Below, one piece after another: positions 1-64,000 of a stretch of DNA of 64,000 bases. The position numbers and the translations under genes are program-made. A model generated the notes under the pieces. The model was not told where the DNA came from. It made no database searches and worked only from the letters and a program-made list of their open reading frames with translations. How positions within the stretch are numbered: the first letter of the stretch is position 1; every line of letters begins with the position of its first letter. The stretch comes from Fundidesulfovibrio soli (GTDB lineage: Bacteria; Desulfobacterota; Desulfovibrionia; Desulfovibrionales; Desulfovibrionaceae), in the NCBI RefSeq assembly GCF_022808695.1, contig NZ_JAKZKW010000009.1, forward strand, positions 1 through 64,000, written 5' to 3'.

Positions 1-41
1 CGGGGTACGCCGATATTCTTCAAATATATCGGCGTACCCCG
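1..41. repeat. Perfect hairpin with 9-base loop TCTTCAAAT (copy 1)
   Basis: A perfect 16-bp stem (left arm CGGGGTACGCCGATAT) encloses the 9-base loop TCTTCAAAT. The same loop, flanked by GATRT on the left and AYATC on the right, recurs at 45732-45802 on an otherwise unrelated, longer stem. There is no T-run after either arm, so it is not a typical intrinsic terminator. The element may begin before the window. Confidence 0.8.
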
Positions 42-120
42 CCCCGCAGGCACGTCGGGCTGGCGTTTGAACCTACCAGTGCTGACGGAAAGCCACGATA
101 CAGGACGGGCGGGCGATACG

Positions 121-179
121 GGAGCGAAGCGGAATGGGAGTCCAGAGGGCCGAAGGCCCTTTGGCCGCCGGCGGCATCT
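121..179 (-). repeat. Intergenic palindromic repeat family A, copy 1
   Basis: Read on the minus strand it has the family A layout: GCCGCCGGCGGCC flank, a stem AAAGGGCC / GGCCCTCT around the loop TTC, then GGACTCCC and a CGCTTCGC end. Other copies lie at 12931-12992, 13130-13228, 30642-30701 and 45614-45680. The rest of 1-263 shows no gene. Confidence 0.75.
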
Positions 180-205
180 ACTCAGCGTAATATCAGGCAA
201 CCATG

Positions 206-236
206 AAAAAAACGCCACCGCCCCTCATGCGGGGCA
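206..236 (-). terminator. Possible terminator of the dsr operon
   Basis: On the minus strand, about 30 bases after the dsrN stop, a GCCCC/GGGGC hairpin with a 6-base loop is followed a few bases later by a run of seven T. The stem is short and separated from the T-run, so this is moderate evidence only. Confidence 0.45.
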
Positions 237-263
237 AACCGAACCCGGAGGCCGCCGTTTTCT

Positions 264-1670
264 TCAGCCAGGCCGTCCGGCCCTGAACGCGGCCGCCGCG
301 CGCACAAAATTCTCCGCCCAATGGGGCACCCCCAGGGCGTGAATATGCGTGTACGCCGCGAAGGTATTGCCGCTCACCGCGCCGTCCATCCCCTCCAGCA
401 TCCCCGCCCCCCGCTCCATGCGCAGTGCCAGCACGGGCGACTCGCCGTGCCCGGTGTAGCGCGACTGGGCCAGGCACTTGGAGTAGTGGAACTCGTGGCC
501 GCGAAGCACGGCCCCGACCGGATGGAAGGTGTTCCGCGCCACCACGGTGGCCTCGGCGTACCCCAGGCCCTGCGGGCGGGCGCACAGCGTTGTGGCCAAC
601 GGGAAGACCCCGGCCATGGGGTAGATGGCCCCCTCGGTGTGCAGCTCCTCGCAGAGATACATGAACCCGCCGCATTCGGCGTAAATAGGCGCGCCGGACT
701 CCGACAGGGTGCGCACCCTGGTGCGCACGGAAATGTTGTCCGCCAGGGCCTGGGCCTGGGTCTCGGGGAACCCGCCGCCCAGATAGAGGCCGTCCAGCTC
801 CGGCCAGGGGTCGGCGGAAAGCAGGCTGACCTCCACGAGCTCGGCCCCGGCCCGGCTCAAGGCCTCCAGGTTCTCCTGGTAGTAGAACCACAGCGCGGCA
901 TCCAGGACGTAACCGATGCGAGGGGCCTGCCCATCGGCCCGGGCGGGCCAGATATCGCCCCGGGGCACGGCCAGATGCGGTGCGGCGCGTGCGATGCCGA
1001 GCAGGCGCGGAAGGTCGCAGTTGTCGGCCATGACCTTGGCGATGCCTTCGAGGATGGCCTCCTGGCCTTCGTACTCGCGGTTGGAGATGAGCCCCATGTG
1101 CCGCTCGGGGATGGGGTTCTCGCGCAGCTTGGGCAGCGTGCCCAGCACGGGCACGTCGGTGTACTGCTCGATGGCCTCGCGCAGGATCCGGCGATGGCGC
1201 TCGCCCGCGGTGCGGTTCAGGATGACGCCCGCCAAGCCAGAGTCGGGTTCGAAATTCGCGCAGCCCTGCACGATGGCCGCAGCCGTGCGGGTCATCTTGG
1301 TGGCGTCGATGACCAGAACCAGCGGGGCAGCGAGCTTGCGGGCCAACTGGCTGGTGGAATAGGAGCCCAGGGCGTCGCCGCCGTCGAAGAGGCCGCGGTT
1401 GCCTTCAACGAAGGCCAGGTCGGCCTGGGCGGCCTTCTGGGCGAAGAGGCCCAGGAGCACGTCGTCCGAGAAGAGGAAGGGGTCCAGGTTGCAGGCCGGG
1501 GTTCGGGCGGAAAGCGAGAGCCAGGCCGCGTCGATGTAGTCGGGGCCTTTCTTGAAGGGGGCGACGCGCAGGCCCTGGTTCACCCAGGCGCGGGTGAGCC
1601 CCAGAGAGACGATGGTCTTACCGGAACCGCCGGACAGGCCGGCCAGGACAAGGCGGGGGATGGAAATCAT
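264..1670 (-). CDS. dsrN: DsrN-type cobyrinate a,c-diamide synthase family amidase (siroheme amidation)
   Basis: A CobB/CbiA-family glutamine amidotransferase of about 468 aa. The N-terminal ATP-binding domain starts with a P-loop-like GLSGGSGKT. The C-terminal class I amidotransferase domain has the nucleophile cysteine in AECGGFMYL. Within the dsr operon this family is called DsrN and is thought to amidate siroheme for the DsrAB cofactor; a role in cobyrinate a,c-diamide synthesis in cobalamin biosynthesis cannot be excluded. It is last in dsrA-dsrB-dsrD-dsrN, about 117 bp after dsrD. I chose the ATG giving MISIPRLVLAG, the usual N-terminus. An upstream in-frame GTG at 1712 has a GGGGA stretch before it and would add 14 residues. 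Confidence 0.88.
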   Translation of the reverse strand: MISIPRLVLAGLSGGSGKTIVSLGLTRAWVNQGLRVAPFKKGPDYIDAAWLSLSARTPACNLDPFLFSDDVLLGLFAQKAAQADLAFVEGNRGLFDGGDALGSYSTSQLARKLAAPLVLVIDATKMTRTAAAIVQGCANFEPDSGLAGVILNRTAGERHRRILREAIEQYTDVPVLGTLPKLRENPIPERHMGLISNREYEGQEAILEGIAKVMADNCDLPRLLGIARAAPHLAVPRGDIWPARADGQAPRIGYVLDAALWFYYQENLEALSRAGAELVEVSLLSADPWPELDGLYLGGGFPETQAQALADNISVRTRVRTLSESGAPIYAECGGFMYLCEELHTEGAIYPMAGVFPLATTLCARPQGLGYAEATVVARNTFHPVGAVLRGHEFHYSKCLAQSRYTGHGESPVLALRMERGAGMLEGMDGAVSGNTFAAYTHIHALGVPHWAENFVRAAAAFRAGRPG

Positions 1671-1787
1671 GTGGGGTGTGGAGCGCCCAGGCCCCAGAGG
1701 CTCACGCCCCACGCCATCTTCCCCGTGGGCAGGAGTCCAAGGGGAAGAGGCGCATGGGACGGGAAAAAGTTAGGAGTCCCGAACGGG

Positions 1788-2027
1788 CTATTCGCCTTCT
1801 TCGGTGGCGTGCTGCTTGCCAGCGCCCTTGAGGCCGATCATGGTGGTGGAGCCCGAGGACCAATATTCCAGGGTGCCCTCGGCAACCATGGTGTTCACCA
1901 GCTTGGAAACCGCCATCTTCTTCATGTCGGGAAGGAAGGCGTAGAAGTCCTTCAGGTAGAACTTGGACTTGTTGGTCTTGGACTTCAGGGTTTCGACGAT
2001 CAAGGCTTTGGCTTCGGCATCATCCAT
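1788..2027 (-). CDS. dsrD: Dissimilatory sulfite reductase accessory protein DsrD
   Basis: A small 79-aa protein with the DsrD winged-helix fold signature: a lysine-rich helix early on (SKTNKSKFYLKDF), PDMKKMAVSKLVNTMV in the middle, and the hallmark EYWSSGSTTMIGLKGAGKQ near the C-terminus. Length matches Desulfovibrio DsrD (about 78 aa). Published work describes DsrD as an activator of sulfite reduction by DsrAB rather than a DNA-binding protein. It lies about 60 bp downstream of dsrB on the same strand, with an AGGTGA ribosome-binding site, and is surely co-transcribed. Confidence 0.95.
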   Translation of the reverse strand: MDDAEAKALIVETLKSKTNKSKFYLKDFYAFLPDMKKMAVSKLVNTMVAEGTLEYWSSGSTTMIGLKGAGKQHATEEGE

Positions 2028-2086
2028 GAATCACCTCGTTTAGAGCCGGGGGCGCGGACAAGGTCCGCACCCCCGGGTTTGTCGTC

Positions 2087-3232
2087 TTAGAACTTGAAGT
2101 TGGTGGACTGACGCCAGGTGAAGTACGCCGGATCGCGGAAGTCGTCGATCAGGTGGTGGGTGAAGTCCAGCTCACACTTCTCGAAGAAGCTCTCCCAACC
2201 GATGCGCTCGGCCCAATCGCCCAGGCGCTCGTACTTGTTGGCTTCGGCGGCGTAGACCTCGATGATCTTCTTGCACACCTTGGCCAGCGTCGGCCAGCGG
2301 GGAGGCTCGTTGGGGATGAAGGCCACGGCGACCTTGGAGAACTTGGGCATGGAAATCCTGTTGGACACCTTGCCGCCGACCATGATGATCACGCCGTCGC
2401 CTTCCTTGTCGGAAAGGGGCAGCGAGGGGCACATGGTGTAGCAGTTGCCGCAGTACATGCAGCGCTCCTGGTTGACCAGGATGGTGTTGACCTTCTTTTC
2501 GCCCAGGTCATGCTTGCCGGGCTTCAGGGCGCCGGTGGGGCAGGAGGCGATGGCCAGGGGGATTTCGCACATGTTGTCCAGGTACTCGTGGTCGACGATG
2601 GGGGGCTTGCGGTGGAAGCCGACAACGGCGAGGTCCGAGCAGTGGCAGGCGCCGCACATGTTCAGGCAGCAGGCCACGGCCACGCGCACAATGGCGGGCA
2701 TGCGCATGTTGGTGAACTCTTCGAAGAGTTCGTCCATGATCACCTTCACGGTGCCCGAGGCGTCGGTGGCCGGGGTGTGGCAGTGGATCCAGCCCTGGGT
2801 GTGCACGATGTTGGAGATCGAGGCGCCGGTGCCGCCAACGGGGAACTTGTAGGAACCCGCGGCGAACTTGCGGGAGTTCAGGTCGGCCTTCATGGCCTTG
2901 GCGGTCTCCAAGGAGGTCGTCATGAACTCGATGTTGTTGCGGGTGGTCCAACGCATGTAGCCGTCGGCGTACTTCTTCGCGATCTCGCAGATCTCGCGGA
3001 TGTACTCGGTGGACACCAGGCGGGCGGTACCGGCGCGGACGGTGAACACCTTGTCGCCGGACTCGGCCTCGTGCACCAGCAGGCCGGGCTCGAGGATTTC
3101 GTGGGAGACCCACTTGCCATAGTTTTTCTCAAGAACCGGAGGCAGGAAATCCTTGAAGAACCGGGGTCCGATGTCGGAGATGCGGTTCTCCATGGGCTTC
3201 GCGGGATTGTATCCAGAAGAGACGAACGCCAT
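2087..3232 (-). CDS. dsrB: Dissimilatory sulfite reductase, beta subunit
   Basis: 381 aa. With DsrA it forms the cytoplasmic alpha2beta2 siroheme enzyme that reduces sulfite in the last step of sulfate respiration. Cys151, Cys188, Cys189 and Cys193 (in [13 protein letters not shown]) coincide with the [4Fe-4S]-siroheme ligands known in Desulfovibrio DsrB. A ferredoxin domain follows, with [12 protein letters not shown] from about residue 258. It starts 18 bp after the dsrA stop with a GGGGGAAC-type ribosome-binding site. No residue looks out of place, so it should be a fully active subunit. Confidence 0.97.
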
Positions 3233-3250
3233 GTTTTGTTCCCCCTTGTT

Positions 3251-4564
3251 TTAGCGCTGATGCAGTTTGCGGTACTCGTTGATGTCACGGGTCCAGCCGC
3301 CGGGAACCTCATCTTCCTTCCAGAAGATGTAGGGGTTGGTGCGGGGCTCCTTGACATGCTGGGCCACAGGCGTGATGCCGCACACTTCCAGAGCCTTCTG
3401 GAAGCCGAGGCGCTTCAGGGTTTCACCCAGGCGCTCGCGGTTCTTGCCTTCGTCCATCCACCAGTCCCAAATGGACTCGATGACTTCCTTGATCTCGTCG
3501 AACGGATCGTCCGCCGGGATGAAGGGCACGAGCAGGGAGCTCATCTGGGCGCCGTCGAGAATGGGGGCCTTGGCGCCGATGAGGATGGAGGCGCCGCGCT
3601 CGTCACCGATGCGCAGGGCCTTGGGCATGACGTTGATGCAGTGCATGCAGCGGTAGCAGTTCTTGGTGTCGATCTCGAGCTTGCCGCCCTCGTACTTCAT
3701 GCACTGGGTGGGGCACAGGCCGATGACTTCCTTCTGGATGTCGAACTTGCCCCAGTCGCGACCGGCGTGGGCGCCGGCGTTGGGGGGAATCTCGCCGCCG
3801 ACGTAGGCCTTCACAGCGGCCTGGTCGATCTTGATGTCGTCCTTCCAGGTGCCGATGATGGAGAAGTCGGAGCGGGCGATGGCGGCCACGCAGCCGTTGG
3901 GGCAGCCGTCAAACTTGAACTTGAACTTGTAGGGGAACTGCGGGCGGTGCAGCATGTCCTGGTATTCGTTGGTCAGCGTGTGGCACATGAGCTGGGTGTC
4001 GTAGCAAGCGTATTCGCAGCGGGACATGCCCATGCAGCAGGCCGGGGTACGCAGGTTGGAGCCGGAGCCGCCCAGGTCCTGGTTGTAGGTGTGGGTCAGC
4101 TCGTAGAAGATTTCTTCAAGCTGAGGGGTGGTGGTGCCCAACCAGATGATGTCGCCGGTGGAGCCGTGCATGTTGGTCATGCCGGAGCCGCGGAAGTCCC
4201 ACAGGTCGCACAGCTTCTCCATGTACTCGGCCGTGTAGAACAGGCCGGAGGGCTGAGCCAGACGCACGGTGTGGAAGTGGGCCACGCCGGGAAACTTTTC
4301 GGGCTGGTCGCAATAGCGGCCGATGACGCCGCCGCCGTAGCCGAACACGCCCACGATGCCGCCATGCTTCCAGTGGGTGGTGCCGTCCTCGTAGGACATT
4401 TCCAGCAGGCCCAGCAGATCGTCGATGACATCGACGGGAACCTGCTGTTCAAAGCCGCGGGGGTTGGTGTGGCGGAGCTCCGCGGCATGCTTCATGTCAG
4501 AGACGAAGCTGGGCCACGGACCGCTCTCAAGCTGGTCCAGCAACGGGGTCGGGTGTTTCGCCAT
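3251..4564 (-). CDS. dsrA: Dissimilatory sulfite reductase, alpha subunit
   Basis: 437 aa from MAKHPTPLLDQLESGPWPSF, the usual Desulfovibrio DsrA N-terminus. A longer frame from 4576 would add only MEEH, and the GGAGG at 5-base spacing supports the start at 4564. Cys177, Cys183, Cys221 and Cys225 match the siroheme-linked cluster ligands; the ferredoxin domain has NCYRCMHCINVMPKAL from about residue 302. The C-terminus ends with NPYIFWKEDEVPGGW and an arginine-rich tail, typical of the family. First gene of the operon, preceded by a 322-bp gap that should hold the promoter. Confidence 0.97.
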   Translation of the reverse strand: MAKHPTPLLDQLESGPWPSFVSDMKHAAELRHTNPRGFEQQVPVDVIDDLLGLLEMSYEDGTTHWKHGGIVGVFGYGGGVIGRYCDQPEKFPGVAHFHTVRLAQPSGLFYTAEYMEKLCDLWDFRGSGMTNMHGSTGDIIWLGTTTPQLEEIFYELTHTYNQDLGGSGSNLRTPACCMGMSRCEYACYDTQLMCHTLTNEYQDMLHRPQFPYKFKFKFDGCPNGCVAAIARSDFSIIGTWKDDIKIDQAAVKAYVGGEIPPNAGAHAGRDWGKFDIQKEVIGLCPTQCMKYEGGKLEIDTKNCYRCMHCINVMPKALRIGDERGASILIGAKAPILDGAQMSSLLVPFIPADDPFDEIKEVIESIWDWWMDEGKNRERLGETLKRLGFQKALEVCGITPVAQHVKEPRTNPYIFWKEDEVPGGWTRDINEYRKLHQR

Positions 4565-4886
4565 GTGTTCCTCCAAAAAGAGTTGTAAGAGTTACAGCCC
4601 TGTTTACGAAAATCGCGCCCCGCCCTTGCGGATGCGACGTTTTCCCGACGCGAACATACCACACGCCCGCTGCCGGACGCATGGCGCGGCCATTTCATGG
4701 GGATGGACAAAGCAGATGGATAGTCCGAGAAAATTGTCGATCATCCCAATAATCCACGCGCGTGAACTTTCTAACATGCTTTCTCCCGGGCTGCAAAGCA
4801 AAATTCCAGATGCCCGTTCACATCGGGGGTTTAGGGGCATTTAGGCTTGCCTGGGAGGGTTTAAATAGTTATATTTTTCACAAATT
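4565..4886. other. Divergent intergenic region upstream of dsrA
   Basis: 322 bp between dsrA (minus) and the CxxC protein (plus); it must carry promoters in both directions. The end next to 4887 is AT-rich (about 4858-4886), with TATATT at about 4870, a good -10 for the plus gene, and a half-site TTGTGA read on the minus strand, reminiscent of CRP/FNR-family (for example HcpR) boxes but without the second half. I found no convincing -35/-10 pair for dsr and no coding frame that looks real. Confidence 0.5.
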
Positions 4887-5546
4887 ATGAGCACCCCGAA
4901 AAGCCCCCCCGAATGCCTCCGTTGCGGAGCCTGCTGCCTGCGCGGCGGCCCCGCCCTCCATCTGGAGGACCTGCCCCTGATCGCCGCAGGCACGCTGACA
5001 CGGGCCCACCTGGTCACGCTGCGCGCCGGGGAGCCCGCCTTCGACAACGTGGCCCAGGTGATGACCACCCTGCACAGCGAACTGGTCAAAGTAGCCTGGA
5101 ACCCGCACGAGCCAGGCGTACAGCCAGGAGCCAACGCCTTCGCCTGCCGTTTCTACGCCCCCGAAGGCTCGGCCTGCCTGATCCACGAAACCCGCCCGGC
5201 AGAGTGCCGCGCCCTCTACTGCCAGGACACAGCCGCCATCGAGGCCCTCTACGCCAGGGACCGCCTGACCCGCGCCCACATCGTGGACACGCGCGGCAGC
5301 CTCTGGGAGGTCGTCTCCTTCCACGAGGAGAGCTTCCCGGCAGCCACAACCACGGCCTTGGCCCGCGCCGCCGCTCACGGCGACCGTATCGCCGCCCGGG
5401 AACTGGAGGCCCTCACTGAGGCCGAACGGCGCTTCCGCGAGGCCTTCGCCGCGCGCACGGCCCTGCCTCAACAGGAGCTGGATTTCTACTTCGGCCGCAG
5501 CCTGGCCCAGCTCTGCATCCCATTCGCCGTCAAAGCCCCCAAGTGA
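4887..5546 (+). CDS. YkgJ-family CxxCxxCC-type metal-chelating protein
   Basis: 219 aa. The N-terminus carries CLRCGACCLRGGP, the signature of the YkgJ (zinc/iron-chelating cluster) family, and later CLIHETRPAECRALYCQ supplies more cysteines. No signal peptide, so cytoplasmic. Function in this family is poorly defined; metal or cluster binding is the usual proposal. The ATG has no purine-rich ribosome-binding site in front of it: the preceding bases are an AT-rich stretch with TATATT about 12 bp upstream, so translation from a leaderless or nearly leaderless mRNA is possible. Divergent from dsrA. Confidence 0.8.
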   Translation: MSTPKSPPECLRCGACCLRGGPALHLEDLPLIAAGTLTRAHLVTLRAGEPAFDNVAQVMTTLHSELVKVAWNPHEPGVQPGANAFACRFYAPEGSACLIHETRPAECRALYCQDTAAIEALYARDRLTRAHIVDTRGSLWEVVSFHEESFPAATTTALARAAAHGDRIAARELEALTEAERRFREAFAARTALPQQELDFYFGRSLAQLCIPFAVKAPK

Positions 5547-5752
5547 GCGGAGGGGGGCCGGGCATCGCCCGTCCCTAACCGCCACATGCGCCGCCCTGCT
5601 CAATCATCCCGCCTCAGATACGGGACCGGCCAAAGCCGGACCTGACACCCCAAGCAGCCCCCCGCGGCAGGCCCTTCCAGATAAATGAGGGCGGCCTGCT
5701 CTTAGCTCAACGGGGCGCGGCATGCCACACCTGGGCGACCGAAGGTACGCCC

Positions 5753-7435
5753 CTATTGCACCCAGTCCGGGCCGAGCCGCGGCTTGACCGGATACAGATA
5801 AAGCTCGAAGCGCCTCGGGGTGCTTTCGTGCGCGTCCTCGGAGAGAATCCCGCTCCTCCCCAGGAACGCAAGGTTGACCTCGAACTCCTGGTCCGTGGGT
5901 TTCATCGGGCACTCCAGAGCGGCTTCGTTCTCCATCGTCGTCCATGCGCGCGCCTTCCGGCTTTGCGACGTGGAGAACCGCGAGGCCGCCCCGCCCGAGC
6001 GCAACTCAACCTCGACGACATTCGATACTCGGTCATCATCACGAAGATGGGGATAGAATACGGCCGCAACCTTTTCCAGTGGCTGTTTGGCCTTGAAAAC
6101 GAGCCGCAGCCGGGCATTGGCCGCGACAGACAACCTCGCGCCCATCAGCTTGACGTCGCCACCCGCTTCCGGGGTGACAATCAGATTCTGGCCGGCTCCA
6201 TGCACCAGTTCCACCACGTCATTCGCCGGGAACGTCAAAACGCCATTCTCTTCTACGGTAATCGCCACGCCCACGGGCGAATCATACCGGAGATAGGGGC
6301 CGTTCCTGCTGAACGACAAAATTCCGTCCGCATCCTTGCGCATGCGCGCCAGAACCGAAGCGGCAATTGCGGAGTTGCCCAGCGGGTTGCAGTGAAAATC
6401 CTCAGGATCAAAAAACGGCGCTTCCCCGTGGTTCATGTGCATCGACCGGAACATCGGGGTCAAATCGATGTACTTGATGCCGTTGAGCTCGCAAAAAGCG
6501 GGTATGACGGCGCTCGGAGCGTTGGCATACGTGTATATCTGTGTCACGTCGGGCACGATTACGAGCAAGAAATCAGCCCCGTCGTCAAGCGCGGCGCGGT
6601 GAATGCGCTTCACAATATCAAGATATCGCCGCCATACAGTGCTGATTGTATCTATGCGCGACTCATCAGCCATCGCATTCCGATCACTGAGCAGCGCCTT
6701 GGCTTCCTCACTCAGCTCGAGCGGCTTGTACCCGAGCCAGGCAACTGCCGGATCGGCCAGCTGCGACGTTGGGCTCGGATTGGAAATGTATTTTTCAATG
6801 TGGTGGTACCAGGGGATTTGATTCAGCCGTTTGAAAACAGCGGTGGCCATCTCGTTGAATAGCAAGTCATCCTTGACGCGCACATACTCACGGGCAACAG
6901 CCTTTGATTTATACGCGTGCCCACGCTTCAAAAAGTCAATGTCGAACAAATTGAACTGCAAAACAACGAGCTTCTTTTTGATGCTCCTGCCTTTATCAAG
7001 GTAATACAGAAGATGATCTTCAATACCAGCGCCAGCTGATCCGGCATTGACGACCTTTACGCCTCGAAATACATCAGACCCCTGAAGCAAGCTGCCGAGG
7101 ATTGCCGGAAACGTTTCCGTATCGTTGACCGATATCCCAAAGGTGTAAGAGTCGCCGAGGCAGAGCACATCCTGTCCGGAATCGTTGCCCTGTGTGGTTC
7201 CGTTGGAACGAAAGCCCTGGGGATCAATGGAATAGATATAGGGGAGCGACGGAGCCCAATAGGCCCGGGCGGTCCTGTTCGGAACATGATTGCCGGGAAC
7301 GTTTTTGAAAAAGGCAGGTACGGGCTGGATGTTGAGTAGATGAAACCCCAGCCGTTCCGCCACCTCAACCCCCAGGCACGAGTACAGGACAGCCAGGAAA
7401 ACGCTTATGGACAATAACGATATCGGCTTGCTCAT
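5753..7435 (-). CDS. SGNH-hydrolase-like membrane-anchored protein
   Basis: 560 aa from MSKPISLLSISVFLAVLYSC, a membrane anchor or uncleaved signal. Residues about 88-350 form an SGNH/GDSL hydrolase fold: LGDSYTFG with nucleophile Ser96, Asn162 in VLQFNLFD, and Asp346/His348 in DPEDFHCNP. The remaining 200 residues are beta-rich and unrecognised. Such proteins often de-acylate or acylate exopolysaccharide or cell-wall sugars (AlgJ/AlgX-like), which is inference here. Base composition is clearly less GC-rich than its neighbours, suggesting acquisition. Start is uncertain: an open frame continues to 7546 without a better N-terminus, and the ATG at 7435 has no Shine-Dalgarno, only an AT-rich GTTATATT just upstream. 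Confidence 0.75.
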   Translation of the reverse strand: MSKPISLLSISVFLAVLYSCLGVEVAERLGFHLLNIQPVPAFFKNVPGNHVPNRTARAYWAPSLPYIYSIDPQGFRSNGTTQGNDSGQDVLCLGDSYTFGISVNDTETFPAILGSLLQGSDVFRGVKVVNAGSAGAGIEDHLLYYLDKGRSIKKKLVVLQFNLFDIDFLKRGHAYKSKAVAREYVRVKDDLLFNEMATAVFKRLNQIPWYHHIEKYISNPSPTSQLADPAVAWLGYKPLELSEEAKALLSDRNAMADESRIDTISTVWRRYLDIVKRIHRAALDDGADFLLVIVPDVTQIYTYANAPSAVIPAFCELNGIKYIDLTPMFRSMHMNHGEAPFFDPEDFHCNPLGNSAIAASVLARMRKDADGILSFSRNGPYLRYDSPVGVAITVEENGVLTFPANDVVELVHGAGQNLIVTPEAGGDVKLMGARLSVAANARLRLVFKAKQPLEKVAAVFYPHLRDDDRVSNVVEVELRSGGAASRFSTSQSRKARAWTTMENEAALECPMKPTDQEFEVNLAFLGRSGILSEDAHESTPRRFELYLYPVKPRLGPDWVQ

Positions 7436-7609
7436 TGGGAATATAACAATACACTGTGCATGATGCCCACCGCAGCGCATCCCCCCTGCCAGACTCCGGG
7501 CAAGGAACGGCTGCAAAGGGGGCAACGCGGGGGCTGGACGGGCCACGTCATTGCCGGCAGGGCAGAGTCTCCGCCCCGCCTGCTCCGGCCATTCTGAAGC
7601 CCGGACCGC

Positions 7610-8098
7610 CTATTGAGGCTTCTGCGGGGCCATCTGCCCAAGCCCGGGATCGATCATGGGGTTCGGCCCCGGGTCGGGACGCACCGCCGCGTTGGCCTTC
7701 TGCACCGCCGGGTCGCTGGGCGGCCCGAAGTCGAAGTACATGCGGCAGTACTTCTCGCACCAGTCCGTGGCGTTGTTGATGGCCGACTCGCAGCCGTACA
7801 TGTTGTACTGACGCCACTTGGCCAGCTGCATCTCGTTGCAGCCCTTGATGCAGTCGGCCTTGTCGGCGTGCTCCTGGGCGAGATAGCTCTGGAAGTCACG
7901 GCAGAGGCCGTCGTCCATGCAGTTGGTGTTGACCTGGGCAGGCCAGCAAAAACCGTAGAACTCACCCAGGGTCATGGGCCGGTCGAACCCGTAGGTCACT
8001 CCTTTTCCCGCCTGATTCGCGCAACCGCCAAGGGATGCTGCCATCAGCAACGTCAGGGCCAAATACGCAAGGTTCGCGAACGAAAAGGGGTGGTGCAT
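7610..8098 (-). CDS. Cysteine-rich small lipoprotein, function unknown
   Basis: 162 aa. The N-terminus is a lipoprotein signal (hydrophobic LAYLALTLLMAASL then lipobox LGGC, Cys26). The mature part has about ten further cysteines in pairs (for example CNTNC-like and CEKYC spacing) and a proline-rich tail, so several disulfides in the periplasm are likely. I do not recognise the family. It begins 13 bp after the yajQ stop with GAGGT at 5-base spacing, so the two form an operon. Confidence 0.75.
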   Translation of the reverse strand: MHHPFSFANLAYLALTLLMAASLGGCANQAGKGVTYGFDRPMTLGEFYGFCWPAQVNTNCMDDGLCRDFQSYLAQEHADKADCIKGCNEMQLAKWRQYNMYGCESAINNATDWCEKYCRMYFDFGPPSDPAVQKANAAVRPDPGPNPMIDPGLGQMAPQKPQ

Positions 8099-8111
8099 GG
8101 TGACCTCTGTT

Positions 8112-8603
8112 TCAGCTTTTCATGTTTATGTACTGCAGGGGGGTGGGCAGCTCCTTGCCGCCCAGGAGCTGGATGACGGCCTGGAGGTCGTCGATCTTCT
8201 TGCCGGTGACGCGGACCATGTCGTCCATGATCTGGGCCTGGACCTTGATCTTGGACTCCTTGATCAAGGCCACGATCTTCTTGGCCGTGTCCTTGTCGAT
8301 GCCTTCCGTGATCTTGGCCTCAAGGCGCACGGTTGAACCGCCAGCGGGCTTGACCTCGCCGAACTCGACGGAGCGGGTGTCCACCTTGCGTTTGACCAGG
8401 TTGCCGATGAGCATGTCGCGCACGGCCTTGGCGCGCATATCGCTCTCCGTGGTGACCACGATGACCTTGTCCTTCTTGTTCAGGCTCACCTCGGTCTTGG
8501 ACCCGCGGAAGTCGAAACGGGTGGCGATCTCCTTGACCGTGTTGTTCACGGCGTTATCCACTTCCTGAAGATCGACCTTGCTGACTGCGTCGAAAGAAGG
8601 CAT
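8112..8603 (-). CDS. yajQ: YajQ-family nucleotide-binding protein
   Basis: 163 aa, the family's usual length. [20 protein letters not shown] at the start, TRFDFRGSK, the central [12 protein letters not shown] and the C-terminal QVIQLLGG-type helix followed by PLQYINMK are all diagnostic. Two ferredoxin-like domains are expected. Xanthomonas homologues bind cyclic di-GMP; whether this one does is unknown, but the window is rich in c-di-GMP-type proteins. AGGAG ribosome-binding site at 6 bases. Followed at 13 bp by a lipoprotein gene. Confidence 0.93.
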
Positions 8604-8692
8604 GAAATTCTCCTGTATTGGCGGGGATGCCGTATGATCGCATTATCTACAGACAGTCGCAACGCTTTGCAACCCCGAGGGGCGCGGGGCGG

Positions 8693-10036
8693 ATGACCGC
8701 GCGGCGCGGGCGCATCCTCTCCCGTACTCCGGGAGGGCGGGGGCCGGTGCTGCACTGGATGCACCGCGACCACCGCCTGCGGGACAACTGGTCCCTGCTC
8801 CACGCCTGGGAGCTGGCCCAGGGCCTTGGCGTGCCGCTGGTCAGCGCCCACTGCCTGGACCCGGCCTACCCCGGGGCGGAGGCCGCGCACTTCCGTTTCC
8901 TCATGGAGGGCCTGGACACCCTGCAGCTCGACATGGCCGCCCGGGGCATCCCCCTGCTGCGCCTGCTGGGCGACCCCCCGTCCGAAATCGTCCGCCTGGC
9001 CCTCGCCCTGGACGCCTCCGCGGTGGTGGCGGACTTCGACCCTCTGCGCCACAAGCGCGCCTGGCTCGCCCGGGCCGCCTCCGCCCTGCCCTGCCCCCTG
9101 CACGAGGCGGACGCCCGCAACGTGGTCCCCTGCTTCACGGCCTCGGACAAGCCCGAGTATATGGCCCGCACCATCCGCCCCAAGATCCACCGCCTGCTGC
9201 CGGAATTCCTCACGGACTTCCCAGAGCCCCCCGGGCAGCCCGCGCCCGGCGTCCCCCCCGGCCTCGGCCGCAGCGCCGGGGAGATCGCGGAGGCTTTCGG
9301 CAAGGCCCGCGCGACGCCCATCCCCGGCGGATTCGCCCCTGGCGAACGCGCCGGTCAGGACGCCCTGGAGCACTTCCTGGCCCATGGCCTGCACGGCTAC
9401 GCCGAGAACCGAAACGACCCGGCCAGGGACGGCCAGTCCGGCCTGTCGCCCTGGCTGCACTTCGGGATGCTCTCGGCCCAGCGCGTGGCCCTGGCCGTGG
9501 GCTCCTCCGGCGCGCCCGCCCCGGACAAAGAGGCCTTCCTGGAGGAGCTCATCGTGCGCCGGGAGCTGGCCGACAACTTCTGCCTGCACCACCAGGACTA
9601 CGACTCCACGGCCTGCTTCCCCCAGTGGGCCGCCCGCACCCTGGAAAAGCACGCCGCCGACCCGCGCCCCGCGCTCTACTCCGCGGACGAACTGGAGCAG
9701 GGCCGGACGCTCGACCCGGCCTGGAACGCGGCGCAGTTGGAAATGGTGCGCACCGGCAAGATGCACGGCTACATGCGCATGTACTGGGCCAAGAAGATTC
9801 TGGAATGGACGCCGGACCCCGCCACGGCCATGGCCCTGGCCGTGGCCTTCAACGACCGGCACAGCCTGGACGGCCGCGACCCCAACGGCTACGCGGGCAT
9901 CGCCTGGGCCATCGGCGGCGTGCACGACCGCCCCTGGTCGGAGCGCCCCGTGTTCGGCCAGGTGCGCTACATGAACTTCGCCGGCCTGCGCCGCAAGTTT
10001 GACATCCAGGGCTATGTGGAGCGCATCCTGGGCTGA
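8693..10036 (+). CDS. phr: Class II deoxyribodipyrimidine photolyase
   Basis: About 447 aa. It repairs cyclobutane pyrimidine dimers using light and FAD. Class II hallmarks: LHWMHRDHRLRDNWSLLHAW near the N-terminus, WLHFGMLSAQRVAL in the middle, and MHGYMRMYWAKKILEW then DRHSLDGRDPNGYAGIAWAI at the C-terminus, with GVHDRPW and the FAD/electron-transfer region intact. Class II rather than class I because of the WxxRDxRxxDNWxL start. I took the ATG at 8693 with a GGGGCGG just upstream; in-frame starts at 8627 (ATG) and 8618 (TTG) would add a basic extension. Divergent from yajQ. Confidence 0.92.
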   Translation: MTARRGRILSRTPGGRGPVLHWMHRDHRLRDNWSLLHAWELAQGLGVPLVSAHCLDPAYPGAEAAHFRFLMEGLDTLQLDMAARGIPLLRLLGDPPSEIVRLALALDASAVVADFDPLRHKRAWLARAASALPCPLHEADARNVVPCFTASDKPEYMARTIRPKIHRLLPEFLTDFPEPPGQPAPGVPPGLGRSAGEIAEAFGKARATPIPGGFAPGERAGQDALEHFLAHGLHGYAENRNDPARDGQSGLSPWLHFGMLSAQRVALAVGSSGAPAPDKEAFLEELIVRRELADNFCLHHQDYDSTACFPQWAARTLEKHAADPRPALYSADELEQGRTLDPAWNAAQLEMVRTGKMHGYMRMYWAKKILEWTPDPATAMALAVAFNDRHSLDGRDPNGYAGIAWAIGGVHDRPWSERPVFGQVRYMNFAGLRRKFDIQGYVERILG

Positions 10037-10059
10037 CCCTCCCGCCCTCCCTGCACACA

Positions 10060-10097
10060 GAAAAAGGCCCGGACGCGCAGGACGCGTCCGGGCCTTC
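10060..10097 (-). terminator. Intrinsic terminator after the 10117-10611 gene
   Basis: A perfect 14-bp stem (AAGGCCCGGACGCG with its complement) and a 5-base loop, followed on the minus strand by TTTTTC. It serves the minus-strand membrane-protein gene and may also slow transcription from the photolyase on the plus strand. Confidence 0.85.
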
Positions 10098-10116
10098 GAA
10101 TCTCGCCGCCTGCGGG

Positions 10117-10611
10117 CTACTGGGGCAGCGCGCCCGTGCCCTTGGCCCTGCGCCGGTCCTCAAGCCTGCCGAAGATGAAGCCGAACAGGATGCCGGCGAT
10201 GCAGCTCACGATGCAGGTGAAGCCGAAGAAGCCTATGAGCGCGTTGATCTCGCCCACGGTGCGCTTGCCGAAGAGGATGTGGAAGGAGGCGTAGAGTATC
10301 CAGGCGACCATGCCCGCGTGGAAGCCGTAGAACAGGCCGTCCATCATGCGGTCGTGCACCTTGGAGGACTCAACGTAGCGGTAGCAGATCAGCTGGCTGA
10401 TGACGCCGAACAGGGTGATGGACCCGAACGAGGCCAGGAACTGGATGACCACGGTGATGATCGAGGCGTAAAGGGGATCCTTCTTGAACACCGAGATCAG
10501 AAACGCCGGGACGAGGCTCAGAATCCAGATGCCCACCACCACGAGGTCGCTGCGGTGGGGCGAAAAGAACGAGGTGGACTTCTCTCGTTTATGCACCTTG
10601 GGAACGATCAT
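10117..10611 (-). CDS. Four-helix integral membrane protein, unknown function
   Basis: 164 aa. A basic N-terminus (PKVHKREK) is followed by four predicted membrane helices at about 25-42, 52-72, 95-112 and 128-150 (for example VVVGIWILSLVPAFLISVF and ALIGFFGFTCIVSCIAGILF), then a charged tail EDRRRAKG. No motif I recognise and no signal peptide. It stands alone between photolyase (convergent) and a divergent exported protein, with its own terminator. Could be a small sensor or stress membrane protein; function not assigned. Confidence 0.75.
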   Translation of the reverse strand: MIVPKVHKREKSTSFFSPHRSDLVVVGIWILSLVPAFLISVFKKDPLYASIITVVIQFLASFGSITLFGVISQLICYRYVESSKVHDRMMDGLFYGFHAGMVAWILYASFHILFGKRTVGEINALIGFFGFTCIVSCIAGILFGFIFGRLEDRRRAKGTGALPQ

Positions 10612-10738
10612 GAACTTGTTGACTCCTCATGGTCACGGATGGCTCCATGCCGGAAAGCACGCTAATGTCAACGCGGATCGAAAGCAAGCAGGGCTTGGCT
10701 CTTGCCAGCGAAATCCCCTTGGGAGTAATACGTCAGGG

Positions 10739-11260
10739 ATGCGCATCCTGTTCGCAGTACTGCTGGCCATAGCGGCCGTGGGCTGGTCCCTGTCCGTGGC
10801 GGTCGCCCAGTCCGGGGCCTCCCCCTACGAGATGGAAGAGCGCGGCGGACTGGTCTACAGGTCTGGGGAGAGCGCGCCCTACACCGGCCTCGTGCAGGAC
10901 CTGCACCAGTCCGGCCAGCCCCGTCTGGAGGCCCACTACCAGGGAGGCAAGCTGGCAAGCAGCAAGCTCTGGTATGAGGGCGGGCAGCTCGCCGAGGAGG
11001 TTGCGGTGGCCGCCGACACCTGGACCATCCGCCGCTACCAGGAGAACGGCCGCCTGGAGGAGGAGACCGTCGCCGTCTTCCGGGGCGGCAGGAAGTTCTC
11101 CGAACGCGCGCGCCTCTGGGACGAGGACGGCAAGCTCCGCTCCGAGGTCGGTTTCCAGGGGGGCAAGCTCCAGGGACCGCTCCGCGAATTCGACGCCTCG
11201 GGCAAACTGGTGCGCGACGAGGTCTACGATCAAGGCGTTTTGACGCAGAAAAACAAGTAG
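10739..11260 (+). CDS. Exported MORN-type repeat protein
   Basis: 173 aa with a signal peptide (RILFAVLLAIAAVGWSLS, predicted cleavage after VAQS-type site). The mature part is built of MORN_2-like repeats: short units such as GQPRLEAHYQGGKL, GQLAEEVAVAAD, NGRLEEETVAVFRGG and DGKLRSEVGFQGGKLQGP, each with a turn and a beta hairpin. These repeats usually act as binding scaffolds. Longer upstream in-frame starts would hide the signal peptide, so the ATG at 10739 is preferred although its ribosome-binding site (CAGGG) is close and weak. The next gene starts 7 bp later. Confidence 0.8.
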   Translation: MRILFAVLLAIAAVGWSLSVAVAQSGASPYEMEERGGLVYRSGESAPYTGLVQDLHQSGQPRLEAHYQGGKLASSKLWYEGGQLAEEVAVAADTWTIRRYQENGRLEEETVAVFRGGRKFSERARLWDEDGKLRSEVGFQGGKLQGPLREFDASGKLVRDEVYDQGVLTQKNK

Positions 11261-11267
11261 GTACGCC

Positions 11268-11588
11268 ATGAGAAGCATCCTGATCGCATTCGCAGCCGCC
11301 CTGCTGCTCTCCGGTTGTTCCAGCGACGATCTCAAGAAGCAGATCGCCGCCAAGAACCAGCTCATCGCGGCCCAGGAGGCCGAGATCAAGAAGATCAAGG
11401 ACGACATGGCCGCCCGCGAGGCCGACCTGAAGAACCAGTGCGAACAGCGCATGCAGAAGGCCGGGGCGCAGCAGAAGCAGCAGGTGGACGCCCTCAATGC
11501 CAAGATTGCAGAATTGCAGAAGAAACGCGAGGCGGACAAGGCCCAGAAGGCCGAGCCGCACAAGACCAAAAGCAAGTCCTCGCGCTGA
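11268..11588 (+). CDS. Small coiled-coil lipoprotein
   Basis: 106 aa. Lipoprotein signal SILIAFAAALLLSGC with lipobox LSGC (Cys17). The rest is almost entirely charged heptad helix (KKQIAAKNQLIAAQEAEIKK and on), ending in a lysine-rich tail, much like Lpp-style or peptidoglycan-spacing lipoproteins. Function not known. It sits 7 bp after the MORN-repeat gene and 8 bp before a glycosyltransferase, so the three are probably one operon. Confidence 0.8.
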   Translation: MRSILIAFAAALLLSGCSSDDLKKQIAAKNQLIAAQEAEIKKIKDDMAAREADLKNQCEQRMQKAGAQQKQQVDALNAKIAELQKKREADKAQKAEPHKTKSKSSR

Positions 11589-11596
11589 TCGGCGCC

Positions 11597-12919
11597 ATGC
11601 CAGCAGTTCCATCCGCGCCTCCGGGAGAGGTCCCGGCGGCCGCCGCTGTTTCCGGCTCCCCGACCGCCCCCCCGCCCGGAGCGGACTCTTTCTGGGCGCG
11701 GGTGCGCAGGCCGCGTTTCCGCAACGCGGCGCCGCGCGTGCTGATCTTCACCAGCGGCTACTTTCTTCAGCGCGACATCGTCTCGGCCTGCGACCGGCTG
11801 GGCTGGCCCTCCCATCAGCTCGAGCTGCCCCAAGGCGGCCTGGGCAGCACCGCCTTCGTGGAATCCCTGCTGGGAGCCGTGGCGGCCTTCTCGCCGGACT
11901 TCGCCGTCACCGTGAACCACCTGGGCCTGGACAGCCGGGGCGCGCTCCTGGAAATATTCGGGCGCATGGCCCTGCCCCTGGCCTCCTGGTTCGTGGACAG
12001 CCCCCGCCTCATCCTGCACGACTTCCCCAATCAGCCAAGCCCCTGGTGCCAGGTCTTCACCTGGGACGCGGACACCGTTGCCCCCCTGGAGGCCCAGGGC
12101 TTCGAGAACGTGCGCTACCTGCCCCTGGCCACAGACACATCGCTCTTCCGCCCGGACGCCGCAGCCTCACCCGCGCCCGCCCACGCTCCCGAGGGAGGCG
12201 CGAGCTTTGTGGGGGACTCCATGCTCCGGCCCGTGGAGCGCCTGCGCCGCAGCCTCTCCCGCCATCGCCAGGCCCGGGACCTGGCCCTGGCCCTGGCCCC
12301 GGATTTCGCGGCCTCCCCGGCGCGCTCGGCCCTGGAGTTCATGCGCGCCGAGGCCCCGGCCCTGTCCGCCGCCTGGGAGGCCCTGCCTCCGGGCCAGCCC
12401 CGGCTGGACCTGGAGCAGCTGCTCACCTGGGAGGCCACCCGGCTCTACCGCCTGGAGCGGGTGCGCGCGCTGCTGCCCTGCGGCCCCCTGCTGGCCGGGG
12501 ACGACGGCTGGCGGACGCTGCTGCCGCCCCCCTCGCCCGGATCGGACTGGCGTCTGGCCGGACCGCTGGACTACGCCCGCGGCCTGCCGGGGTTCTACGC
12601 GGGCAGCGGCCTGAACTTCAACGCCACCAGCCTGCAGATGAAGGGCGCGGTGAACCAGCGCGTGTTCGACGTGCCCGCCTGCGGGGCCTTCCTGCTTACG
12701 GACGAGCGCGAGCAGCTGTCCGGGTTGTTCGAGCCGGGCGTCGAGGTCGTCTGCTACGGTCACCCCGGCGAGGTGGCGGGCATGGCCCGGCACTACCTGG
12801 CCCACCCCGGGGAGCGGCAACGGATCGCCGGCGCCGCCCGCCGCCGCGTGCTGGCGGAGCACGACTACACCCACCGGATGAAAGCTGTGCTGAAGGTGAT
12901 GCGGCGCAGGTACGCCTGA
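11597..12919 (+). CDS. CgeB-like glycosyltransferase family 1 protein
   Basis: About 440 aa. N-terminal Rossmann-like half (RVLIFTSGYFLQRDIVSACD, DFAVTVNHLGLD, SWFVDSPRLIL) resembles the CgeB/DUF3880 family; the C-terminal half has the GT-B end region (LNFNATSLQMKGAVNQRVFDVPACGAFLLTDER, then YLAHPGERQRIAGAARRRVL). This family glycosylates spore coat, flagellin or surface polymers in different hosts; the acceptor here is unknown. The first 25 residues are a low-complexity Ala/Pro stretch. Start chosen at the ATG 8 bp after the preceding lipoprotein; the frame is open further upstream. Confidence 0.82.
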   Translation: MPAVPSAPPGEVPAAAAVSGSPTAPPPGADSFWARVRRPRFRNAAPRVLIFTSGYFLQRDIVSACDRLGWPSHQLELPQGGLGSTAFVESLLGAVAAFSPDFAVTVNHLGLDSRGALLEIFGRMALPLASWFVDSPRLILHDFPNQPSPWCQVFTWDADTVAPLEAQGFENVRYLPLATDTSLFRPDAAASPAPAHAPEGGASFVGDSMLRPVERLRRSLSRHRQARDLALALAPDFAASPARSALEFMRAEAPALSAAWEALPPGQPRLDLEQLLTWEATRLYRLERVRALLPCGPLLAGDDGWRTLLPPPSPGSDWRLAGPLDYARGLPGFYAGSGLNFNATSLQMKGAVNQRVFDVPACGAFLLTDEREQLSGLFEPGVEVVCYGHPGEVAGMARHYLAHPGERQRIAGAARRRVLAEHDYTHRMKAVLKVMRRRYA

Positions 12920-12930
12920 GGGAATGAGAC

Positions 12931-12992
12931 GGGAGGAGCGCCTCCGGCGGCCAAAGGGCCTTCGGCCCTCTGGACTCCCATCCCGCTTCGCG
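12931..12992 (+). repeat. Palindromic repeat family A, copy 2
   Basis: Starts 11 bp after a stop codon. GCCTCCGGCGGCC flank, stem AAAGGGCC / GGCCCTCT, loop TTC, then GGACTCCCATCCCGCTTCGCG. Nearly identical to copy 1. It lies in a 375-bp gene-free stretch (12920-13294) that also holds copy 3 and a terminator and otherwise shows nothing. Confidence 0.8.
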
Positions 12993-13129
12993 TCGATCTG
13001 CCGCTCAATTTTCAGATCTCCGCGATGAACCGTATCATCTTGCCGGGTGGCCTTGGATGGACGGCAAGACTCCAATCCATTTTCGCCAATCACCTCGAGC
13101 CTCCCCCAGTGCCGAGATTGACGCCCGCG

Positions 13130-13228
13130 ACGCGAAGCGAAGAAGGATTCCGAAGGAACGAAGTTCCTTTGGCGGGAGAGTGCGGAGAGGGCAGCGCCCT
13201 CTCTGCCCGCCGGAGGCTCTTCTCCTCC
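13130..13228 (-). repeat. Palindromic repeat family A, copy 3 (long, two-hairpin form)
   Basis: Inverted relative to copy 2. On the minus strand it begins with GCCTCCGGCGGGC, has an extra hairpin AGAGAGGGC / GCCCTCTC, then the usual unit with a changed stem (AAAGGAAC / GTTCCTT around TTC) and GGAATCC with a CGCTTCGCG end. The stem differs from copies 1 and 2 on both sides, so pairing is kept. Confidence 0.7.
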
Positions 13229-13235
13229 CGGACCT

Positions 13236-13270
13236 ACCAAAAACAGAAGGCCCGCCGAAGCGGGCCTTCA
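13236..13270 (-). terminator. Intrinsic terminator of the 13295-13579 lipoprotein gene
   Basis: On the minus strand, GAAGGCCCGC and its complement GCGGGCCTTC form a hairpin with a TTCG-type tetraloop, followed by TGTTTTTGG. Located about 25 bp after the stop codon. Confidence 0.85.
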
Positions 13271-13294
13271 TCGTTGCGAGCCTGAGTTGCAGTC

Positions 13295-13579
13295 CTACCA
13301 GCCGCGCGCGCGGCGGCGCTCCTCGTCCTCGATGACTTTCAGCTGTTTTTGCGCGTCCCTGAAGTTGGCCTCGGCGGGGCGGATCACCTCGAAGTTGCCG
13401 GTGGCCTCGGCGCGGGTCAGCTCGGCCCTGGCTTTCTCGTAGCGCTCCGTCACGGCGGATTTCTCGGCCTGGAGCGTTTCCGAGGTGACGTAATGCATGT
13501 TGCGCTCGTAGACTTCGTATTTCCCGCACCCAGCGAGCACAAACAGCAGGGCGGACGCCAAAAGAATTTTCTTCATCAT
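13295..13579 (-). CDS. Small lipoprotein, unknown function
   Basis: 94 aa. Signal KKILLASALLFVLAGC with lipobox LAGC (Cys18), then GKYEVYERNMHYVTSETLQ and a long charged helix rich in Glu, Arg and Ala. No recognised family. Two adjacent ATG codons (13579 and 13576) could both start it. Monocistronic, with its own terminator. Confidence 0.75.
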   Translation of the reverse strand: MMKKILLASALLFVLAGCGKYEVYERNMHYVTSETLQAEKSAVTERYEKARAELTRAEATGNFEVIRPAEANFRDAQKQLKVIEDEERRRARGW

Positions 13580-13676
13580 GTGAACCTATGCGTATGGAAG
13601 GATGTCCGTTTGAAAACAGGACATTATCCGAGGCGGCGCATGGGCGTCCATCGCTTCCGCGCAAGGTGACAAAAGC

Positions 13677-14555
13677 TTAATTGAGCATGAAGTTCATGGG
13701 GTCCAACTGGTTGCCGGCCTGGCGGACCTCATAGTGCAGGTGGGAGCCGGTGGTGCGCCCGCTCATGCCCGAGTGGGCGATGGGGGTGCCGCGCTTGACC
13801 TCGTCGCCCTCCTCCACCTCGGCGGACTTGAGGTGGGCGTAGACGGTGCTCAGCCCGTGGCGGTGCTCGATGACCACCATGAGCCCATAGCCGGATTCGT
13901 AGCCCACCGAGACAACCTTGCCGTCGGCCGGGGCCACGATCTGCGAGCCGTAAGGCACGCCGATGTCCACTCCCTTGTGATACTCGCGGGAGCGGGCCAT
14001 GTAGCGGTAGCCGAAATCGGAGTTGATGGTGCCGCGCACCGGCCAGATGGAGGGCCTGGCGGCGAATTCAAGGGCGCGCTCGCGCAGGATGGAGGCCAAC
14101 TGGCGCTGCCTCCCCTCCTGGAAGGCAACCTCCTCCACCAGGGCGCGGGCCTGGGCCGCCAGTTGGCGGGCGAGGCGCCGCTCGGTGCCCACGCCGCCCT
14201 CCACTATGCCGGCGCTGCCCATAGGCCTTTGCTGGGCCTCGGCCCCGGCCAGGCCAGTCACGGAGGCCAGCTTGCCGTTGAGCCCGGCCACGGGCTCGAC
14301 ATCCTGGCGCAGCCTGGAGAGGCGCTCGTTGAGGGCCAGCAGCGCGGCGCGCTCCTGGGCGCGCTCCTGCCTGGCGGCCTGGACGTTCATGCGCAGCAGG
14401 TGCAGCTGTCCGATCTCCGGCAGACGCAGCAGCAGATGCGCGGCTCCTGCCGCGGCCAGGGCAAGAAAAGCCCAGGGCAGCCAGCAGGGGACGCGCAGGC
14501 CGTGGCGGAGCCTGCCGTCGGCGGTACGCCGGAAAAGCACATACGACGAAGCCAC
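13677..14555 (-). CDS. M23-family (LytM) peptidase, membrane-anchored
   Basis: About 292 aa. One N-terminal membrane helix (WLPWAFLALAAAGAAHLLL), a coiled-coil region (ARQERAQERAALLALNERLS), then a LytM/M23 domain with HKGVDIGVPYG (zinc-binding His and Asp), VYAHL, and HLHYEVR. All metal ligands look present, so it is likely an active endopeptidase or a divisome-type activator in the periplasm. An ATG at 14576 overlaps the previous gene, but the GTG at 14555 lies 2 bp after that gene's stop and has GGAGGGG about 9 bases upstream, so I prefer it. Expression is therefore coupled to the DAC-like gene. Confidence 0.87.
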   Translation of the reverse strand: MASSYVLFRRTADGRLRHGLRVPCWLPWAFLALAAAGAAHLLLRLPEIGQLHLLRMNVQAARQERAQERAALLALNERLSRLRQDVEPVAGLNGKLASVTGLAGAEAQQRPMGSAGIVEGGVGTERRLARQLAAQARALVEEVAFQEGRQRQLASILRERALEFAARPSIWPVRGTINSDFGYRYMARSREYHKGVDIGVPYGSQIVAPADGKVVSVGYESGYGLMVVIEHRHGLSTVYAHLKSAEVEEGDEVKRGTPIAHSGMSGRTTGSHLHYEVRQAGNQLDPMNFMLN

Positions 14556-14557
14556 GG

Positions 14558-15997
14558 CTATTGCCCCTCCAGCCATTTTTCAAGGGTGGGAGGGTCAAGG
14601 TCCAGCTCGCAGTCGTGCTGAAGCTCGCATACGGCGTTGAGCTGCACCCCGTCCTGGAAGCAGAACACGGGCGCGTCCGCGGAGACGACCACGGCCAACA
14701 CTCCGGGGTGCATGGCCGTGAAGCGCAGGGCGGAATTGAAGCGAGCCCCCCGGGAGCGGTCCTCGGAGCCGACGCTGGTGCCGTCCAGCAGGCAGGCGAA
14801 GGCGTACAGGTCCCCCCCGCCGGTGATGTGCAGGGCGCCGTCGAGCTTGGCCAGGGACTTGGCCAGGTCGAGGTGGTGGGGATCCCGCAGGGAGAGGGGC
14901 GGGGCCATGTGCTGCCCCGCCAGCGGAGTCAGGGAGCTCTTGGGGTCCAGCAGCAGGGTGCAGCCGAAGCCCTCCTTGCGGGCCTCGTCCACGATGGAGC
15001 AGACGATCTGGTAGAGGTCGTGCCCCTCATCCGGCCCGGCCTCGCTCTCGAGCAGGGCCTCTTCGAGCACCACCAGGTTGGGCTTGCGCGTGGTGGAGTG
15101 GTAGGCTCCGTCCACGAAGCTGCACACAGGGCGGCCCCCAAGGCGCAGGAAGCCGAAACGGTCCTGGAAGTCGGCCGTGAGCCTGCAGGGCAGCATGTTC
15201 ACCGGGCCGCTGATGCCAAGCACCCGTTCGCCGTCGCTGACCAGGCGGCGCAGGGACCGCTCCACGGCCAGCAGGAGCTTGCGCACGTGCTTGGCGTTGC
15301 GCAGGTAGGGGCGCTCGCTCTCGGGGAAGCGGACCAGCCAGGGCACCTGGTCGGCGTCGGCGGGCTCTATGAAGATCATCTTGCCCAGCGGCCGCTGACC
15401 CTCCTCCCGGGTGGTGGAGACGTTGAGCACCGCTTCCAGGATCGGGTAGAGCGGCATCTGGGGGGGCCTGCCCAGCTCGCGGCTCATCTCCGCGAAAAGG
15501 TGGTTGCGTACGGCGTGCTGCTCGAAGGCCTCCAGGGCGTGCTTGGAGGCCGAAGTGAAGAACGCGCCCTCGGAGGCGAAATCGTGGGCCAGGAGCCAGA
15601 CCGCGTGCTCCAGCCAGCGCTGGGTGGGGCCTGTGGAGCACATGTTGGGGTGCAGCTCCGTGAACCATATCTGGTAGAACAGCGGCTGGGAGTAGCCGCC
15701 CGCGCAGATCAGGCCCGTGAGGTGCAGCGGATCGACCCAGGCCGTCTGGCCGAAGGGCTTCATGGCCTTGGTGTCGGGGGCGTTGTCCCGCCAGGATGTG
15801 TCCTCGAGGAAGACCTTTTGCAGCTTGGGCTCGTGGCCGCGCAACAGCCTGCCGGGGTCGTGCACGGTGAGGGGGGAATCCGCGGTCTCGGCCATGATGA
15901 GCGCGGCCCTGCTCGGGCCGGAAAACCGGCTCAGGCCCTGGCGGAGCCCTTCCAGCACGTTGCGCGCGGATATCTGCTTGGCGGTGTTTTGGATCAT
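14558..15997 (-). CDS. Diadenylate-cyclase-like (DAC/DisA_N) protein with altered active-site motif
   Basis: 479 aa. The C-terminal ~120 residues resemble the DAC domain that makes cyclic di-AMP: LDGALHITGGGDLYAF (the DGA motif, 386-388) and RGARFNSALRF (416-426), then VLAVVVSADAPVF. The usual RHR motif reads RFN (419-421). The N-terminal 300 residues are a separate domain, probably a sensor of the kind fused to DAC domains in several bacteria; I do not recognise it in detail. Its end carries the ribosome-binding site of the M23 peptidase gene, suggesting a link to the cell wall. Whether it synthesises or only binds a nucleotide is open. The 259-bp gap upstream (15998-16256) is divergent to the PilZ gene. 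Confidence 0.75.
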   Translation of the reverse strand: MIQNTAKQISARNVLEGLRQGLSRFSGPSRAALIMAETADSPLTVHDPGRLLRGHEPKLQKVFLEDTSWRDNAPDTKAMKPFGQTAWVDPLHLTGLICAGGYSQPLFYQIWFTELHPNMCSTGPTQRWLEHAVWLLAHDFASEGAFFTSASKHALEAFEQHAVRNHLFAEMSRELGRPPQMPLYPILEAVLNVSTTREEGQRPLGKMIFIEPADADQVPWLVRFPESERPYLRNAKHVRKLLLAVERSLRRLVSDGERVLGISGPVNMLPCRLTADFQDRFGFLRLGGRPVCSFVDGAYHSTTRKPNLVVLEEALLESEAGPDEGHDLYQIVCSIVDEARKEGFGCTLLLDPKSSLTPLAGQHMAPPLSLRDPHHLDLAKSLAKLDGALHITGGGDLYAFACLLDGTSVGSEDRSRGARFNSALRFTAMHPGVLAVVVSADAPVFCFQDGVQLNAVCELQHDCELDLDPPTLEKWLEGQ

Positions 15998-16256
15998 GGC
16001 CCTACGGCGAGCGCTGTGCAGGGGCCAGGTGCGCTCAGGCGTTTCTGAGCTGAAAAAAGGCGTGACAACGGGAAAGATGCGTCTTTTTCCTGGCCGGAAG
16101 CGTCTTCGCGCCGTTTTCTCTACGGCAAAGCCCCCCCTTATGCAACCCCGCCCGGGAGGAGGGAATTTCGCCCGGAGCCCAATATGCGCCTTGCGCGACG
16201 CGTTTTCAGCATGTTACCGCTCCCACGACGCGCATCCCGCGCGCTGGAGCCCGTAC

Positions 16257-16868
16257 GTGACCTCAGACAACCGCAGGGCTGACTTCCGCATCGGCGTTCC
16301 CGCCCACTACGTCCGCCAGATGGCCGTATGGCCCTGTGCGGACTTGTCTCCGCTCCGCCTCGGCCTGACCGGGCTCGGCGCGCCCCTGCTCCTTCAAGCC
16401 AAACGCGAGGAAGCGGCCGTGCGCCTGCTGGACATCTCCATCCAGGGGCTCGGCCTGTGCGTCGACCCTTCCCTTCCCGGCGTGGAGGCCCTCGTGGAGG
16501 CCGCCGCCTGCCATATCTATCTCAAGCTGTGGGACCCATCCGTGGAGCAGCCCTACGGCGTGCTCTCGGTGTTCACCAGCAACCGCATCGTGCGCGTGGT
16601 CCGGCGCGAGGACGCGCTCTTCCTGGGCACGCGCTTCGTGCGCTTCGCCGTGGGCTCCCGGATGGAGAAGGCGCTGGAGTTCCTGGACGCCCAGGTCTGC
16701 GGCGTCTCGGCCCTGGCCCACTGGTGCGACAACCTCTCGCGGGGCGGCTTCGCCCACCCCGGACAGGCCCGCAACGGCCTCGATCTGGACAACCTGCTTG
16801 CCGAACTGTCGTACGTTATCGCCTCCGCAGGCGGCGCCGGCCTTGGCATCAATGAGGAATCGAAATGA
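16257..16868 (+). CDS. PilZ-like protein upstream of motAB
   Basis: About 203 aa from the GTG at 16257 (GGAG seven bases upstream). It starts TSDNRRADFRIGVP, like the RxxxR c-di-GMP-binding entry of PilZ domains, and has LLDISIQGLGLCV, matching the DxSxxG motif. The middle and C-terminal parts are less typical (VFTSNRIVRVVRREDALFLGTRFVRF looks like the PilZ barrel). Its stop overlaps the motA start (ATGA), so it is translated with the stator genes. A role like YcgR, adjusting the motor in response to c-di-GMP, is an inference. The open frame extends upstream to 15717 but without a better N-terminus. Confidence 0.72.
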   Translation: MTSDNRRADFRIGVPAHYVRQMAVWPCADLSPLRLGLTGLGAPLLLQAKREEAAVRLLDISIQGLGLCVDPSLPGVEALVEAAACHIYLKLWDPSVEQPYGVLSVFTSNRIVRVVRREDALFLGTRFVRFAVGSRMEKALEFLDAQVCGVSALAHWCDNLSRGGFAHPGQARNGLDLDNLLAELSYVIASAGGAGLGINEESK

Positions 16869-17713
16869 TCGCGATACTTGGCATACTGGTCGTCATCGGC
16901 TGCGTGGCCAGCGGCTACTGGATCGCAGGGGGCAAGTTCGGCGTACTGCTCCAGCCGGCGGAGCTGCTGGTCATAGGCGGAGCGGCCATGGGCTCGCTGC
17001 TGATCGCGTCCACCAAGACTTCGCTCAAGCTTGTGCTGCACCACCTGGGCGAGGTCTTCTCCGGCAAGCACTACTCCAAGGTCCAGTACGTCGAGCTTCT
17101 GAGCCTGCTGGCCAGGCTGCTCATCAAGATACGCCGCGAAGGGCTGGCCAGCGTGGAGCGCGACGTGGAGCACCCCGAGGCCAGCGCCATCTTCACAGGG
17201 CACCAGAACATCAAGAACGACACGCAGATGATCCGCTTCATCTGCGACACGTTCCGCGTCTACCTGGTCACGGGCGAACCCGGCGAGATCGAGGGCATCA
17301 TGCACGCGGACATCGAGTCCATGCACGCCTTGACCGCCCTGCCCGCCCAGAACATCTCCAAGGTGGCCGAGTCCCTTCCGGGCCTGGGCATCGTGGCGGC
17401 GGTGCTGGGCGTGGTGCTGACCATGCAGAAGATCACCGCGCCGCCCGACGAATTGGGCCACTCCATCGGCGCGGCGCTCGTGGGCACCTTCCTGGGCGTG
17501 CTGCTCTGCTACGGCTTCGTGGGCCCCATGGCCACCAAGCTGGAGAACCGCAGCCAGGAGCGCGAGGCGTTCTTCGGGGTCATCCGCGCCACCATCTCGG
17601 CCACCGCCCACGGCGCCACCCCCATGATCGCCCTGGAGTTCGGCCGCCGCTCCGTGCCGGACATCTACCGGCCCACCTTCGAGGAACTCGAGCAGATCAT
17701 CCGCGGGGGCTGA
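16865..17713 (+). CDS. motA: Flagellar motor stator protein MotA (pair 1)
   Basis: 282 aa. Four membrane helices: two at the N-terminus (MIAILGILVVIGCVASGYWI, ELLVIGGAAMGSLLI), a large cytoplasmic loop with the charged IKIRREGLASVERD region that touches the rotor, and two at the C-terminus (LPGLGIVAAVLGVVLTM with the conserved proline at 172, and ALVGTFLGVLLCYGFVGP). With MotB it forms the proton channel. Starts in an ATGA overlap with the PilZ gene; motB follows 3 bp later. Confidence 0.95.
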   Translation: MIAILGILVVIGCVASGYWIAGGKFGVLLQPAELLVIGGAAMGSLLIASTKTSLKLVLHHLGEVFSGKHYSKVQYVELLSLLARLLIKIRREGLASVERDVEHPEASAIFTGHQNIKNDTQMIRFICDTFRVYLVTGEPGEIEGIMHADIESMHALTALPAQNISKVAESLPGLGIVAAVLGVVLTMQKITAPPDELGHSIGAALVGTFLGVLLCYGFVGPMATKLENRSQEREAFFGVIRATISATAHGATPMIALEFGRRSVPDIYRPTFEELEQIIRGG

Positions 17714-17716
17714 GCC

Positions 17717-18469
17717 ATGTCAAAGGGTTCATCGCGCTCACCCAGGCCGTCCCGCCGCCACCAGGCGCACCACGGCGGCAGTTGGAAAGTGGCCTACGCC
17801 GACTTCGTGACGGCCATGATGGCCTTCTTCCTGCTCATGTGGATCATGAACATGGTGCCCAAGGACGTGCAGAAGGCGCTGGAGACCTATTTCAAGTCCG
17901 AGACCAGCCCCGCCGTCTCCATGCAGGACCCCAACTCCCCGGTGATGGGATCCACAACGGCCAAACCCCAGGCCCTCACCGAAGAGCAGGCAGCCCGTTA
18001 CACCATCGCCATGCGCTTCAAGAAGATCATCACCGAGGATCCCTACCTCAAGCGCAGCTCCGGCGTGAGCAGCGACGACCAGGGCGTGCTCCTGCGCGTG
18101 AACAACGACAGCCTCTTCCGGCCTGGCTCCGCCGAGATCACCCCGGAGGCCGCCAAGATCGTCAAGGAAGTCCAGGACGTGCTGCGCTCCTTCAACCTCA
18201 ACCTCATGGTGCGCGGCCACGCCACGCCCGACGAGTACAAATCCGGCCCCTTCCCCTCCAACTGGGAGCTCTCCGGCGCCCGGGCCGGGGCCGTGGTGCG
18301 CGCCATCCTCAAGGACTCGGCCATAAGCCCCAACCGGGTGCGCGCCGTCTCCTACGGGGACACTCTGCCCCTGGTGCCCGCCTTCGACCCGGACAGCAAC
18401 GCCCTCAACCGCAGGGTGGAGTTCTATTTCCACCGGCCTGGGGTGATGAACACCATGGTGGTGAACTGA
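17717..18469 (+). CDS. motB: Flagellar motor stator protein MotB (pair 1)
   Basis: 250 aa. Single N-terminal membrane helix with the proton-carrying aspartate (Asp29 in WKVAYADFVTAMMAFFLLMW). After a plug/linker segment, an OmpA-like peptidoglycan-binding domain: NDSLFRPGSAEITPEA, VRGHATPDE, NWELSGARAGAVVRAIL, and DSNALNRRVEFYF. Complete and probably functional. No gene of the flagellar rotor lies nearby in this window. Confidence 0.95.
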   Translation: MSKGSSRSPRPSRRHQAHHGGSWKVAYADFVTAMMAFFLLMWIMNMVPKDVQKALETYFKSETSPAVSMQDPNSPVMGSTTAKPQALTEEQAARYTIAMRFKKIITEDPYLKRSSGVSSDDQGVLLRVNNDSLFRPGSAEITPEAAKIVKEVQDVLRSFNLNLMVRGHATPDEYKSGPFPSNWELSGARAGAVVRAILKDSAISPNRVRAVSYGDTLPLVPAFDPDSNALNRRVEFYFHRPGVMNTMVVN

Positions 18470-18532
18470 TGCCGACCCTGGAAGCCCTGTTCATGGGCCT
18501 GGCGACGGGATGAAATCCCTGGAGGGCCTCGC

Positions 18533-21850
<3,318 letters not shown>

Positions 21851-21855
21851 GGCCC

Positions 21856-22440
21856 TTAGCCGCGCAGCTCGCGCAACACCCGCAGCACCCCGCTTATCAG
21901 CTCCGCCGTGCCCGCCTGGCCCAGGCCCAGGAGCGACCCGGCCTCGGCCTCGGTCATGCCCTGGGCCATGAACTCCAGCAGGTCGCGCTGAGGCTCGTTC
22001 AGCCCCCGCGCCCCGCCTTCAAGGGCGCCCAGCAGCGCCGCCGCGCCGGAGCGCCCGAGTGTGGGCTGCCCAGCCGCCGCGCGCGCCAGAGCCTGGCAGA
22101 GCTCGTCTGAGGTGATGTCCTTGAGGAGGTATCCGTCCGCACCCGCAATGTAGGTCCGCACGATGAGAGCCGGATCGTCATGGGCGGTGAGCGCCAGGAC
22201 GGCCGTGCCGGGCGCGGCCCGCTTGATCCGGGCGATGGCCTCGGGCCCGTCCAGCACGGGCATGGAGAGGTCCATGAGCACCACGTCCGGCCCGAGCTCC
22301 CCGGCCAGGCGCACCGCCTCGGCCCCGTCCCCGGCCTCGCCCGAAAGCCGGACCCGAGGGCAGGCCGAGAGCATGGAGGCCACGGCAGCCCGAAGGATGG
22401 GCACGTCCTCGGCCAGCAGAACCCGTATTTCCCCGGACAT
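21856..22440 (-). CDS. NarL/FixJ-like response regulator with diverged DNA-binding domain
   Basis: 194 aa. Receiver domain: VLLAEDVPILRAAV at the start, phospho-acceptor Asp in VVLMDLSMPVLDG (about residue 57), and conserved Lys in GYLLKDITSDEL. The last 60 residues align with a LuxR-type helix-turn-helix in pattern (LNEPQRDLLEFMAQGMTEAE) but the recognition helix reads LGQAGTAELISGVLRVLREL, lacking the usual TVKxH and basic residues. DNA binding is doubtful; a protein-interaction output is possible. It is just upstream of the motAB pair 2 genes (24 bp) on the same strand, so an operon in the order regulator? no: it lies downstream of them in transcription order motB2-motA2-regulator. Confidence 0.82.
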   Translation of the reverse strand: MSGEIRVLLAEDVPILRAAVASMLSACPRVRLSGEAGDGAEAVRLAGELGPDVVLMDLSMPVLDGPEAIARIKRAAPGTAVLALTAHDDPALIVRTYIAGADGYLLKDITSDELCQALARAAAGQPTLGRSGAAALLGALEGGARGLNEPQRDLLEFMAQGMTEAEAGSLLGLGQAGTAELISGVLRVLRELRG

Positions 22441-22464
22441 GATCCCTCGGTATGTCGCGGCCGG

Positions 22465-23325
22465 TTACTTGCCCTTGGAGGCCTTCACGGCCTCCTCCAG
22501 CTCGGCGAAGCTGGGGCGGTGGTGATTGGGTATGGCGCGCCGTCCGGCCTCCAGGGCCACCGGCGGGGGGTTGCCGCCCACGAAGGCCCCAAGGGCGCAC
22601 TTGACCACGATCAGGCAGTGCTCCCCGTCCTTGGCCTTGCATTCCATGTTGGCGGCGATGGGGCCGATGATGCCGTAGCACATCAAAACGCCCAGGAAGG
22701 TGCCCACGAGGGCCGCGCCGATGTGGTGGCCGATGACCTCGGGGGGCTCGCTGATGAAGCCCATGGTGATGACGACGCCGAGAACCGCGGCCACGATGCC
22801 AAGGCCCGGCAGGGCGTCGGCCATCTTGTTCACCGCGCCGGCGGGGGCCACGGCCTCGTGGCCGTAGGCCTCGATGTCGGCCTCCATGATGTTCTCGAAC
22901 TCGTGCTGCTCGATGTTCACGGTGGAGAACACGCGCATGGTGTCGCAGACGAAATCCACGATGAACTTGTTGGACTTGTTCTTGAGGAAGCCGCTGAATA
23001 TCTGGCTGGATTCCGGGCCTTCGATGTCCTTCTCGATGGCCACCAGGCCTTCGCGCCGGATCTTCATGAACAGCATGGAGAGCATGATGAGCATGTCCAG
23101 GAAGAAGGCCTTGCTGCACTTGGAGGAGCTGAAAGCCCCGCCGATGCCCTTGAGCGCCCCGATGACCACTTCCTTGGGCGAGCCCAGGACCATGGAGCCG
23201 AAGGCCGCGCCGAAGATGATCACCAGTTCGGCGGGCTGCCAGAGCACGCCGAAATTGCCCTTCTCCAGCGTGTAGCCCAGGATGACCGAGCCAAGGACCA
23301 TGACTATGCCGATGATGGCGAACAT
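22465..23325 (-). CDS. motA: Flagellar motor stator protein MotA (pair 2)
   Basis: 286 aa. Same layout as pair 1 but clearly diverged: N-terminal helices AIIGIVMVLGSVILGYTL and AELVIIFGAAFGSMVLG, rotor-contact loop FMKIRREGLVAIEKDIEG, then ALPGLGIVAAVLGVVITMG and ALVGTFLGVLMCYGIIGP. The C-terminal cytoplasmic tail has two extra cysteines (MECKAKDGEHC). Transcribed after motB pair 2 (19-bp gap). Two stator sets in one genome region suggest different ions, loads or conditions; the sequence alone does not show which ion is used. Confidence 0.94.
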   Translation of the reverse strand: MFAIIGIVMVLGSVILGYTLEKGNFGVLWQPAELVIIFGAAFGSMVLGSPKEVVIGALKGIGGAFSSSKCSKAFFLDMLIMLSMLFMKIRREGLVAIEKDIEGPESSQIFSGFLKNKSNKFIVDFVCDTMRVFSTVNIEQHEFENIMEADIEAYGHEAVAPAGAVNKMADALPGLGIVAAVLGVVITMGFISEPPEVIGHHIGAALVGTFLGVLMCYGIIGPIAANMECKAKDGEHCLIVVKCALGAFVGGNPPPVALEAGRRAIPNHHRPSFAELEEAVKASKGK

Positions 23326-23344
23326 GACGCTTCAGTATCCTCGT

Positions 23345-24346
23345 TCAGGGTTTGCCCTTGATTTGCTCGTCGTATAGCCTTTCGATCTGCCGGTCCAGAA
23401 TTTCCCTTTTATCCTGGGGGATGGGCGATTCCGGGGGCGGCGGTGGAGCTTCGGGCTCCACGAACATGTTGCCGGGGCCCTTCTTGGCCTTGGCGTCCGC
23501 CGGCTGGCCGCCCGCGCCCTGGCCCTGAGCACCGGACTCGGGGCTCTTTTTGGCGTTGGGCACTTCCAGCACCAGGCGGATGCGGCGGTTCTTAGGGTCG
23601 TACACGTTGGCCGGGACCATGGGCCGCGTGGCCGCGAATCCCGCCACCATGCCCACGGCCTCGCCCGACACCCCCGCCTTCTCCAGCACGCGCCGCGCGC
23701 CCGAGGCCCGCTCGGTGGAGAGCTCCCAGTTGGTGAAGCGTTCGCCCGCGTAGGTGTAGGCGTCGGTGTGGCCCTCGATGGTCAGCGCGCCCTTTCCGGC
23801 CTGGGCCATCTTGGGGGCCACGGCCTCCAAAACGCGCTTGGCGTCCGGGGTCAGGTCGGCCTTGCCCAGGGCGAACAGGGGCTTGCCCTTGGCGTCCTCC
23901 GCCAGCTCGAAGATCACCTTGTCGGCCTCTGTCTTCACCGTGACCTGCTGCTTGAGGTCCGGCGTCTTGGTCTCCACGGCGTCCTTGAGCGCCTCGGCCA
24001 TCTTCTCGGCCTCGGACTTCTCCTTGGCGGCCCCGGCGGGGCTCTCGCTGATGGGCTGGACGATTGCCGGGGGGTTGTTCTCCCGCTGGATCTGGGAGAG
24101 GTCCGTGGCGGGGACCAGCCCGGGCTGAGCGCCGTTGTCGAACAGGCTGAAGGACTGGAAATACTGCGCCACCTGCTCGCGCTTCTCCTGCGGCAGGGAG
24201 TTGACCAGCCACATGACCAGGAAGAAGGCCATCATGGCGGTGACGAAGTCGGCATAGGCCACCTTCCAGCTGCCACCATGGTGGCCGCCGTGCCCGCCCT
24301 TCTTCACCTTCTTGATGATGATTTTCTTGTGTTCCTTGTCCGCCAT
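23345..24346 (-). CDS. motB: Flagellar motor stator protein MotB (pair 2)
   Basis: 333 aa, longer than pair 1. Basic, histidine- and glycine-rich N-terminus (KKIIIKKVKKGGHGGHHGG), then the membrane helix with Asp33 in VAYADFVTAMMAFFLVMW. OmpA-like domain: GKADLTPDAKRVLEAV, EGHTDAYTYAGERFTNWELS, DPKNRRIRLVL. A low-complexity Pro/Ala tail and a charged end (KREILDRQIERLYDEQIKG) follow; the tail is unlike pair 1. GGAAGGGAG ribosome-binding site. First gene of motB-motA-regulator on the minus strand. Confidence 0.94.
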   Translation of the reverse strand: MADKEHKKIIIKKVKKGGHGGHHGGSWKVAYADFVTAMMAFFLVMWLVNSLPQEKREQVAQYFQSFSLFDNGAQPGLVPATDLSQIQRENNPPAIVQPISESPAGAAKEKSEAEKMAEALKDAVETKTPDLKQQVTVKTEADKVIFELAEDAKGKPLFALGKADLTPDAKRVLEAVAPKMAQAGKGALTIEGHTDAYTYAGERFTNWELSTERASGARRVLEKAGVSGEAVGMVAGFAATRPMVPANVYDPKNRRIRLVLEVPNAKKSPESGAQGQGAGGQPADAKAKKGPGNMFVEPEAPPPPPESPIPQDKREILDRQIERLYDEQIKGKP

Positions 24347-24467
24347 GGCTCTCCCTTCCGGGGGGAATTCAATGCAAATTCAGGGCCAGCACGCTCAGAG
24401 CGTACCTGATCGGCCCCCGGCATTCAACAGTCGGCCAGGGAGGCCATCGGCATGGAAGCGGGACAAC

Positions 24468-24494
24468 GCAGAAAGGCGACCCGATGGGTCGCCT
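24468..24494 (-). terminator. Terminator after rpmA
   Basis: On the minus strand AGGCGACCC and GGGTCGCCT pair around the loop ATC, followed by TTCTGC. Short T-run but a strong stem about 50 bp after the rpmA stop. It separates the ribosomal genes from motB. Confidence 0.75.
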
Positions 24495-24545
24495 GTTCTG
24501 TGAACAATCTGTCTCCGCCCCGCGCAGGGAGCGGGATCGTCCTGG

Positions 24546-24815
24546 CTAGGCCGCGGCCGGAACCACGCACACCCGCGTCTTGACCTTGCGGTTGCGGATG
24601 TACTTTTCGTAGCTGACCACACCGTCCACCAGGGCGAACAGGGTGAAATCCTTGCCCAGGCCGACGTTGGTGCCGGGGTGGAACTTGGTGCCCAACTGGC
24701 GCACCAGGATGTTGCCGGCCTTGACGACCTGGCCGCCGTAGCGCTTGACGCCGCGGCGTTGACCGGCGCTGTCGCGGCCGTTGCGGGAACTGCCGCCTGC
24801 TTTTTTATGAGCCAT
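24546..24815 (-). CDS. rpmA: 50S ribosomal protein L27
   Basis: 89 aa. [20 protein letters not shown] is the unmistakable L27 N-terminus, whose tail reaches the peptidyl transferase centre; then [19 protein letters not shown] and [11 protein letters not shown]. Starts 10 bp after rplU with an AGGAGG-type site. The usual third gene, obg, does not follow: a terminator and then motB come next. Confidence 0.97.
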
Positions 24816-24825
24816 GGTGTTCCTC

Positions 24826-25137
24826 CTAGGCCTGGATCGAGGTGATCTTCAGGGTCGTGAGATCCTGACGATGACCGGTCTTCTTGTGGGAGTCGTTGCG
24901 ACGCCACTTATGGAACACGATCACCTTGGGGCCGCGCAGATGCTCGACAACCTCGCAGGTGACCTTGGCGCCTTCCACATAGGGAGCGCCGACCTTCAGG
25001 CCGCCTTCCTCGCCAACCAGCAGCACCTTTTCCAGGGCCACCTGGGAGCCGGCATCAGCCGTGAGCTTCTCAACGGTGATCTTGGCGCCCTCAACGACGC
25101 GGTATTGCTTACCGCCAGTCTCAACAATAGCGTACAT
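24826..25137 (-). CDS. rplU: 50S ribosomal protein L21
   Basis: 103 aa from [14 protein letters not shown], the family N-terminus; a longer frame to 25197 adds nothing conserved. [16 protein letters not shown] near the C-terminus is the L21 signature. GGAGGT lies 11 bases upstream. Only 56 bp separate it from comF, so its promoter is either in that gap or inside comF. Confidence 0.97.
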
Positions 25138-25193
25138 GGTAGATAGACCTCCGCAAACGGGGAAGCCGTACTTACGGAGACAGCCCCGAAATG

Positions 25194-25943
25194 TCAACCC
25201 CCGATTTTTTCATCCCTCGCCAGAACCAGTACTTCCACTCTGGCGCAGCCCGCGCCGCGCAAGGCTTTGGACGCCGCTTCCAGGGTGGAGCCGGTGGTCA
25301 TAACATCGTCCACAAGCAGCGCGCGCCTGCCCGAAACCAGCGCCGGGTCCGCCTCGAAAGCGCCCTTGAGGTTCACGGCGCGCTCCCTGGCCCCGAGCCT
25401 GCTCTGCGGCCCTGTGGCCCGGACCTTGCGCAGGGCGTCGGCCGGGACGGGCGCGCCCAGGGCGCGGCCCAGGCCCTTGGCCAGCTCGAAGCTCTGGTTG
25501 AAGCCCCTGGAGACCAGCCTGCGCCAGTGCACGGGCACCGCGCAGACCAACTCCGGCCCGCGCGGGTCCATCCCGCCCGGGCGCTGGCGGTGCAGTTCGT
25601 AGGCCTGGCGCATGAGCCCCGTGAGAAAGGCCTGGCCCGAGTGGCTGCCCCCGAACTTGAAGCGCAGCAGGCACTCCCGCAACGCCCCCCCGTAGGCCCC
25701 GTAGAAGCCCAGCGCGTCCCAGGGCCGGGGGGTCTCCCGGCAGCGCAGGCAGAGGGTGGGCTCCTGGTCGGCGACGGGCGTCAGTTCCCCGCAGCCGGGG
25801 CAGTATCCTTTGGCGCGGGGCGTCAACAATCCGGCGCAGCGGGCGCAGAGCCCCTCGCGCTCCTGCGCGGCCAGGCAGCACGGGCAGCGCCACCCGGCCA
25901 GGGCGCGCGCCGCCCCGAGCGCCCGGGCGGCGAGGGCTTTCAC
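25194..25943 (-). CDS. comF: ComF-family phosphoribosyltransferase-like protein
   Basis: 249 aa. N-terminal zinc-ribbon with four CxxC pairs (CPCC, CARC, CPGC, CLRC between residues 20 and 68), then a PRT fold with the PRPP loop ALLVDDVMTTGST. The type IV-like competence protein ComFC of other bacteria takes part in DNA uptake; outside transformable species the role is uncertain. It overlaps the flavodoxin-like gene by 4 bp (ATGA), so it is last in the nitroreductase-MBL-flavodoxin-comF run. Confidence 0.9.
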   Translation of the reverse strand: MKALAARALGAARALAGWRCPCCLAAQEREGLCARCAGLLTPRAKGYCPGCGELTPVADQEPTLCLRCRETPRPWDALGFYGAYGGALRECLLRFKFGGSHSGQAFLTGLMRQAYELHRQRPGGMDPRGPELVCAVPVHWRRLVSRGFNQSFELAKGLGRALGAPVPADALRKVRATGPQSRLGARERAVNLKGAFEADPALVSGRRALLVDDVMTTGSTLEAASKALRGAGCARVEVLVLARDEKIGG

Positions 25944-26563
25944 GCGGCCGGGCCAGCGCCCAGGCCAGCGCCGACAGCGGCCCTGCGGGCGAATTCCAGC
26001 ACTTGCCCGCGCGCGTCGGAATCGCCGCGCAGGTCGTCCGGGCCGTCCAGGCCCATGAGTGTCAGCGGTTCGCCCAGGCGTACGTTGAAGGTGCGCAGGA
26101 AATACTTGAGCGTGAGCAGCGCCCCGTCAAAGAGCTTCTCCCCGCGCGGCCGCCCGGCAACCAGGCAGGCATGGGCCGTGCGCGGCGGCAGGGAGCGCAG
26201 GGCCAGGTCGCCCGCGGCCCAGGCCTCGTAGTGGCGCTGGGAGCGGTCGATGAAGCCCTTGAACTGCCCAGGCAGATGATAGAAATAGATGGGCGAGGCG
26301 AAAAACAGCAACGGGGCCGCTTTGATCCGCTCGAACACCTCTTCAGCGCCGTCCTGGTCCATGAACGGGCAGGCGTACCCCGCATCGCGGGAGCAGCCCT
26401 GGCAACCCACGCAGGGCAGCGGCCCCGCGTCGCGCAGATGCAGCAGGCGCGCCGGAACCCCGGCCTCGGCCAGCCCCTGGGCCAGCAGTTCGGCGGCCAT
26501 GTCGCTGTTGCCCCCGGCCCGGGGGCCGCAGGCCAGGATCAACGCTTCTGCCGAGGGAGCCAT
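25940..26563 (-). CDS. Flavodoxin-like NAD(P)H-dependent oxidoreductase
   Basis: 207 aa. Flavodoxin fold of the NADPH-dependent FMN reductase type: ILACGPRAGGNSDMAAELL (phosphate-binding start), then CVGCQGCSRDAGYACPF, a cysteine motif common in clostridial and deltaproteobacterial iron-sulfur flavoproteins, and FFASPIYFYHLPGQFKGFIDR. Whether it binds an iron-sulfur cluster is uncertain. Soluble. Overlaps comF by 4 bp and begins 6 bp after the MBL-fold gene. Confidence 0.85.
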   Translation of the reverse strand: MAPSAEALILACGPRAGGNSDMAAELLAQGLAEAGVPARLLHLRDAGPLPCVGCQGCSRDAGYACPFMDQDGAEEVFERIKAAPLLFFASPIYFYHLPGQFKGFIDRSQRHYEAWAAGDLALRSLPPRTAHACLVAGRPRGEKLFDGALLTLKYFLRTFNVRLGEPLTLMGLDGPDDLRGDSDARGQVLEFARRAAVGAGLGAGPAA

Positions 26564-26569
26564 TACGGC

Positions 26570-27196
26570 CTACCGCGCGAAGTCGCTGAAATAAGGGTTG
26601 TGCAGGCGCTCGTCATCCACCGTGGTCTCGGGGCCGTGGCCCGGGTAGAGCACCGTGCTCCCCGGCATGGTGAAGACCTTCCGGCGCACGCTGTCCACCA
26701 GCACGTCGTGGCTGCCGCCGGGGAAGTCCGTGCGGCCCACGGAGCGGTAGAAGACCAGGTCCCCCACGAAGGCCACCCCCGCCGCCGGGAAGTGGAAAGT
26801 GATGCTGCCCGGCGCGTGGCCCGGGGTCGACAGCGCCCGGCAGACCTGCCCCAGGGCCTCGAACTCCCCCTCTGCGATGGTCTCGTAGCTGTAGTCGCGC
26901 ACGGGGGGCAGGCCCATGAACCCGCCGCGCCCCAGTTCGGTGCGCATGAGCTCGTCGCTGCCAGCGCCAGCCAGCACCTTGGCCCCGGTGGCCGCCTGCA
27001 GGGCGCTCACCCCGTAGGTGTGGTCGAAATGCAGGTGCGTGAGCAGGATGTGCGTGAGCGTGAGCTTGTTCCGGGCCAGGCTGGCCAGCATGGGCTTGGG
27101 GTCGCCGCCCACGTCGACGGCCACGGCCAGGGAGCCCTCGTGGGCCAGGTAGCTGTTGGTTTCCAGGGGGCCGATGGCGAACGTCTCGATTTTCAT
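26570..27196 (-). CDS. MBL-fold metallo-hydrolase (glyoxalase II-like)
   Basis: 208 aa. Metal-binding motif THLHFDHT (His54, His56, Asp58, His59), then GHAPGSITFHF and DLVFYRSVGRTDFPGG, followed by a final YPGHGPETT histidine. The pattern matches the glyoxalase II-type hydroxyacylglutathione hydrolase/YcbL group, substrate unknown. Single-domain, cytoplasmic. The gene lies 8 bp after the nitroreductase stop. Confidence 0.9.
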   Translation of the reverse strand: MKIETFAIGPLETNSYLAHEGSLAVAVDVGGDPKPMLASLARNKLTLTHILLTHLHFDHTYGVSALQAATGAKVLAGAGSDELMRTELGRGGFMGLPPVRDYSYETIAEGEFEALGQVCRALSTPGHAPGSITFHFPAAGVAFVGDLVFYRSVGRTDFPGGSHDVLVDSVRRKVFTMPGSTVLYPGHGPETTVDDERLHNPYFSDFAR

Positions 27197-27204
27197 GAAT
27201 ATCC

Positions 27205-27723
27205 TTACGGAAGAGGCTCCAGCAGGAGATCCTCAAGTGGTTTGCGGTCGGAGGAGCCCTTCTGGTCCGGCCAGCCCGCGGCCAGCACGGCCATGAGCTC
27301 CAGGCGCTGCTCGTCCAGGCCCAGGGCCTGGGTGACGCGGGGCTCCTGGTTGATGATCTCGCCCAGCCAGACCGCGCCCAGGCCCTGGGCGTGGGCGGCC
27401 AGGAGCATGTTCTGCAGGCAGGCCCCGACGCCCTGCAAATCCTTGGCGCGGTTGTAGACGATCTCGCGGTCCAGGAAGACGCAGAACAGCGCGGCCGCCT
27501 GGCGCACGATGTGGGAGTACTTGGTGTGCGCGGCCAGGGCCTCCTGCCGGGGGTCGCCCGCCTGCACCACCAGGAAGCGCCAGGGCTGGTTGTTGAGCCC
27601 GCTGGGAGCCCAGCGCCCTGCCTCCAGCACGGCCAGCAGGACGTCCCTCGGGATGGCTTCGGCCTTGTAGCGCCGGATGCTGCGCCGGTCGCGGATGGCT
27701 TCGAGTACGGGGTTGTGTTCCAT
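27205..27723 (-). CDS. Nitroreductase-family FMN protein
   Basis: 172 aa from MEHNPVLEAIRDRRSIRRYK, the classic nitroreductase entry (RRSxRxY binds FMN). APSGLNNQPWRFLVV and AHAQGLGAVWLGEI are further conserved parts. A frame to 27771 adds an implausible N-terminus; the ATG at 27723 has GGAG upstream. The substrate is unknown. First gene of a four-gene minus-strand run ending with comF, divergent from the GGDEF-TPR gene. Confidence 0.9.
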   Translation of the reverse strand: MEHNPVLEAIRDRRSIRRYKAEAIPRDVLLAVLEAGRWAPSGLNNQPWRFLVVQAGDPRQEALAAHTKYSHIVRQAAALFCVFLDREIVYNRAKDLQGVGACLQNMLLAAHAQGLGAVWLGEIINQEPRVTQALGLDEQRLELMAVLAAGWPDQKGSSDRKPLEDLLLEPLP

Positions 27724-27844
27724 GGCGTATGCTCCGCCCCAGCATATAGCCCATGCCCCGGCCCCGGGCAAGCCGTCCCGCCTTCGGGGGCCCTCTCCCG
27801 CTGCCCGCGCTTGTCACCGGCGGGGCTGCCCTATATGGTGGCCC

Positions 27845-30256
27845 ATGCGCCAGAACATCCCCGCTCAGCCCCTCGCGGGCGTCCGTCTCACCCGGCAGGA
27901 CCTCATCGGCAGCGAACACGCCCTCAAGGACGCCCTCCAGGCCTTCGTGGGCTTCAAGTCCTACAGTTTGTACTTCCCTCCCCCGGGTACCGGCCCCGGC
28001 CCTGCCGAGCCTGAGTTCCTGCGCGGGGAGCAGAAGCTCCTGCTGCCGCTCACGCACGAGGGCGAGCTGATGGGCATGTTCATGGCCAGGGGCGTGAAGC
28101 CGCAGCCCTCCAAGGGGGCGCTCTCGGTGCTCAACCAGGCGGCCTCGCTCTGCCTGGAGAACCTCCGCCTGGCCAAGGCCTGCCGCACGGACCCCGTCAC
28201 CGGCCTGGTCAACCGCCAGCACCTGACCCAGGCCCTGGAGCGCGAGATCGAGCTGGTGCAGGCCTGCATCCTGCCCGGCTCGGCCAGCTGCCTGGAGGCC
28301 GGACCCGGCGAGGCGCGCGGCGGCTTCGGGCTGGTGCTCTTCGACGTGGACTTCTTCACCTGGGTCAACCAGGGCTTCGGCCACCTCTTCGGCGAGAAGC
28401 TGCTGGCCTCCGTGGGCGCGCTGCTCACCGCCATCGCCCCGGGGGACAGCCTCTGCGCCCGCCTGGGCGAGGACGTGTTCGCCGTCCTGCTTCCCGGCGG
28501 CACCCCGGCCCGCTGCCAGGAGCTGGCCGAGAATTTCCGCTCCGCCGTGGCCGAGGAGGTCTTCGAGTACCCCGTCAACGGCGAGCGCATCCGCCTGACC
28601 GTGAGCGCGGGCTTCGCCCTCTACCCGCAGGACCTGCACGGCGGCCAGCTGGGCGCGCCCACCGGCGAGGCCGCGCGCATCCTGATCCAGAAGGCCCGCA
28701 AGACCCTGGCCTGCGCCAAGGACCTGGGCCGCAACCAGGTCATCAGCTTCGCCCGGCTGCTGCGCGAAGGCGGCCAGGTGCTGGAGCGCCTGCCCCTGGG
28801 CCGACTGGCCGTGAGCCTGGGCCGCGCCGTGGACGCCAAGGAGGGCCAGCGCTTCCTGGTCTGGTCGCCGCGCTTCGAGGGCGCGCACCAGCTGGCCCGC
28901 TCCGGCGAGACCCGCGTCTCCGGGCGCTACCCGGCCATGGTCAAGGGCGAGATCATCCTCATGGAGACCCAGGAGGACGTCTCCTTCGCGGAGGTGCTGC
29001 ACCTCACCGACGCCTCCTGGCCCATCGAACCCGGCGACCGCCTGCTCATGGCCCAGGAGGGCGAGGAGCGCTTCGCCGCCGAGGACCAGCCCCCGGCCCA
29101 GCCCCAGCGCGACATGGTCAGCGGGCTCCTGGGCCACCGCGACTTCATCCGCCACATCGCCCAGGCCCGCGATTCGCAAAACGTGTTCAGCCTGGCCCTG
29201 GTGCGCCTGCCCGAGCCCGGCAAGGAGCGCGCCGTGGCCGGCTCCTCCCCGGCCGAGGCCCGCGTGCAGGAGGTCACGGCCCTGTGCCGCGAGTGCTTCG
29301 GCCACCAGTTGCAGGGCGGGCGCTTCTCCACCGGCAGCCTCATCCTCTTCCTGCCCGGAGTGGACCCCCTGGAGCTGCGTCCCCGCTTCGCCGCCTTCAT
29401 GGAGGCCGCCCGGGAGCGCCTGGGCCTTCAACTGGCCGTGGGCCTGGCGGGCTATCCCTTCCTGAATTTCGGCAAGGCCGACGTGCTGGAGAATTGCCGC
29501 AAGGCCCTGGACCACTCCCTGCTGCTGCCCGGGCGGGACAAGCTGGCCGTGTTCGACTCCATCTCCCTGACCATCAGCGCGGACAGGCTCTTCACCCTGG
29601 GCGACGTCTACGGCGCGGTGGAGGAGTACAAGCTGGCACTGCTGGCCGACGAGGAGAACCGCCTGGCCCGCAACTCCCTGGGCATCTGCCTGGCCAGGCT
29701 CGGGCGCATGGCCCAGGCCAAGGCCGAGTTCGAGCGCGTGCTGGCCAAGGAGCCGCGCAACGCCATGGCCCTGTACAACCTGGGCCACGCCTGCCACCGC
29801 CTGGGCGAGGTGGCCCAGGCCCGCAAGTGCTTCCAGCGCTGCCTGAAGCTCAACCCCGGCGACGTGTACAGCCTGCTGCGCCTGGGCCGCATGGCCGAGG
29901 AGTCCGGCAAGCTGGCCAACGCCCGGAAATACTACGAGAAGGTGAACGCCCTGCCCGGCGGCAAGGGCCTGGCCATGCGCCACCTGGCACGTGTGGCCCT
30001 GGCCCTGGGCCGCACCGAGCAGGGCCGCGAGTACCTGCACCAGGCCCTGCTGCACGACCCCAAGGACGCCTTCTCCATGAACCTGCTGGCCAAGTTGTAC
30101 CTCGACGCCGGGGAGGACCCGGCCATCGCCGAGGCCCTGGCAAGGCAGAGCGCTGCACTGCGCCCGGAGCAGAAGCAGTTCTGGAAGGAGCTGGCCAGGG
30201 CGCTGGAGAAGCAGGGCAAGAAGGAAGAGGCCCAGCAGGCGCTGGCCAGGGGGTAG
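27845..30256 (+). CDS. Degenerate GGDEF protein with TPR repeats
   Basis: 803 aa. After a ~105-residue GAF-like N-terminus comes a GGDEF domain: TDPVTGLVNR (115-124), DVDFFTWVNQGFGHLFGEKLL, then RLGEDVFAVLLPG where the signature should be, so the GGDEF box reads GEDVF (208-212). LTVSAGFALYP and GRNQVI close the domain. Residues about 425-575 look like a second, even more reduced GGDEF fold (GGRFSTGSLILFLPG; GLAGYPFLNFGKADVLENCRKAL). From about 580 to 795 are TPR repeats (ARNSLGICLARLGRMAQAKA, LYNLGHACHRLGEVAQA). Probably a c-di-GMP or GTP receptor or scaffold rather than a cyclase. The cupin gene follows 6 bp later. Confidence 0.85.
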   Translation: MRQNIPAQPLAGVRLTRQDLIGSEHALKDALQAFVGFKSYSLYFPPPGTGPGPAEPEFLRGEQKLLLPLTHEGELMGMFMARGVKPQPSKGALSVLNQAASLCLENLRLAKACRTDPVTGLVNRQHLTQALEREIELVQACILPGSASCLEAGPGEARGGFGLVLFDVDFFTWVNQGFGHLFGEKLLASVGALLTAIAPGDSLCARLGEDVFAVLLPGGTPARCQELAENFRSAVAEEVFEYPVNGERIRLTVSAGFALYPQDLHGGQLGAPTGEAARILIQKARKTLACAKDLGRNQVISFARLLREGGQVLERLPLGRLAVSLGRAVDAKEGQRFLVWSPRFEGAHQLARSGETRVSGRYPAMVKGEIILMETQEDVSFAEVLHLTDASWPIEPGDRLLMAQEGEERFAAEDQPPAQPQRDMVSGLLGHRDFIRHIAQARDSQNVFSLALVRLPEPGKERAVAGSSPAEARVQEVTALCRECFGHQLQGGRFSTGSLILFLPGVDPLELRPRFAAFMEAARERLGLQLAVGLAGYPFLNFGKADVLENCRKALDHSLLLPGRDKLAVFDSISLTISADRLFTLGDVYGAVEEYKLALLADEENRLARNSLGICLARLGRMAQAKAEFERVLAKEPRNAMALYNLGHACHRLGEVAQARKCFQRCLKLNPGDVYSLLRLGRMAEESGKLANARKYYEKVNALPGGKGLAMRHLARVALALGRTEQGREYLHQALLHDPKDAFSMNLLAKLYLDAGEDPAIAEALARQSAALRPEQKQFWKELARALEKQGKKEEAQQALARG

Positions 30257-30262
30257 CGGGCC

Positions 30263-30628
30263 ATGAAGGCGATAGATCTGAAGGGCGCTACCGCGTCCAT
30301 CGACGCGCTGTGGTCTCCCCGGGTGGCCGCGCAGGTCAACGACACCTACGTGAAGCTGGCGCGCATCCAGGGAGATTTCGTCTGGCACGCCCACGAGCGC
30401 GAGGACGAGATGTTCGTGGTGCTGAAGGGCAGGCTGTGCATCCGCTTCCGCGACGGCGACGTCTGGCTGGAGGAAGGCCAGGCCCTGGCCATCCCGCGCG
30501 GCGTGGAGCACTGCCCCCACGCCCCGGAAGAGGTGCACATCATGCTTGTGGAGCCCGCCGGAACGGTGAACACCGGGGACGCGAGCGGGGATGAGCGTAC
30601 GCAGGACGCGCCGGTCTGGCTGGAGTAG
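30263..30628 (+). CDS. Cupin-domain protein
   Basis: 121 aa, a single small cupin barrel. WHAHEREDEMFVVLKGRL gives the HxHx5E metal-binding motif, followed by GQALAIPRGVEHCPHAP with the last histidine. No signal peptide. Small cupins of this kind are of unknown function in most bacteria. It begins 6 bp after the GGDEF-TPR gene, so co-transcription is likely. Confidence 0.88.
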   Translation: MKAIDLKGATASIDALWSPRVAAQVNDTYVKLARIQGDFVWHAHEREDEMFVVLKGRLCIRFRDGDVWLEEGQALAIPRGVEHCPHAPEEVHIMLVEPAGTVNTGDASGDERTQDAPVWLE

Positions 30629-30641
30629 TATTCAGAAGAAG

Positions 30642-30701
30642 ATGCCTCCGGCGGCAAAAGGGAGTTCCTCCCTTTTGAATCCCTTCTCCGCTTCGCGTCC
30701 G
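30642..30701 (+). repeat. Palindromic repeat family A, copy 4
   Basis: GCCTCCGGCGGC flank, then a perfect 9-bp stem AAAAGGGAG / CTCCCTTTT around loop TTC, then GAATCCC and a CGCTTCGCG end. The stem differs from copies 1 and 2 in both arms. Between the cupin stop and the copA stop; it may also act as a weak terminator in both directions. Confidence 0.78.
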
Positions 30702-30728
30702 GCGCGCGGGCACCGCGTTCTCAGGCGG

Positions 30729-33197
30729 CTACCCCTTCCAGAAGCGCAGCCTGAGCGCGTTCGAAACTACCGACACCGAACTCATGGCCATGGCCGCGCC
30801 CGCGATCATGGGCGAGAGCGTTGGCCCACCGAAGGCGTGCAGCACCCCCGCCGCCACCGGAATGCCCAGCACGTTGTAGGCGAAGGCCCAGAACAGGTTC
30901 TGGCGGATGTTGCGCACCGTGGCCCGCGACAACCCGATGGCCGTGAGCACCCCGCGCAGGTCGCCGCGCATGAGCACCACGTCCCCGGTCTCGATGGCCA
31001 CGTCGATGCCCGTGCCCATGGAGACGCCCACGTCGGCCTTGGCCAGGGCCGGGGCGTCGTTGATGCCGTCGCCCACCATGGCCACCTTGAGGCCCTGGGC
31101 CTGCAACTCCGCCACGCGCGCGGCCTTGCCCTCGGGCGGCACCTCGGCGGAGACCTCCTCCACCCCGGCCTGGGCGGCCACGGCGTCGGCCGTGCGCTGG
31201 TTGTCGCCGGTGAGCATCACCACGCGCAGGCCCATCTCCCGCAGGCGGCGCACCGTCTCAGGGGCCTCCGGGCGTATCGCGTCGGCCACGGCCAGAATGC
31301 CCAGGAGCCTGCCCCCTTCGACCACGAACAGCGGCGTCTTGGCCTCGGCCGAGAGCCGCTCCCCCTCGGCAAGCATGTCCGGCGAAATCTCCACGCCCTG
31401 CCCGGCCAGCCAGCCGGGCCGCCCGACCTGCACCAGCCTGCCGCCGATGTTGCCGCCCACGCCGCTGCCCGGCGTCGCCTGCGCGCCGGATGCGAAGGGC
31501 AGCGCCAGGCCGCGCGCCTGCGCCGCCTGGACCACGGCCTGCCCCAGCGGGTGGGCCGAGAGGGCCTCCACCGCGGCGGCGTGGGCCAGCAGAATCTCGG
31601 CGGCGGTGCCGGGCGCTGGCAACACGTCGGTGAGCACGGGCTTGCCCAGGGTCAGGGTGCCGGTCTTGTCCATGACCACGGCCCCCACCTCGCTGGCGGC
31701 CTGCAGGGCCTGCCCGCTCTTGATGAGCACGCCCAGGCGCGCGCCCCGGCCGGTGCCCACCATGATGGAGGTGGGCGTGGCCAGGCCCATGGCGCATGGG
31801 CAGGCGATGACCATCACGCTCACGAAGATGCGCAGGGAGAAGGCCCAGCCCTCCCCGGCCAGGAGCCAGGCCAGCCCTGCCAGAACGGCCAGGGCCATGA
31901 CGATGGGCACGAAATAGAGGCTCACCGTGTCCGCCAGGCTGGCGATGGGCGCCTTGGAGCCCTGGGCGTCGCGCACCAGGGCGATGATCCGGGCCAGCAT
32001 GGTGTCGCGCCCCACCTTCAGCGCGCGCATGGTCAGCGCGCCCAGGGCGTTCATTGTCCCCGCCGCCAGCTGGTCGCCGGGCTTCTTGGCCACGGGCAGG
32101 CTCTCGCCGGTGAGCATGGATTCGTCCACCTCGGAGGCTCCCTCGATCACCTCGCCGTCCACGGGCACGCGCTCGCCGGGGCGCACCAGCAGCGTGTCCC
32201 CAGGGCGCACCTGCTTCACGGGCACGACGGTCTGTGCCCCGTCCGCCCCGATGCGGGTGGCCGTCTCCGGGGCAAGGCGCATGAGCGCCCGCACGGCCTC
32301 GGCCGTCTTGGAGCGTGAGCGGGCCTCGAGATACTTGCCCAGGGAGATCAGCGCCACGATCACCGCGGCGGACTCGTAATAGAGCCCATGCACGGCATGG
32401 TGCGGGTTGATGCCCAGAACGATCTCCAGGGTGCTCCACAGCGAGGCCAGGAAGGCCGCGCCCGTGCCCAGGGCGATGAGCGAGTCCATGGTGGGTCCGC
32501 CGCGCAGCAGGGCGGGCACCCCGTCCAGGTAGAAGCGCCGCCCCAGCCACAGGAGCGGGGCCGTGAGCGCCAGCTGCAGGAGCGCATACGCCGCCGGGGA
32601 GTGCTCCGGGGCCAGGAAGCCCGGCAGCGCGAGCCCAACCATGGGTCCCATGGCCACCAGCAGTTCGAGCCCGCCCAGCACGAGCTGGGGGATCAAGGCC
32701 CGGCGCTGGGCCTCCAGCCTGTCGGCCTGGGCTTTCTGCTGCGTCTCGAAGACGGACTCGTCCTCGGCGGCCAGGGGCGTGGCGCTGAAGCCCAGTTCCG
32801 CGATCTTCGCGGTGACGATCTCCAGGGACGGCCCGGTGGGTGAAAGCGTCAGTTCGCCCGTCTCCGTGGCCAGGTTCACCCGGATGGAGTCCACGCCCTC
32901 CACGGCGCCCACCACCTTCTCGATGCGGCTGGAGCAGGAGGCGCAGTGCATGCCGCCGATGGCCAGCCGGATGGTGGCGGCTGGCTTGGGCAGGGTCAGC
33001 CCGAAACCCAGCCCGGCCAAGCGATCGGCAATGGCCTCCAGGGAGGTCCTGGCCGGGTCCCACTGCACGTCCAGAGTCTCGGAGGCCAGATTCACCACGG
33101 CTGATTCCACGCCCGGCATCTGGGACAAAACGCGCTCTATGCGGCCCGAACAGGCCGCGCAGTGCATGCCGGTGACAGGCAGGGTTCGCTTTTCCAT
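30729..33197 (-). CDS. copA: Copper-translocating P-type ATPase
   Basis: 822 aa. Two N-terminal heavy-metal domains with GMHCAACS (Cys13, Cys16) and GMHCASCS (Cys86, Cys89). The P1B transporter core follows: LTGES phosphatase motif, CPC in the ion-binding helix (VIACPCAMGLATP, Cys466 and Cys468), phosphorylation Asp510 in DKTGTLTLG, and the GDGINDAPAL hinge. These fix it as a Cu(I)-type exporter at the inner membrane. It follows csoR by 34 bp on the same strand and should be induced by copper through the operators at 33555-33591. Confidence 0.95.
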   Translation of the reverse strand: MEKRTLPVTGMHCAACSGRIERVLSQMPGVESAVVNLASETLDVQWDPARTSLEAIADRLAGLGFGLTLPKPAATIRLAIGGMHCASCSSRIEKVVGAVEGVDSIRVNLATETGELTLSPTGPSLEIVTAKIAELGFSATPLAAEDESVFETQQKAQADRLEAQRRALIPQLVLGGLELLVAMGPMVGLALPGFLAPEHSPAAYALLQLALTAPLLWLGRRFYLDGVPALLRGGPTMDSLIALGTGAAFLASLWSTLEIVLGINPHHAVHGLYYESAAVIVALISLGKYLEARSRSKTAEAVRALMRLAPETATRIGADGAQTVVPVKQVRPGDTLLVRPGERVPVDGEVIEGASEVDESMLTGESLPVAKKPGDQLAAGTMNALGALTMRALKVGRDTMLARIIALVRDAQGSKAPIASLADTVSLYFVPIVMALAVLAGLAWLLAGEGWAFSLRIFVSVMVIACPCAMGLATPTSIMVGTGRGARLGVLIKSGQALQAASEVGAVVMDKTGTLTLGKPVLTDVLPAPGTAAEILLAHAAAVEALSAHPLGQAVVQAAQARGLALPFASGAQATPGSGVGGNIGGRLVQVGRPGWLAGQGVEISPDMLAEGERLSAEAKTPLFVVEGGRLLGILAVADAIRPEAPETVRRLREMGLRVVMLTGDNQRTADAVAAQAGVEEVSAEVPPEGKAARVAELQAQGLKVAMVGDGINDAPALAKADVGVSMGTGIDVAIETGDVVLMRGDLRGVLTAIGLSRATVRNIRQNLFWAFAYNVLGIPVAAGVLHAFGGPTLSPMIAGAAMAMSSVSVVSNALRLRFWKG

Positions 33198-33231
33198 TTG
33201 GGTGAGCCTTGTATCCTGATTGTGCGCCCGC

Positions 33232-33534
33232 TCACTTCAAGAAGCGGGACAACGCTGTTTTGACTTCCGCCAGCAGCTCCTGCTGCGTCATGGGCCGGGC
33301 GGCCTCGTGCTCTGAGCCGGTGCCGTGCCCCAGCACGCACCCCTCCAGGTGCCTGCCGAGCAGCTCCACGCCCAGGGAGTCCAGGGCGGAGCGCACGGCG
33401 GCGATCTGGTTCAGGATGTCCATGCAGTAGCGTTTTTCCTCCAGCATGCGCTGGATGCCCGCCACCTGGCCCGCGATGCGCTTGACCCGCGCCGACATTT
33501 TCTTGTCGCAGCCGCAATCCGATGCGCAATCCAT
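33232..33534 (-). CDS. csoR: CsoR-family copper-sensing repressor
   Basis: 100 aa from MDCASDCGCDKKMSARVKRI; the longer frame to 33684 runs through the promoter and is rejected. All-helical DUF156 fold, with the three Cu(I) ligands Cys37 (RYCMDIL), His62 and Cys66 (GRHLEGCVLG). The extra N-terminal cysteines could add metal affinity. AGGAGG ribosome-binding site 5 bases from the ATG. It is the first gene of csoR-copA and very likely represses its own promoter. Confidence 0.92.
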   Translation of the reverse strand: MDCASDCGCDKKMSARVKRIAGQVAGIQRMLEEKRYCMDILNQIAAVRSALDSLGVELLGRHLEGCVLGHGTGSEHEAARPMTQQELLAEVKTALSRFLK

Positions 33535-33554
33535 ACGTCCTCCTGCCCTTTCGC

Positions 33555-33599
33555 ATACCCCTATGGGGTATAAAATACCCCCCGTGGGTATCCTGTCAA
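33555..33599 (-). promoter_or_regulatory. csoR-copA promoter with two CsoR-type operators
   Basis: On the minus strand, -35 TTGACA (33594-33599), a 16-bp spacer and -10 TATTTT (33572-33577). Two GC-tract palindromes of the CsoR type cover it: ATACCCCTATGGGGTAT at 33555-33571 (perfect arms, just downstream of the -10) and ATACCCCCCGTGGGTAT at 33575-33591 (in the spacer, overlapping the -10). Repressor binding would block RNA polymerase. Confidence 0.85.
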
Positions 33600-33724
33600 G
33601 GGGCAGTCCGGCAAGGATCCGCAAGCCGCGTGCGGGATGGCCGGGAATGCTCTGGGTGTGAGGGGGATGCGCGTCAACGGCCATTGGCTCCGGGGGGGAA
33701 GTCTGCTACAGGCACTCACCCGCT

Positions 33725-34585
33725 ATGACCATGCCCCAATCACTTTGCATACTGGCCGCCCACGGCTCCTCGCATCCCGGGGCGCGCGCCGCCCTGGAGG
33801 CTTTCGCCGACCGCGTGGGGCGCGAGTTCCCCACGTGCGGGGTGCTGCTGGCCTACACGGCCTCGGGGCGCGCGGGAGTCCACGCCGTGGCGCAGGGCTC
33901 GAAGGGCCAGCCCCTGGAGGGCATCCTTCCGGGCCTCTACGGGCAGGCCAGGCTCGGGCCGCTGCACGTCGCGGTGCTGTCCCTGCATGTCATCGCCGGG
34001 GAGGAGTACGGGCGCATGTGCCGGAGCCTGGAGGACCTGGCGGGCTGCTGCGGAGCCCAGGTGGCCATAGGGGGGCCGCTGCTCGACTCCCCGCTGGACG
34101 CGCCCGACGTGGCCATGGCCCTGCGCGAGAGCCTCGCCCAGGAACCGCCCGACCCGGGCGAGGCGGTGGTGCTCATGGGCCACGGCACCACCCACGCCGC
34201 CCAGTCGCTCTACCGGCACCTGGCCCAGGCCCTGCACCTGAGCCTGCCCGGAGCGCGCCTCGGCGTGCTTGAAGCCGCCGACGCCCAGGACCCGCTGAAC
34301 ATCCGGGCCATCGCCGCGGGCCTGGCCGCATCCGGCGTGCGCCGGGCGCGGCTGATGCCGCTTTTGACCGTGGCCGGCAGGCACGCCCACAAGGACCTCG
34401 CCGGGGACCAGCCCGGCTCCTGGAAATCCGTGCTCGCGGACCACGGCATCGAGAGCCGCGCCGATCTGGCCGGGCTCGTGGAGCGCGAGCCTTTCGCAAC
34501 CCGCCTGGTGCGCCGCCTGCGCGCCCTGACCGGCGGAGGCCCGGGCGGGCGCCCACGGGGCCTGCACGGCGCGGCGCAGCCCTGA
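33725..34585 (+). CDS. cbiK: Sirohydrochlorin cobaltochelatase CbiK
   Basis: 286 aa. Class II chelatase with two similar halves: LAAHGSSHPGARAALEAF at the N-terminus, metal-binding His in LSLHVIAGEEY, VLMGHGTTHAAQSLY, and MPLLTVAGRHAHKDLAGD. It inserts Co2+ (or Fe2+) into sirohydrochlorin, feeding cobalamin or siroheme. No signal peptide, so the cytoplasmic form rather than the periplasmic one known in Desulfovibrio. A second ATG 6 bp in could also be the start. It converges with the HD-GYP gene. Relevant to the siroheme-dependent DsrAB in the same window. Confidence 0.9.
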   Translation: MTMPQSLCILAAHGSSHPGARAALEAFADRVGREFPTCGVLLAYTASGRAGVHAVAQGSKGQPLEGILPGLYGQARLGPLHVAVLSLHVIAGEEYGRMCRSLEDLAGCCGAQVAIGGPLLDSPLDAPDVAMALRESLAQEPPDPGEAVVLMGHGTTHAAQSLYRHLAQALHLSLPGARLGVLEAADAQDPLNIRAIAAGLAASGVRRARLMPLLTVAGRHAHKDLAGDQPGSWKSVLADHGIESRADLAGLVEREPFATRLVRRLRALTGGGPGGRPRGLHGAAQP

Positions 34586-34598
34586 CCCGCGCCCCTTC

Positions 34599-35681
34599 TC
34601 AGTCCTGGTATTTCCTCCTGACCTCGGCCACCTCGTCGTAGTGGCGCTCGAACGCGTCCACCACTGCCGGATCGAAGTACCTCCCGCGCGCGCCTATGAT
34701 CTTGGCCTTGCACACGTCCTCGGGGATGGCCTTCTTGTAGGGGCGCATGCTTCCCAGGGCGTCGTAGACGTCCACCACGGAGACGATGCGCGCCTCCAGC
34801 GGAATCTCGTCGCCCCTGAGCCCGTGGGGGTAGCCCAGGCCGTCCCAGCGCTCGTGGTGGCACAGGGCGATGCGCTGGGCCATGGAGATCAGGTCGTCCT
34901 GCCCCTCCAGCAGGTTGAGCAGGTCCAGGGTGCAGCCGGGCTTGGCGTCCTCCGGGTTGAAGTGCAGCATCTCGCAGCCCAGGATGGTGTGTCGCTTCAT
35001 CACCTCCCACTCCTCGTCTGAGAGCGGGCCGGGCTTGAGCAGGATCTGGTCCGGGATGGAGATCTTGCCGATGTCGTGCATGGGCGCGGCCAGGCGGATG
35101 AGGCGCCTGAAGTCCTGGTCCAGGCCCATGTGCGTGGCCAGTATCCTGGCGATCTCGCCCACGCGGATGACGTGATGCCCCGTGTCGTTGTCGCGGAACT
35201 CGGCCGCCTTGCCCAGGCAGTGGATCACCCGCTCGTTGGCGATCTCGAGCTGTATGGTGCGCTGGCGGACCATGTCCTCCAGGTGTTCCTGGTAGGCCCT
35301 GTTCTCGGCCAGCAGCCGGGCCTTCTCCTCCACCGAGGAGATGGAATGAAGAAGCACGTCGAAATTGAGGATGGGCTTGGAGATGAAATCCCACGCGCCG
35401 GCCCGTATGGCGTCCATGGCGTCGGAGAGCACCCCCACGCCGGAGAGCACCACCGTGGGCAGGCCCGGGCGGCTCTCCCGCGCCTTGGACAGGAAGGTGT
35501 AGCCGTCCATCACCGGCATGTTCAGGTCCACCAGGGCCACACACACGTCGTCGCGGGCCTGCAGCAGGTCCAGGGCTTCCTGCCCGTTGGCGGCCAGAAG
35601 CACATCCCGGTCGCAGTCCTCCAGGAAATCCCGGACGCTGGTGCGGATCGCCGGATCGTCGTCGATGACCAGGATTTTCAT
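34599..35681 (-). CDS. Response regulator with HD-GYP domain
   Basis: 360 aa. Receiver domain with Asp52 (ALVDLNMPVMDG), a short coiled coil (residues about 115-150), then an HD-GYP phosphodiesterase domain: MHDIGK (His202, Asp203), HH at 275-276 and GLGYPHGLRGDEIP. The metal ligands and the GYP motif are intact, so hydrolysis of c-di-GMP is plausible. It is transcribed 37 bp after a sensor kinase gene, its likely partner, giving a ligand-controlled c-di-GMP switch. Confidence 0.93.
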   Translation of the reverse strand: MKILVIDDDPAIRTSVRDFLEDCDRDVLLAANGQEALDLLQARDDVCVALVDLNMPVMDGYTFLSKARESRPGLPTVVLSGVGVLSDAMDAIRAGAWDFISKPILNFDVLLHSISSVEEKARLLAENRAYQEHLEDMVRQRTIQLEIANERVIHCLGKAAEFRDNDTGHHVIRVGEIARILATHMGLDQDFRRLIRLAAPMHDIGKISIPDQILLKPGPLSDEEWEVMKRHTILGCEMLHFNPEDAKPGCTLDLLNLLEGQDDLISMAQRIALCHHERWDGLGYPHGLRGDEIPLEARIVSVVDVYDALGSMRPYKKAIPEDVCKAKIIGARGRYFDPAVVDAFERHYDEVAEVRRKYQD

Positions 35682-35718
35682 CCTGCCCTCCTGAGTTCAG
35701 AGTATGTCCCAGTACGGC

Positions 35719-38067
35719 TTACGCTCCGGCGGCTCCTTGCTGGCGGCCTCGGGGGAATTTGGGCAGGGCCACCACGAAACGCGCCCCCTTGCCCGGCGTT
35801 GATTCGACGCTCATGCGCCCGCCGTGGTTGCGGGTCACGATGAAGTAGGAGACCGAAAGCCCGAGCCCTGTGCCCTTGCCCGGCTTCTTGGTGGTGAAGA
35901 AGGGCTCGAAGATGTGCTTCTGCACACTCTCCGGGATGCCCGGGCCGTTGTCGGCGAATTCCACATAGCAGGTGTCGTGGTCCTCGCGAACGGTCATGGT
36001 CAGGGTGGGCACATAGCCCCTGGCCTCCACCGCGCCCATGGCCTGCACCCCGTTCTTGATCAGGTTCAGGAACACCTGCCCGATCTGGCTGCGCGAGCAG
36101 TGCGCCGTCACCGGGCCGGGTCCGTGGTCGAAGACCAGGCGCACCTTCTTCATGTCGTAGTTGCTTTCCAGGTCGAAATCGTTCTGGGCGAAACCCACGA
36201 TGTTGCCAAGCAGGGCCACCAGGTCGCAGGGCTCACAGCCTGCCCCGTCCTTGCGGGAGAAGTCCAGCGTGTTGCGGACGATATCCGCCGCGCGGGCTCC
36301 GGCCTCCTTGATGTCCTGGAGGGCCACGGCCACCCCGCGCCGCTCCAGGTAGCAGTCCAGGGCGGCGAGCGGCAGGCCGCACTCGCTGGCCGCCTGCCCG
36401 TTCTTGGCGAAGGAGGGGGAGAGCCTGCGCTCCACGTTCTGCACGGACTGAAGGATGATGCCCAGGGGGTTGTTGATCTCGTGGGCCATCCCGGCGGCCA
36501 GCCCCCCCAGGGACATGATCTTCTCGTTGTGGATCATCAGTTCTTCCAGGCGCACCTGCCTGCTCACGTCGTCGACGCGCAGCACCACCTCGCGGGCCTC
36601 GCCCTCAAGCACCGCATACATGGAGACGCTCAGGAACCTGTGCTCCTCGCCCTGGAGGAAATCAGCGCGCTCGATATGCTGCGACTGGCTGGCCAGTTGC
36701 CGCGCGTCCATCCCACCCACCTGGTCCGCCAGCCAGGGGAAGGCCTGGCGCAGGGGCAGGCCCAGGGCCCGCTCCTCGGGCACTCCGCTCAGGAGCGCGG
36801 CCTCCCTGTTCCAACTGCTCACGCGCCCATGCTGGTCCACCGCGATGATGGCCGAGGGCATGGCTTCCAGCAGGGCGTGGAGCTTGTTCTTGCTGCGGGC
36901 CAGCTCGACCTGCATGCGCAGGTGCCTGGCCCGCGCCACATGCAGGATGACGATGTAGCTGAAGAGACACGCCAGCAGCACGGCCAGGGCCACGATCTGC
37001 CAGCGGTAGGTCTGCCACGCGGTGGGCTCGCGGTGCTCCACCCGGCTCCCTGAGGGCAGCCGGGATTCGGGGATGCTTAAGCGTTTGAGCTGTCGCCAGT
37101 CGTACAGATACTCGGTGTTGTCCACGTCGCGCACCCCGCCTTGGGCGTTGCCGGAGAGTATCTCCCCCACCACGCGGGCCGCGACGGCCCCGGCGTTCCT
37201 GTTGCTGATGACATAGCCGCCCACGGCCCCCACTCCCACGAAGGTGTCCTGGGTGACGAACACAGGGGCTCTCGCCTCGCTGATGATGCGGTGGAACACG
37301 GTGAGGGGGTGGAAAGCGGCCCCCGAGCCGTCCTGGAAGAAGGAATGGAACAGGATGGCCGAATCGGGGCGCAGGCGGTTCAGGTATTCGAGCGTCTCCA
37401 GCAGGCTCCGGTTGGAGACGAACTCGATGGAGCAGTCCGGGATGCCCTTGCCGAGCCGCGCCTTCCACTCCTGGGCCAGACGCTGCTCGGCGGGGGACGC
37501 CCCGATCACCACCGCCACGTTGCGCACCGTGGGCCGCGCGTGCTGGATGGCCTGCAGGGCCTGGGCCGGGTCGTAGCTGGTGGCCAGCACGGTGACGCCT
37601 GGCGGCAGCGTGTCAGGCGCCCTGCCCATGGTGGCGCCGCCCACCACCAGCGGACTGCCGGGGAAGATCTCCGCCCCGTTGGCCAGCATGAACGCCGCTC
37701 CGGTGCCCCCGAAGGAGACCACGACATCCGGGGGGGCGAAGCGGTGCTTGGCTGCCAGGAAGCGTTTGAGGTCCGCGGCGTAGCCGGAGTCCCGGGTGTT
37801 GCGGCCCATGGCCAGGTATTCGATGGAGAAGTCCGGGCGCAGCCCGTACTGTTCGGCGAGGGTCGATTTGAAGCTGGCCAGAAAGTTGGGATAGGCCAGG
37901 TATTCAGGGGTCTCAGCAAAAGCGATCAGCACGCGCCTGGCCGGGGCCGGTTGTTCCGGGGCAGGGGCCTGCCCGGCGCTGGCCGGAGGCCGCCACGCGC
38001 CGCACAATATCAGGGCGAGCACCAGGGCCACCAGCCCCCGGCATGCTGCATGACTGCGGAAGCTCAT
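35719..38067 (-). CDS. Sensor histidine kinase with ABC-type periplasmic binding domain
   Basis: 782 aa. Signal/anchor at 10-25, then a periplasmic ABC substrate-binding-protein-like domain (about 45-335; VLIAFAETPEYLAYPNFLAS, VVSFGGTGAAFMLAN, FVTQDTFVGVGAVGGYV). Membrane helix at 357-378, PAS domain (about 398-505), HisKA with His529 in GMAHEINNPLG, and an HATPase ending in ADNGPGIP and GTGLGLS. The sensor half resembles the ABC_sub_bind family, for which the ligand here is unknown. Starts the operon with the HD-GYP response regulator. Confidence 0.92.
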   Translation of the reverse strand: MSFRSHAACRGLVALVLALILCGAWRPPASAGQAPAPEQPAPARRVLIAFAETPEYLAYPNFLASFKSTLAEQYGLRPDFSIEYLAMGRNTRDSGYAADLKRFLAAKHRFAPPDVVVSFGGTGAAFMLANGAEIFPGSPLVVGGATMGRAPDTLPPGVTVLATSYDPAQALQAIQHARPTVRNVAVVIGASPAEQRLAQEWKARLGKGIPDCSIEFVSNRSLLETLEYLNRLRPDSAILFHSFFQDGSGAAFHPLTVFHRIISEARAPVFVTQDTFVGVGAVGGYVISNRNAGAVAARVVGEILSGNAQGGVRDVDNTEYLYDWRQLKRLSIPESRLPSGSRVEHREPTAWQTYRWQIVALAVLLACLFSYIVILHVARARHLRMQVELARSKNKLHALLEAMPSAIIAVDQHGRVSSWNREAALLSGVPEERALGLPLRQAFPWLADQVGGMDARQLASQSQHIERADFLQGEEHRFLSVSMYAVLEGEAREVVLRVDDVSRQVRLEELMIHNEKIMSLGGLAAGMAHEINNPLGIILQSVQNVERRLSPSFAKNGQAASECGLPLAALDCYLERRGVAVALQDIKEAGARAADIVRNTLDFSRKDGAGCEPCDLVALLGNIVGFAQNDFDLESNYDMKKVRLVFDHGPGPVTAHCSRSQIGQVFLNLIKNGVQAMGAVEARGYVPTLTMTVREDHDTCYVEFADNGPGIPESVQKHIFEPFFTTKKPGKGTGLGLSVSYFIVTRNHGGRMSVESTPGKGARFVVALPKFPRGRQQGAAGA

Positions 38068-38136
38068 GCTCCAGGGTAGCCGAGAAGGCCCTGCGCTGAC
38101 AATCGCTTTGACGCGGCCCTCTCTACCAGCTGTTTG

Positions 38137-39219
38137 CTATTTCGATCGTTTCCCGATCCAGCCCTTGCGCCTGAACATGAGCAGCATGCCCCCACCCACC
38201 GAGGCCATGAGCGTGAGCACGGCGTAGTAGCCGTATTCCCACTCCAGCTCGGGCATGAACTTGAAGTTCATGCCGTAGAGGCCGGCGATGAAGGTGAGCG
38301 GAATGAAGAAGCTGGAGAACATGGTCAGCACCTTCATGATCTCGTTCATCTTCAGGCTGATGTTGGAGAGGTACAGCTCCACCATGCCGGAGAGCATGTC
38401 CCGGAAGGTCTCCACGGTGTCCATGACCTGGATGGTGTGGTCGTAGAGGTCGCGCAGGTAGAAGATGGTGCTGTCGGCGATCAGTTCGTTGCCGCCCTTC
38501 TCCAGCTTGGCCACCACCTCGCGCAGGGGGAAGATGTACTTGCGCAGGAACAGGGCCTCGCGCCGCAGGTCGTGCAGGGCCTCAAGGTGTGCGGGTTTGG
38601 GCGCGGAGAGCAGCATCTCCTCGATGTCCTCGATCTCCTCGCCCATGCGCTCCAGCACGATGAAGTAGTTGTCCACCACGGCGTCCATCAGGGCGTAGAG
38701 CAGATAGTCGGCCCCCATGCTGCAGACCCGGCCCTTGCGGTTCATGATGCGCTTGCGCACCTCCCCGAAGACGTCGCCGTTGGCGTGCTCCTGGAAGGTG
38801 AGCAGGTAGTGGCGGCCCAGGATGAAGCTGACCTGCTCGTCCTCGACCTTGCGCGTCTTCTCGTTGAAGCTGAGCATCTTGATGATGACGAAGATGGACT
38901 CGCCCAGATCCTCCATCTTGGGGCGCTGGCCGGTGTGCACGATGTCCTCCACCACCAGGGGGTGGAGCTTGAACACATCGGCCGCCTCGTTCACCACGGC
39001 GGCGTCGTGGAGGCCGTCGATGTTGATCCAGGTAACGCCCGGCCCCTTGTCGTAGCAGGAGCACTCGCGCAGATGCTTGGGGTTGACGGAATCCACGCTG
39101 CCAACGTCGTAGGTGATCATCTGGAGGGTGACGGGCGTGTCGCGCTCAACGCCAATGTAGGTGGCTGTGCCTGGGGCGTGGCCTACGGCCTTGCTGCGGC
39201 GCCGGAGGTGTTCGAGCAT
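38137..39219 (-). CDS. corA: CorA-family magnesium/cobalt transporter
   Basis: 360 aa. A long soluble N-terminal domain (DDVGS-like start to HPLVVEDIVHTGQRPK), a long helix with the KMNEIMKVLTMFSSFFIPLTFIAG first membrane segment, the invariant YGMNF selectivity motif and the second helix AVLTLMASVGGGMLLMF, then a basic tail. Likely a pentameric divalent-metal channel. Mg, Co or Ni as substrate cannot be told from sequence. Starts 32 bp downstream of the glgP terminator. Confidence 0.93.
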   Translation of the reverse strand: MLEHLRRRSKAVGHAPGTATYIGVERDTPVTLQMITYDVGSVDSVNPKHLRECSCYDKGPGVTWINIDGLHDAAVVNEAADVFKLHPLVVEDIVHTGQRPKMEDLGESIFVIIKMLSFNEKTRKVEDEQVSFILGRHYLLTFQEHANGDVFGEVRKRIMNRKGRVCSMGADYLLYALMDAVVDNYFIVLERMGEEIEDIEEMLLSAPKPAHLEALHDLRREALFLRKYIFPLREVVAKLEKGGNELIADSTIFYLRDLYDHTIQVMDTVETFRDMLSGMVELYLSNISLKMNEIMKVLTMFSSFFIPLTFIAGLYGMNFKFMPELEWEYGYYAVLTLMASVGGGMLLMFRRKGWIGKRSK

Positions 39220-39253
39220 CGGGGGAACTCCTTGTCTCGCGCCGCTCTAAACG

Positions 39254-39286
39254 AAAACGGCGCGGGGCCACAAGCCCCGCGCCGGA
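39254..39286 (-). terminator. Intrinsic terminator after glgP
   Basis: Perfect 11-bp stem CGGCGCGGGGC with a 5-base loop, followed on the minus strand by TTTTCGTTT. About 45 bp after the glgP stop and before corA. Confidence 0.88.
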
Positions 39287-39327
39287 TTATTGCCGGATGG
39301 TCATGTTGCCCGGTCCGAGCCTGCCAC

Positions 39328-41901
39328 CTACCCCTGGTCCGCCCACTTGATGAGCCCGAGCGAGTGGCTGTCCAGGAGCAGCGGGTGGTGCGGCAGGATG
39401 CGCACGGTGAAGCCGAACCTGCCGGCCTCCACGGGCATCACCTCGCCCCGGAACACCTGCCAGCCGTCCTGGGTGGCGTCGCTGGGTTGCATGATTGTGG
39501 TCTCGCGCTGGGTGAACTTGCCCTCGTAGTCCACGGGGCCGGAATACACCTCCACGCGCACGTCCTGCGGGCGGATGCCGTTCAGGTTGATTTCCGCGGT
39601 GACCACGATGGGCTCGCCCACGAACACCTGCCCAGGATCCGTGGCCGCAACGTTGCGCACCTGCAGGCTCGACCACTTGGTCATCATCTCCATGCGCCAC
39701 TGGGCCAGGTCCTTGGCGGCGGCGAAGTCGGACTTGACCAGGCGGTTGTAGTTCTCGATGGCCGGGCCGTAGGCCACGCGGGCGTAGTCCTCCACCATGC
39801 GGTGGGAGGTGAACACCGGCCCGAGGGTCTTGAGGGACTCCTTCATTTTGCGGATCCAGCCGCGCGGCAGGTTGCCGTGGCCCCGCTCGTAGAAGGTGGG
39901 GAGAATCTCGTTCTCCAGGACGTTGTAGAGCATCTGCGACTCCACGAAGTCCTGGTATTGGGCGTCCTCGTACTCTTCACCCAGGCCGATGGCCCAGCCC
40001 AGCACGTTGTCTGGCTTCCAGGCCTCGGCCCACCAGCCGTCCAGGGTGGAGAAGTTGAGCACGCCGTTGCACATGGCCTTCATGCCCGAGGTGCCGCAGG
40101 CCTCCAGGGGGCGGCGCGGGGTGTTCAACCACACGTCGCAGCCGTGGTACATGTAGGAGGCGATCTCAATGTCGTAGTCTTCCAGGAAGACCATGCTGTA
40201 GCGGCATTCGGCGGTTTCGCAGAGCTGCACCAGCTGCTGGATGAGCTTCTTGCCCTCGTTGTCGTGGGGGTGCGCCTTGCCCGCGAAGATGAACTGCAGG
40301 GGCCTGGACGAGTCGGAGAGGAGCTTCACCAGCCGCTCCTGGTCGGAGAGCAGCAGGGTCGCGCGCTTGTAGGTGGCGAAGCGCCGGGCGAAGCCGATGG
40401 TCAGGGCCTGGGGGTCCAGCACCTCCTCGGCGATCTGCAGCTCCTTGCGCTTGGCGCCGCGCGCCAGCAGCTGGTCGTGCAGGCGATGGCGCACGAAGTC
40501 GATCAGGCGTTCGCGCAGGCGCTCATGGGTGCGCCACAGCTCCGCGTCGGAGATGGCCTCGGTCTGCTCGAACACACGGGGGCAGTCCGGGTCCTCGCGC
40601 CAGTTGGGGCCCATGTAGCGGTCGAAGAGCAGGGCCAGGTCCGGGGCGACCCAGGTGGGCACGTGCACGCCGTTGGTCACGGCGCCGATGGGCACGTCCT
40701 CCACGGGGTACTGCGGCCAGACCCGCTTCCACATGTTGCGCGACACGAAGCCGTGCAGCACGGACACGCCGTTGTTGATGCGCGAGAGCCTCAGCGCCAG
40801 CACCGTCATGCAGAAGGGCTCGGCGTCGTTGCGGGGGTCTTCGCGGCCAAGGGCCAGGAACACCTTCCAGGCCAGGCCCAGCTTGCGCGCGTAGTCCTCG
40901 AAGTAGGGCTGCATCAGGTCGGGCGGGAAGCGGTCGTTGCCCGCCGGGACCGGGGTGTGCGTGGTGAAGATGGAGGACGAGGCCACCAGCTCGGCCGCGG
41001 CCTCGAAGGTCAGCCCGGCGTTCTCCATGAAGCGGCGGATGCGCTCCAGGCCCGCGAAGGCGGAGTGGCCCTCGTTCATGTGGATCACCTTGGGCTTGAA
41101 GCCCAGGGCGTCCAGGGTCTTGATGCCGCCGATGCCCAGCAGGATCTCTTGCCAGAGGCGCATCTCCAGGTTGCCGCCGTAGAGCCTGGTGGTGATCTGC
41201 TTGAACTGCGGCTGGTTCTCCTGGATGTTGGTGTCGAGCAGGTAGAGGCTGATGCGCCCCACCGCCACCCGCCAGACCTGGGCGTACACGCGGTCGCCCT
41301 TGAGGTCCACCGAGACGAGCAGCCGCTTGCCGTCGGCGTCCAGGCAGGGGGTCATGGGCATCTGCTCGAAGTCGTAGACCGGGTAGCGCTCCTGCTGCCA
41401 GCCGTCGGGCGTGAGGTACTGCCGGAAGTAGCCCTGCTGGTAGGCGATGCCGATGGCCACCAGGGGCAGGCTCAGGTCCGAGGCGGACTTCAGGTGGTCG
41501 CCCGCCAGGATGCCCAGGCCGCCGGAGTATATGGGCAGCCCCTTGGAGAGGCCGTACTCCAGGCTGAAGTAGGCGATGGCCGGCTCTTTGCTCTCCCCTT
41601 CGGGGAAGGGGATGGAGATGCTGGTCTTGGCGAGATAGCCTTCCAGGTTGCGCCTGAGCTCCGTGAGCCTGTCCAGGAAGAACTGGTCCGTGGCCAGGTT
41701 CTCCAGGGTGCGCTGGGGCAGCCTGTTGAGAAAGGCCACGGGGTTCAGCTCGCATTCGCGCCAGAGCTTCTGGTCCACCTGGGCGAACAACTCGGCTATC
41801 TCGTTGTTCCACGAGTACCAGAGGTTGTAGGCCAACTCCCAGAGCGGCTTGAGCCTGGGCGGCAACTTGGGGACAACGCTGTAGACGCGCAGTGGTTGCA
41901 T
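39328..41901 (-). CDS. glgP: Alpha-glucan (glycogen) phosphorylase family protein
   Basis: 857 aa. The N-terminal DUF3417 region (LWELAYNLWYSWNNEIAELF), then the phosphorylase core: PIYSGGLGILAGDHLKSASD, NEGHSAFAGLERI, TTHTPVPAGNDRF and the PLP-lysine region EACGTSGMKAMCNGVLNFS. This short bacterial-type enzyme releases glucose-1-phosphate from glycogen or maltodextrin. Ends with its own terminator. Together with the GH57 enzyme at 61625-63856 it suggests storage-glucan turnover. Confidence 0.95.
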   Translation of the reverse strand: MQPLRVYSVVPKLPPRLKPLWELAYNLWYSWNNEIAELFAQVDQKLWRECELNPVAFLNRLPQRTLENLATDQFFLDRLTELRRNLEGYLAKTSISIPFPEGESKEPAIAYFSLEYGLSKGLPIYSGGLGILAGDHLKSASDLSLPLVAIGIAYQQGYFRQYLTPDGWQQERYPVYDFEQMPMTPCLDADGKRLLVSVDLKGDRVYAQVWRVAVGRISLYLLDTNIQENQPQFKQITTRLYGGNLEMRLWQEILLGIGGIKTLDALGFKPKVIHMNEGHSAFAGLERIRRFMENAGLTFEAAAELVASSSIFTTHTPVPAGNDRFPPDLMQPYFEDYARKLGLAWKVFLALGREDPRNDAEPFCMTVLALRLSRINNGVSVLHGFVSRNMWKRVWPQYPVEDVPIGAVTNGVHVPTWVAPDLALLFDRYMGPNWREDPDCPRVFEQTEAISDAELWRTHERLRERLIDFVRHRLHDQLLARGAKRKELQIAEEVLDPQALTIGFARRFATYKRATLLLSDQERLVKLLSDSSRPLQFIFAGKAHPHDNEGKKLIQQLVQLCETAECRYSMVFLEDYDIEIASYMYHGCDVWLNTPRRPLEACGTSGMKAMCNGVLNFSTLDGWWAEAWKPDNVLGWAIGLGEEYEDAQYQDFVESQMLYNVLENEILPTFYERGHGNLPRGWIRKMKESLKTLGPVFTSHRMVEDYARVAYGPAIENYNRLVKSDFAAAKDLAQWRMEMMTKWSSLQVRNVAATDPGQVFVGEPIVVTAEINLNGIRPQDVRVEVYSGPVDYEGKFTQRETTIMQPSDATQDGWQVFRGEVMPVEAGRFGFTVRILPHHPLLLDSHSLGLIKWADQG

Positions 41902-42064
41902 GGCTGTCCTTGTGTAGAGAAAGATTAAGCCTCATCACCATGCCAAGGCTTTTGTGAAATGGCAAGGCGGAGGATGCAGGGGCTTGCCCGGGCTTCATTT
42001 TTTCCTTTTGCTGCGACCCCAAAAGCGCTAGTGCAGGGCGAGCGATCAACCCCAAGGAGCCTCC

Positions 42065-42547
42065 GTGAGCCTCGTCAGCCCGTCCGCCACCGCGCCCGTG
42101 ACCATGAGGGTGAAGCATCTGCACCCCATCTGGTCCGAATTCGTCCTGGAGCCGGCCACCCCCGGTTCCGCCGGGATGGACCTGCGCGCCGCCATGGACG
42201 AGCCCGAGGTGGTGGTGGCCCCGGGTGCGCGCCACGCCTTCGGCACCGGCATCGCCATCGAGATCTGCGAGCCGGGCCTGGCGGGGTTCGTCTATTCCCG
42301 CTCGGGGCTCGGGGCCAAGCACGGCCTCGTGGTGGCCCAGGGCGTGGGCGTCATCGACCCGGACTACCGGGGCGAGATCGTGGTCTGGCTGCTCAACACG
42401 TCCCAAACCCCCAGAACCGTCGCCAGGGGAGAGCGCATCGCCCAGCTCGTCGTCATGCCGTACCGTCCGGTCACCATCGAGACGGCTGACGAACTGGGCC
42501 AAACCTGCCGAGGCGAGGGCGGTTTCGGGCACACCGGATCGCACTAG
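42065..42547 (+). CDS. dut: dUTP diphosphatase
   Basis: 160 aa. The five dUTPase motifs are visible: AGMDLRA, the YSRSGLGAKHGLVV block, GVIDPDYRGEI, ERIAQLVV and the C-terminal RGEGGFGHTG. Hydrolyses dUTP to dUMP, keeping uracil out of DNA. GTG start with AAGGAG five bases upstream. It carries an N-terminal extension of about 14 residues compared with E. coli Dut. Divergent from glgP; argD follows after 113 bp. Confidence 0.96.
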   Translation: MSLVSPSATAPVTMRVKHLHPIWSEFVLEPATPGSAGMDLRAAMDEPEVVVAPGARHAFGTGIAIEICEPGLAGFVYSRSGLGAKHGLVVAQGVGVIDPDYRGEIVVWLLNTSQTPRTVARGERIAQLVVMPYRPVTIETADELGQTCRGEGGFGHTGSH

Positions 42548-42660
42548 CGCGCCGAGCCCCACGCCCCGCTCCACCGGCCACGGCCTTTTCCCTAAGGACT
42601 TTTGTTGACGAATCCGTCTCGCCGCGGGCGACGCGGACGATCTTCCATCGCGAGGCATCC

Positions 42661-43860
42661 ATGAGCGAAAAATTCGAGGCACTCAAACAGCGCGTCGGCG
42701 CGTCCATCATGAACACCTACGGCCGCTACCCCCTGGCCATCGCCAAGGGCAAAGGCTGTTCCCTCTACGACCTGGACGGCCGCGAATACCTGGATCTGCT
42801 GGCGGGCATCGCCGTGTGCAACCTGGGCCACTGCCACCCCGAGGTCACCCAGGCCGTGTGCGACCAGGCCGGGCAGCTGGTGCACGTCTCCAACGTGTTC
42901 TTCCAGGAGCCCCAGGCCGCGCTGGCCGAGGCCCTGCTGGAAACCTGGCGGCCCGGGCGCGTGTTCTTCTGCAACTCCGGCGCGGAGGCCAACGAAGGGG
43001 CCATCAAGCTGGCCCGGCGCTACATGCACGCCGTGCGCGGGGAGGACCGCCACGAGGTCGTCACCCTGGTGAACTCCTTCCACGGCCGCACCCTGGCCAC
43101 CCTGACCGCCACCGGGCAGGACAAGGTCAAGGACGGCTTCCACCCGCTGCCCGAGGGCTTCGTCACCGTGCCCGCGGGCGACCTGGAGGCCCTCAAGGCC
43201 GCCATCGGGCCGAAGACCGCCGCCGTGCTCATCGAGATCGTCCAGGGCGAAGGCGGCGTGAAGCCCTTCCCCGCCGACTACCTCGCGGGCGTGCAGGCGG
43301 CCTGCCGCGAGGCGGGCGTGCTGTTCATGGTGGACGAGATCCAGACGGGGCTCTGCCGCACGGGCAAGTGGTGGGCGCACCAGCACTACGGGCTGGAGCC
43401 GGACGTGATCACCTCGGCCAAGGCCCTGGCCAACGGCCTGCCCATGGGCGCGGTGCTGGCCACCGAGGACGTTGCGGCCGGGTTCGTGCCCGGCACCCAC
43501 GCCACCACCTTCGGCGGCGGGGCCGTGCTCTGCGCCGCCGCCTCCAAGACCCTTGAGATCATGGACCGCGACAAGCTGGCCGAACGCGCCGCGCGCCTGG
43601 GGGATTTCGCCAAGGCCCTGTTCCAGGACGTGGCAGAGTGCAACCCCGGCAAGATCAAGGAAGTGCGCGGCCTGGGCCTGATGATCGGCATCGACCTGGC
43701 CGTGGACGGCCAGAAGGCCTGGGAGGAGCTGACCAAGCGCGGCTTCATCCTGAACCTCACGGCCGGCTCCGTGCTGCGCCTGCTGCCGCCGCTCGTCATC
43801 ACCCAGGAGGAGCTGCGGCGCTTCGCCCAGGCCCTGGACGACGTGCTGGGCGCGATGTAG
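42661..43860 (+). CDS. argD: Acetylornithine aminotransferase family protein
   Basis: 399 aa. Class III PLP aminotransferase: NTYGRYPLAIAKGKGCSLYD start, GHCHPEVTQAV, NSGAEANEGAIKLARRY, FHGRTLATLTATGQ, VDEIQTGLCRTGKWWAH and the PLP lysine in SAKALANGLPMGAVL. In arginine synthesis it makes N-acetylornithine; the lysine-pathway DapC activity often comes with it. Strong terminator 20 bp downstream. Confidence 0.94.
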   Translation: MSEKFEALKQRVGASIMNTYGRYPLAIAKGKGCSLYDLDGREYLDLLAGIAVCNLGHCHPEVTQAVCDQAGQLVHVSNVFFQEPQAALAEALLETWRPGRVFFCNSGAEANEGAIKLARRYMHAVRGEDRHEVVTLVNSFHGRTLATLTATGQDKVKDGFHPLPEGFVTVPAGDLEALKAAIGPKTAAVLIEIVQGEGGVKPFPADYLAGVQAACREAGVLFMVDEIQTGLCRTGKWWAHQHYGLEPDVITSAKALANGLPMGAVLATEDVAAGFVPGTHATTFGGGAVLCAAASKTLEIMDRDKLAERAARLGDFAKALFQDVAECNPGKIKEVRGLGLMIGIDLAVDGQKAWEELTKRGFILNLTAGSVLRLLPPLVITQEELRRFAQALDDVLGAM

Positions 43861-43879
43861 CCAACAGCCTGAAAATCGC

Positions 43880-43911
43880 GAGGCCGGGTCGCTTGACCCG
43901 GCCTTTTTTTT
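43880..43911 (+). terminator. Intrinsic terminator after argD
   Basis: AGGCCGGGTC and GACCCGGCCT pair around the loop GCTT, followed by eight T. Textbook intrinsic terminator on the plus strand. Confidence 0.93.
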
Positions 43912-43956
43912 CGCTCACAAGCGGGCTCTCCAATAGAAAACACGCGTGAGGCCACC

Positions 43957-44856
43957 ATGTCCAAGCTGCTCAAGACCGAACTCGTCATCCCCGGAACCAT
44001 CGACCCCTTCGAGCTCGAAGCCCTGGGCGAGGACGTGGCCGCCTGGCTCTCCGGCAACTCCCTGCAGGGCTGGGAGGAGCTGGTGGGCCCCGTGACCCGC
44101 GACCTGACCTTCCGCTTCTACCTTGAGCCGGAGTCCCCGCTGGCGGCCATCATCAAGGACTACGCCGCCTCCCGCTGGCCCGCCGCCACGGTGAGCATGG
44201 AGTCCCTGGAGCAGCAGGACTGGTCCGCCGCCTGGCGCGAATTCTTCACGCCCATCGACATCGGCGGGCGCTTCGAGGTCGTGCCGCCCTGGCTGGCCGA
44301 CGCCGATCACCACGGCCTTGAGCCCATCATCATCGAGCCCAAGATGGCCTTCGGCACCGGCCACCACGCCACCACGGCCCTGTGCCTGGGCGGCATCGCC
44401 GACATGGTGGCCAAGGGCCGCGTCAAGCCCGGCGACACCTTCCTGGACCTGGGCACCGGCTCCGGCATCCTGGCCATCGGCCTTGCCAAGCTCGGCTGCA
44501 AGGGCATCGGCGCGGACATCGACCCCCAGGCCGTGCTCTGCGCCGCCGAGAACCTGGAGCTGAACAAGCTGCCCGCCTCGGGTGAGCCGGACGCCCCCAT
44601 CCGCCTGGTGGTGGGGGGGCTCGAAGCCCTGGCCCCGGACGCCGTGTTCGACTGCATCGTGGCCAACATCCTGGCCCAGCCGCTCATCGACATGGCCCCC
44701 TACCTGCTCAAGCACTTGAAGCCCGGCGGCGCGCTGGTGCTCTCCGGCCTGCTGACCACCCAGGCCCCGGCCGTGGCCCTGGCCTACACCCGCCTGGGCA
44801 TGCCCGAGCCCCTGCGCAAGGACGAGGGGGAATGGAGCGGGTTGTTCTGGGTGTAG
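43957..44856 (+). CDS. prmA: Ribosomal protein L11 methyltransferase PrmA
   Basis: 299 aa. N-terminal substrate-recognition domain, then the methyltransferase core with MAFGTGHHATTALCLG, LDLGTGSGILAIGLAKLG (SAM-binding), ADIDPQAV and FDCIVANILAQPLI. The GTGHxTT motif is specific to PrmA, which trimethylates L11. Preceded by the argD terminator, so it has its own promoter in a short gap; SD sequence GTGAGGCC. Confidence 0.94.
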   Translation: MSKLLKTELVIPGTIDPFELEALGEDVAAWLSGNSLQGWEELVGPVTRDLTFRFYLEPESPLAAIIKDYAASRWPAATVSMESLEQQDWSAAWREFFTPIDIGGRFEVVPPWLADADHHGLEPIIIEPKMAFGTGHHATTALCLGGIADMVAKGRVKPGDTFLDLGTGSGILAIGLAKLGCKGIGADIDPQAVLCAAENLELNKLPASGEPDAPIRLVVGGLEALAPDAVFDCIVANILAQPLIDMAPYLLKHLKPGGALVLSGLLTTQAPAVALAYTRLGMPEPLRKDEGEWSGLFWV

Positions 44857-44878
44857 ATGGCATCGCTTTAGTCTGACT

Positions 44879-44910
44879 CCGGACGGGCGGGAGCCTCCCT
44901 CCCGTCCGGA
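44879..44910. other. Hairpin after prmA
   Basis: TCCGGACGGG pairs with CCCGTCCGGA, with an inner GGGAG/CTCCC extension. No T-run, so either a weak terminator or a repeat remnant. The rest of 44857-45086 holds the rel promoter and shows no other gene. Confidence 0.35.
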
Positions 44911-45020
44911 CCGGATCACCAGGACGGCCGTCAGTTGCGAAGGCGTCCTAGCCGCATCCCGACCGCTGCCGATCATGATTTCTCCACCCTGCTCCCCTTC
45001 CATGTTGCATGCGCCTCCTG

Positions 45021-45049
45021 TTGACTCGCACCTGAAACGGCACTAGTTT
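45021..45049 (+). promoter_or_regulatory. Putative promoter of the toxin-antitoxin pair
   Basis: TTGACT, a 17-bp spacer and TAGTTT lie about 40 bp upstream of the antitoxin start, in a spot noticeably richer in A and T. No clear operator palindrome is visible. Confidence 0.55.
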
Positions 45050-45086
45050 TAATGCCAAATTGCGCACCGAAACAGGAGCCTTCCGC

Positions 45087-45332
45087 ATGGAGACCATCTA
45101 CTCCAACAAGACCGTGAGCGTCACCGAGCTCAAGCGCAACCTCAGCGCAATCCTGAGCGAGGCCGGTGATGACCCCGTAGCCGTGCTCAACCACAACAGG
45201 CCGGAGGCCTACCTGCTCTCCGCCGCGTACTATGAGAAGCTCCTGGAGCGCCTGGAGGACCTGGAGGACGCGCGCCTGGTCCGGGAACGCTCGGACGGCC
45301 CTTTCGTGGAAGTGGATATAGATGGCCTATAA
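45087..45332 (+). CDS. StbD/Phd-YefM-like antitoxin
   Basis: 81 aa. TVSVTELKRNLSAILSEAGD (DNA-binding N-terminal domain of the Phd/YefM fold), PVAVLNHNRPEAYLLSAAYY, then an acidic C-terminal tail (LEDLEDARLVRER, then VEVDIDG), resembling StbD more than RelB. The ATG at 45087 has AGGAG upstream. It should repress its own operon and neutralise the following RelE. Overlaps the toxin gene by 11 bp. Confidence 0.85.
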   Translation: METIYSNKTVSVTELKRNLSAILSEAGDDPVAVLNHNRPEAYLLSAAYYEKLLERLEDLEDARLVRERSDGPFVEVDIDGL

Positions 45333-45612
45333 GCTGCGCTTCCATGAGCTTGCCTTGAAGGAGTGGAACAAGCTGGACGCGACCCTGCGCGAACAGTTCA
45401 AGAAGAAGCTGCGGGAGCGGCTGGAGAATCCGCGCGTGCCCGCCTCGGCGCTACGCGGTATGCCGGACTGCTATAAGATCAAGCTGCGTACGGCGGGGTA
45501 CCGCCTGGTTTACCGCGTCGAGGATGACGTCGTCTTCGTGACCGTGGTCGCGGTGGGCAGGCGCGACAACATGCGTGTGTACGGCAAATCGCTGGACCGC
45601 CTGCCCAAGTGA
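45322..45612 (+). CDS. relE: RelE-family mRNA interferase toxin
   Basis: 96 aa, very similar in reading to E. coli RelE: ALKEWNKLDATLREQFKKKL, then MPDCYKIKLRTAGYRLVYRV. The catalytic set of E. coli RelE falls at identical positions: Lys52, Lys54, Arg61, Arg81 and Tyr87. It should cut mRNA in the ribosomal A site. The partner antitoxin is StbD/Phd-like, not RelB-like. Followed at once by a family A repeat. Confidence 0.93.
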   Translation: MAYKLRFHELALKEWNKLDATLREQFKKKLRERLENPRVPASALRGMPDCYKIKLRTAGYRLVYRVEDDVVFVTVVAVGRRDNMRVYGKSLDRLPK

Positions 45613-45613
45613 T

Positions 45614-45680
45614 ACGGGAGGAGTCGCCTCCGGCGGCCAAAGGGGCTTCGCCTCTCTGGACTCCCACACGGTTTCGCATT
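45614..45680 (+). repeat. Palindromic repeat family A, copy 5
   Basis: Starts 2 bp after the relE stop. GCCTCCGGCGGCC flank, stem AAAGGGGC / GCCTCTCT around loop TTC (imperfect), then GGACTCCCAC and a diverged TTTCGC end. The 341-bp gap 45613-45953 holds this and the next repeat; nothing else is seen. Confidence 0.75.
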
Positions 45681-45731
45681 CACACCGTTTGCGCTTTTCC
45701 TCTGACGCCATGAGACGCGCCGCCTCCTGGT

Positions 45732-45802
45732 GTTGCCGCCCCGGCGCGGCGCGGGCCGATGTTCTTCAAATACATCGGACTGCGCCGCGCCGGGGCGGCA
45801 AC
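45732..45802. repeat. Long hairpin with 9-base loop TCTTCAAAT (copy 2)
   Basis: 71 bp: two 31-base arms, complementary except at two positions close to the loop end, enclosing the same loop TCTTCAAAT as at 1-41. Immediately around the loop both copies read GATRT and AYATC; further out the stems share nothing. As with copy 1, a family A repeat lies within 100 bp. No T-run. Confidence 0.85.
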
Positions 45803-45953
45803 GCCGGGAGGCTCCAACCGGCTCAGCCCCCTGCCCGCACTCGCCCCCGGTTCCCTCCCGGTGCCTCGCTATCATTTCCGACCGTTCTTGCGCGCAGCTC
45901 CCGCAAAGCCGTATGAGCAACCCTACTCATCCTGTTACCAAGGGAGACACCCC

Positions 45954-46607
45954 ATGAACGTACTGGCCATCAACGGCAGCCCGCGCAAAAAGTGGAACAC
46001 CGCCACCCTGCTGGAAAACGCCCTGGAAGGGGCCAAGAGCGCGGGCGCGGCCTGTGAGCTGGCGCACCTCTACGACATCGACTTCAAGGGCTGCATCAGC
46101 TGCTTCGAGTGCAAGAAGATCGGCGGCAAGAGCTACGGCCGCTGCATCGTGCAGGACGGCCTGACCCCAGTGCTGGAAAAGGCCGCCGCGGCAGACGCCC
46201 TCATCGTGGGCAGCCCCGTCTACTTCGGGGCCGAGTCCGGCGAGACGCGCTCCTTCCTGGAGCGGCTCATGTTCCCCTTCACCACCTACACCCCGGGGTA
46301 CGCCTCCATCTTCCCCGGCAAGCTGGCCACCGCCCTGGTCTACACCATGAACGTCAAAGAGGAGATGCTCGAGCAACTCGCCTACGACAAGTTCATGGGC
46401 CGGATGCAGGCCACCATGAACCGCATCTTCGGCTCCTGCGAGGTGCTCCTGGCCACGGACACCTACCAGTTCAAGGACTACGGCAAGTACCTCTCCTCCG
46501 TGTGGGACCCGGTGGCCAAGGCCAAGCGGCGCGAGGAGGTCTTCCCGCGGGACTGCGCCAAGGCCTACGAGTTGGGGAAGCGCCTCGCCACGGGAACAGC
46601 GGGCTGA
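45954..46607 (+). CDS. Flavodoxin-like NAD(P)H-dependent reductase
   Basis: 217 aa from MNVLAINGSPRKKWNTATLL, the FMN-binding start of the NADPH-dependent FMN reductase family. The cysteine motif CISCFECKK follows the second strand, as in iron-sulfur flavoproteins. GSPVYFGAESGETRSFLERL is the second flavin-contact region. GGGAG ribosome-binding site. Second paralogue of this type in the window (see 25940-26563). Substrate unknown. Confidence 0.87.
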   Translation: MNVLAINGSPRKKWNTATLLENALEGAKSAGAACELAHLYDIDFKGCISCFECKKIGGKSYGRCIVQDGLTPVLEKAAAADALIVGSPVYFGAESGETRSFLERLMFPFTTYTPGYASIFPGKLATALVYTMNVKEEMLEQLAYDKFMGRMQATMNRIFGSCEVLLATDTYQFKDYGKYLSSVWDPVAKAKRREEVFPRDCAKAYELGKRLATGTAG

Positions 46608-46633
46608 GGCGGTCCGGCAAGTGAGGTGAATTT

Positions 46634-46671
46634 CCGCCGGGGAGCGGGCCGGAAGGCGCGGCCCCCGGCGG
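46634..46671. other. GC-rich hairpin between reductase and UXS genes
   Basis: CCGCCGGGG and CCCCGGCGG pair around a 20-base GC-rich loop. No T-run. It separates the reductase from the glycan cluster; the remaining bases to 46782 show nothing else. Confidence 0.35.
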
Positions 46672-46782
46672 TTCCGAAGAAACGGCCCGGCCTGGCGGCG
46701 CATCCCGATTTACAAACATCCCAAAGCGGTTTACAGCGCGCAGGCAAGGCCTTTTCATCTCACCCACAAAGGATCATCCGAC

Positions 46783-47733
<951 letters not shown>

Positions 47734-47752
47734 GACCGCTTCCGGCGCTTCC

Positions 47753-47778
47753 AGACCCCCGGCCCAGGCCGGGGGTCT
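47753..47778. other. Perfect hairpin after the UXS gene
   Basis: Arms AGACCCCCGGCC and its exact complement with a 2-base loop. No T-run, so probably an mRNA-stabilising or attenuating structure rather than a strong terminator; the downstream glycan genes are on the same strand. Confidence 0.5.
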
Positions 47779-47875
47779 GTGCCGTTGCGGGCCGGTTCCC
47801 GCCACGCGAGAGCGACACCCATCCCAAGGAGAAACCGGAGGCGGGCGCAAGGCCCGGCCCCTCCAGCAGCAGCGC

Positions 47876-48826
47876 ATGTCCGACACCGTGCAGAAATCAA
47901 TCGCCATCGTCGTCCCCGTCTACAACGAATCCCAAGGGCTGGACGCGCTCCACCAGCGTATCAGGTCCGTCATGGAGACGTTGCCCTACGACTGGCGGAT
48001 CGTCCTCGTGGACGACGGCAGCGCCGACGCCTCCTGGGAAAAAATCAAGGAGATCTCCTCGCGCGACGAACGCGTGAAGGGCCTCATGCTCTCGCGCAAC
48101 TTCGGCAAGGAGATGGCCCTCACCGCCGGCGTGGAGCTCTGCGCCGACGTGGACGCCGTGATCTGCATCGACGCGGACCTGCAGCACCCCCCCGAGCTCA
48201 TCCCCACCCTCGCCGCCAGGTGGGAGGAAGGCTACGAGATCGTGGCCACCGTGCGCGAGGCCGTTGCCGACTACTCCCCGCTGAAGAAGTTCGGCTCCAA
48301 GGCATTCTATTGGGTGATGACCCGCTACTCCGACCTGGACATCCCCCCCTCCAGCACGGACTTCCGCCTGCTGGACCGCAAGGTGGTGCACACCTTGCTC
48401 GAGTTCACAGAGCGCACCCGCATGTTCCGGGGCCTCATCGACTGGATGGGCTTCCGCAAGACCTACATCCCCTTCGTGGCCCCCGCGCGCGACACCGGGC
48501 AGGTGGGCTACTCGTTCAAGAAGCTCTTCAACCTCGCCGTGAACAGCTTCACCAGCTTTTCGCTCCTGCCCCTGCGCTTCACGGGCTACCTGGGCCTGAC
48601 CATCATCGCCCTGTCGCTGCTGGTCCTGGGGTTCATGCTCACGGGCAACGTGCTCTGGGGCGCCAACTACACGCCCATGGCCTTTTTCACGGTGTTCAAC
48701 ACCTTCCTCATCGGCATCGTGCTCTGCGGGCTGGGCATGGTGTCGCTCTACATCGGACACATCCACACCGAAGTGGTGCAAAGGCCCCTCTACATCATCC
48801 GCGAACGCGCGGGCCGTTGGGAGTAG
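47876..48826 (+). CDS. Family 2 glycosyltransferase, polyprenyl-phosphate type
   Basis: 316 aa. GT-A start IAIVVPVYNESQGLDAL, LVDDGSADASW, the DAD motif in CIDADLQHPPEL, then STDFRLLDRKVVH. Two C-terminal membrane helices (LTIIALSLLVLGFML, FLIGIVLCGLGMVSLYIG) place it with the DPM1/GtrB/ArnC group, which load a sugar onto undecaprenyl phosphate. The sugar is not known. Precedes a second GT2 by 3 bp. Confidence 0.92.
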   Translation: MSDTVQKSIAIVVPVYNESQGLDALHQRIRSVMETLPYDWRIVLVDDGSADASWEKIKEISSRDERVKGLMLSRNFGKEMALTAGVELCADVDAVICIDADLQHPPELIPTLAARWEEGYEIVATVREAVADYSPLKKFGSKAFYWVMTRYSDLDIPPSSTDFRLLDRKVVHTLLEFTERTRMFRGLIDWMGFRKTYIPFVAPARDTGQVGYSFKKLFNLAVNSFTSFSLLPLRFTGYLGLTIIALSLLVLGFMLTGNVLWGANYTPMAFFTVFNTFLIGIVLCGLGMVSLYIGHIHTEVVQRPLYIIRERAGRWE

Positions 48827-48829
48827 ACC

Positions 48830-49819
48830 ATGCCAGAGACACTGTTCAGCATCATCATCCCCTTCAAGGAGCCGGGCGTCCTCGTCGAGGAGTGCCTGAG
48901 CCACATCTTCGAGCTGCGCGAACAGCGCTTCGAGGTGATCCTGCTGCCCGACGCCCCCATGCCCGAGGACGAGGTCAAGGGCGTCTACGCGCACCCCTCC
49001 GTGACCATCCTGCCCACCGGCGCGGTGAGCCCGGCCATCAAGCGCGACATGGGCGCGGAGGCCGCCAAGGGGACGTATCTGGCCTTCATCGACGACGACG
49101 CCTATCCCGACTCCACCTGGCTCACCGTAGCCCTGCTGGCCTTCGAGCGCGAACCGGACGTGGTGGCCGTGGGCGGCCCCGCGCAGACCCCGCCCTCCGA
49201 CCCTTTCTGGGCCAGGGCCTCGGGCGCGGTGTTCCTCTCCCGGCTTTCTGGCGGCTTCCCGCAGCGCTACCTGCCCCTGCCCCCGCGCCGCGACGTGGAG
49301 GACTGGCCCACCGTGAACCTCATGGTGCGCCGCGAGGCCTTTTTGGCCGTGGGCGGCTTCGACAATGAATTCTGGCCCGGCGAAGACACCAAGCTCTGCA
49401 TGGACCTGACCCAGCGCGCCGGCGGGCGCATCCTGTACCTGCCGGAGATGCTCGTGTGGCACCACCGTCGCTCCGGGCTGTGCAAGCACCTCAAGCAGAT
49501 CGGCAACTACGGCGCGCACCGCGGCTTCTTCGCCCGCAACTTCCCGGGCAACTCCAGGCGGCTGGCCTACTTCCTCCCTTCGCTGTGGCTGCTCTTCCTG
49601 GCGCTCGGCTTCGTCATGCTGCCCGACTGCCTGTATGCGCTGGGCATCAAAGTGTATCTGTTCACCCAGTTCATCGCCGTGCTGGACATCCTGCGCCGCG
49701 AGCCCCTGGACGTGACCCTGGCTTCCATACCCTACATCCTGCTCACGCACCTCTGGTACGGCTGGCGCTTCCTGCGCGGCTGGTTCACCAAGGACCTCAA
49801 GAGCACCCTCGGCAGATAA
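48830..49819 (+). CDS. Family 2 glycosyltransferase
   Basis: 329 aa. FSIIIPFKEPGVLVEECL, DDDAYPD (metal-binding), VNLMVRREAFLAVGGFDNEFWPGEDT, then a C-terminal helix pair (LPSLWLLFLALGFVMLPDCL). GT-A fold, inverting family, acceptor unknown. Its stop is directly followed by the radical SAM start (49820), so the two are tightly coupled. Confidence 0.9.
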   Translation: MPETLFSIIIPFKEPGVLVEECLSHIFELREQRFEVILLPDAPMPEDEVKGVYAHPSVTILPTGAVSPAIKRDMGAEAAKGTYLAFIDDDAYPDSTWLTVALLAFEREPDVVAVGGPAQTPPSDPFWARASGAVFLSRLSGGFPQRYLPLPPRRDVEDWPTVNLMVRREAFLAVGGFDNEFWPGEDTKLCMDLTQRAGGRILYLPEMLVWHHRRSGLCKHLKQIGNYGAHRGFFARNFPGNSRRLAYFLPSLWLLFLALGFVMLPDCLYALGIKVYLFTQFIAVLDILRREPLDVTLASIPYILLTHLWYGWRFLRGWFTKDLKSTLGR

Positions 49820-51292
49820 ATGAAAGTATCCGTCTCCTATCCGCCTCTCGAATCGAGCAAGGGCGTGGCCCTTTTGTCCCAGAACCGCCAGTTCCAGTGG
49901 TTCACCAACCCCACCTACATCTATCCCATGGTGCCCTCCTACGCGGCCAGCCTCTGCCAGGCGCGCGGGCACCAGGTGTTCTGGGACGACGGCATCGCCG
50001 AGGAGATGACCTACGCCGACTGGCTGGCCCGCATCACCCGCGAGAAGCCGGACCTGATCGCCATGGAGTCCAAGACGCCGGTCATCAAGCGCCACTGGCG
50101 CATCGTGGAGGAGCTCAAGCGCCTCCTGCCCGGCTCCAAGGTCGTGCTCATGGGCGACCACGTCACGGCCCTGCCCCGCGAATCCATGGAGAGCTGCCCC
50201 GCAGACTTCGTGCTGGCCGGGGGCGACTTCGACTTCCTGCTGGCCGGGCTGGCGGACTTCCTCTCCGGCAAGGCCGAGGCCCTGCCCGGCGGCGTGTGGT
50301 ACCGCGAGGACGGCGAGATCAAGGACAGCGGCCCCGCCTCCCTGGAGCACGACCTGGACCAGCTGCCCCACATCGACCGCAAGCTCACCCGCTGGGAGCT
50401 GTACGCCTACAAGAACGGCAACTTCAAATACACGCCCGGCACCTATGTCATGGCCGGGCGCGACTGCTGGTGGGGCAAGTGCACCTTCTGCTCCTGGACC
50501 ACCCTCTACCCGGGCCGCAACTACCGCACCGTCTCCGTGGAGCGCCACCTGGACGAGATCGAGGCCCTGGCCAACATGGGCGTGAAGGAAATCTTCGACG
50601 ACTCGGGCTGCTTCCCCAAGGGCCAATGGCTGGAGGACTTCTGCAAGGGCATGGTCCGCCGCGGCCTGCACAAGCGCGTGGTCATGGGCTGCAACATGCG
50701 CGTGGGCGCGCTCAGCCAGGAGCAGTGGAACCTGCTCAAGGCCGCAAACTTCCGCTTCATCCTCATCGGGCTGGAGTCCGTGGTGCAGTCCACCCTGGAC
50801 AGGCTGGTCAAGGGCATCAAGGTGGCCCAGATCGAACAGACCCTGCGCATGTGCAAGAAGGCCGGTCTGGCCCCGCACATCACCACCATGGTGGGCTACC
50901 CCTGGGAAACCAGGGAGGACGCCAAGTCCACCATCGCCTTCGCCAAGCGCATGTTCACTCAGGGCTACCTGGATACGCTCCAGGCCACCATCGTGGTGCC
51001 CTACCCCGGCACCCCGCTCTTCGCCGAGGCCAAGAAGCAGGGCTGGCTGACCACCGAGGACTGGGACGACTACGACATGCGCCAGAGCGTGTGGAAATCG
51101 CCCATTTCCAATGAAGACGTGTTGCAATTCAAGAACGAACTCTATAAGGCCGCCCTTACCCCGGCGTTCATCCTGCGCAAGGTGCTTTCCATCCGCAGCA
51201 TGGACGACATCGCCTTCTTCTATCGCGCCGCCGGGAAGCTGATCGGGCACCTGCTCAACAGCCGCAAAGGCTGCGCGGAATGCAAAAAATAA
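49820..51292 (+). CDS. B12-binding-type radical SAM protein
   Basis: 490 aa. N-terminal ~150 residues have a Rossmann layout like a cobalamin-binding domain (YAASLCQARGHQVFWDDG, KPDLIAMESKTPV, KVVLMGDH), then a radical SAM core with cluster cysteines Cys216, Cys221 and Cys224 in CWWGKCTFC. Spacing is Cx4Cx2C instead of the common Cx3Cx2C. LIGLESVVQ and MVGYPWETRED are further core motifs. A C-terminal cysteine pair CAEC is near the end. It is flanked by GT2 genes, so a modification of a sugar, lipid carrier or glycan (methylation or rearrangement) is a reasonable inference. Confidence 0.87.
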   Translation: MKVSVSYPPLESSKGVALLSQNRQFQWFTNPTYIYPMVPSYAASLCQARGHQVFWDDGIAEEMTYADWLARITREKPDLIAMESKTPVIKRHWRIVEELKRLLPGSKVVLMGDHVTALPRESMESCPADFVLAGGDFDFLLAGLADFLSGKAEALPGGVWYREDGEIKDSGPASLEHDLDQLPHIDRKLTRWELYAYKNGNFKYTPGTYVMAGRDCWWGKCTFCSWTTLYPGRNYRTVSVERHLDEIEALANMGVKEIFDDSGCFPKGQWLEDFCKGMVRRGLHKRVVMGCNMRVGALSQEQWNLLKAANFRFILIGLESVVQSTLDRLVKGIKVAQIEQTLRMCKKAGLAPHITTMVGYPWETREDAKSTIAFAKRMFTQGYLDTLQATIVVPYPGTPLFAEAKKQGWLTTEDWDDYDMRQSVWKSPISNEDVLQFKNELYKAALTPAFILRKVLSIRSMDDIAFFYRAAGKLIGHLLNSRKGCAECKK

Positions 51293-51299
51293 CCCAGTT

Positions 51300-52223
51300 A
51301 TGAACCCTGATCGCGTCTCCATAGTCGTCACCACCCGCAACGAATCCCGCAATATCGGCAACTGTCTGGCCTCCATCAAGGCCCAGACCTACCCCGCCGA
51401 GTTGATCGAGATCATCGTGGTGGACAACGCCTCCACCGACGACACCAAGGACATCGCGGCCCGCTATACGGACAAGGTGTTCGACAAGGGCCCCGAGCGC
51501 TCCGCCCAGCGCAACTTCGGTTTCGCCCAGGCCGGCGGCGATGTGTTCATGTTCCTGGACGCGGACATGATCCTCTCGGCCACGGTGGTGGAGAAGTCGG
51601 TCATCATGCTGCAGCGCGGTTTCGGCGCGCTCTACATCCCGGAGATCGTGCTCGGGAAGGGCTTCTTCCCCACAGTGCGCCGCTTCGAGCGCAGCTTCTA
51701 CGACGCCACCGTGATCGACTGCGTGCGCGCCTTCACCCGCCAGGCCTTCGAGGCCACCGGCGGCTTCGACGAGCGCCTCACAGGCCCCGAAGACTGGGAC
51801 TTCGACCGCCTCATGCGCGACAGCACCCGCGTGGGCCTGCTCTCAACCTACGAGTTTGACGACGTGGACGCCTACGTCTCCCGCCTGCCGGAGAAGAACT
51901 TCGTGCCCTGGCTCGTGGACTACGAACGGCGCACCAAGGACGACGCCCCGCTGCTCTTCCACAACGAGGCCGCCTTTGAGCTGTGGCGTTACCTGACCAA
52001 GAAGACCTACTACGGCAACTCCTTCGAGACCTATGTGGGCAAGTGGCCCGCGGGCGACCCGGACGTGCGGCGCCAGTTGGGGATGCCCTACAGGTTCTTC
52101 GGCGTATTTTTCGAAGATGGCCGCTGGCGCAGGCTGCTGACGCACCCGCACCTGGCCTTCGGCATGTATTTCCTGCGTTTCATGGTGGGCTTCATGTTTT
52201 TGGTGGGCAAACTCAAAAAATAA
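51300..52223 (+). CDS. Family 2 glycosyltransferase
   Basis: 307 aa. [36 protein letters not shown] (metal-binding DAD), then [23 protein letters not shown]. One C-terminal hydrophobic segment ([14 protein letters not shown]). GT-A family 2, acceptor unknown. Starts 7 bp after the radical SAM gene; a repeat cluster follows before the epimerase. Confidence 0.9.
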
Positions 52224-52235
52224 ATACACCCCGTT

Positions 52236-52316
52236 GCCGGGTCCAGGGGAGGCTCTCCCCTGGCGGGCGCAGGGCGGAGCCCTGCCGGGGGTTTGGGGCG
52301 GAGCCCCAACTTACTC
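52236..52316. repeat. Tandem three-base-loop hairpins (family B cluster)
   Basis: Three consecutive perfect stems, each with a 3-base loop: CCAGGGGAG/CTCCCCTGG (52243-52263), GCAGGGC/GCCCTGC (52269-52285) and TTGGGGC/GCCCCAA (52293-52309). They occupy the gap between a glycosyltransferase and the epimerase gene. A similar cluster is at 59961-60006. Confidence 0.75.
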
Positions 52317-52332
52317 TTCAAGGAGCTACTTC

Positions 52333-53418
<1,086 letters not shown>

Positions 53419-53442
53419 AACCGCGATTGGCGAGAATTGACG

Positions 53443-53469
53443 AAGGGGGCCTTAGGGCCCCCTTTTTTT
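53443..53469 (+). terminator. Intrinsic terminator of the glycan cluster
   Basis: AAGGGGGCC pairs with GGCCCCCTT around TTAG, followed by a T-run of seven. Ends the glycan cluster about 25 bp after the epimerase stop. Confidence 0.92.
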
Positions 53470-53488
53470 GCCTCTCCCCCAACTTTTT

Positions 53489-53510
53489 CCCCACATAGCC
53501 CTATGTGGGG
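53489..53510. promoter_or_regulatory. Perfect palindrome upstream of the 53585 gene
   Basis: CCCCACATAG and CTATGTGGGG are perfect inverted arms with a 2-base gap. It lies between the terminator and the next gene, about 75 bp upstream of its start, so an operator is possible; no regulator is known. No T-run follows on the plus strand. Confidence 0.4.
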
Positions 53511-53584
53511 AGACAACGACCCCTTCTTGAATATGATGCGTCCCATTACCCGAAGCACCGGGATATCCACACAAAGGACGCACC

Positions 53585-54220
53585 ATGAGGACAGAAAAGG
53601 AATTCCAGGACAATCTGGCCGCCTACTGGCGACGGCTGAACGCCGCCTGCGGCGTACCGGCCGGAACCCACCCCGACGACCCTAACCCGGCAGGGACGCA
53701 AACCACGCCCCGAGCCACGACCCCGCCAGCCCGAGCGCAACGTTCGTCGTACCACGACCCTGGATTTGACGCGGTCTACGCCTCGCTCCTGAGCGACCCT
53801 GAAGCCCTGGCCATCCTCCAGGACCATTGGAACGACACCTTCGTCCCCAACGACCTAGGCCCCGCCCCTGCCGAATCCCATGCGCAACTGCGCTGGTACA
53901 CCCTGCGCGACCTGAACGACTTCCACCACAAACGCCACCTGGCCGACTTCAAGGACGCGCGGAAGCACCGCACGCGGCAACGGACAGAGAAACTCCTCGC
54001 CAGACTGAAGCGGCTCGATCCCCTTTTCGAAGGCACCAACGCCGTGATGCAGCACTACCTGGAACGCCTGCCCACATCGGCCAGGCGCGCTGCGCACGGA
54101 GTGTTCGAGCGTGACCCGCATGAGGTGCTTGAATTCTATCGGGAGATGCGCGCGGTCTCGGAAAACGCCGCGAAGGTCTACCACAAACGGCGCATCGCCC
54201 GGCGCCAGGGAGCGAACTGA
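53585..54220 (+). CDS. Hypothetical protein
   Basis: 211 aa, soluble, no recognised family. A helical N-terminus (EFQDNLAAYWRRLNAACGVP), a proline/threonine-rich stretch, then a charged helical C-terminal half with HHKRHLADFKDARKHRTRQ and LLARLKRLDPLFEGTNAVMQ. Strongly basic overall, so nucleic-acid contact is conceivable. AAAGGA ribosome-binding site. First gene of the accessory island; GC content is still high here. Confidence 0.6.
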   Translation: MRTEKEFQDNLAAYWRRLNAACGVPAGTHPDDPNPAGTQTTPRATTPPARAQRSSYHDPGFDAVYASLLSDPEALAILQDHWNDTFVPNDLGPAPAESHAQLRWYTLRDLNDFHHKRHLADFKDARKHRTRQRTEKLLARLKRLDPLFEGTNAVMQHYLERLPTSARRAAHGVFERDPHEVLEFYREMRAVSENAAKVYHKRRIARRQGAN

Positions 54221-54261
54221 CCGAACCTGCGGCAATGCTTCGATGACGAAGGTGGTGCAAC

Positions 54262-54287
54262 GCGCTGACGGGCCATCCCGTCAGCGC
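54262..54287. other. Perfect hairpin in the leader of the 54307 gene
   Basis: An 11-bp perfect stem GCGCTGACGGG with loop CCAT, ending 19 bases before the next start codon. Could be a leader structure or a factor-independent attenuator remnant; no T-run follows. Confidence 0.45.
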
Positions 54288-54306
54288 ATACATTAGGGAG
54301 ACTCAC

Positions 54307-54846
54307 ATGGAACCTTATGTCGATGGCCTTACTAACAGCTTCATCAACGCCCAGGACCAGACTGGCGATCACTTTGGAGACAACTTCAATGGGGGGACCC
54401 TGGTGGTGCCTGTAAGTGCTGACGGGAACAGCAACGAGGTACGCGTAAGGATTGACCAGCCCGGCATGAACGAGGTGAGAACGGTCATTGACCGGAATGC
54501 GACTCCTCAAGGGGCTGACAGGATGACAAATCAGATTCAGCACCAGGGTGATCAAAATCGACCCAATGCACAGCCTGTCGACAATCCTCCAGGCAATACA
54601 AACAGCGTCATGGGCGATTTGATCAAGAAAACAAAAGATAAGACCCTCGAAGGTCTTGGTGCGAAATGGGCTGCGGAAAGAGTGGGAGCCAGTCCACCCA
54701 GGGCGGGATGGATTGGGTTGGGTTCAGCCTTAGGGTCTACTTTGCTGGACCACTGGGATGAATTGCCAGGTGCTGCAGCAAACTTTCCTTCCCCCAAGTC
54801 ATTCCCCGGTGAATGTGACGGAATGACTTGCGACAGGATGGATTAG
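54307..54846 (+). CDS. Hypothetical protein with low-GC composition
   Basis: 179 aa with GGGAG seven bases before the ATG. Acidic, Asn/Gln-rich N-terminal half (NAQDQTGDHFGDNFNGG, then DRMTNQIQHQGDQNRPN), a helix KKTKDKTLEGLGAKWAAERV, a glycine-rich hydrophobic piece (AGWIGLGSALGSTLLDHW) and a cysteine-containing tail (GECDGMTCDRMD). No signal peptide or family recognised. Composition is more AT-rich than the flanking genome, consistent with acquired DNA. It converges with the small-ORF group beyond 55100. Confidence 0.6.
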   Translation: MEPYVDGLTNSFINAQDQTGDHFGDNFNGGTLVVPVSADGNSNEVRVRIDQPGMNEVRTVIDRNATPQGADRMTNQIQHQGDQNRPNAQPVDNPPGNTNSVMGDLIKKTKDKTLEGLGAKWAAERVGASPPRAGWIGLGSALGSTLLDHWDELPGAAANFPSPKSFPGECDGMTCDRMD

Positions 54847-55107
54847 TCTACTAGCAACCCAACATGCAACTGCATGAGCTGGCAGGACGCGCTAGGATTC
54901 CGCCAGTTCATGCAGTAGATAAGGCCCGAAACACGAACTACAAGGCATGCAGGCAATACGCTTGTTAGGGCCCATACCCATATCATGATCTAACAAATTT
55001 ACCACGGATAGCGCTGTATACACAACGAAACATTAGGCTCTATGTAAATATAATATACAAATAAATTCACGGCGACACACGACCAATACCTGCTTATGTC
55101 GTTTTTA
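54847..55107. other. AT-rich non-coding stretch
   Basis: Between the 54307 gene and the small-ORF operon. It holds the inverted repeat at 54869-54916, a second inverted repeat TTGTTAG/CTAACAA (54962-54968 and 54990-54996), and short frames without ribosome-binding sites. I see no credible gene. Confidence 0.5.
54869..54916. repeat. 15-bp inverted repeat with one mismatch
   Basis: ACTGCATGAGCTGGC at 54869-54883 and its near-complement GCCAGTTCATGCAGT at 54902-54916, with an 18-base loop. It starts 23 bp after the stop of the 54307 gene. No T-run on either side. It lies inside a stretch bounded by ACCCAAC and GTTAGGG, see findings. Confidence 0.6.
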
Positions 55108-55242
55108 CTAACCATTGAGCAGCCCCAGATATTTAATAACACAAACATCGAGCTTTCTTATTAACATGCCACCTAAAAATATAAAAACAAAATACACCCC
55201 ATATACCCACTTTTGCACAATATCTGACTTCAGAGTACTCAC
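55108..55242 (-). CDS. Micro-membrane protein 4 of the AT-rich island
   Basis: 44 aa, GTG start with GGGGAG four bases upstream. Begins MSTLKSDIVQKWVYGVYF and continues with one membrane helix (VYFVFIFLGGMLI) followed by RKLD, a positive inside-type boundary, and ends VIKYLGLLNG. Fourth of four tandem tiny frames on the minus strand, 15 bp after the third. Too short for standard gene calling. No homologue recognised. Confidence 0.55.
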   Translation of the reverse strand: MSTLKSDIVQKWVYGVYFVFIFLGGMLIRKLDVCVIKYLGLLNG

Positions 55243-55257
55243 GACACTCCCCTGCAC

Positions 55258-55389
55258 CTACTTGGCGAGTAAATATTGCAGACAGATTATAATCGCACCC
55301 GCAGTAACAATACTGCAGAGAATTATCATCACCTCAAAAGCTATGCGCTTCCACAGGGGCCATCCCGAACGATCAATTTCATCCTGCAT
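55258..55389 (-). CDS. Micro-membrane protein 3 of the AT-rich island
   Basis: 43 aa. N-terminus MQDEIDRSGWPLWKRIAFEV, then a membrane helix (VMIILCSIVTAGAIIICL) and QYLLAK at the end. GGAG six bases before the ATG; an in-frame ATG four codons upstream (55401) is an alternative. The GWPLWK motif before the helix matches GWPMWR in frame 1, which suggests common ancestry. The gap to frame 2 (55390-55572) holds short open pieces that may be remnants of a further member (NVLRNLIADACADIAWLS). Confidence 0.6.
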   Translation of the reverse strand: MQDEIDRSGWPLWKRIAFEVMIILCSIVTAGAIIICLQYLLAK

Positions 55390-55572
55390 CGCGCTCTCCA
55401 TGAATCTTTACGAAAGCCACGCAATATCTGCGCATGCATCTGCAATCAAGTTGCGTAAAACGTTGTAGCCCAAATCAAACTCCAAAAATCACACCAGACA
55501 AAAAATATCAGCGTAACCGCAAGACACTTCTATTGACATTGCCAAACACCACGACCATGATAGAGCGCTTCT

Positions 55573-55695
55573 TTAAGGCCGTATCAATTTAACAACAAAT
55601 AGAATTGGCCAAAACAACATGATAATGCCAACAAAATCACGCCACAAAGCTGCAGTTAACAATCGAAGTTCCTGATATGACAACTCAACTTCCAT
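55573..55695 (-). CDS. Micro-membrane protein 2 of the AT-rich island
   Basis: 40 aa. MEVELSYQELRLLTAALWRD followed by one membrane helix (FVGIIMLFWPILFVV) and KLIRP. AGGG lies five bases before the ATG, and the start is only 6 bp after the stop of frame 1, so the two are translated together. WRD before the helix echoes the W[RK] of frames 1 and 3. Confidence 0.6.
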   Translation of the reverse strand: MEVELSYQELRLLTAALWRDFVGIIMLFWPILFVVKLIRP

Positions 55696-55701
55696 TGCAC
55701 C

Positions 55702-55851
55702 CTACCAAAGGATGAAAATGAGCGAGAACACAGCCGCCGCTTTGAGAAGCAGATACAAAGCAACACGCCACATGGGCCAGCCGAACCAAAAATACCATCC
55801 TTCCGGAAGCGAATAAGCCCCAAAATACGATCCGTAGGGGATTCCTCTCAC
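55702..55851 (-). CDS. Micro-membrane protein 1 of the AT-rich island
   Basis: 49 aa. GTG start with GGAGG at six bases. The N-terminal half is aromatic and glycine-rich (GIPYGSYFGAYSLPEGWYFW), then FGWPMWRVALYLLLKAA and a membrane helix AVFSLIFILW that ends the protein. First of the four tandem frames and about 70 bp downstream of a promoter-like sequence. The overlapping longer frames on either strand have no ribosome-binding site and an unnatural composition. Confidence 0.62.
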   Translation of the reverse strand: MRGIPYGSYFGAYSLPEGWYFWFGWPMWRVALYLLLKAAAVFSLIFILW

Positions 55852-55919
55852 AGTACACCTCCAAGAGAGCGCGGAGAGGTTCCAACTCCGCTCGACAAAA
55901 CTTCATGCTAACTGAATAC

Positions 55920-55948
55920 ATGCTAATCTATTTTCAGAAACAGCTCAA
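55920..55948 (-). promoter_or_regulatory. Putative promoter of the micro-membrane operon
   Basis: On the minus strand TTGAGC, a 17-bp spacer and TAGCAT, in AT-rich DNA. The transcript would start about 55912, some 60 bases before the first small frame. No operator motif seen. Confidence 0.55.
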
Positions 55949-56007
55949 GAATATTTTGCACCCGCCTCTCTCCGGCCTAAAGCAATGCCATCCCCTCCCA
56001 CGTTGCA

Positions 56008-56037
56008 CAAAAAAGCGGGAGCCAACCGGCTCCCGCT
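56008..56037 (-). terminator. Intrinsic terminator of the 56082-56579 gene
   Basis: AGCGGGAGCC and GGCTCCCGCT pair around a 4-base loop, followed on the minus strand by TTTTTTG. About 45 bp after the stop. Confidence 0.9.
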
Positions 56038-56081
56038 GCATCCATTCTCATCTTCACCCGGGCCTTGGCCCGGCAACCGCG

Positions 56082-56579
56082 CTAGTGCACGGTCTTCTCG
56101 CCCGCGGGCGTATCCGCCGCCGAGGACTCCATCAGCCGCGTCCTGTAGGCGGCCACCTGCTCCAGCTTGTTCCACTCGGTGAACATCTCCAGCCAGGTGT
56201 CGAAGTCCACGTTGTGCTCGTCCAGGTAGTTCTCGTGGCCCTTGAGCCACAGACCGAACATGTGCAGTTCGATGCGGAAGTCCTTGGAGTCGATGGTCTT
56301 GGTCACAACGCCGGGGCCGTAGCGCTCGCCGTCGTAGAGGCGGCAGACGAACGCGCCCACGTTCTGGCAGGAGGACTCGTAGGTCAGCTCCTGGTTGTTG
56401 GTCTCGTCCAGCAGGGGGGCCAGGTCCGGGTGTTTCTTGCGGCACTCCTCCACCACTTCGGCGGGAACCTCCAGGAAGGTTTTCCCGTCGCGCTCGACGG
56501 TGTAGTAGAATCTGGCCCAGTGCTCGAAGCTGAACACGCGGGAGAGGTCGCAGATGACGTTGTTGCAGGCGTTGGACAT
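56082..56579 (-). CDS. Conserved-looking hypothetical protein
   Basis: 165 aa, soluble, GC-rich again. MSNACNNVICDLSRVFSFEH, an EVPAEVVEECRKKHPDLAPLL helix, YESSCQNVGAFVCRLYDGER and DFRIELHMFGLWLKGHENYL. Several tryptophans and paired cysteines; no family recognised. Good GGAG ribosome-binding site. It is monocistronic with a strong terminator and marks the end of the AT-rich part of the island. Confidence 0.72.
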   Translation of the reverse strand: MSNACNNVICDLSRVFSFEHWARFYYTVERDGKTFLEVPAEVVEECRKKHPDLAPLLDETNNQELTYESSCQNVGAFVCRLYDGERYGPGVVTKTIDSKDFRIELHMFGLWLKGHENYLDEHNVDFDTWLEMFTEWNKLEQVAAYRTRLMESSAADTPAGEKTVH

Positions 56580-56622
56580 GCTCTATCGCTCCTTAACGTG
56601 ATATCGAAGTGGTGTGTGCGCC

Positions 56623-57570
56623 TCAGGCCCGGTGGCAGCGCACAAGATGCCCGGGCGCGGCCTCCCGCATGGGGGGCTCCTGGGCGCAGTCCGGCCCGGC
56701 CAACTGGCACCGGGGGACCAACGGGCAGGCCCCGTCCCCGGCGCGCTCCCGGGCCTCGGGCGCGGCCCCGCGCTCCTGCCTGACGGCCGGGTCCGGCACG
56801 GGGATGGCCGCCAGCAGCATCCGCGTGTAGGGGTGCAGGGGCGCCTCGTACAGCGTCGCCGCGGGAGCCAGCTCCACCAGCCGCCCCGCATACATCACGG
56901 CCACCCGGTCGCTCAAGTGGCTGACCACGGCCAGATCGTGCGAGATGAACAGGTAGGTCAGGCCCAGGCGCTCCTTGAGGTCCTGGAAAATATTGATGAC
57001 CTGGGCCTGGATGGACACGTCCAGGGCGGAGACGGGCTCGTCGCAAACCACCAGCCTGGGGTTCAGGGCCAGGGCCCTTGCGATGGCCGCGCGCTGGCGC
57101 TGGCCGCCGGAGAACTGGTGCGGATAGCGCCCCGCGTGGTCGGGGGAGAGGCCCACCATGTCCAGCAGCTCGGCCACGCGGGCCCGGCGGGAGGCCTTGT
57201 CGCCCACCTTGCGCGCGTCCAGGGCCTCGCCCACGGACTGGGCCACGGTCATGCGCGGGTCCAGGGAGGAGAACGGGTCCTGGAAGACCATCTGGACCAG
57301 CTCCGGCAGGCGGTCCGTCACCCCCTCGGTGCTCCAGAGGTCCATGCCGTCCATGAGCACCTGGCCCGAGGTGGGCGCGTCCAGGCGCACGGCCATGCGC
57401 GCAAGCGTGGACTTGCCGCAGCCCGATTCGCCCACCAGCCCCACGGTCTCGCCGTGGGCCACGGCCAGGTCCACCCCGGCCACGGCGTGCACCGGCACGG
57501 CCCGCGAGAAGGCGCCGCGCCGCACGTAATAGGTCTTGCGCACGTCGCGGAACTCCAGGCAGGCGCTCAT
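56623..57570 (-). CDS. Oligopeptide-type ABC transporter ATP-binding protein
   Basis: 315 aa. OppF/DppF-like ATPase: [15 protein letters not shown] (Walker A), [29 protein letters not shown] (signature), [14 protein letters not shown] (Walker B), then the C-terminal extension with RCQLAGPDC, a cysteine cluster of the OppD/F type. With the next gene it forms an ATPase pair. No permease or binding-protein genes lie next to them in the window. Confidence 0.92.
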
Positions 57571-58544
57571 GCCCGGCCCCCTTCGACGTGCAGCCAGCAG
57601 CGCGCCTCGCGCCCGGGCTCGGGGCGGAACACGGGCGGGATCTCCCGCGAGCAGCGCTCCATCACGAAGGGGCAGCGCGGGTGGAAATGGCAGCCCGAGG
57701 GCAGCGCGGTGAGCGGCGGCACGCTGCCCGCCACCGGGGTCAGGCGCTCGTGGCGCGAGCCCAGCCGGGGCAGGGAGGCCATGAGCCCCTGGGTGTAGGG
57801 ATGCAGCGCCTTGACGAACAGCGCCTCCACGGGGCTGACCTCCACCAGGCGGCCGGCGTACATCACGCCCACGCGGTGGCAGGTCTGGGCCACCACGCCC
57901 AGGTTGTGGGTGATGAAGAGCATGGCCAGCCCGCGCTCGGCGGCCAGCCCGGCGAGCAGCTCCAGGATCTGCTTCTGGATGGTCACGTCCAGGGCGGTGG
58001 TGGGCTCGTCGGCGATGAGCAGGCGGGGGCCGCAGCCCAGGGCCATGGCGATCATCACCCGCTGGCGCATGCCGCCGGAGAGTTCGTGGGGGTAGGCGCG
58101 CAGCACGGCGCGCGGGTCGGGCAGGCCCACCTGGTCCAGCAGCTCCAGGCAGCGGGCCTCGGCCTGCTTCTTGTCCAGGCCCTTGTGCAGCAGCAGGGGC
58201 TCGGCCAGCTGGACGCCCACGCGCATCACGGGGTTGAGCGCGGTCATGGGCTCCTGGAAGATCATGGCGATCTCGGCCCCGCGCAGGGCGCGCAGCTCAT
58301 CCTGGCTCATGGCGGTCAGCTCGCGCCCGGCGAAAAAGGCCCTGCCCCCGGAAATCCTGCCAGGGCGCGGGATCAGCCCCAGGATGCCCAGGGAGAGCAC
58401 GGTCTTGCCGCAGCCCGATTCGCCCACGAGCCCGAAGACCTCGCCGGGGGCGAGGTCGAAGCTCACGCCGTCCACTGCCGGGGCCAGGCCCCTGGCGGTG
58501 TCGAATGCGGCGCTGAAATCCTGAAGGCGCAGAAGCGGGTCCAT
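57567..58544 (-). CDS. Oligopeptide-type ABC transporter ATP-binding protein
   Basis: 325 aa. OppD/DppD-like ATPase: [19 protein letters not shown] (Walker A), [28 protein letters not shown] (signature), [13 protein letters not shown] (Walker B), with the OppD C-terminal extension (CHFHPRCPF). Overlaps the OppF-like gene by 4 bp (ATGA), so the two are made together. Substrate probably peptide or nickel, not decidable here. Confidence 0.92.
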
Positions 58545-58615
58545 TTTTCCCTTGTGAGCCAGGCGTTCGGCCCGTACACCTACGGCTTTCGTAAAACTTA
58601 GGCAAGGAGCGCGCG

Positions 58616-59944
58616 TTGAGCCTCAACACCGTAGCGATTGTCGGCGGCGGCCTGGCGGGCTGCGAATGCGCCATGGCCCTGGCGCGGGCCGGGGTGAAGG
58701 TCACCCTGTACGAGATGCGCCCCCTGCGGCGCTCCCCGGCGCACACCGGGGACGACCTCGCGGAGCTGGTCTGCTCCAACTCCCTGCGCTCCGACGACCC
58801 TGACGCCGCCATCGGCCTGCTCAAGCGCGAGATGGAGTCCCTGGGCAGCGTGGTCATGCGCGCGGCACGGGCCACGGCCGTTCCCGCGGGCAAGGCCCTG
58901 GCCGTGGACCGCGAGCTTTTCGCCCGCGAGGTGACCCGCCAGGTGGAGGCCGAAGCCAACATCACCCTCGTCCGGCAGGAGGTGGCCTCCCTGGACGACC
59001 CGGCCCTGCAAGGCTTCGACGCCGTGGTCATCGCGGCCGGGCCCCTGGCCAGCGAGAGCCTGGCGGGCAGCCTGGCCCAGGCCGTGGGCGCGCAGAGCCT
59101 CTATTTCTACGACGCCATCGCCCCCATCATTTTCACCCACTCCATCGACTTCAGCAAGGTGTTCTCCGCCTCCCGCTGGGAGGAGGGCGAGGGCGACTAC
59201 CTCAACAGCCCCATGGAGAAGGACGAATACCTGGCCTTCCACCAGGCCCTGCTGGACGGCGAGAAGGTGGTGCCCCGCGAATTCGAGAAGGAGATCCACT
59301 TCGAGGGCTGCATGCCCGTGGAGGCCCTGGCCGAACGCGGTGTGAAGACCCTGGTCTTCGGCCCGCTCAAGCCCGTGGGTCTCACGGACCCGCGCACCGG
59401 CAGGCGGCCCTACGCCGTGGCCCAGCTGCGCCCCGAGAACGCGGAGAAGACCTGCTACAACCTGGTGGGCTTCCAGACCAAGCTCAAATACCCCGAGCAG
59501 GAGCGCATCTTCAGGATGCTGCCTGGGCTCGAAAATGCCGAGTTCGCCCGCCTGGGCTCCATCCACCGCAACACCTACGTGGACGCGCCCAAGGTGCTCA
59601 CGGACGGCCTGGAGCTGGCCGCCCGCCCCGGGGTGTTCCTGGCCGGGCAGATCACCGGCGTGGAGGGCTACCTGGAGAGCGCTGCCTGCGGGCTCTGGCT
59701 GGGCCTGCACCTGGCCCACGGCCTGAGCCTGCCCCCGCGCGAGACGGCGCTGGGCGCCCTGCTGGGGCACCTGCGCACGCCCGTGAAGAAATTCCAGCCC
59801 TCCAACGTGAACTTCGGCCTGAGCCCCGACCTGACCGAGCGCGCCAAGAAGGACAGCCGCAAGGCCCTGTACGCCGCGCGGGCCAGGGCTGCCTGGAAGC
59901 AGTGGATGGAAGGCGGAGAAGAACCGGAAGAGAAGCAGGAATAG
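58616..59944 (+). CDS. trmFO: tRNA (uracil-5-)-methyltransferase TrmFO
   Basis: 442 aa. Folate- and FAD-dependent enzyme making ribothymidine 54 in tRNA. FAD-binding GGGLAGCECAMALARAG, the catalytic-cysteine region ELVCSNSLRSDDPDAAIGLL, and the GCMPVEALAERG block are diagnostic (GidA-related, single-domain). TTG start with AAGGAG seven bases upstream. Divergent from the ABC ATPase pair and followed by hairpins. Confidence 0.95.
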   Translation: MSLNTVAIVGGGLAGCECAMALARAGVKVTLYEMRPLRRSPAHTGDDLAELVCSNSLRSDDPDAAIGLLKREMESLGSVVMRAARATAVPAGKALAVDRELFAREVTRQVEAEANITLVRQEVASLDDPALQGFDAVVIAAGPLASESLAGSLAQAVGAQSLYFYDAIAPIIFTHSIDFSKVFSASRWEEGEGDYLNSPMEKDEYLAFHQALLDGEKVVPREFEKEIHFEGCMPVEALAERGVKTLVFGPLKPVGLTDPRTGRRPYAVAQLRPENAEKTCYNLVGFQTKLKYPEQERIFRMLPGLENAEFARLGSIHRNTYVDAPKVLTDGLELAARPGVFLAGQITGVEGYLESAACGLWLGLHLAHGLSLPPRETALGALLGHLRTPVKKFQPSNVNFGLSPDLTERAKKDSRKALYAARARAAWKQWMEGGEEPEEKQE

Positions 59945-59960
59945 AAGCAGGAAGAAAAGA

Positions 59961-60024
59961 TCGGGGCGCTGCCCCGAACCCCGCCGGGGGGAGGCCCTCC
60001 CCCCGGACCCCGGCGATGGGGTGG
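59961..60024. repeat. Tandem three-base-loop hairpins (family B cluster)
   Basis: TCGGGGC/GCCCCGA around GCT (59961-59977) and CCGGGGGGAG/CTCCCCCCGG around GCC (59984-60006), followed by further GC-rich sequence. Same style as the cluster at 52236-52316. Located after trmFO. Confidence 0.72.
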
Positions 60025-60104
60025 TCCGGGCTGGCAAGCAACCGGGCTGATCCACCGAACCGTCCTGGGGCCATGCGATCACCACCGACAGGAGCCGAAC
60101 AGGC

Positions 60105-60881
60105 TCAGGGATCGACCTCCAGGCCGAAGCGCACGGCCAAGGCCTCATACTCGCCCGAGGCCCGCAGCGCGCGAACGGCTTCATCGAACCGCTGCAGCAG
60201 GGCCTTGGCGCCCGGATACCTCCGCGAGACGATGAGGCCCACCGGCCGCCTCTTGAACTCCTTGACCGTGACGAGCCTGAAATCCCTGCCTTGCGGGTCG
60301 ATGTGCACGGAGTGCAGCAGGACGTCCTGGTCGTCCACCACGCAGTCCAGCCGGCCGGTGCGCAGCATGTCGAGCAGTTGCTCCGTCCTGGGCGCCTGCT
60401 TCACCGCGACGCCCGCCCCTTCCAGGAGTGACGCCTGGACGCTGCCGATCAGGGCTCCGCAGGCCAGTCCCTTCATGTCAGCCAAGGTAAGGCCCCCCGC
60501 CAGAAATTGCCGCAGCTTCGCGTTGTCTTCCCGAACCAGGGCCGCCGATAGGCCATAGAACAACGGTTCGGTGAAGTCGTAGTTTTCAGCGCGGGCGGGG
60601 GTCCGGGCATAGGGGAACGCGGCGAATGCCGCACCGGAAGCCACGCCCGCCTCGGCCCTGGCCCAGGGGAGGAAATCAAAGCGCGGCTCGATGCCCGCCT
60701 TGGCGCACACGGCGGAGACCAACTCCACGACGAAGCCGTGGCCCTGCAAAGCCTCGGAAGTGTAGGGCCGCCACTCCCCGGTGTTGAACACCACGGCCTG
60801 CCCTGCCAGGCATGGGCCGCAGGCCGCCAGCAGGACAACACAGACGCCCAGCGCCACATCGAGCAGACGGCTCGCGGCCAT
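60105..60881 (-). CDS. Periplasmic amino-acid-type solute-binding lipoprotein
   Basis: About 258 aa. Lipoprotein signal ending LLAAC (lipobox). The mature part is a type 2 binding protein of the SBP_bac_3 family: VVFNTGEWRPYTSEALQGHG, FDFLPWARAEAGVASG, YDFTEPLFYGL and RLDCVVDDQDVLLHSV. Such stand-alone proteins may be transporter receptors or signal sensors. The ATG at 60881 has GAGGT five bases upstream; the ATG at 60893 does not. Downstream of pyrF on the minus strand. Confidence 0.85.
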   Translation of the reverse strand: MAASRLLDVALGVCVVLLAACGPCLAGQAVVFNTGEWRPYTSEALQGHGFVVELVSAVCAKAGIEPRFDFLPWARAEAGVASGAAFAAFPYARTPARAENYDFTEPLFYGLSAALVREDNAKLRQFLAGGLTLADMKGLACGALIGSVQASLLEGAGVAVKQAPRTEQLLDMLRTGRLDCVVDDQDVLLHSVHIDPQGRDFRLVTVKEFKRRPVGLIVSRRYPGAKALLQRFDEAVRALRASGEYEALAVRFGLEVDP

Positions 60882-60905
60882 GAAGCACCTCATTGTTGAC
60901 GCGGC

Positions 60906-61625
60906 CTATCCCGCGCTCATGGCCTCCAACGTCTCGCCCACTTCCTCGAGCATCCGCTTCGCGGTCTCCACGGGTGCGTCCGACTGGCTGATGGGCCGCC
61001 CCACCACCAGGTGGTCCGCACCGGCGGCAATGGCCCGCCCCGGGGTCATGACCCGGCGCTGGTCGTCCTTGCCGTGCTGGGCGGGGCGGATGCCCGGGGT
61101 CACGATCAGGAAGTCCGGCCCGTAGGCCTTGCGCAGCAGGGAGGCTTCCCTGGCGGAAGCCACCACCCCGGCGCAGCCCGCGCCCAGGGCGATGCCCGCC
61201 CTGGCCTCCACCAGGCTCTCCACGCTGCCGGGAAAGCCCAGCTCGGCGAGTTCCTCCTGCCCGTAGCTGGTGAGCACGGTGACGCCGAGCACGCCCACGC
61301 CCCCGGCCTCGGCCACGGCCGCCCGGGCCACGCTGGAGACGTGGGCGTGGATGGTGGCCAGGTGCACGCCGCGCAGCGCGGCCTCGCGCATGGCCAGGCC
61401 CGTGGTCTGCGGGATGTCCAGGAACTTGAGGTCGAGCATGAGCTTGTGCCCGCGCTCCAGGATGCGCTCCACCAGGGGGAAGCCTTCGGCCAGGAAGAGC
61501 TGCAGCCCCACCTTGAAGTAGCCCAGGCTGCCCTCCAGCGTGTCCACCCAATGCAGGGCCCTGGCCGCGTCGGGCACGTCGAGCGCGAAAATGATCCTCT
61601 CGCGCAGGGGAATGTCTTTGGTCAT
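60906..61625 (-). CDS. pyrF: Orotidine 5'-phosphate decarboxylase
   Basis: 239 aa from MTKDIPLRERIIFALDVPDA. TIM-barrel enzyme of UMP synthesis; the catalytic stretch MLDLKFLDIPQTTG and TPGIRPAQHGKDDQRRV are typical. The start codon overlaps the stop of the GH57 gene (TAATG), so translation is coupled. A longer frame to 61757 lies inside that gene and is rejected. Confidence 0.95.
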   Translation of the reverse strand: MTKDIPLRERIIFALDVPDAARALHWVDTLEGSLGYFKVGLQLFLAEGFPLVERILERGHKLMLDLKFLDIPQTTGLAMREAALRGVHLATIHAHVSSVARAAVAEAGGVGVLGVTVLTSYGQEELAELGFPGSVESLVEARAGIALGAGCAGVVASAREASLLRKAYGPDFLIVTPGIRPAQHGKDDQRRVMTPGRAIAAGADHLVVGRPISQSDAPVETAKRMLEEVGETLEAMSAG

Positions 61626-63856
61626 TACGCAAATCCGATGAGTTGAGCGAAGGCGCGGCCCGCGCCGGCGTGCAGGGAGCCCTCCCAGAGGACGTTCTGA
61701 ACCGCCCACCAGTTTTCCGGCAGGCCCAGTTCCCTGACGCGCAACGCCATGCGGCACAGCGCCTCCCAGTCGGGAAGGCCGGTGCAGATTTCCTGGAGCG
61801 CGCGCCGCCTCACCCGCTCCATCAGCCCGTCGCGCTCCCAGCCAGAAACGGAGGCCTGGACCAGGAACACCCGCAAAAGTTCGCCCTGTTTCGGCGAAAG
61901 GTCAAGCCCCCACAGGTAGGCCCAGGCAAGCTGCTGCCACATGCCGGCCCAGAGCTGGGCCATGATCAGGGTGGTCTGGGCCTCCTGCAGCTCCGCGACC
62001 AGGTGCGCGCCCTGGCCCATGCGCGCAAGGGCGCACTCCCAGGCGATTTCCGACGCCTTCCCCGCCCAGGCGTTGGCCAGCGCCTGCCGTTTGTTCACCG
62101 GAAGGACAGCCGGCAGGAACTCCTCACATCCGGCGGAGTGCTCCACGCTCACGGCGCACAGCAGCGGATCCTCTCCGTTGACGGGACGCCGCCATTCCCA
62201 GCTGGCTTCGTCCTCACCGCTCTCCAAGGCCCAGGAGATGCGCACCGTGCCGCTGGAGGCGCTCTGCGCCGCCACCTCCACCCCCACGCCCGGCCAGGAG
62301 ACGCAGACGCTGCGCTCAGGCTCGGGGAAGCGCTCCTCCAGGTGCAGGGTCAAGAGCGCCTGTGCCGTAAGGGAGGCCTCGGATTCGCGCCTGGGCGCGA
62401 CCATTGTGCGCCAGATCACCTCGGCGTTGCCGTACTCCGGCAGGTTCGACACCGCCTGGCGCAGGACGGGCAGAAGCTCCGGCTCCATGTCCGGGCCGCC
62501 GGTGCGCCGCGCCAGCTCCATGGAGCGCAGGGCGAAGGTCAGGGCGTTCACGGGCTCGATGCGGGAGACCTCGTCGAAGAACCAGGCGCAGCTGGCCAGG
62601 GAGGCCAGTCCCCACTGCTGCATGGAGAGCAGCCTCCAGGCCGTGGCCTGCTGCGCGGCGGGCAGGCCCTGGCGGAAGTGGCCCTTGGCGAAGGCCTCCT
62701 GGCTTGAGAGCCCGGCCAGCACCTTCCCATAGGCCACCAGGGCTGAGCGCGGGTCCTTGAAGCACTCGGCCCCGCGCAGGAAGTAGTGCGTGTCCGTCGC
62801 GTCCTTCACGCCCTGCAGGGCCCGGCGCAGGGGGCCGCGCCAGCGCTGGTGCCAGCCGGGATGCCCGCCGGTGGTGCAGCCGCAGTCCGAGCGCCAGCGA
62901 TCCACCCCGTGGGCGCAGCTCCAGGCCGAGGGCTCGTGCAGCCGCACCTGCATGGCGGGCGGGTTGGCCTCCAGGTAGGCGGCAAAGTTGGTCAGGGCCA
63001 CTTCGTCGCGGCCCTGGCGGGCCTGATCAAGCACGAAGGCCAGGGCCATATCGCCGAACTTGAAGTGGTGGCCGTAGGTCTCGCCGTCGGTGGCCAGGGC
63101 CAACAGGCCCGGGGAGCAGGCTCCGGAGAGCCGCCGCCAGAAATTCTCGCCGTCCGCCAGCAGGCCCTCGAAGGCCACCGCCTGCGAGAGCGGGCCGTCG
63201 TAAAAGAACACGCTCACCGTGCGGCCGGAGGGCAGCTTCACCAGGTAGGGCTGGCGGATATCCAGGCTGGAGGCGTCCACGGGGCTCCAGACCGGCTCCC
63301 CCAGCGAGGCAACGGCCTGGGCCTGGCCGGGGGCCAGCACGGTGAAGCGCACCCCGTGGCGGGCCAGCGCCTCAAGCGAGGCGGTGTCCACGGCGGTCTC
63401 GGCCAGCCACATGCCCTCGGGAGCGCGGCCGAAGCGGGCCGTGAAGTCGTCCACAGCCCAGGCCACCTCAAGCTCCTTGTCCAGCTCGCTGGCCAGGGGC
63501 AGGATCTGGTGGTGGTAGACCTGGGCCATGGCGTTGCCCTTGCCCAGCCTGCGGATGCTGGCCGCGTCGGCCTCGCGCATGAGCCGCACGGTGTCCGGGT
63601 CGGCCCCGGCCATCCAAGAGAGCAGCGTGGGCCCCGCATTGAAGGACATCCACTCGTAGCAGTTGAGCAGCCCTGTGATGCGCCCTGAGCCGTCCAGCCG
63701 TCTGGCCCGGGCCAGCGGCGCGTAGGATTCGCCTGTGATGCGCTGGTTCCAGTTCAGGCTCGGGGCGGCGCTGCCTTCGGGAAGGATGGCGCCCAGCCAG
63801 GGGTCTTCGCGGGGAGGTTGGTAGAAATGGCCGTGGATGCAGAGATGCTTGCGCAT
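61625..63856 (-). CDS. Glycoside hydrolase family 57 protein with DUF3536
   Basis: 743 aa. N-terminal GH57 barrel: HGHFYQPPREDPW, NCYEWMSFNAGPTLLSWM, GMWLAETAVD with Glu153 as candidate nucleophile, and DGETYGHHFKFGDMAL with Asp257. The C-terminal half matches the DUF3536 extension seen on these enzymes. Likely an alpha-glucan-acting enzyme (amylase or branching type). With glgP it fits storage-polysaccharide turnover. First gene of the GH57-pyrF-binding-protein run. Confidence 0.88.
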   Translation of the reverse strand: MRKHLCIHGHFYQPPREDPWLGAILPEGSAAPSLNWNQRITGESYAPLARARRLDGSGRITGLLNCYEWMSFNAGPTLLSWMAGADPDTVRLMREADAASIRRLGKGNAMAQVYHHQILPLASELDKELEVAWAVDDFTARFGRAPEGMWLAETAVDTASLEALARHGVRFTVLAPGQAQAVASLGEPVWSPVDASSLDIRQPYLVKLPSGRTVSVFFYDGPLSQAVAFEGLLADGENFWRRLSGACSPGLLALATDGETYGHHFKFGDMALAFVLDQARQGRDEVALTNFAAYLEANPPAMQVRLHEPSAWSCAHGVDRWRSDCGCTTGGHPGWHQRWRGPLRRALQGVKDATDTHYFLRGAECFKDPRSALVAYGKVLAGLSSQEAFAKGHFRQGLPAAQQATAWRLLSMQQWGLASLASCAWFFDEVSRIEPVNALTFALRSMELARRTGGPDMEPELLPVLRQAVSNLPEYGNAEVIWRTMVAPRRESEASLTAQALLTLHLEERFPEPERSVCVSWPGVGVEVAAQSASSGTVRISWALESGEDEASWEWRRPVNGEDPLLCAVSVEHSAGCEEFLPAVLPVNKRQALANAWAGKASEIAWECALARMGQGAHLVAELQEAQTTLIMAQLWAGMWQQLAWAYLWGLDLSPKQGELLRVFLVQASVSGWERDGLMERVRRRALQEICTGLPDWEALCRMALRVRELGLPENWWAVQNVLWEGSLHAGAGRAFAQLIGFA

Positions 63857-63892
63857 GGTTGGCCCGGAGGGGGCGGGCGTGGTTGCTCCAGG

Positions 63893-64000
63893 TCAGCTGA
63901 GCCTTCGCCGGGCAGGGTTGCCCATGACCCTGGCCAGCACCATCTCCAGGTGCTCGAAATCCACGGGTTTCGCAAGATAATCGTTCATGCCGGCGGCCAG
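63893..64000 (-). CDS. C-terminal end of a receiver-domain protein (partial)
   Basis: Only the last 35 residues are inside the window. AAGMNDYLAKPVDFEHLEMV is the helix 4/strand 5 region of a response-regulator receiver domain (with the conserved Lys of the KP motif), followed by a short tail. The protein, probably a hybrid kinase or regulator, runs beyond position 64000. Confidence 0.8.
   Translation of the reverse strand: MAAGMNDYLAKPVDFEHLEMVLARVMGNPARRRLS

Follow-up and report, generated by a model that had tools for sequence, protein, structure and literature searches.

Most discussion of gene transfer agents treats them as shuttles for DNA, and their benefit to the host is debated. Colicin genes and their immunity genes have a convergent layout, and known immunity to pore-forming colicins and pyocins is conferred by one larger membrane protein. 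A review of gene transfer agents (PMC11841831) describes their role as ambiguous, and the words "immunity" and "bacteriocin" are absent from its main text. The nearest known idea to the system described here is the MuF polymorphic toxins of temperate phages, which, as set out in part of PMC5576092, combine a link to the phage head with swappable toxin regions and small neighboring open reading frames (ORFs). Pore-forming bacteriocins, as outlined in sections of PMC5358913, have an induced effector that faces a separately promoted membrane immunity gene on the opposite strand, and in engineered phage P22 a scaffold protein brings fused cargo into the phage head (PMC9962691).

The locus described here lies in a 64,000-nucleotide stretch of the Fundidesulfovibrio soli genome (the window), and its features are as follows.

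53489..53510, no strand: palindromic operator-like element CCCCACATAGCCCTATGTGGGG, 22 bp, before X; overlaps a -35-like GAGACA (53510-53515)
53532..53537, plus strand: -10-like TATGAT, 16 bp after GAGACA; a similar element follows other palindromes, as judged by eye
53585..54220, plus strand: X, 211 aa; apparent paralogue of the protein encoded ahead of capsid, in scaffold position
54307..54846, plus strand: E, 179 aa, effector-like; shared N-terminus (...NFNGG), variable Gly/Ala-rich core, CDGxTCDRxD tail
54999..55115, minus strand: m5, 38 aa, MVSKNDISRYW...; 8-bp overlap with the end of m4; homologues adjoin E in L026 and L027
55108..55242, minus strand: m4, 44 aa; a single hydrophobic helix, with LDxC toward the end; L026 and L027 have homologues
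55258..55389, minus strand: m3, 43 aa; DRxxWPLxxRI; one hydrophobic helix; family of seven ORFs including three seeds
55573..55695, minus strand: m2, 40 aa microprotein; 82% identical at the orthologous locus L021
55702..55851, minus strand: m1, 49 aa microprotein; GTG start after GGAGG; 94% identical at the orthologous locus L021
55948-55943 / 55925-55920, minus strand: TTGAGC-17-TAGCAT promoter-like element for the micro-ORFs; hexamers unchanged in the sister species

Like the gene transfer agents RcGTA and BaGTA, and Dd1 of Desulfovibrio, the system includes domesticated tailed-phage genes at several chromosomal loci that are common to the species of a genus. It differs from them in its SU10-type head genes, in the one palindrome found at its loci and in about ten effector-like cassettes, the majority of which have micro-membrane ORFs on the opposite strand. 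The MuF toxins share with it the link to the phage head, the swappable regions and the small neighboring ORFs, but the effectors here lie mostly outside virion operons, several of them behind a paralogue of the scaffold-position gene, and the immunity candidates are convergent microproteins. A Pfam search found no MuF domain (PF04233/PF06152) in the X or E of the window, the E genes L089:2678 and L119:7190 or the X paralogue of L097. The arrangement of the bacteriocins recurs as well, but no family matches, and several single-helix proteins of ~40 aa stand where those systems have one larger protein; neither the colicin pore domain nor a colicin immunity family was matched in Pfam by the window E or by m1-m4. 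In contrast to the P22 fusions, X and E are separate genes, and loading of one by the other is putative. Literature searches on gene transfer agents with Desulfovibrio or with immunity, toxin or capsid, on Fundidesulfovibrio and on toxin-delivering domesticated prophages gave, among the matches listed, no title or abstract describing such a regulon. On the reading favored here, the system would join known kinds, a GTA-like particle and effector-immunity cassettes, in a combination with convergent microproteins.

The initial annotation of this DNA had described four minus-strand frames with gaps of 6, 183 and 15 bp behind a TTGAGC-17-TAGCAT promoter, and GWP[ML]W[RK] or LWRD motifs in three of them; the frames, gaps, promoter and motifs are all as described, and the one-helix membrane microproteins are real and conserved, with homologues in other species. 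The four frames proved to be five, m5 having been overlooked at 54999-55115, and the supposed single operon breaks at the 183-bp gap into m1-m2 and m3-m5, which differ in their history; the second set goes with the E allele. The region then delimited contains micro-ORFs, but the decisive partners E, X and the palindrome lie outside it. E is convergent with the micro-ORFs, whose promoter-like element faces the other way from the palindrome promoter and is distinct from it. RNA families and tRNAs were sought in the window and none was found.

Such frames might be chance open frames in AT-rich DNA. The island is indeed AT-rich, at 43.7% GC against 55-74% in the other 1-kb blocks of the window. 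By a strict rule the minus strand holds three micro-ORFs with a transmembrane helix (micro-TM ORFs; two under the strictest of three settings), a count reached in 30, 8 and 12 of 500 dinucleotide shuffles under the three settings. The 30 of 500 leave chance some room, and the window's count alone excludes it modestly. It is the conservation of the micro-ORFs across species that establishes them as real. Cross-species homologues, a pooled synonymous bias and an enrichment at 21 loci (see below) make chance frames hardly credible.

Seven genomes of the genus Fundidesulfovibrio were compared (G000-G006), with G000 the window's own genome and G001 a sister species; the loci used most are L021 (G001:C5), L026 (G001:C2), L027 (G006:C49), L089 (G000:C3) and L129 (G001:C23). 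Pooled orthologous micro-ORFs give a dN/dS of 0.29 (12 pairs, 509 codons), a value biased downward by the retention of pairs with at least 60% protein identity and drawn from a set with two pairs that overlap at a single locus, two with a common partner and an m2 cut to 27 codons. For m1 and m2 alone dN/dS is ~0.5 each, a weak constraint. Searched against 4588 small ORFs with a threshold of E<=0.01, a profile of m3 retrieves seven, its three seeds included, and zero reversed or shuffled decoys (best decoy 0.013 in the first round and 0.37 later). These seven lie in the window, L026, L027 (two), L096, L097 and L132, each in convergent orientation with an X or E gene. The GWPxW motif shared by m1 and m3 is retained in part by the other m3 relatives, and any homology of m1 with m3 through it is putative.

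The history of the locus is clearest in the sister species, where L021 holds X, E, m2 and m1 between the same flanking neighbors as in the window; m3, m4 and m5 were not found there. The annotation had taken the island for foreign-looking DNA, and a recent foreign origin is ruled out because the sister species has the same locus. Codons 1-34 of E encode a protein segment identical to that of the sister allele, with one of 102 bases different. From residue 90 on, a BLASTP match to the sister allele is confined to the last 17 residues, and the same region matches L027 at 48% of 90 residues and L026 at 46% of 54. A more sensitive search aligns residues 116-179 with the sister allele at 42%, and the two cores may therefore be distantly related. 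In both L026 and L027, which have no DNA similarity to each other, homologues of m3, m4 and m5 are grouped together, in convergent orientation with an E gene. From these alignments, m3-m5 and the core of E are read as one putative exchanged cassette that left m1-m2 behind at the locus.

A second case involves L089 and L129, which are the same locus in the two species. L089 has an extra distal micro-ORF set together with a repeated piece of the end of E; its distal set is the better match to the L129 set, at 70-94% over three ORFs, and its proximal set reaches 72% with one ORF matched. Orphan immunity genes in toxin systems look like such left-behind sets. Polymorphic toxins are recognized by a shared N-terminus with a swappable effector region and by proven toxicity together with an adjacent, specific immunity gene. 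The E genes have the first of these, and at L119 two E genes have an N-terminus in common and different C-terminal parts. The adjacency of a partner is observed, and the immunity role of that partner is putative.

The pairing of E with micro-ORFs recurs at other loci. After exclusion of fragments, second copies of counted stretches and one spurious match, 28 E genes were found. Locus statistics were computed on 21 membrane-type genes, leaving aside five enzyme-like genes and two whose convergent neighbor encodes a secreted-looking protein of 323-328 aa. In the 600 bases downstream of these 21 genes, convergent micro-TM ORFs number 31; shuffling gives a mean of 5.0 and a maximum of 10 over 100 rounds. 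On the same strand there are three, against 0.2 in shuffles. At least one convergent micro-ORF occurs at 17 of the 21 loci, and none by the rule at the other four.

Small partner genes are common to 12 pairs of loci, and in nine of these the E cores are also alike. The three exceptions, with differing E, are the window with L021 and two capsid-locus pairs. Four of the nine are less telling because they represent the same locus in two sister species; the informative pairs are window/L026, window/L027, L026/L027 and L095/L119. Among 31 pairs with similar E cores, 22 have no detectable small partner in common, which counts against the pattern.

The five enzyme-like genes include two that are CHAP-like (L119:12995 and L095, with weak matches below Pfam cut-offs) and three that are metallopeptidase-like (L126, with an eCIS_core match of 2.3e-5 that is above the cut-off, and its relatives L092 and L130). 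They are followed by larger same-strand genes for membrane, lipoprotein or secreted-looking proteins, and L092 and L130 have convergent micro-ORFs too, farther down. Behind the metallopeptidase-like E of L092 (L092:1533-3228; compare L130) lie tandem paralogous lipoprotein-like genes, and it is possible that these are periplasmic immunity genes.

These enzyme-like versions bear on a reading in which the microproteins are the toxic parts and E or its transcript is their regulator. As small hydrophobic peptides, the microproteins are similar in form to type I toxins. E, on the other hand, is a modular protein with N-termini in common among its relatives, and the enzyme-like E genes occupy the same place with larger membrane partners, which makes a type I toxin-like arrangement distinctly improbable.

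What unites these loci is a promoter element. Upstream of X the palindrome CCCCAYATAGNSCTATGTGGG is followed by a -10-like element, and with two or fewer mismatches G000 has 17 distinct copies of the palindrome, which is present in six of the seven genus genomes, G000 included; a search with the backward sequence gave one match in all. A further palindrome at L093:10686 has four mismatches and was excluded from the 17. The genes downstream of every site were read in G000, and in part in other genomes. Five of the 17 sites precede virion genes, ten precede X/E or E cassettes (one degenerate), one precedes an X without a clear E and one is an emptied locus. The virion sites stand before terminase and portal; before a scaffold-like gene (X') and capsid, with an E behind; before the adaptor; before genes of 499 and 373 aa; and before a tail collar operon. 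The terminase and the 499-aa gene have a palindrome just upstream in all six genomes that contain them. At the emptied locus (L094:4286, on G000:C15) the palindrome promoter persists and E is gone from G000; the sister copy, L026, retains E and the homologues of m3-m5. A single predicted type of palindromic promoter thus precedes both virion genes and about ten X/E or E cassettes, and we infer that it switches the two groups of genes together.

The viriform criteria for a gene transfer agent, applied as quoted in PMC9662315, include tailed-phage structural and packaging proteins and endogenized genes, often spread over multiple loci. They also call for predominantly vertical descent with the host and for particles that package and deliver mainly random host DNA. 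The encoded proteins match SU10 portal (1.7e-76), SU10 capsid (2.1e-74), tail collar (1.5e-17), SU10 adaptor (1e-13) and terminase (1.4e-9) families; the P22 portal family, considered for the portal, has no match above cut-off in the genus, and the SU10 portal model fits instead. The five virion palindrome sites lie on three contigs of G000, and in G005 the capsid (C1:591k), terminase (C1:723k) and 499-aa gene (C1:763k) are far apart on one contig. Six of the seven genomes contain relatives of the terminase (75-97%), of the portal (66-95%) and of the 499-aa gene (64-91%), and G003 and G006 have additional, more distant copies. The capsid is present in five of the seven, in pieces in G002 and G003; it was not found in G006, a genome that is 66% complete. 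G004 has no match to the palindrome, X, capsid, portal, terminase or 499-aa gene. The neighbors of the capsid locus look alike by eye in three species. Relatives of the capsid were absent from viral contigs, and in phages there are 296 records, all below 60% identity. Extra C-terminal capsid fragments occur outside the capsid operon (G000:C4:53797-53973 and G001:C3:78307-78462), as if cassette insertion had duplicated the capsid end. The locus is probably part of a regulon derived from an SU10-like phage that is now domesticated and scattered; its mostly vertical inheritance and the packaging and transfer of DNA by its particles are putative.

X connects the cassettes with the phage head. A search of the whole genome with the window X finds the gene on C3 (3.7e-6) and X' before the capsid gene (9.8e-5). 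Homologues occur in five of 297 genomes of the class, all within the genus; G006 also has one and is presumably not among the 297. In an SU10-type prophage-like stretch of G003 (L171, G003:C1:3000-22900) the order is terminase, portal, one gene and capsid. The middle gene sits where a phage scaffold gene usually lies. It matches X' at 1e-8 and the L089 X at 2.9e-5, and its score with the window X is insignificant (0.061); these are phmmer E-values computed on very small sets. X is therefore read as a probable scaffold-gene paralogue. Its structure model is all-helical and of low confidence (pLDDT 62). L171 contains neither the palindrome nor a homologue of the window E (best E-value 0.58), and the phage from which the scattered genes descend is likely related to it.

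At E<=0.01 E is found in five of 288 genomes of the family; one of the five, a match in G243 (0.0047) outside the genus and with an internal stop, was treated as chance. Phages yielded no relatives, and of 14 stretches of viral contigs that fit a pattern none encodes one. Pfam gave no match for the window X, for E or for m1-m4, and in PHROGs the best match obtained with X, E or m1-m5 scored 0.066. The core of the window E is weakly hydrophobic (best 19-residue mean 0.53).

The match at 0.066, the best for E and insignificant, is to an internal virion protein, and it favors a reading with E as an ejection (internal virion) protein whose channel admits DNA to the cell. The micro-ORFs would then exclude superinfection, or act as antisense regulators, and so block re-entry into producer cells. 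The Gly/Ala-rich cores of E, its coregulation with virion genes and the opposite strand of the micro-ORFs are consistent with such a role. Against it, each genome has some ten divergent E genes, with swapped cores and with enzyme-like versions among them, and the related L171 has no homologue of the window E, so that this reading appears unlikely.

One-helix membrane microproteins that adjoin phage-derived genes could also be lysis or holin-like proteins that release the particles, and no lysis cassette was recognized when the gene lists downstream of G000's own palindromes were read. Several features make this role improbable: the micro-ORFs are on the strand opposite to the palindrome's genes, many variable sets occur per genome, the families go with the core of E or with locus history, and, beyond the lack of Pfam matches for m1-m4, no PHROGs match of m1-m5 is better than 0.19.

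The conservation of the micro-ORFs and their linkage to E alleles, the common promoter element, the cassette swap, the modular structure of E, the paralogy of X with a scaffold gene and the scatter of the virion genes point instead, at a probability of roughly 60%, to m1-m5 as immunity proteins of a polymorphic effector cassette in a scattered, domesticated SU10-like phage regulon. Immunity was among the functions first suggested for the micro-ORFs and is the best supported of those suggestions, which missed the chromosome-wide phage-derived regulon. In the proposed mechanism, switching on the regulon would lead X to bring E into the particle, or X would merely be coproduced with E. On release, E would reach a sister cell and act there on the inner membrane. 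Expressed from their own opposite-strand promoter, m1-m5 would sit in the inner membrane and block E, with m1-m2 as leftover immunity against the E allele of the sister species. Alternatively, it is possible that the effectors are released by lysis without delivery in particles. A more far-reaching version, tentative and on balance doubtful, is that the scattered SU10-like phage is a kin-discrimination weapon, in which X paralogues load swappable E proteins into the head for injection into sister cells, and the opposite-strand sets of ~40-aa single-helix proteins give allele-specific protection that turns into orphan immunity after swaps.

Delivery by a type VI apparatus or as cargo of a contractile tail is disfavored in G000 and G001 because these genomes have neither a TssC nor a sheath match. 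VipB/TssC is not matched in G000 and G001 and is matched in G002-G006; the tail sheath family PF04984 has no match in G000, G001, G004 and G005 and is matched in G002, G003 and G006. Both genomes without a TssC match, G000 and G001, keep the phage-derived regulon. G005, which has no sheath match, encodes an E-family protein with an eCIS core (HELHH; L126:4573-5616), a domain named for contractile injection systems.

If the proposed mechanism is true, a GTA-like regulon with about ten swappable effector-immunity cassettes under common control would gain a selective reason for its upkeep, namely competition between relatives, and phage heads would have a natural route by which they acquire protein cargo. 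The same mechanism would account for a class of AT-rich islands that are packed with micro-ORFs too short for the usual cut-offs of gene finders.
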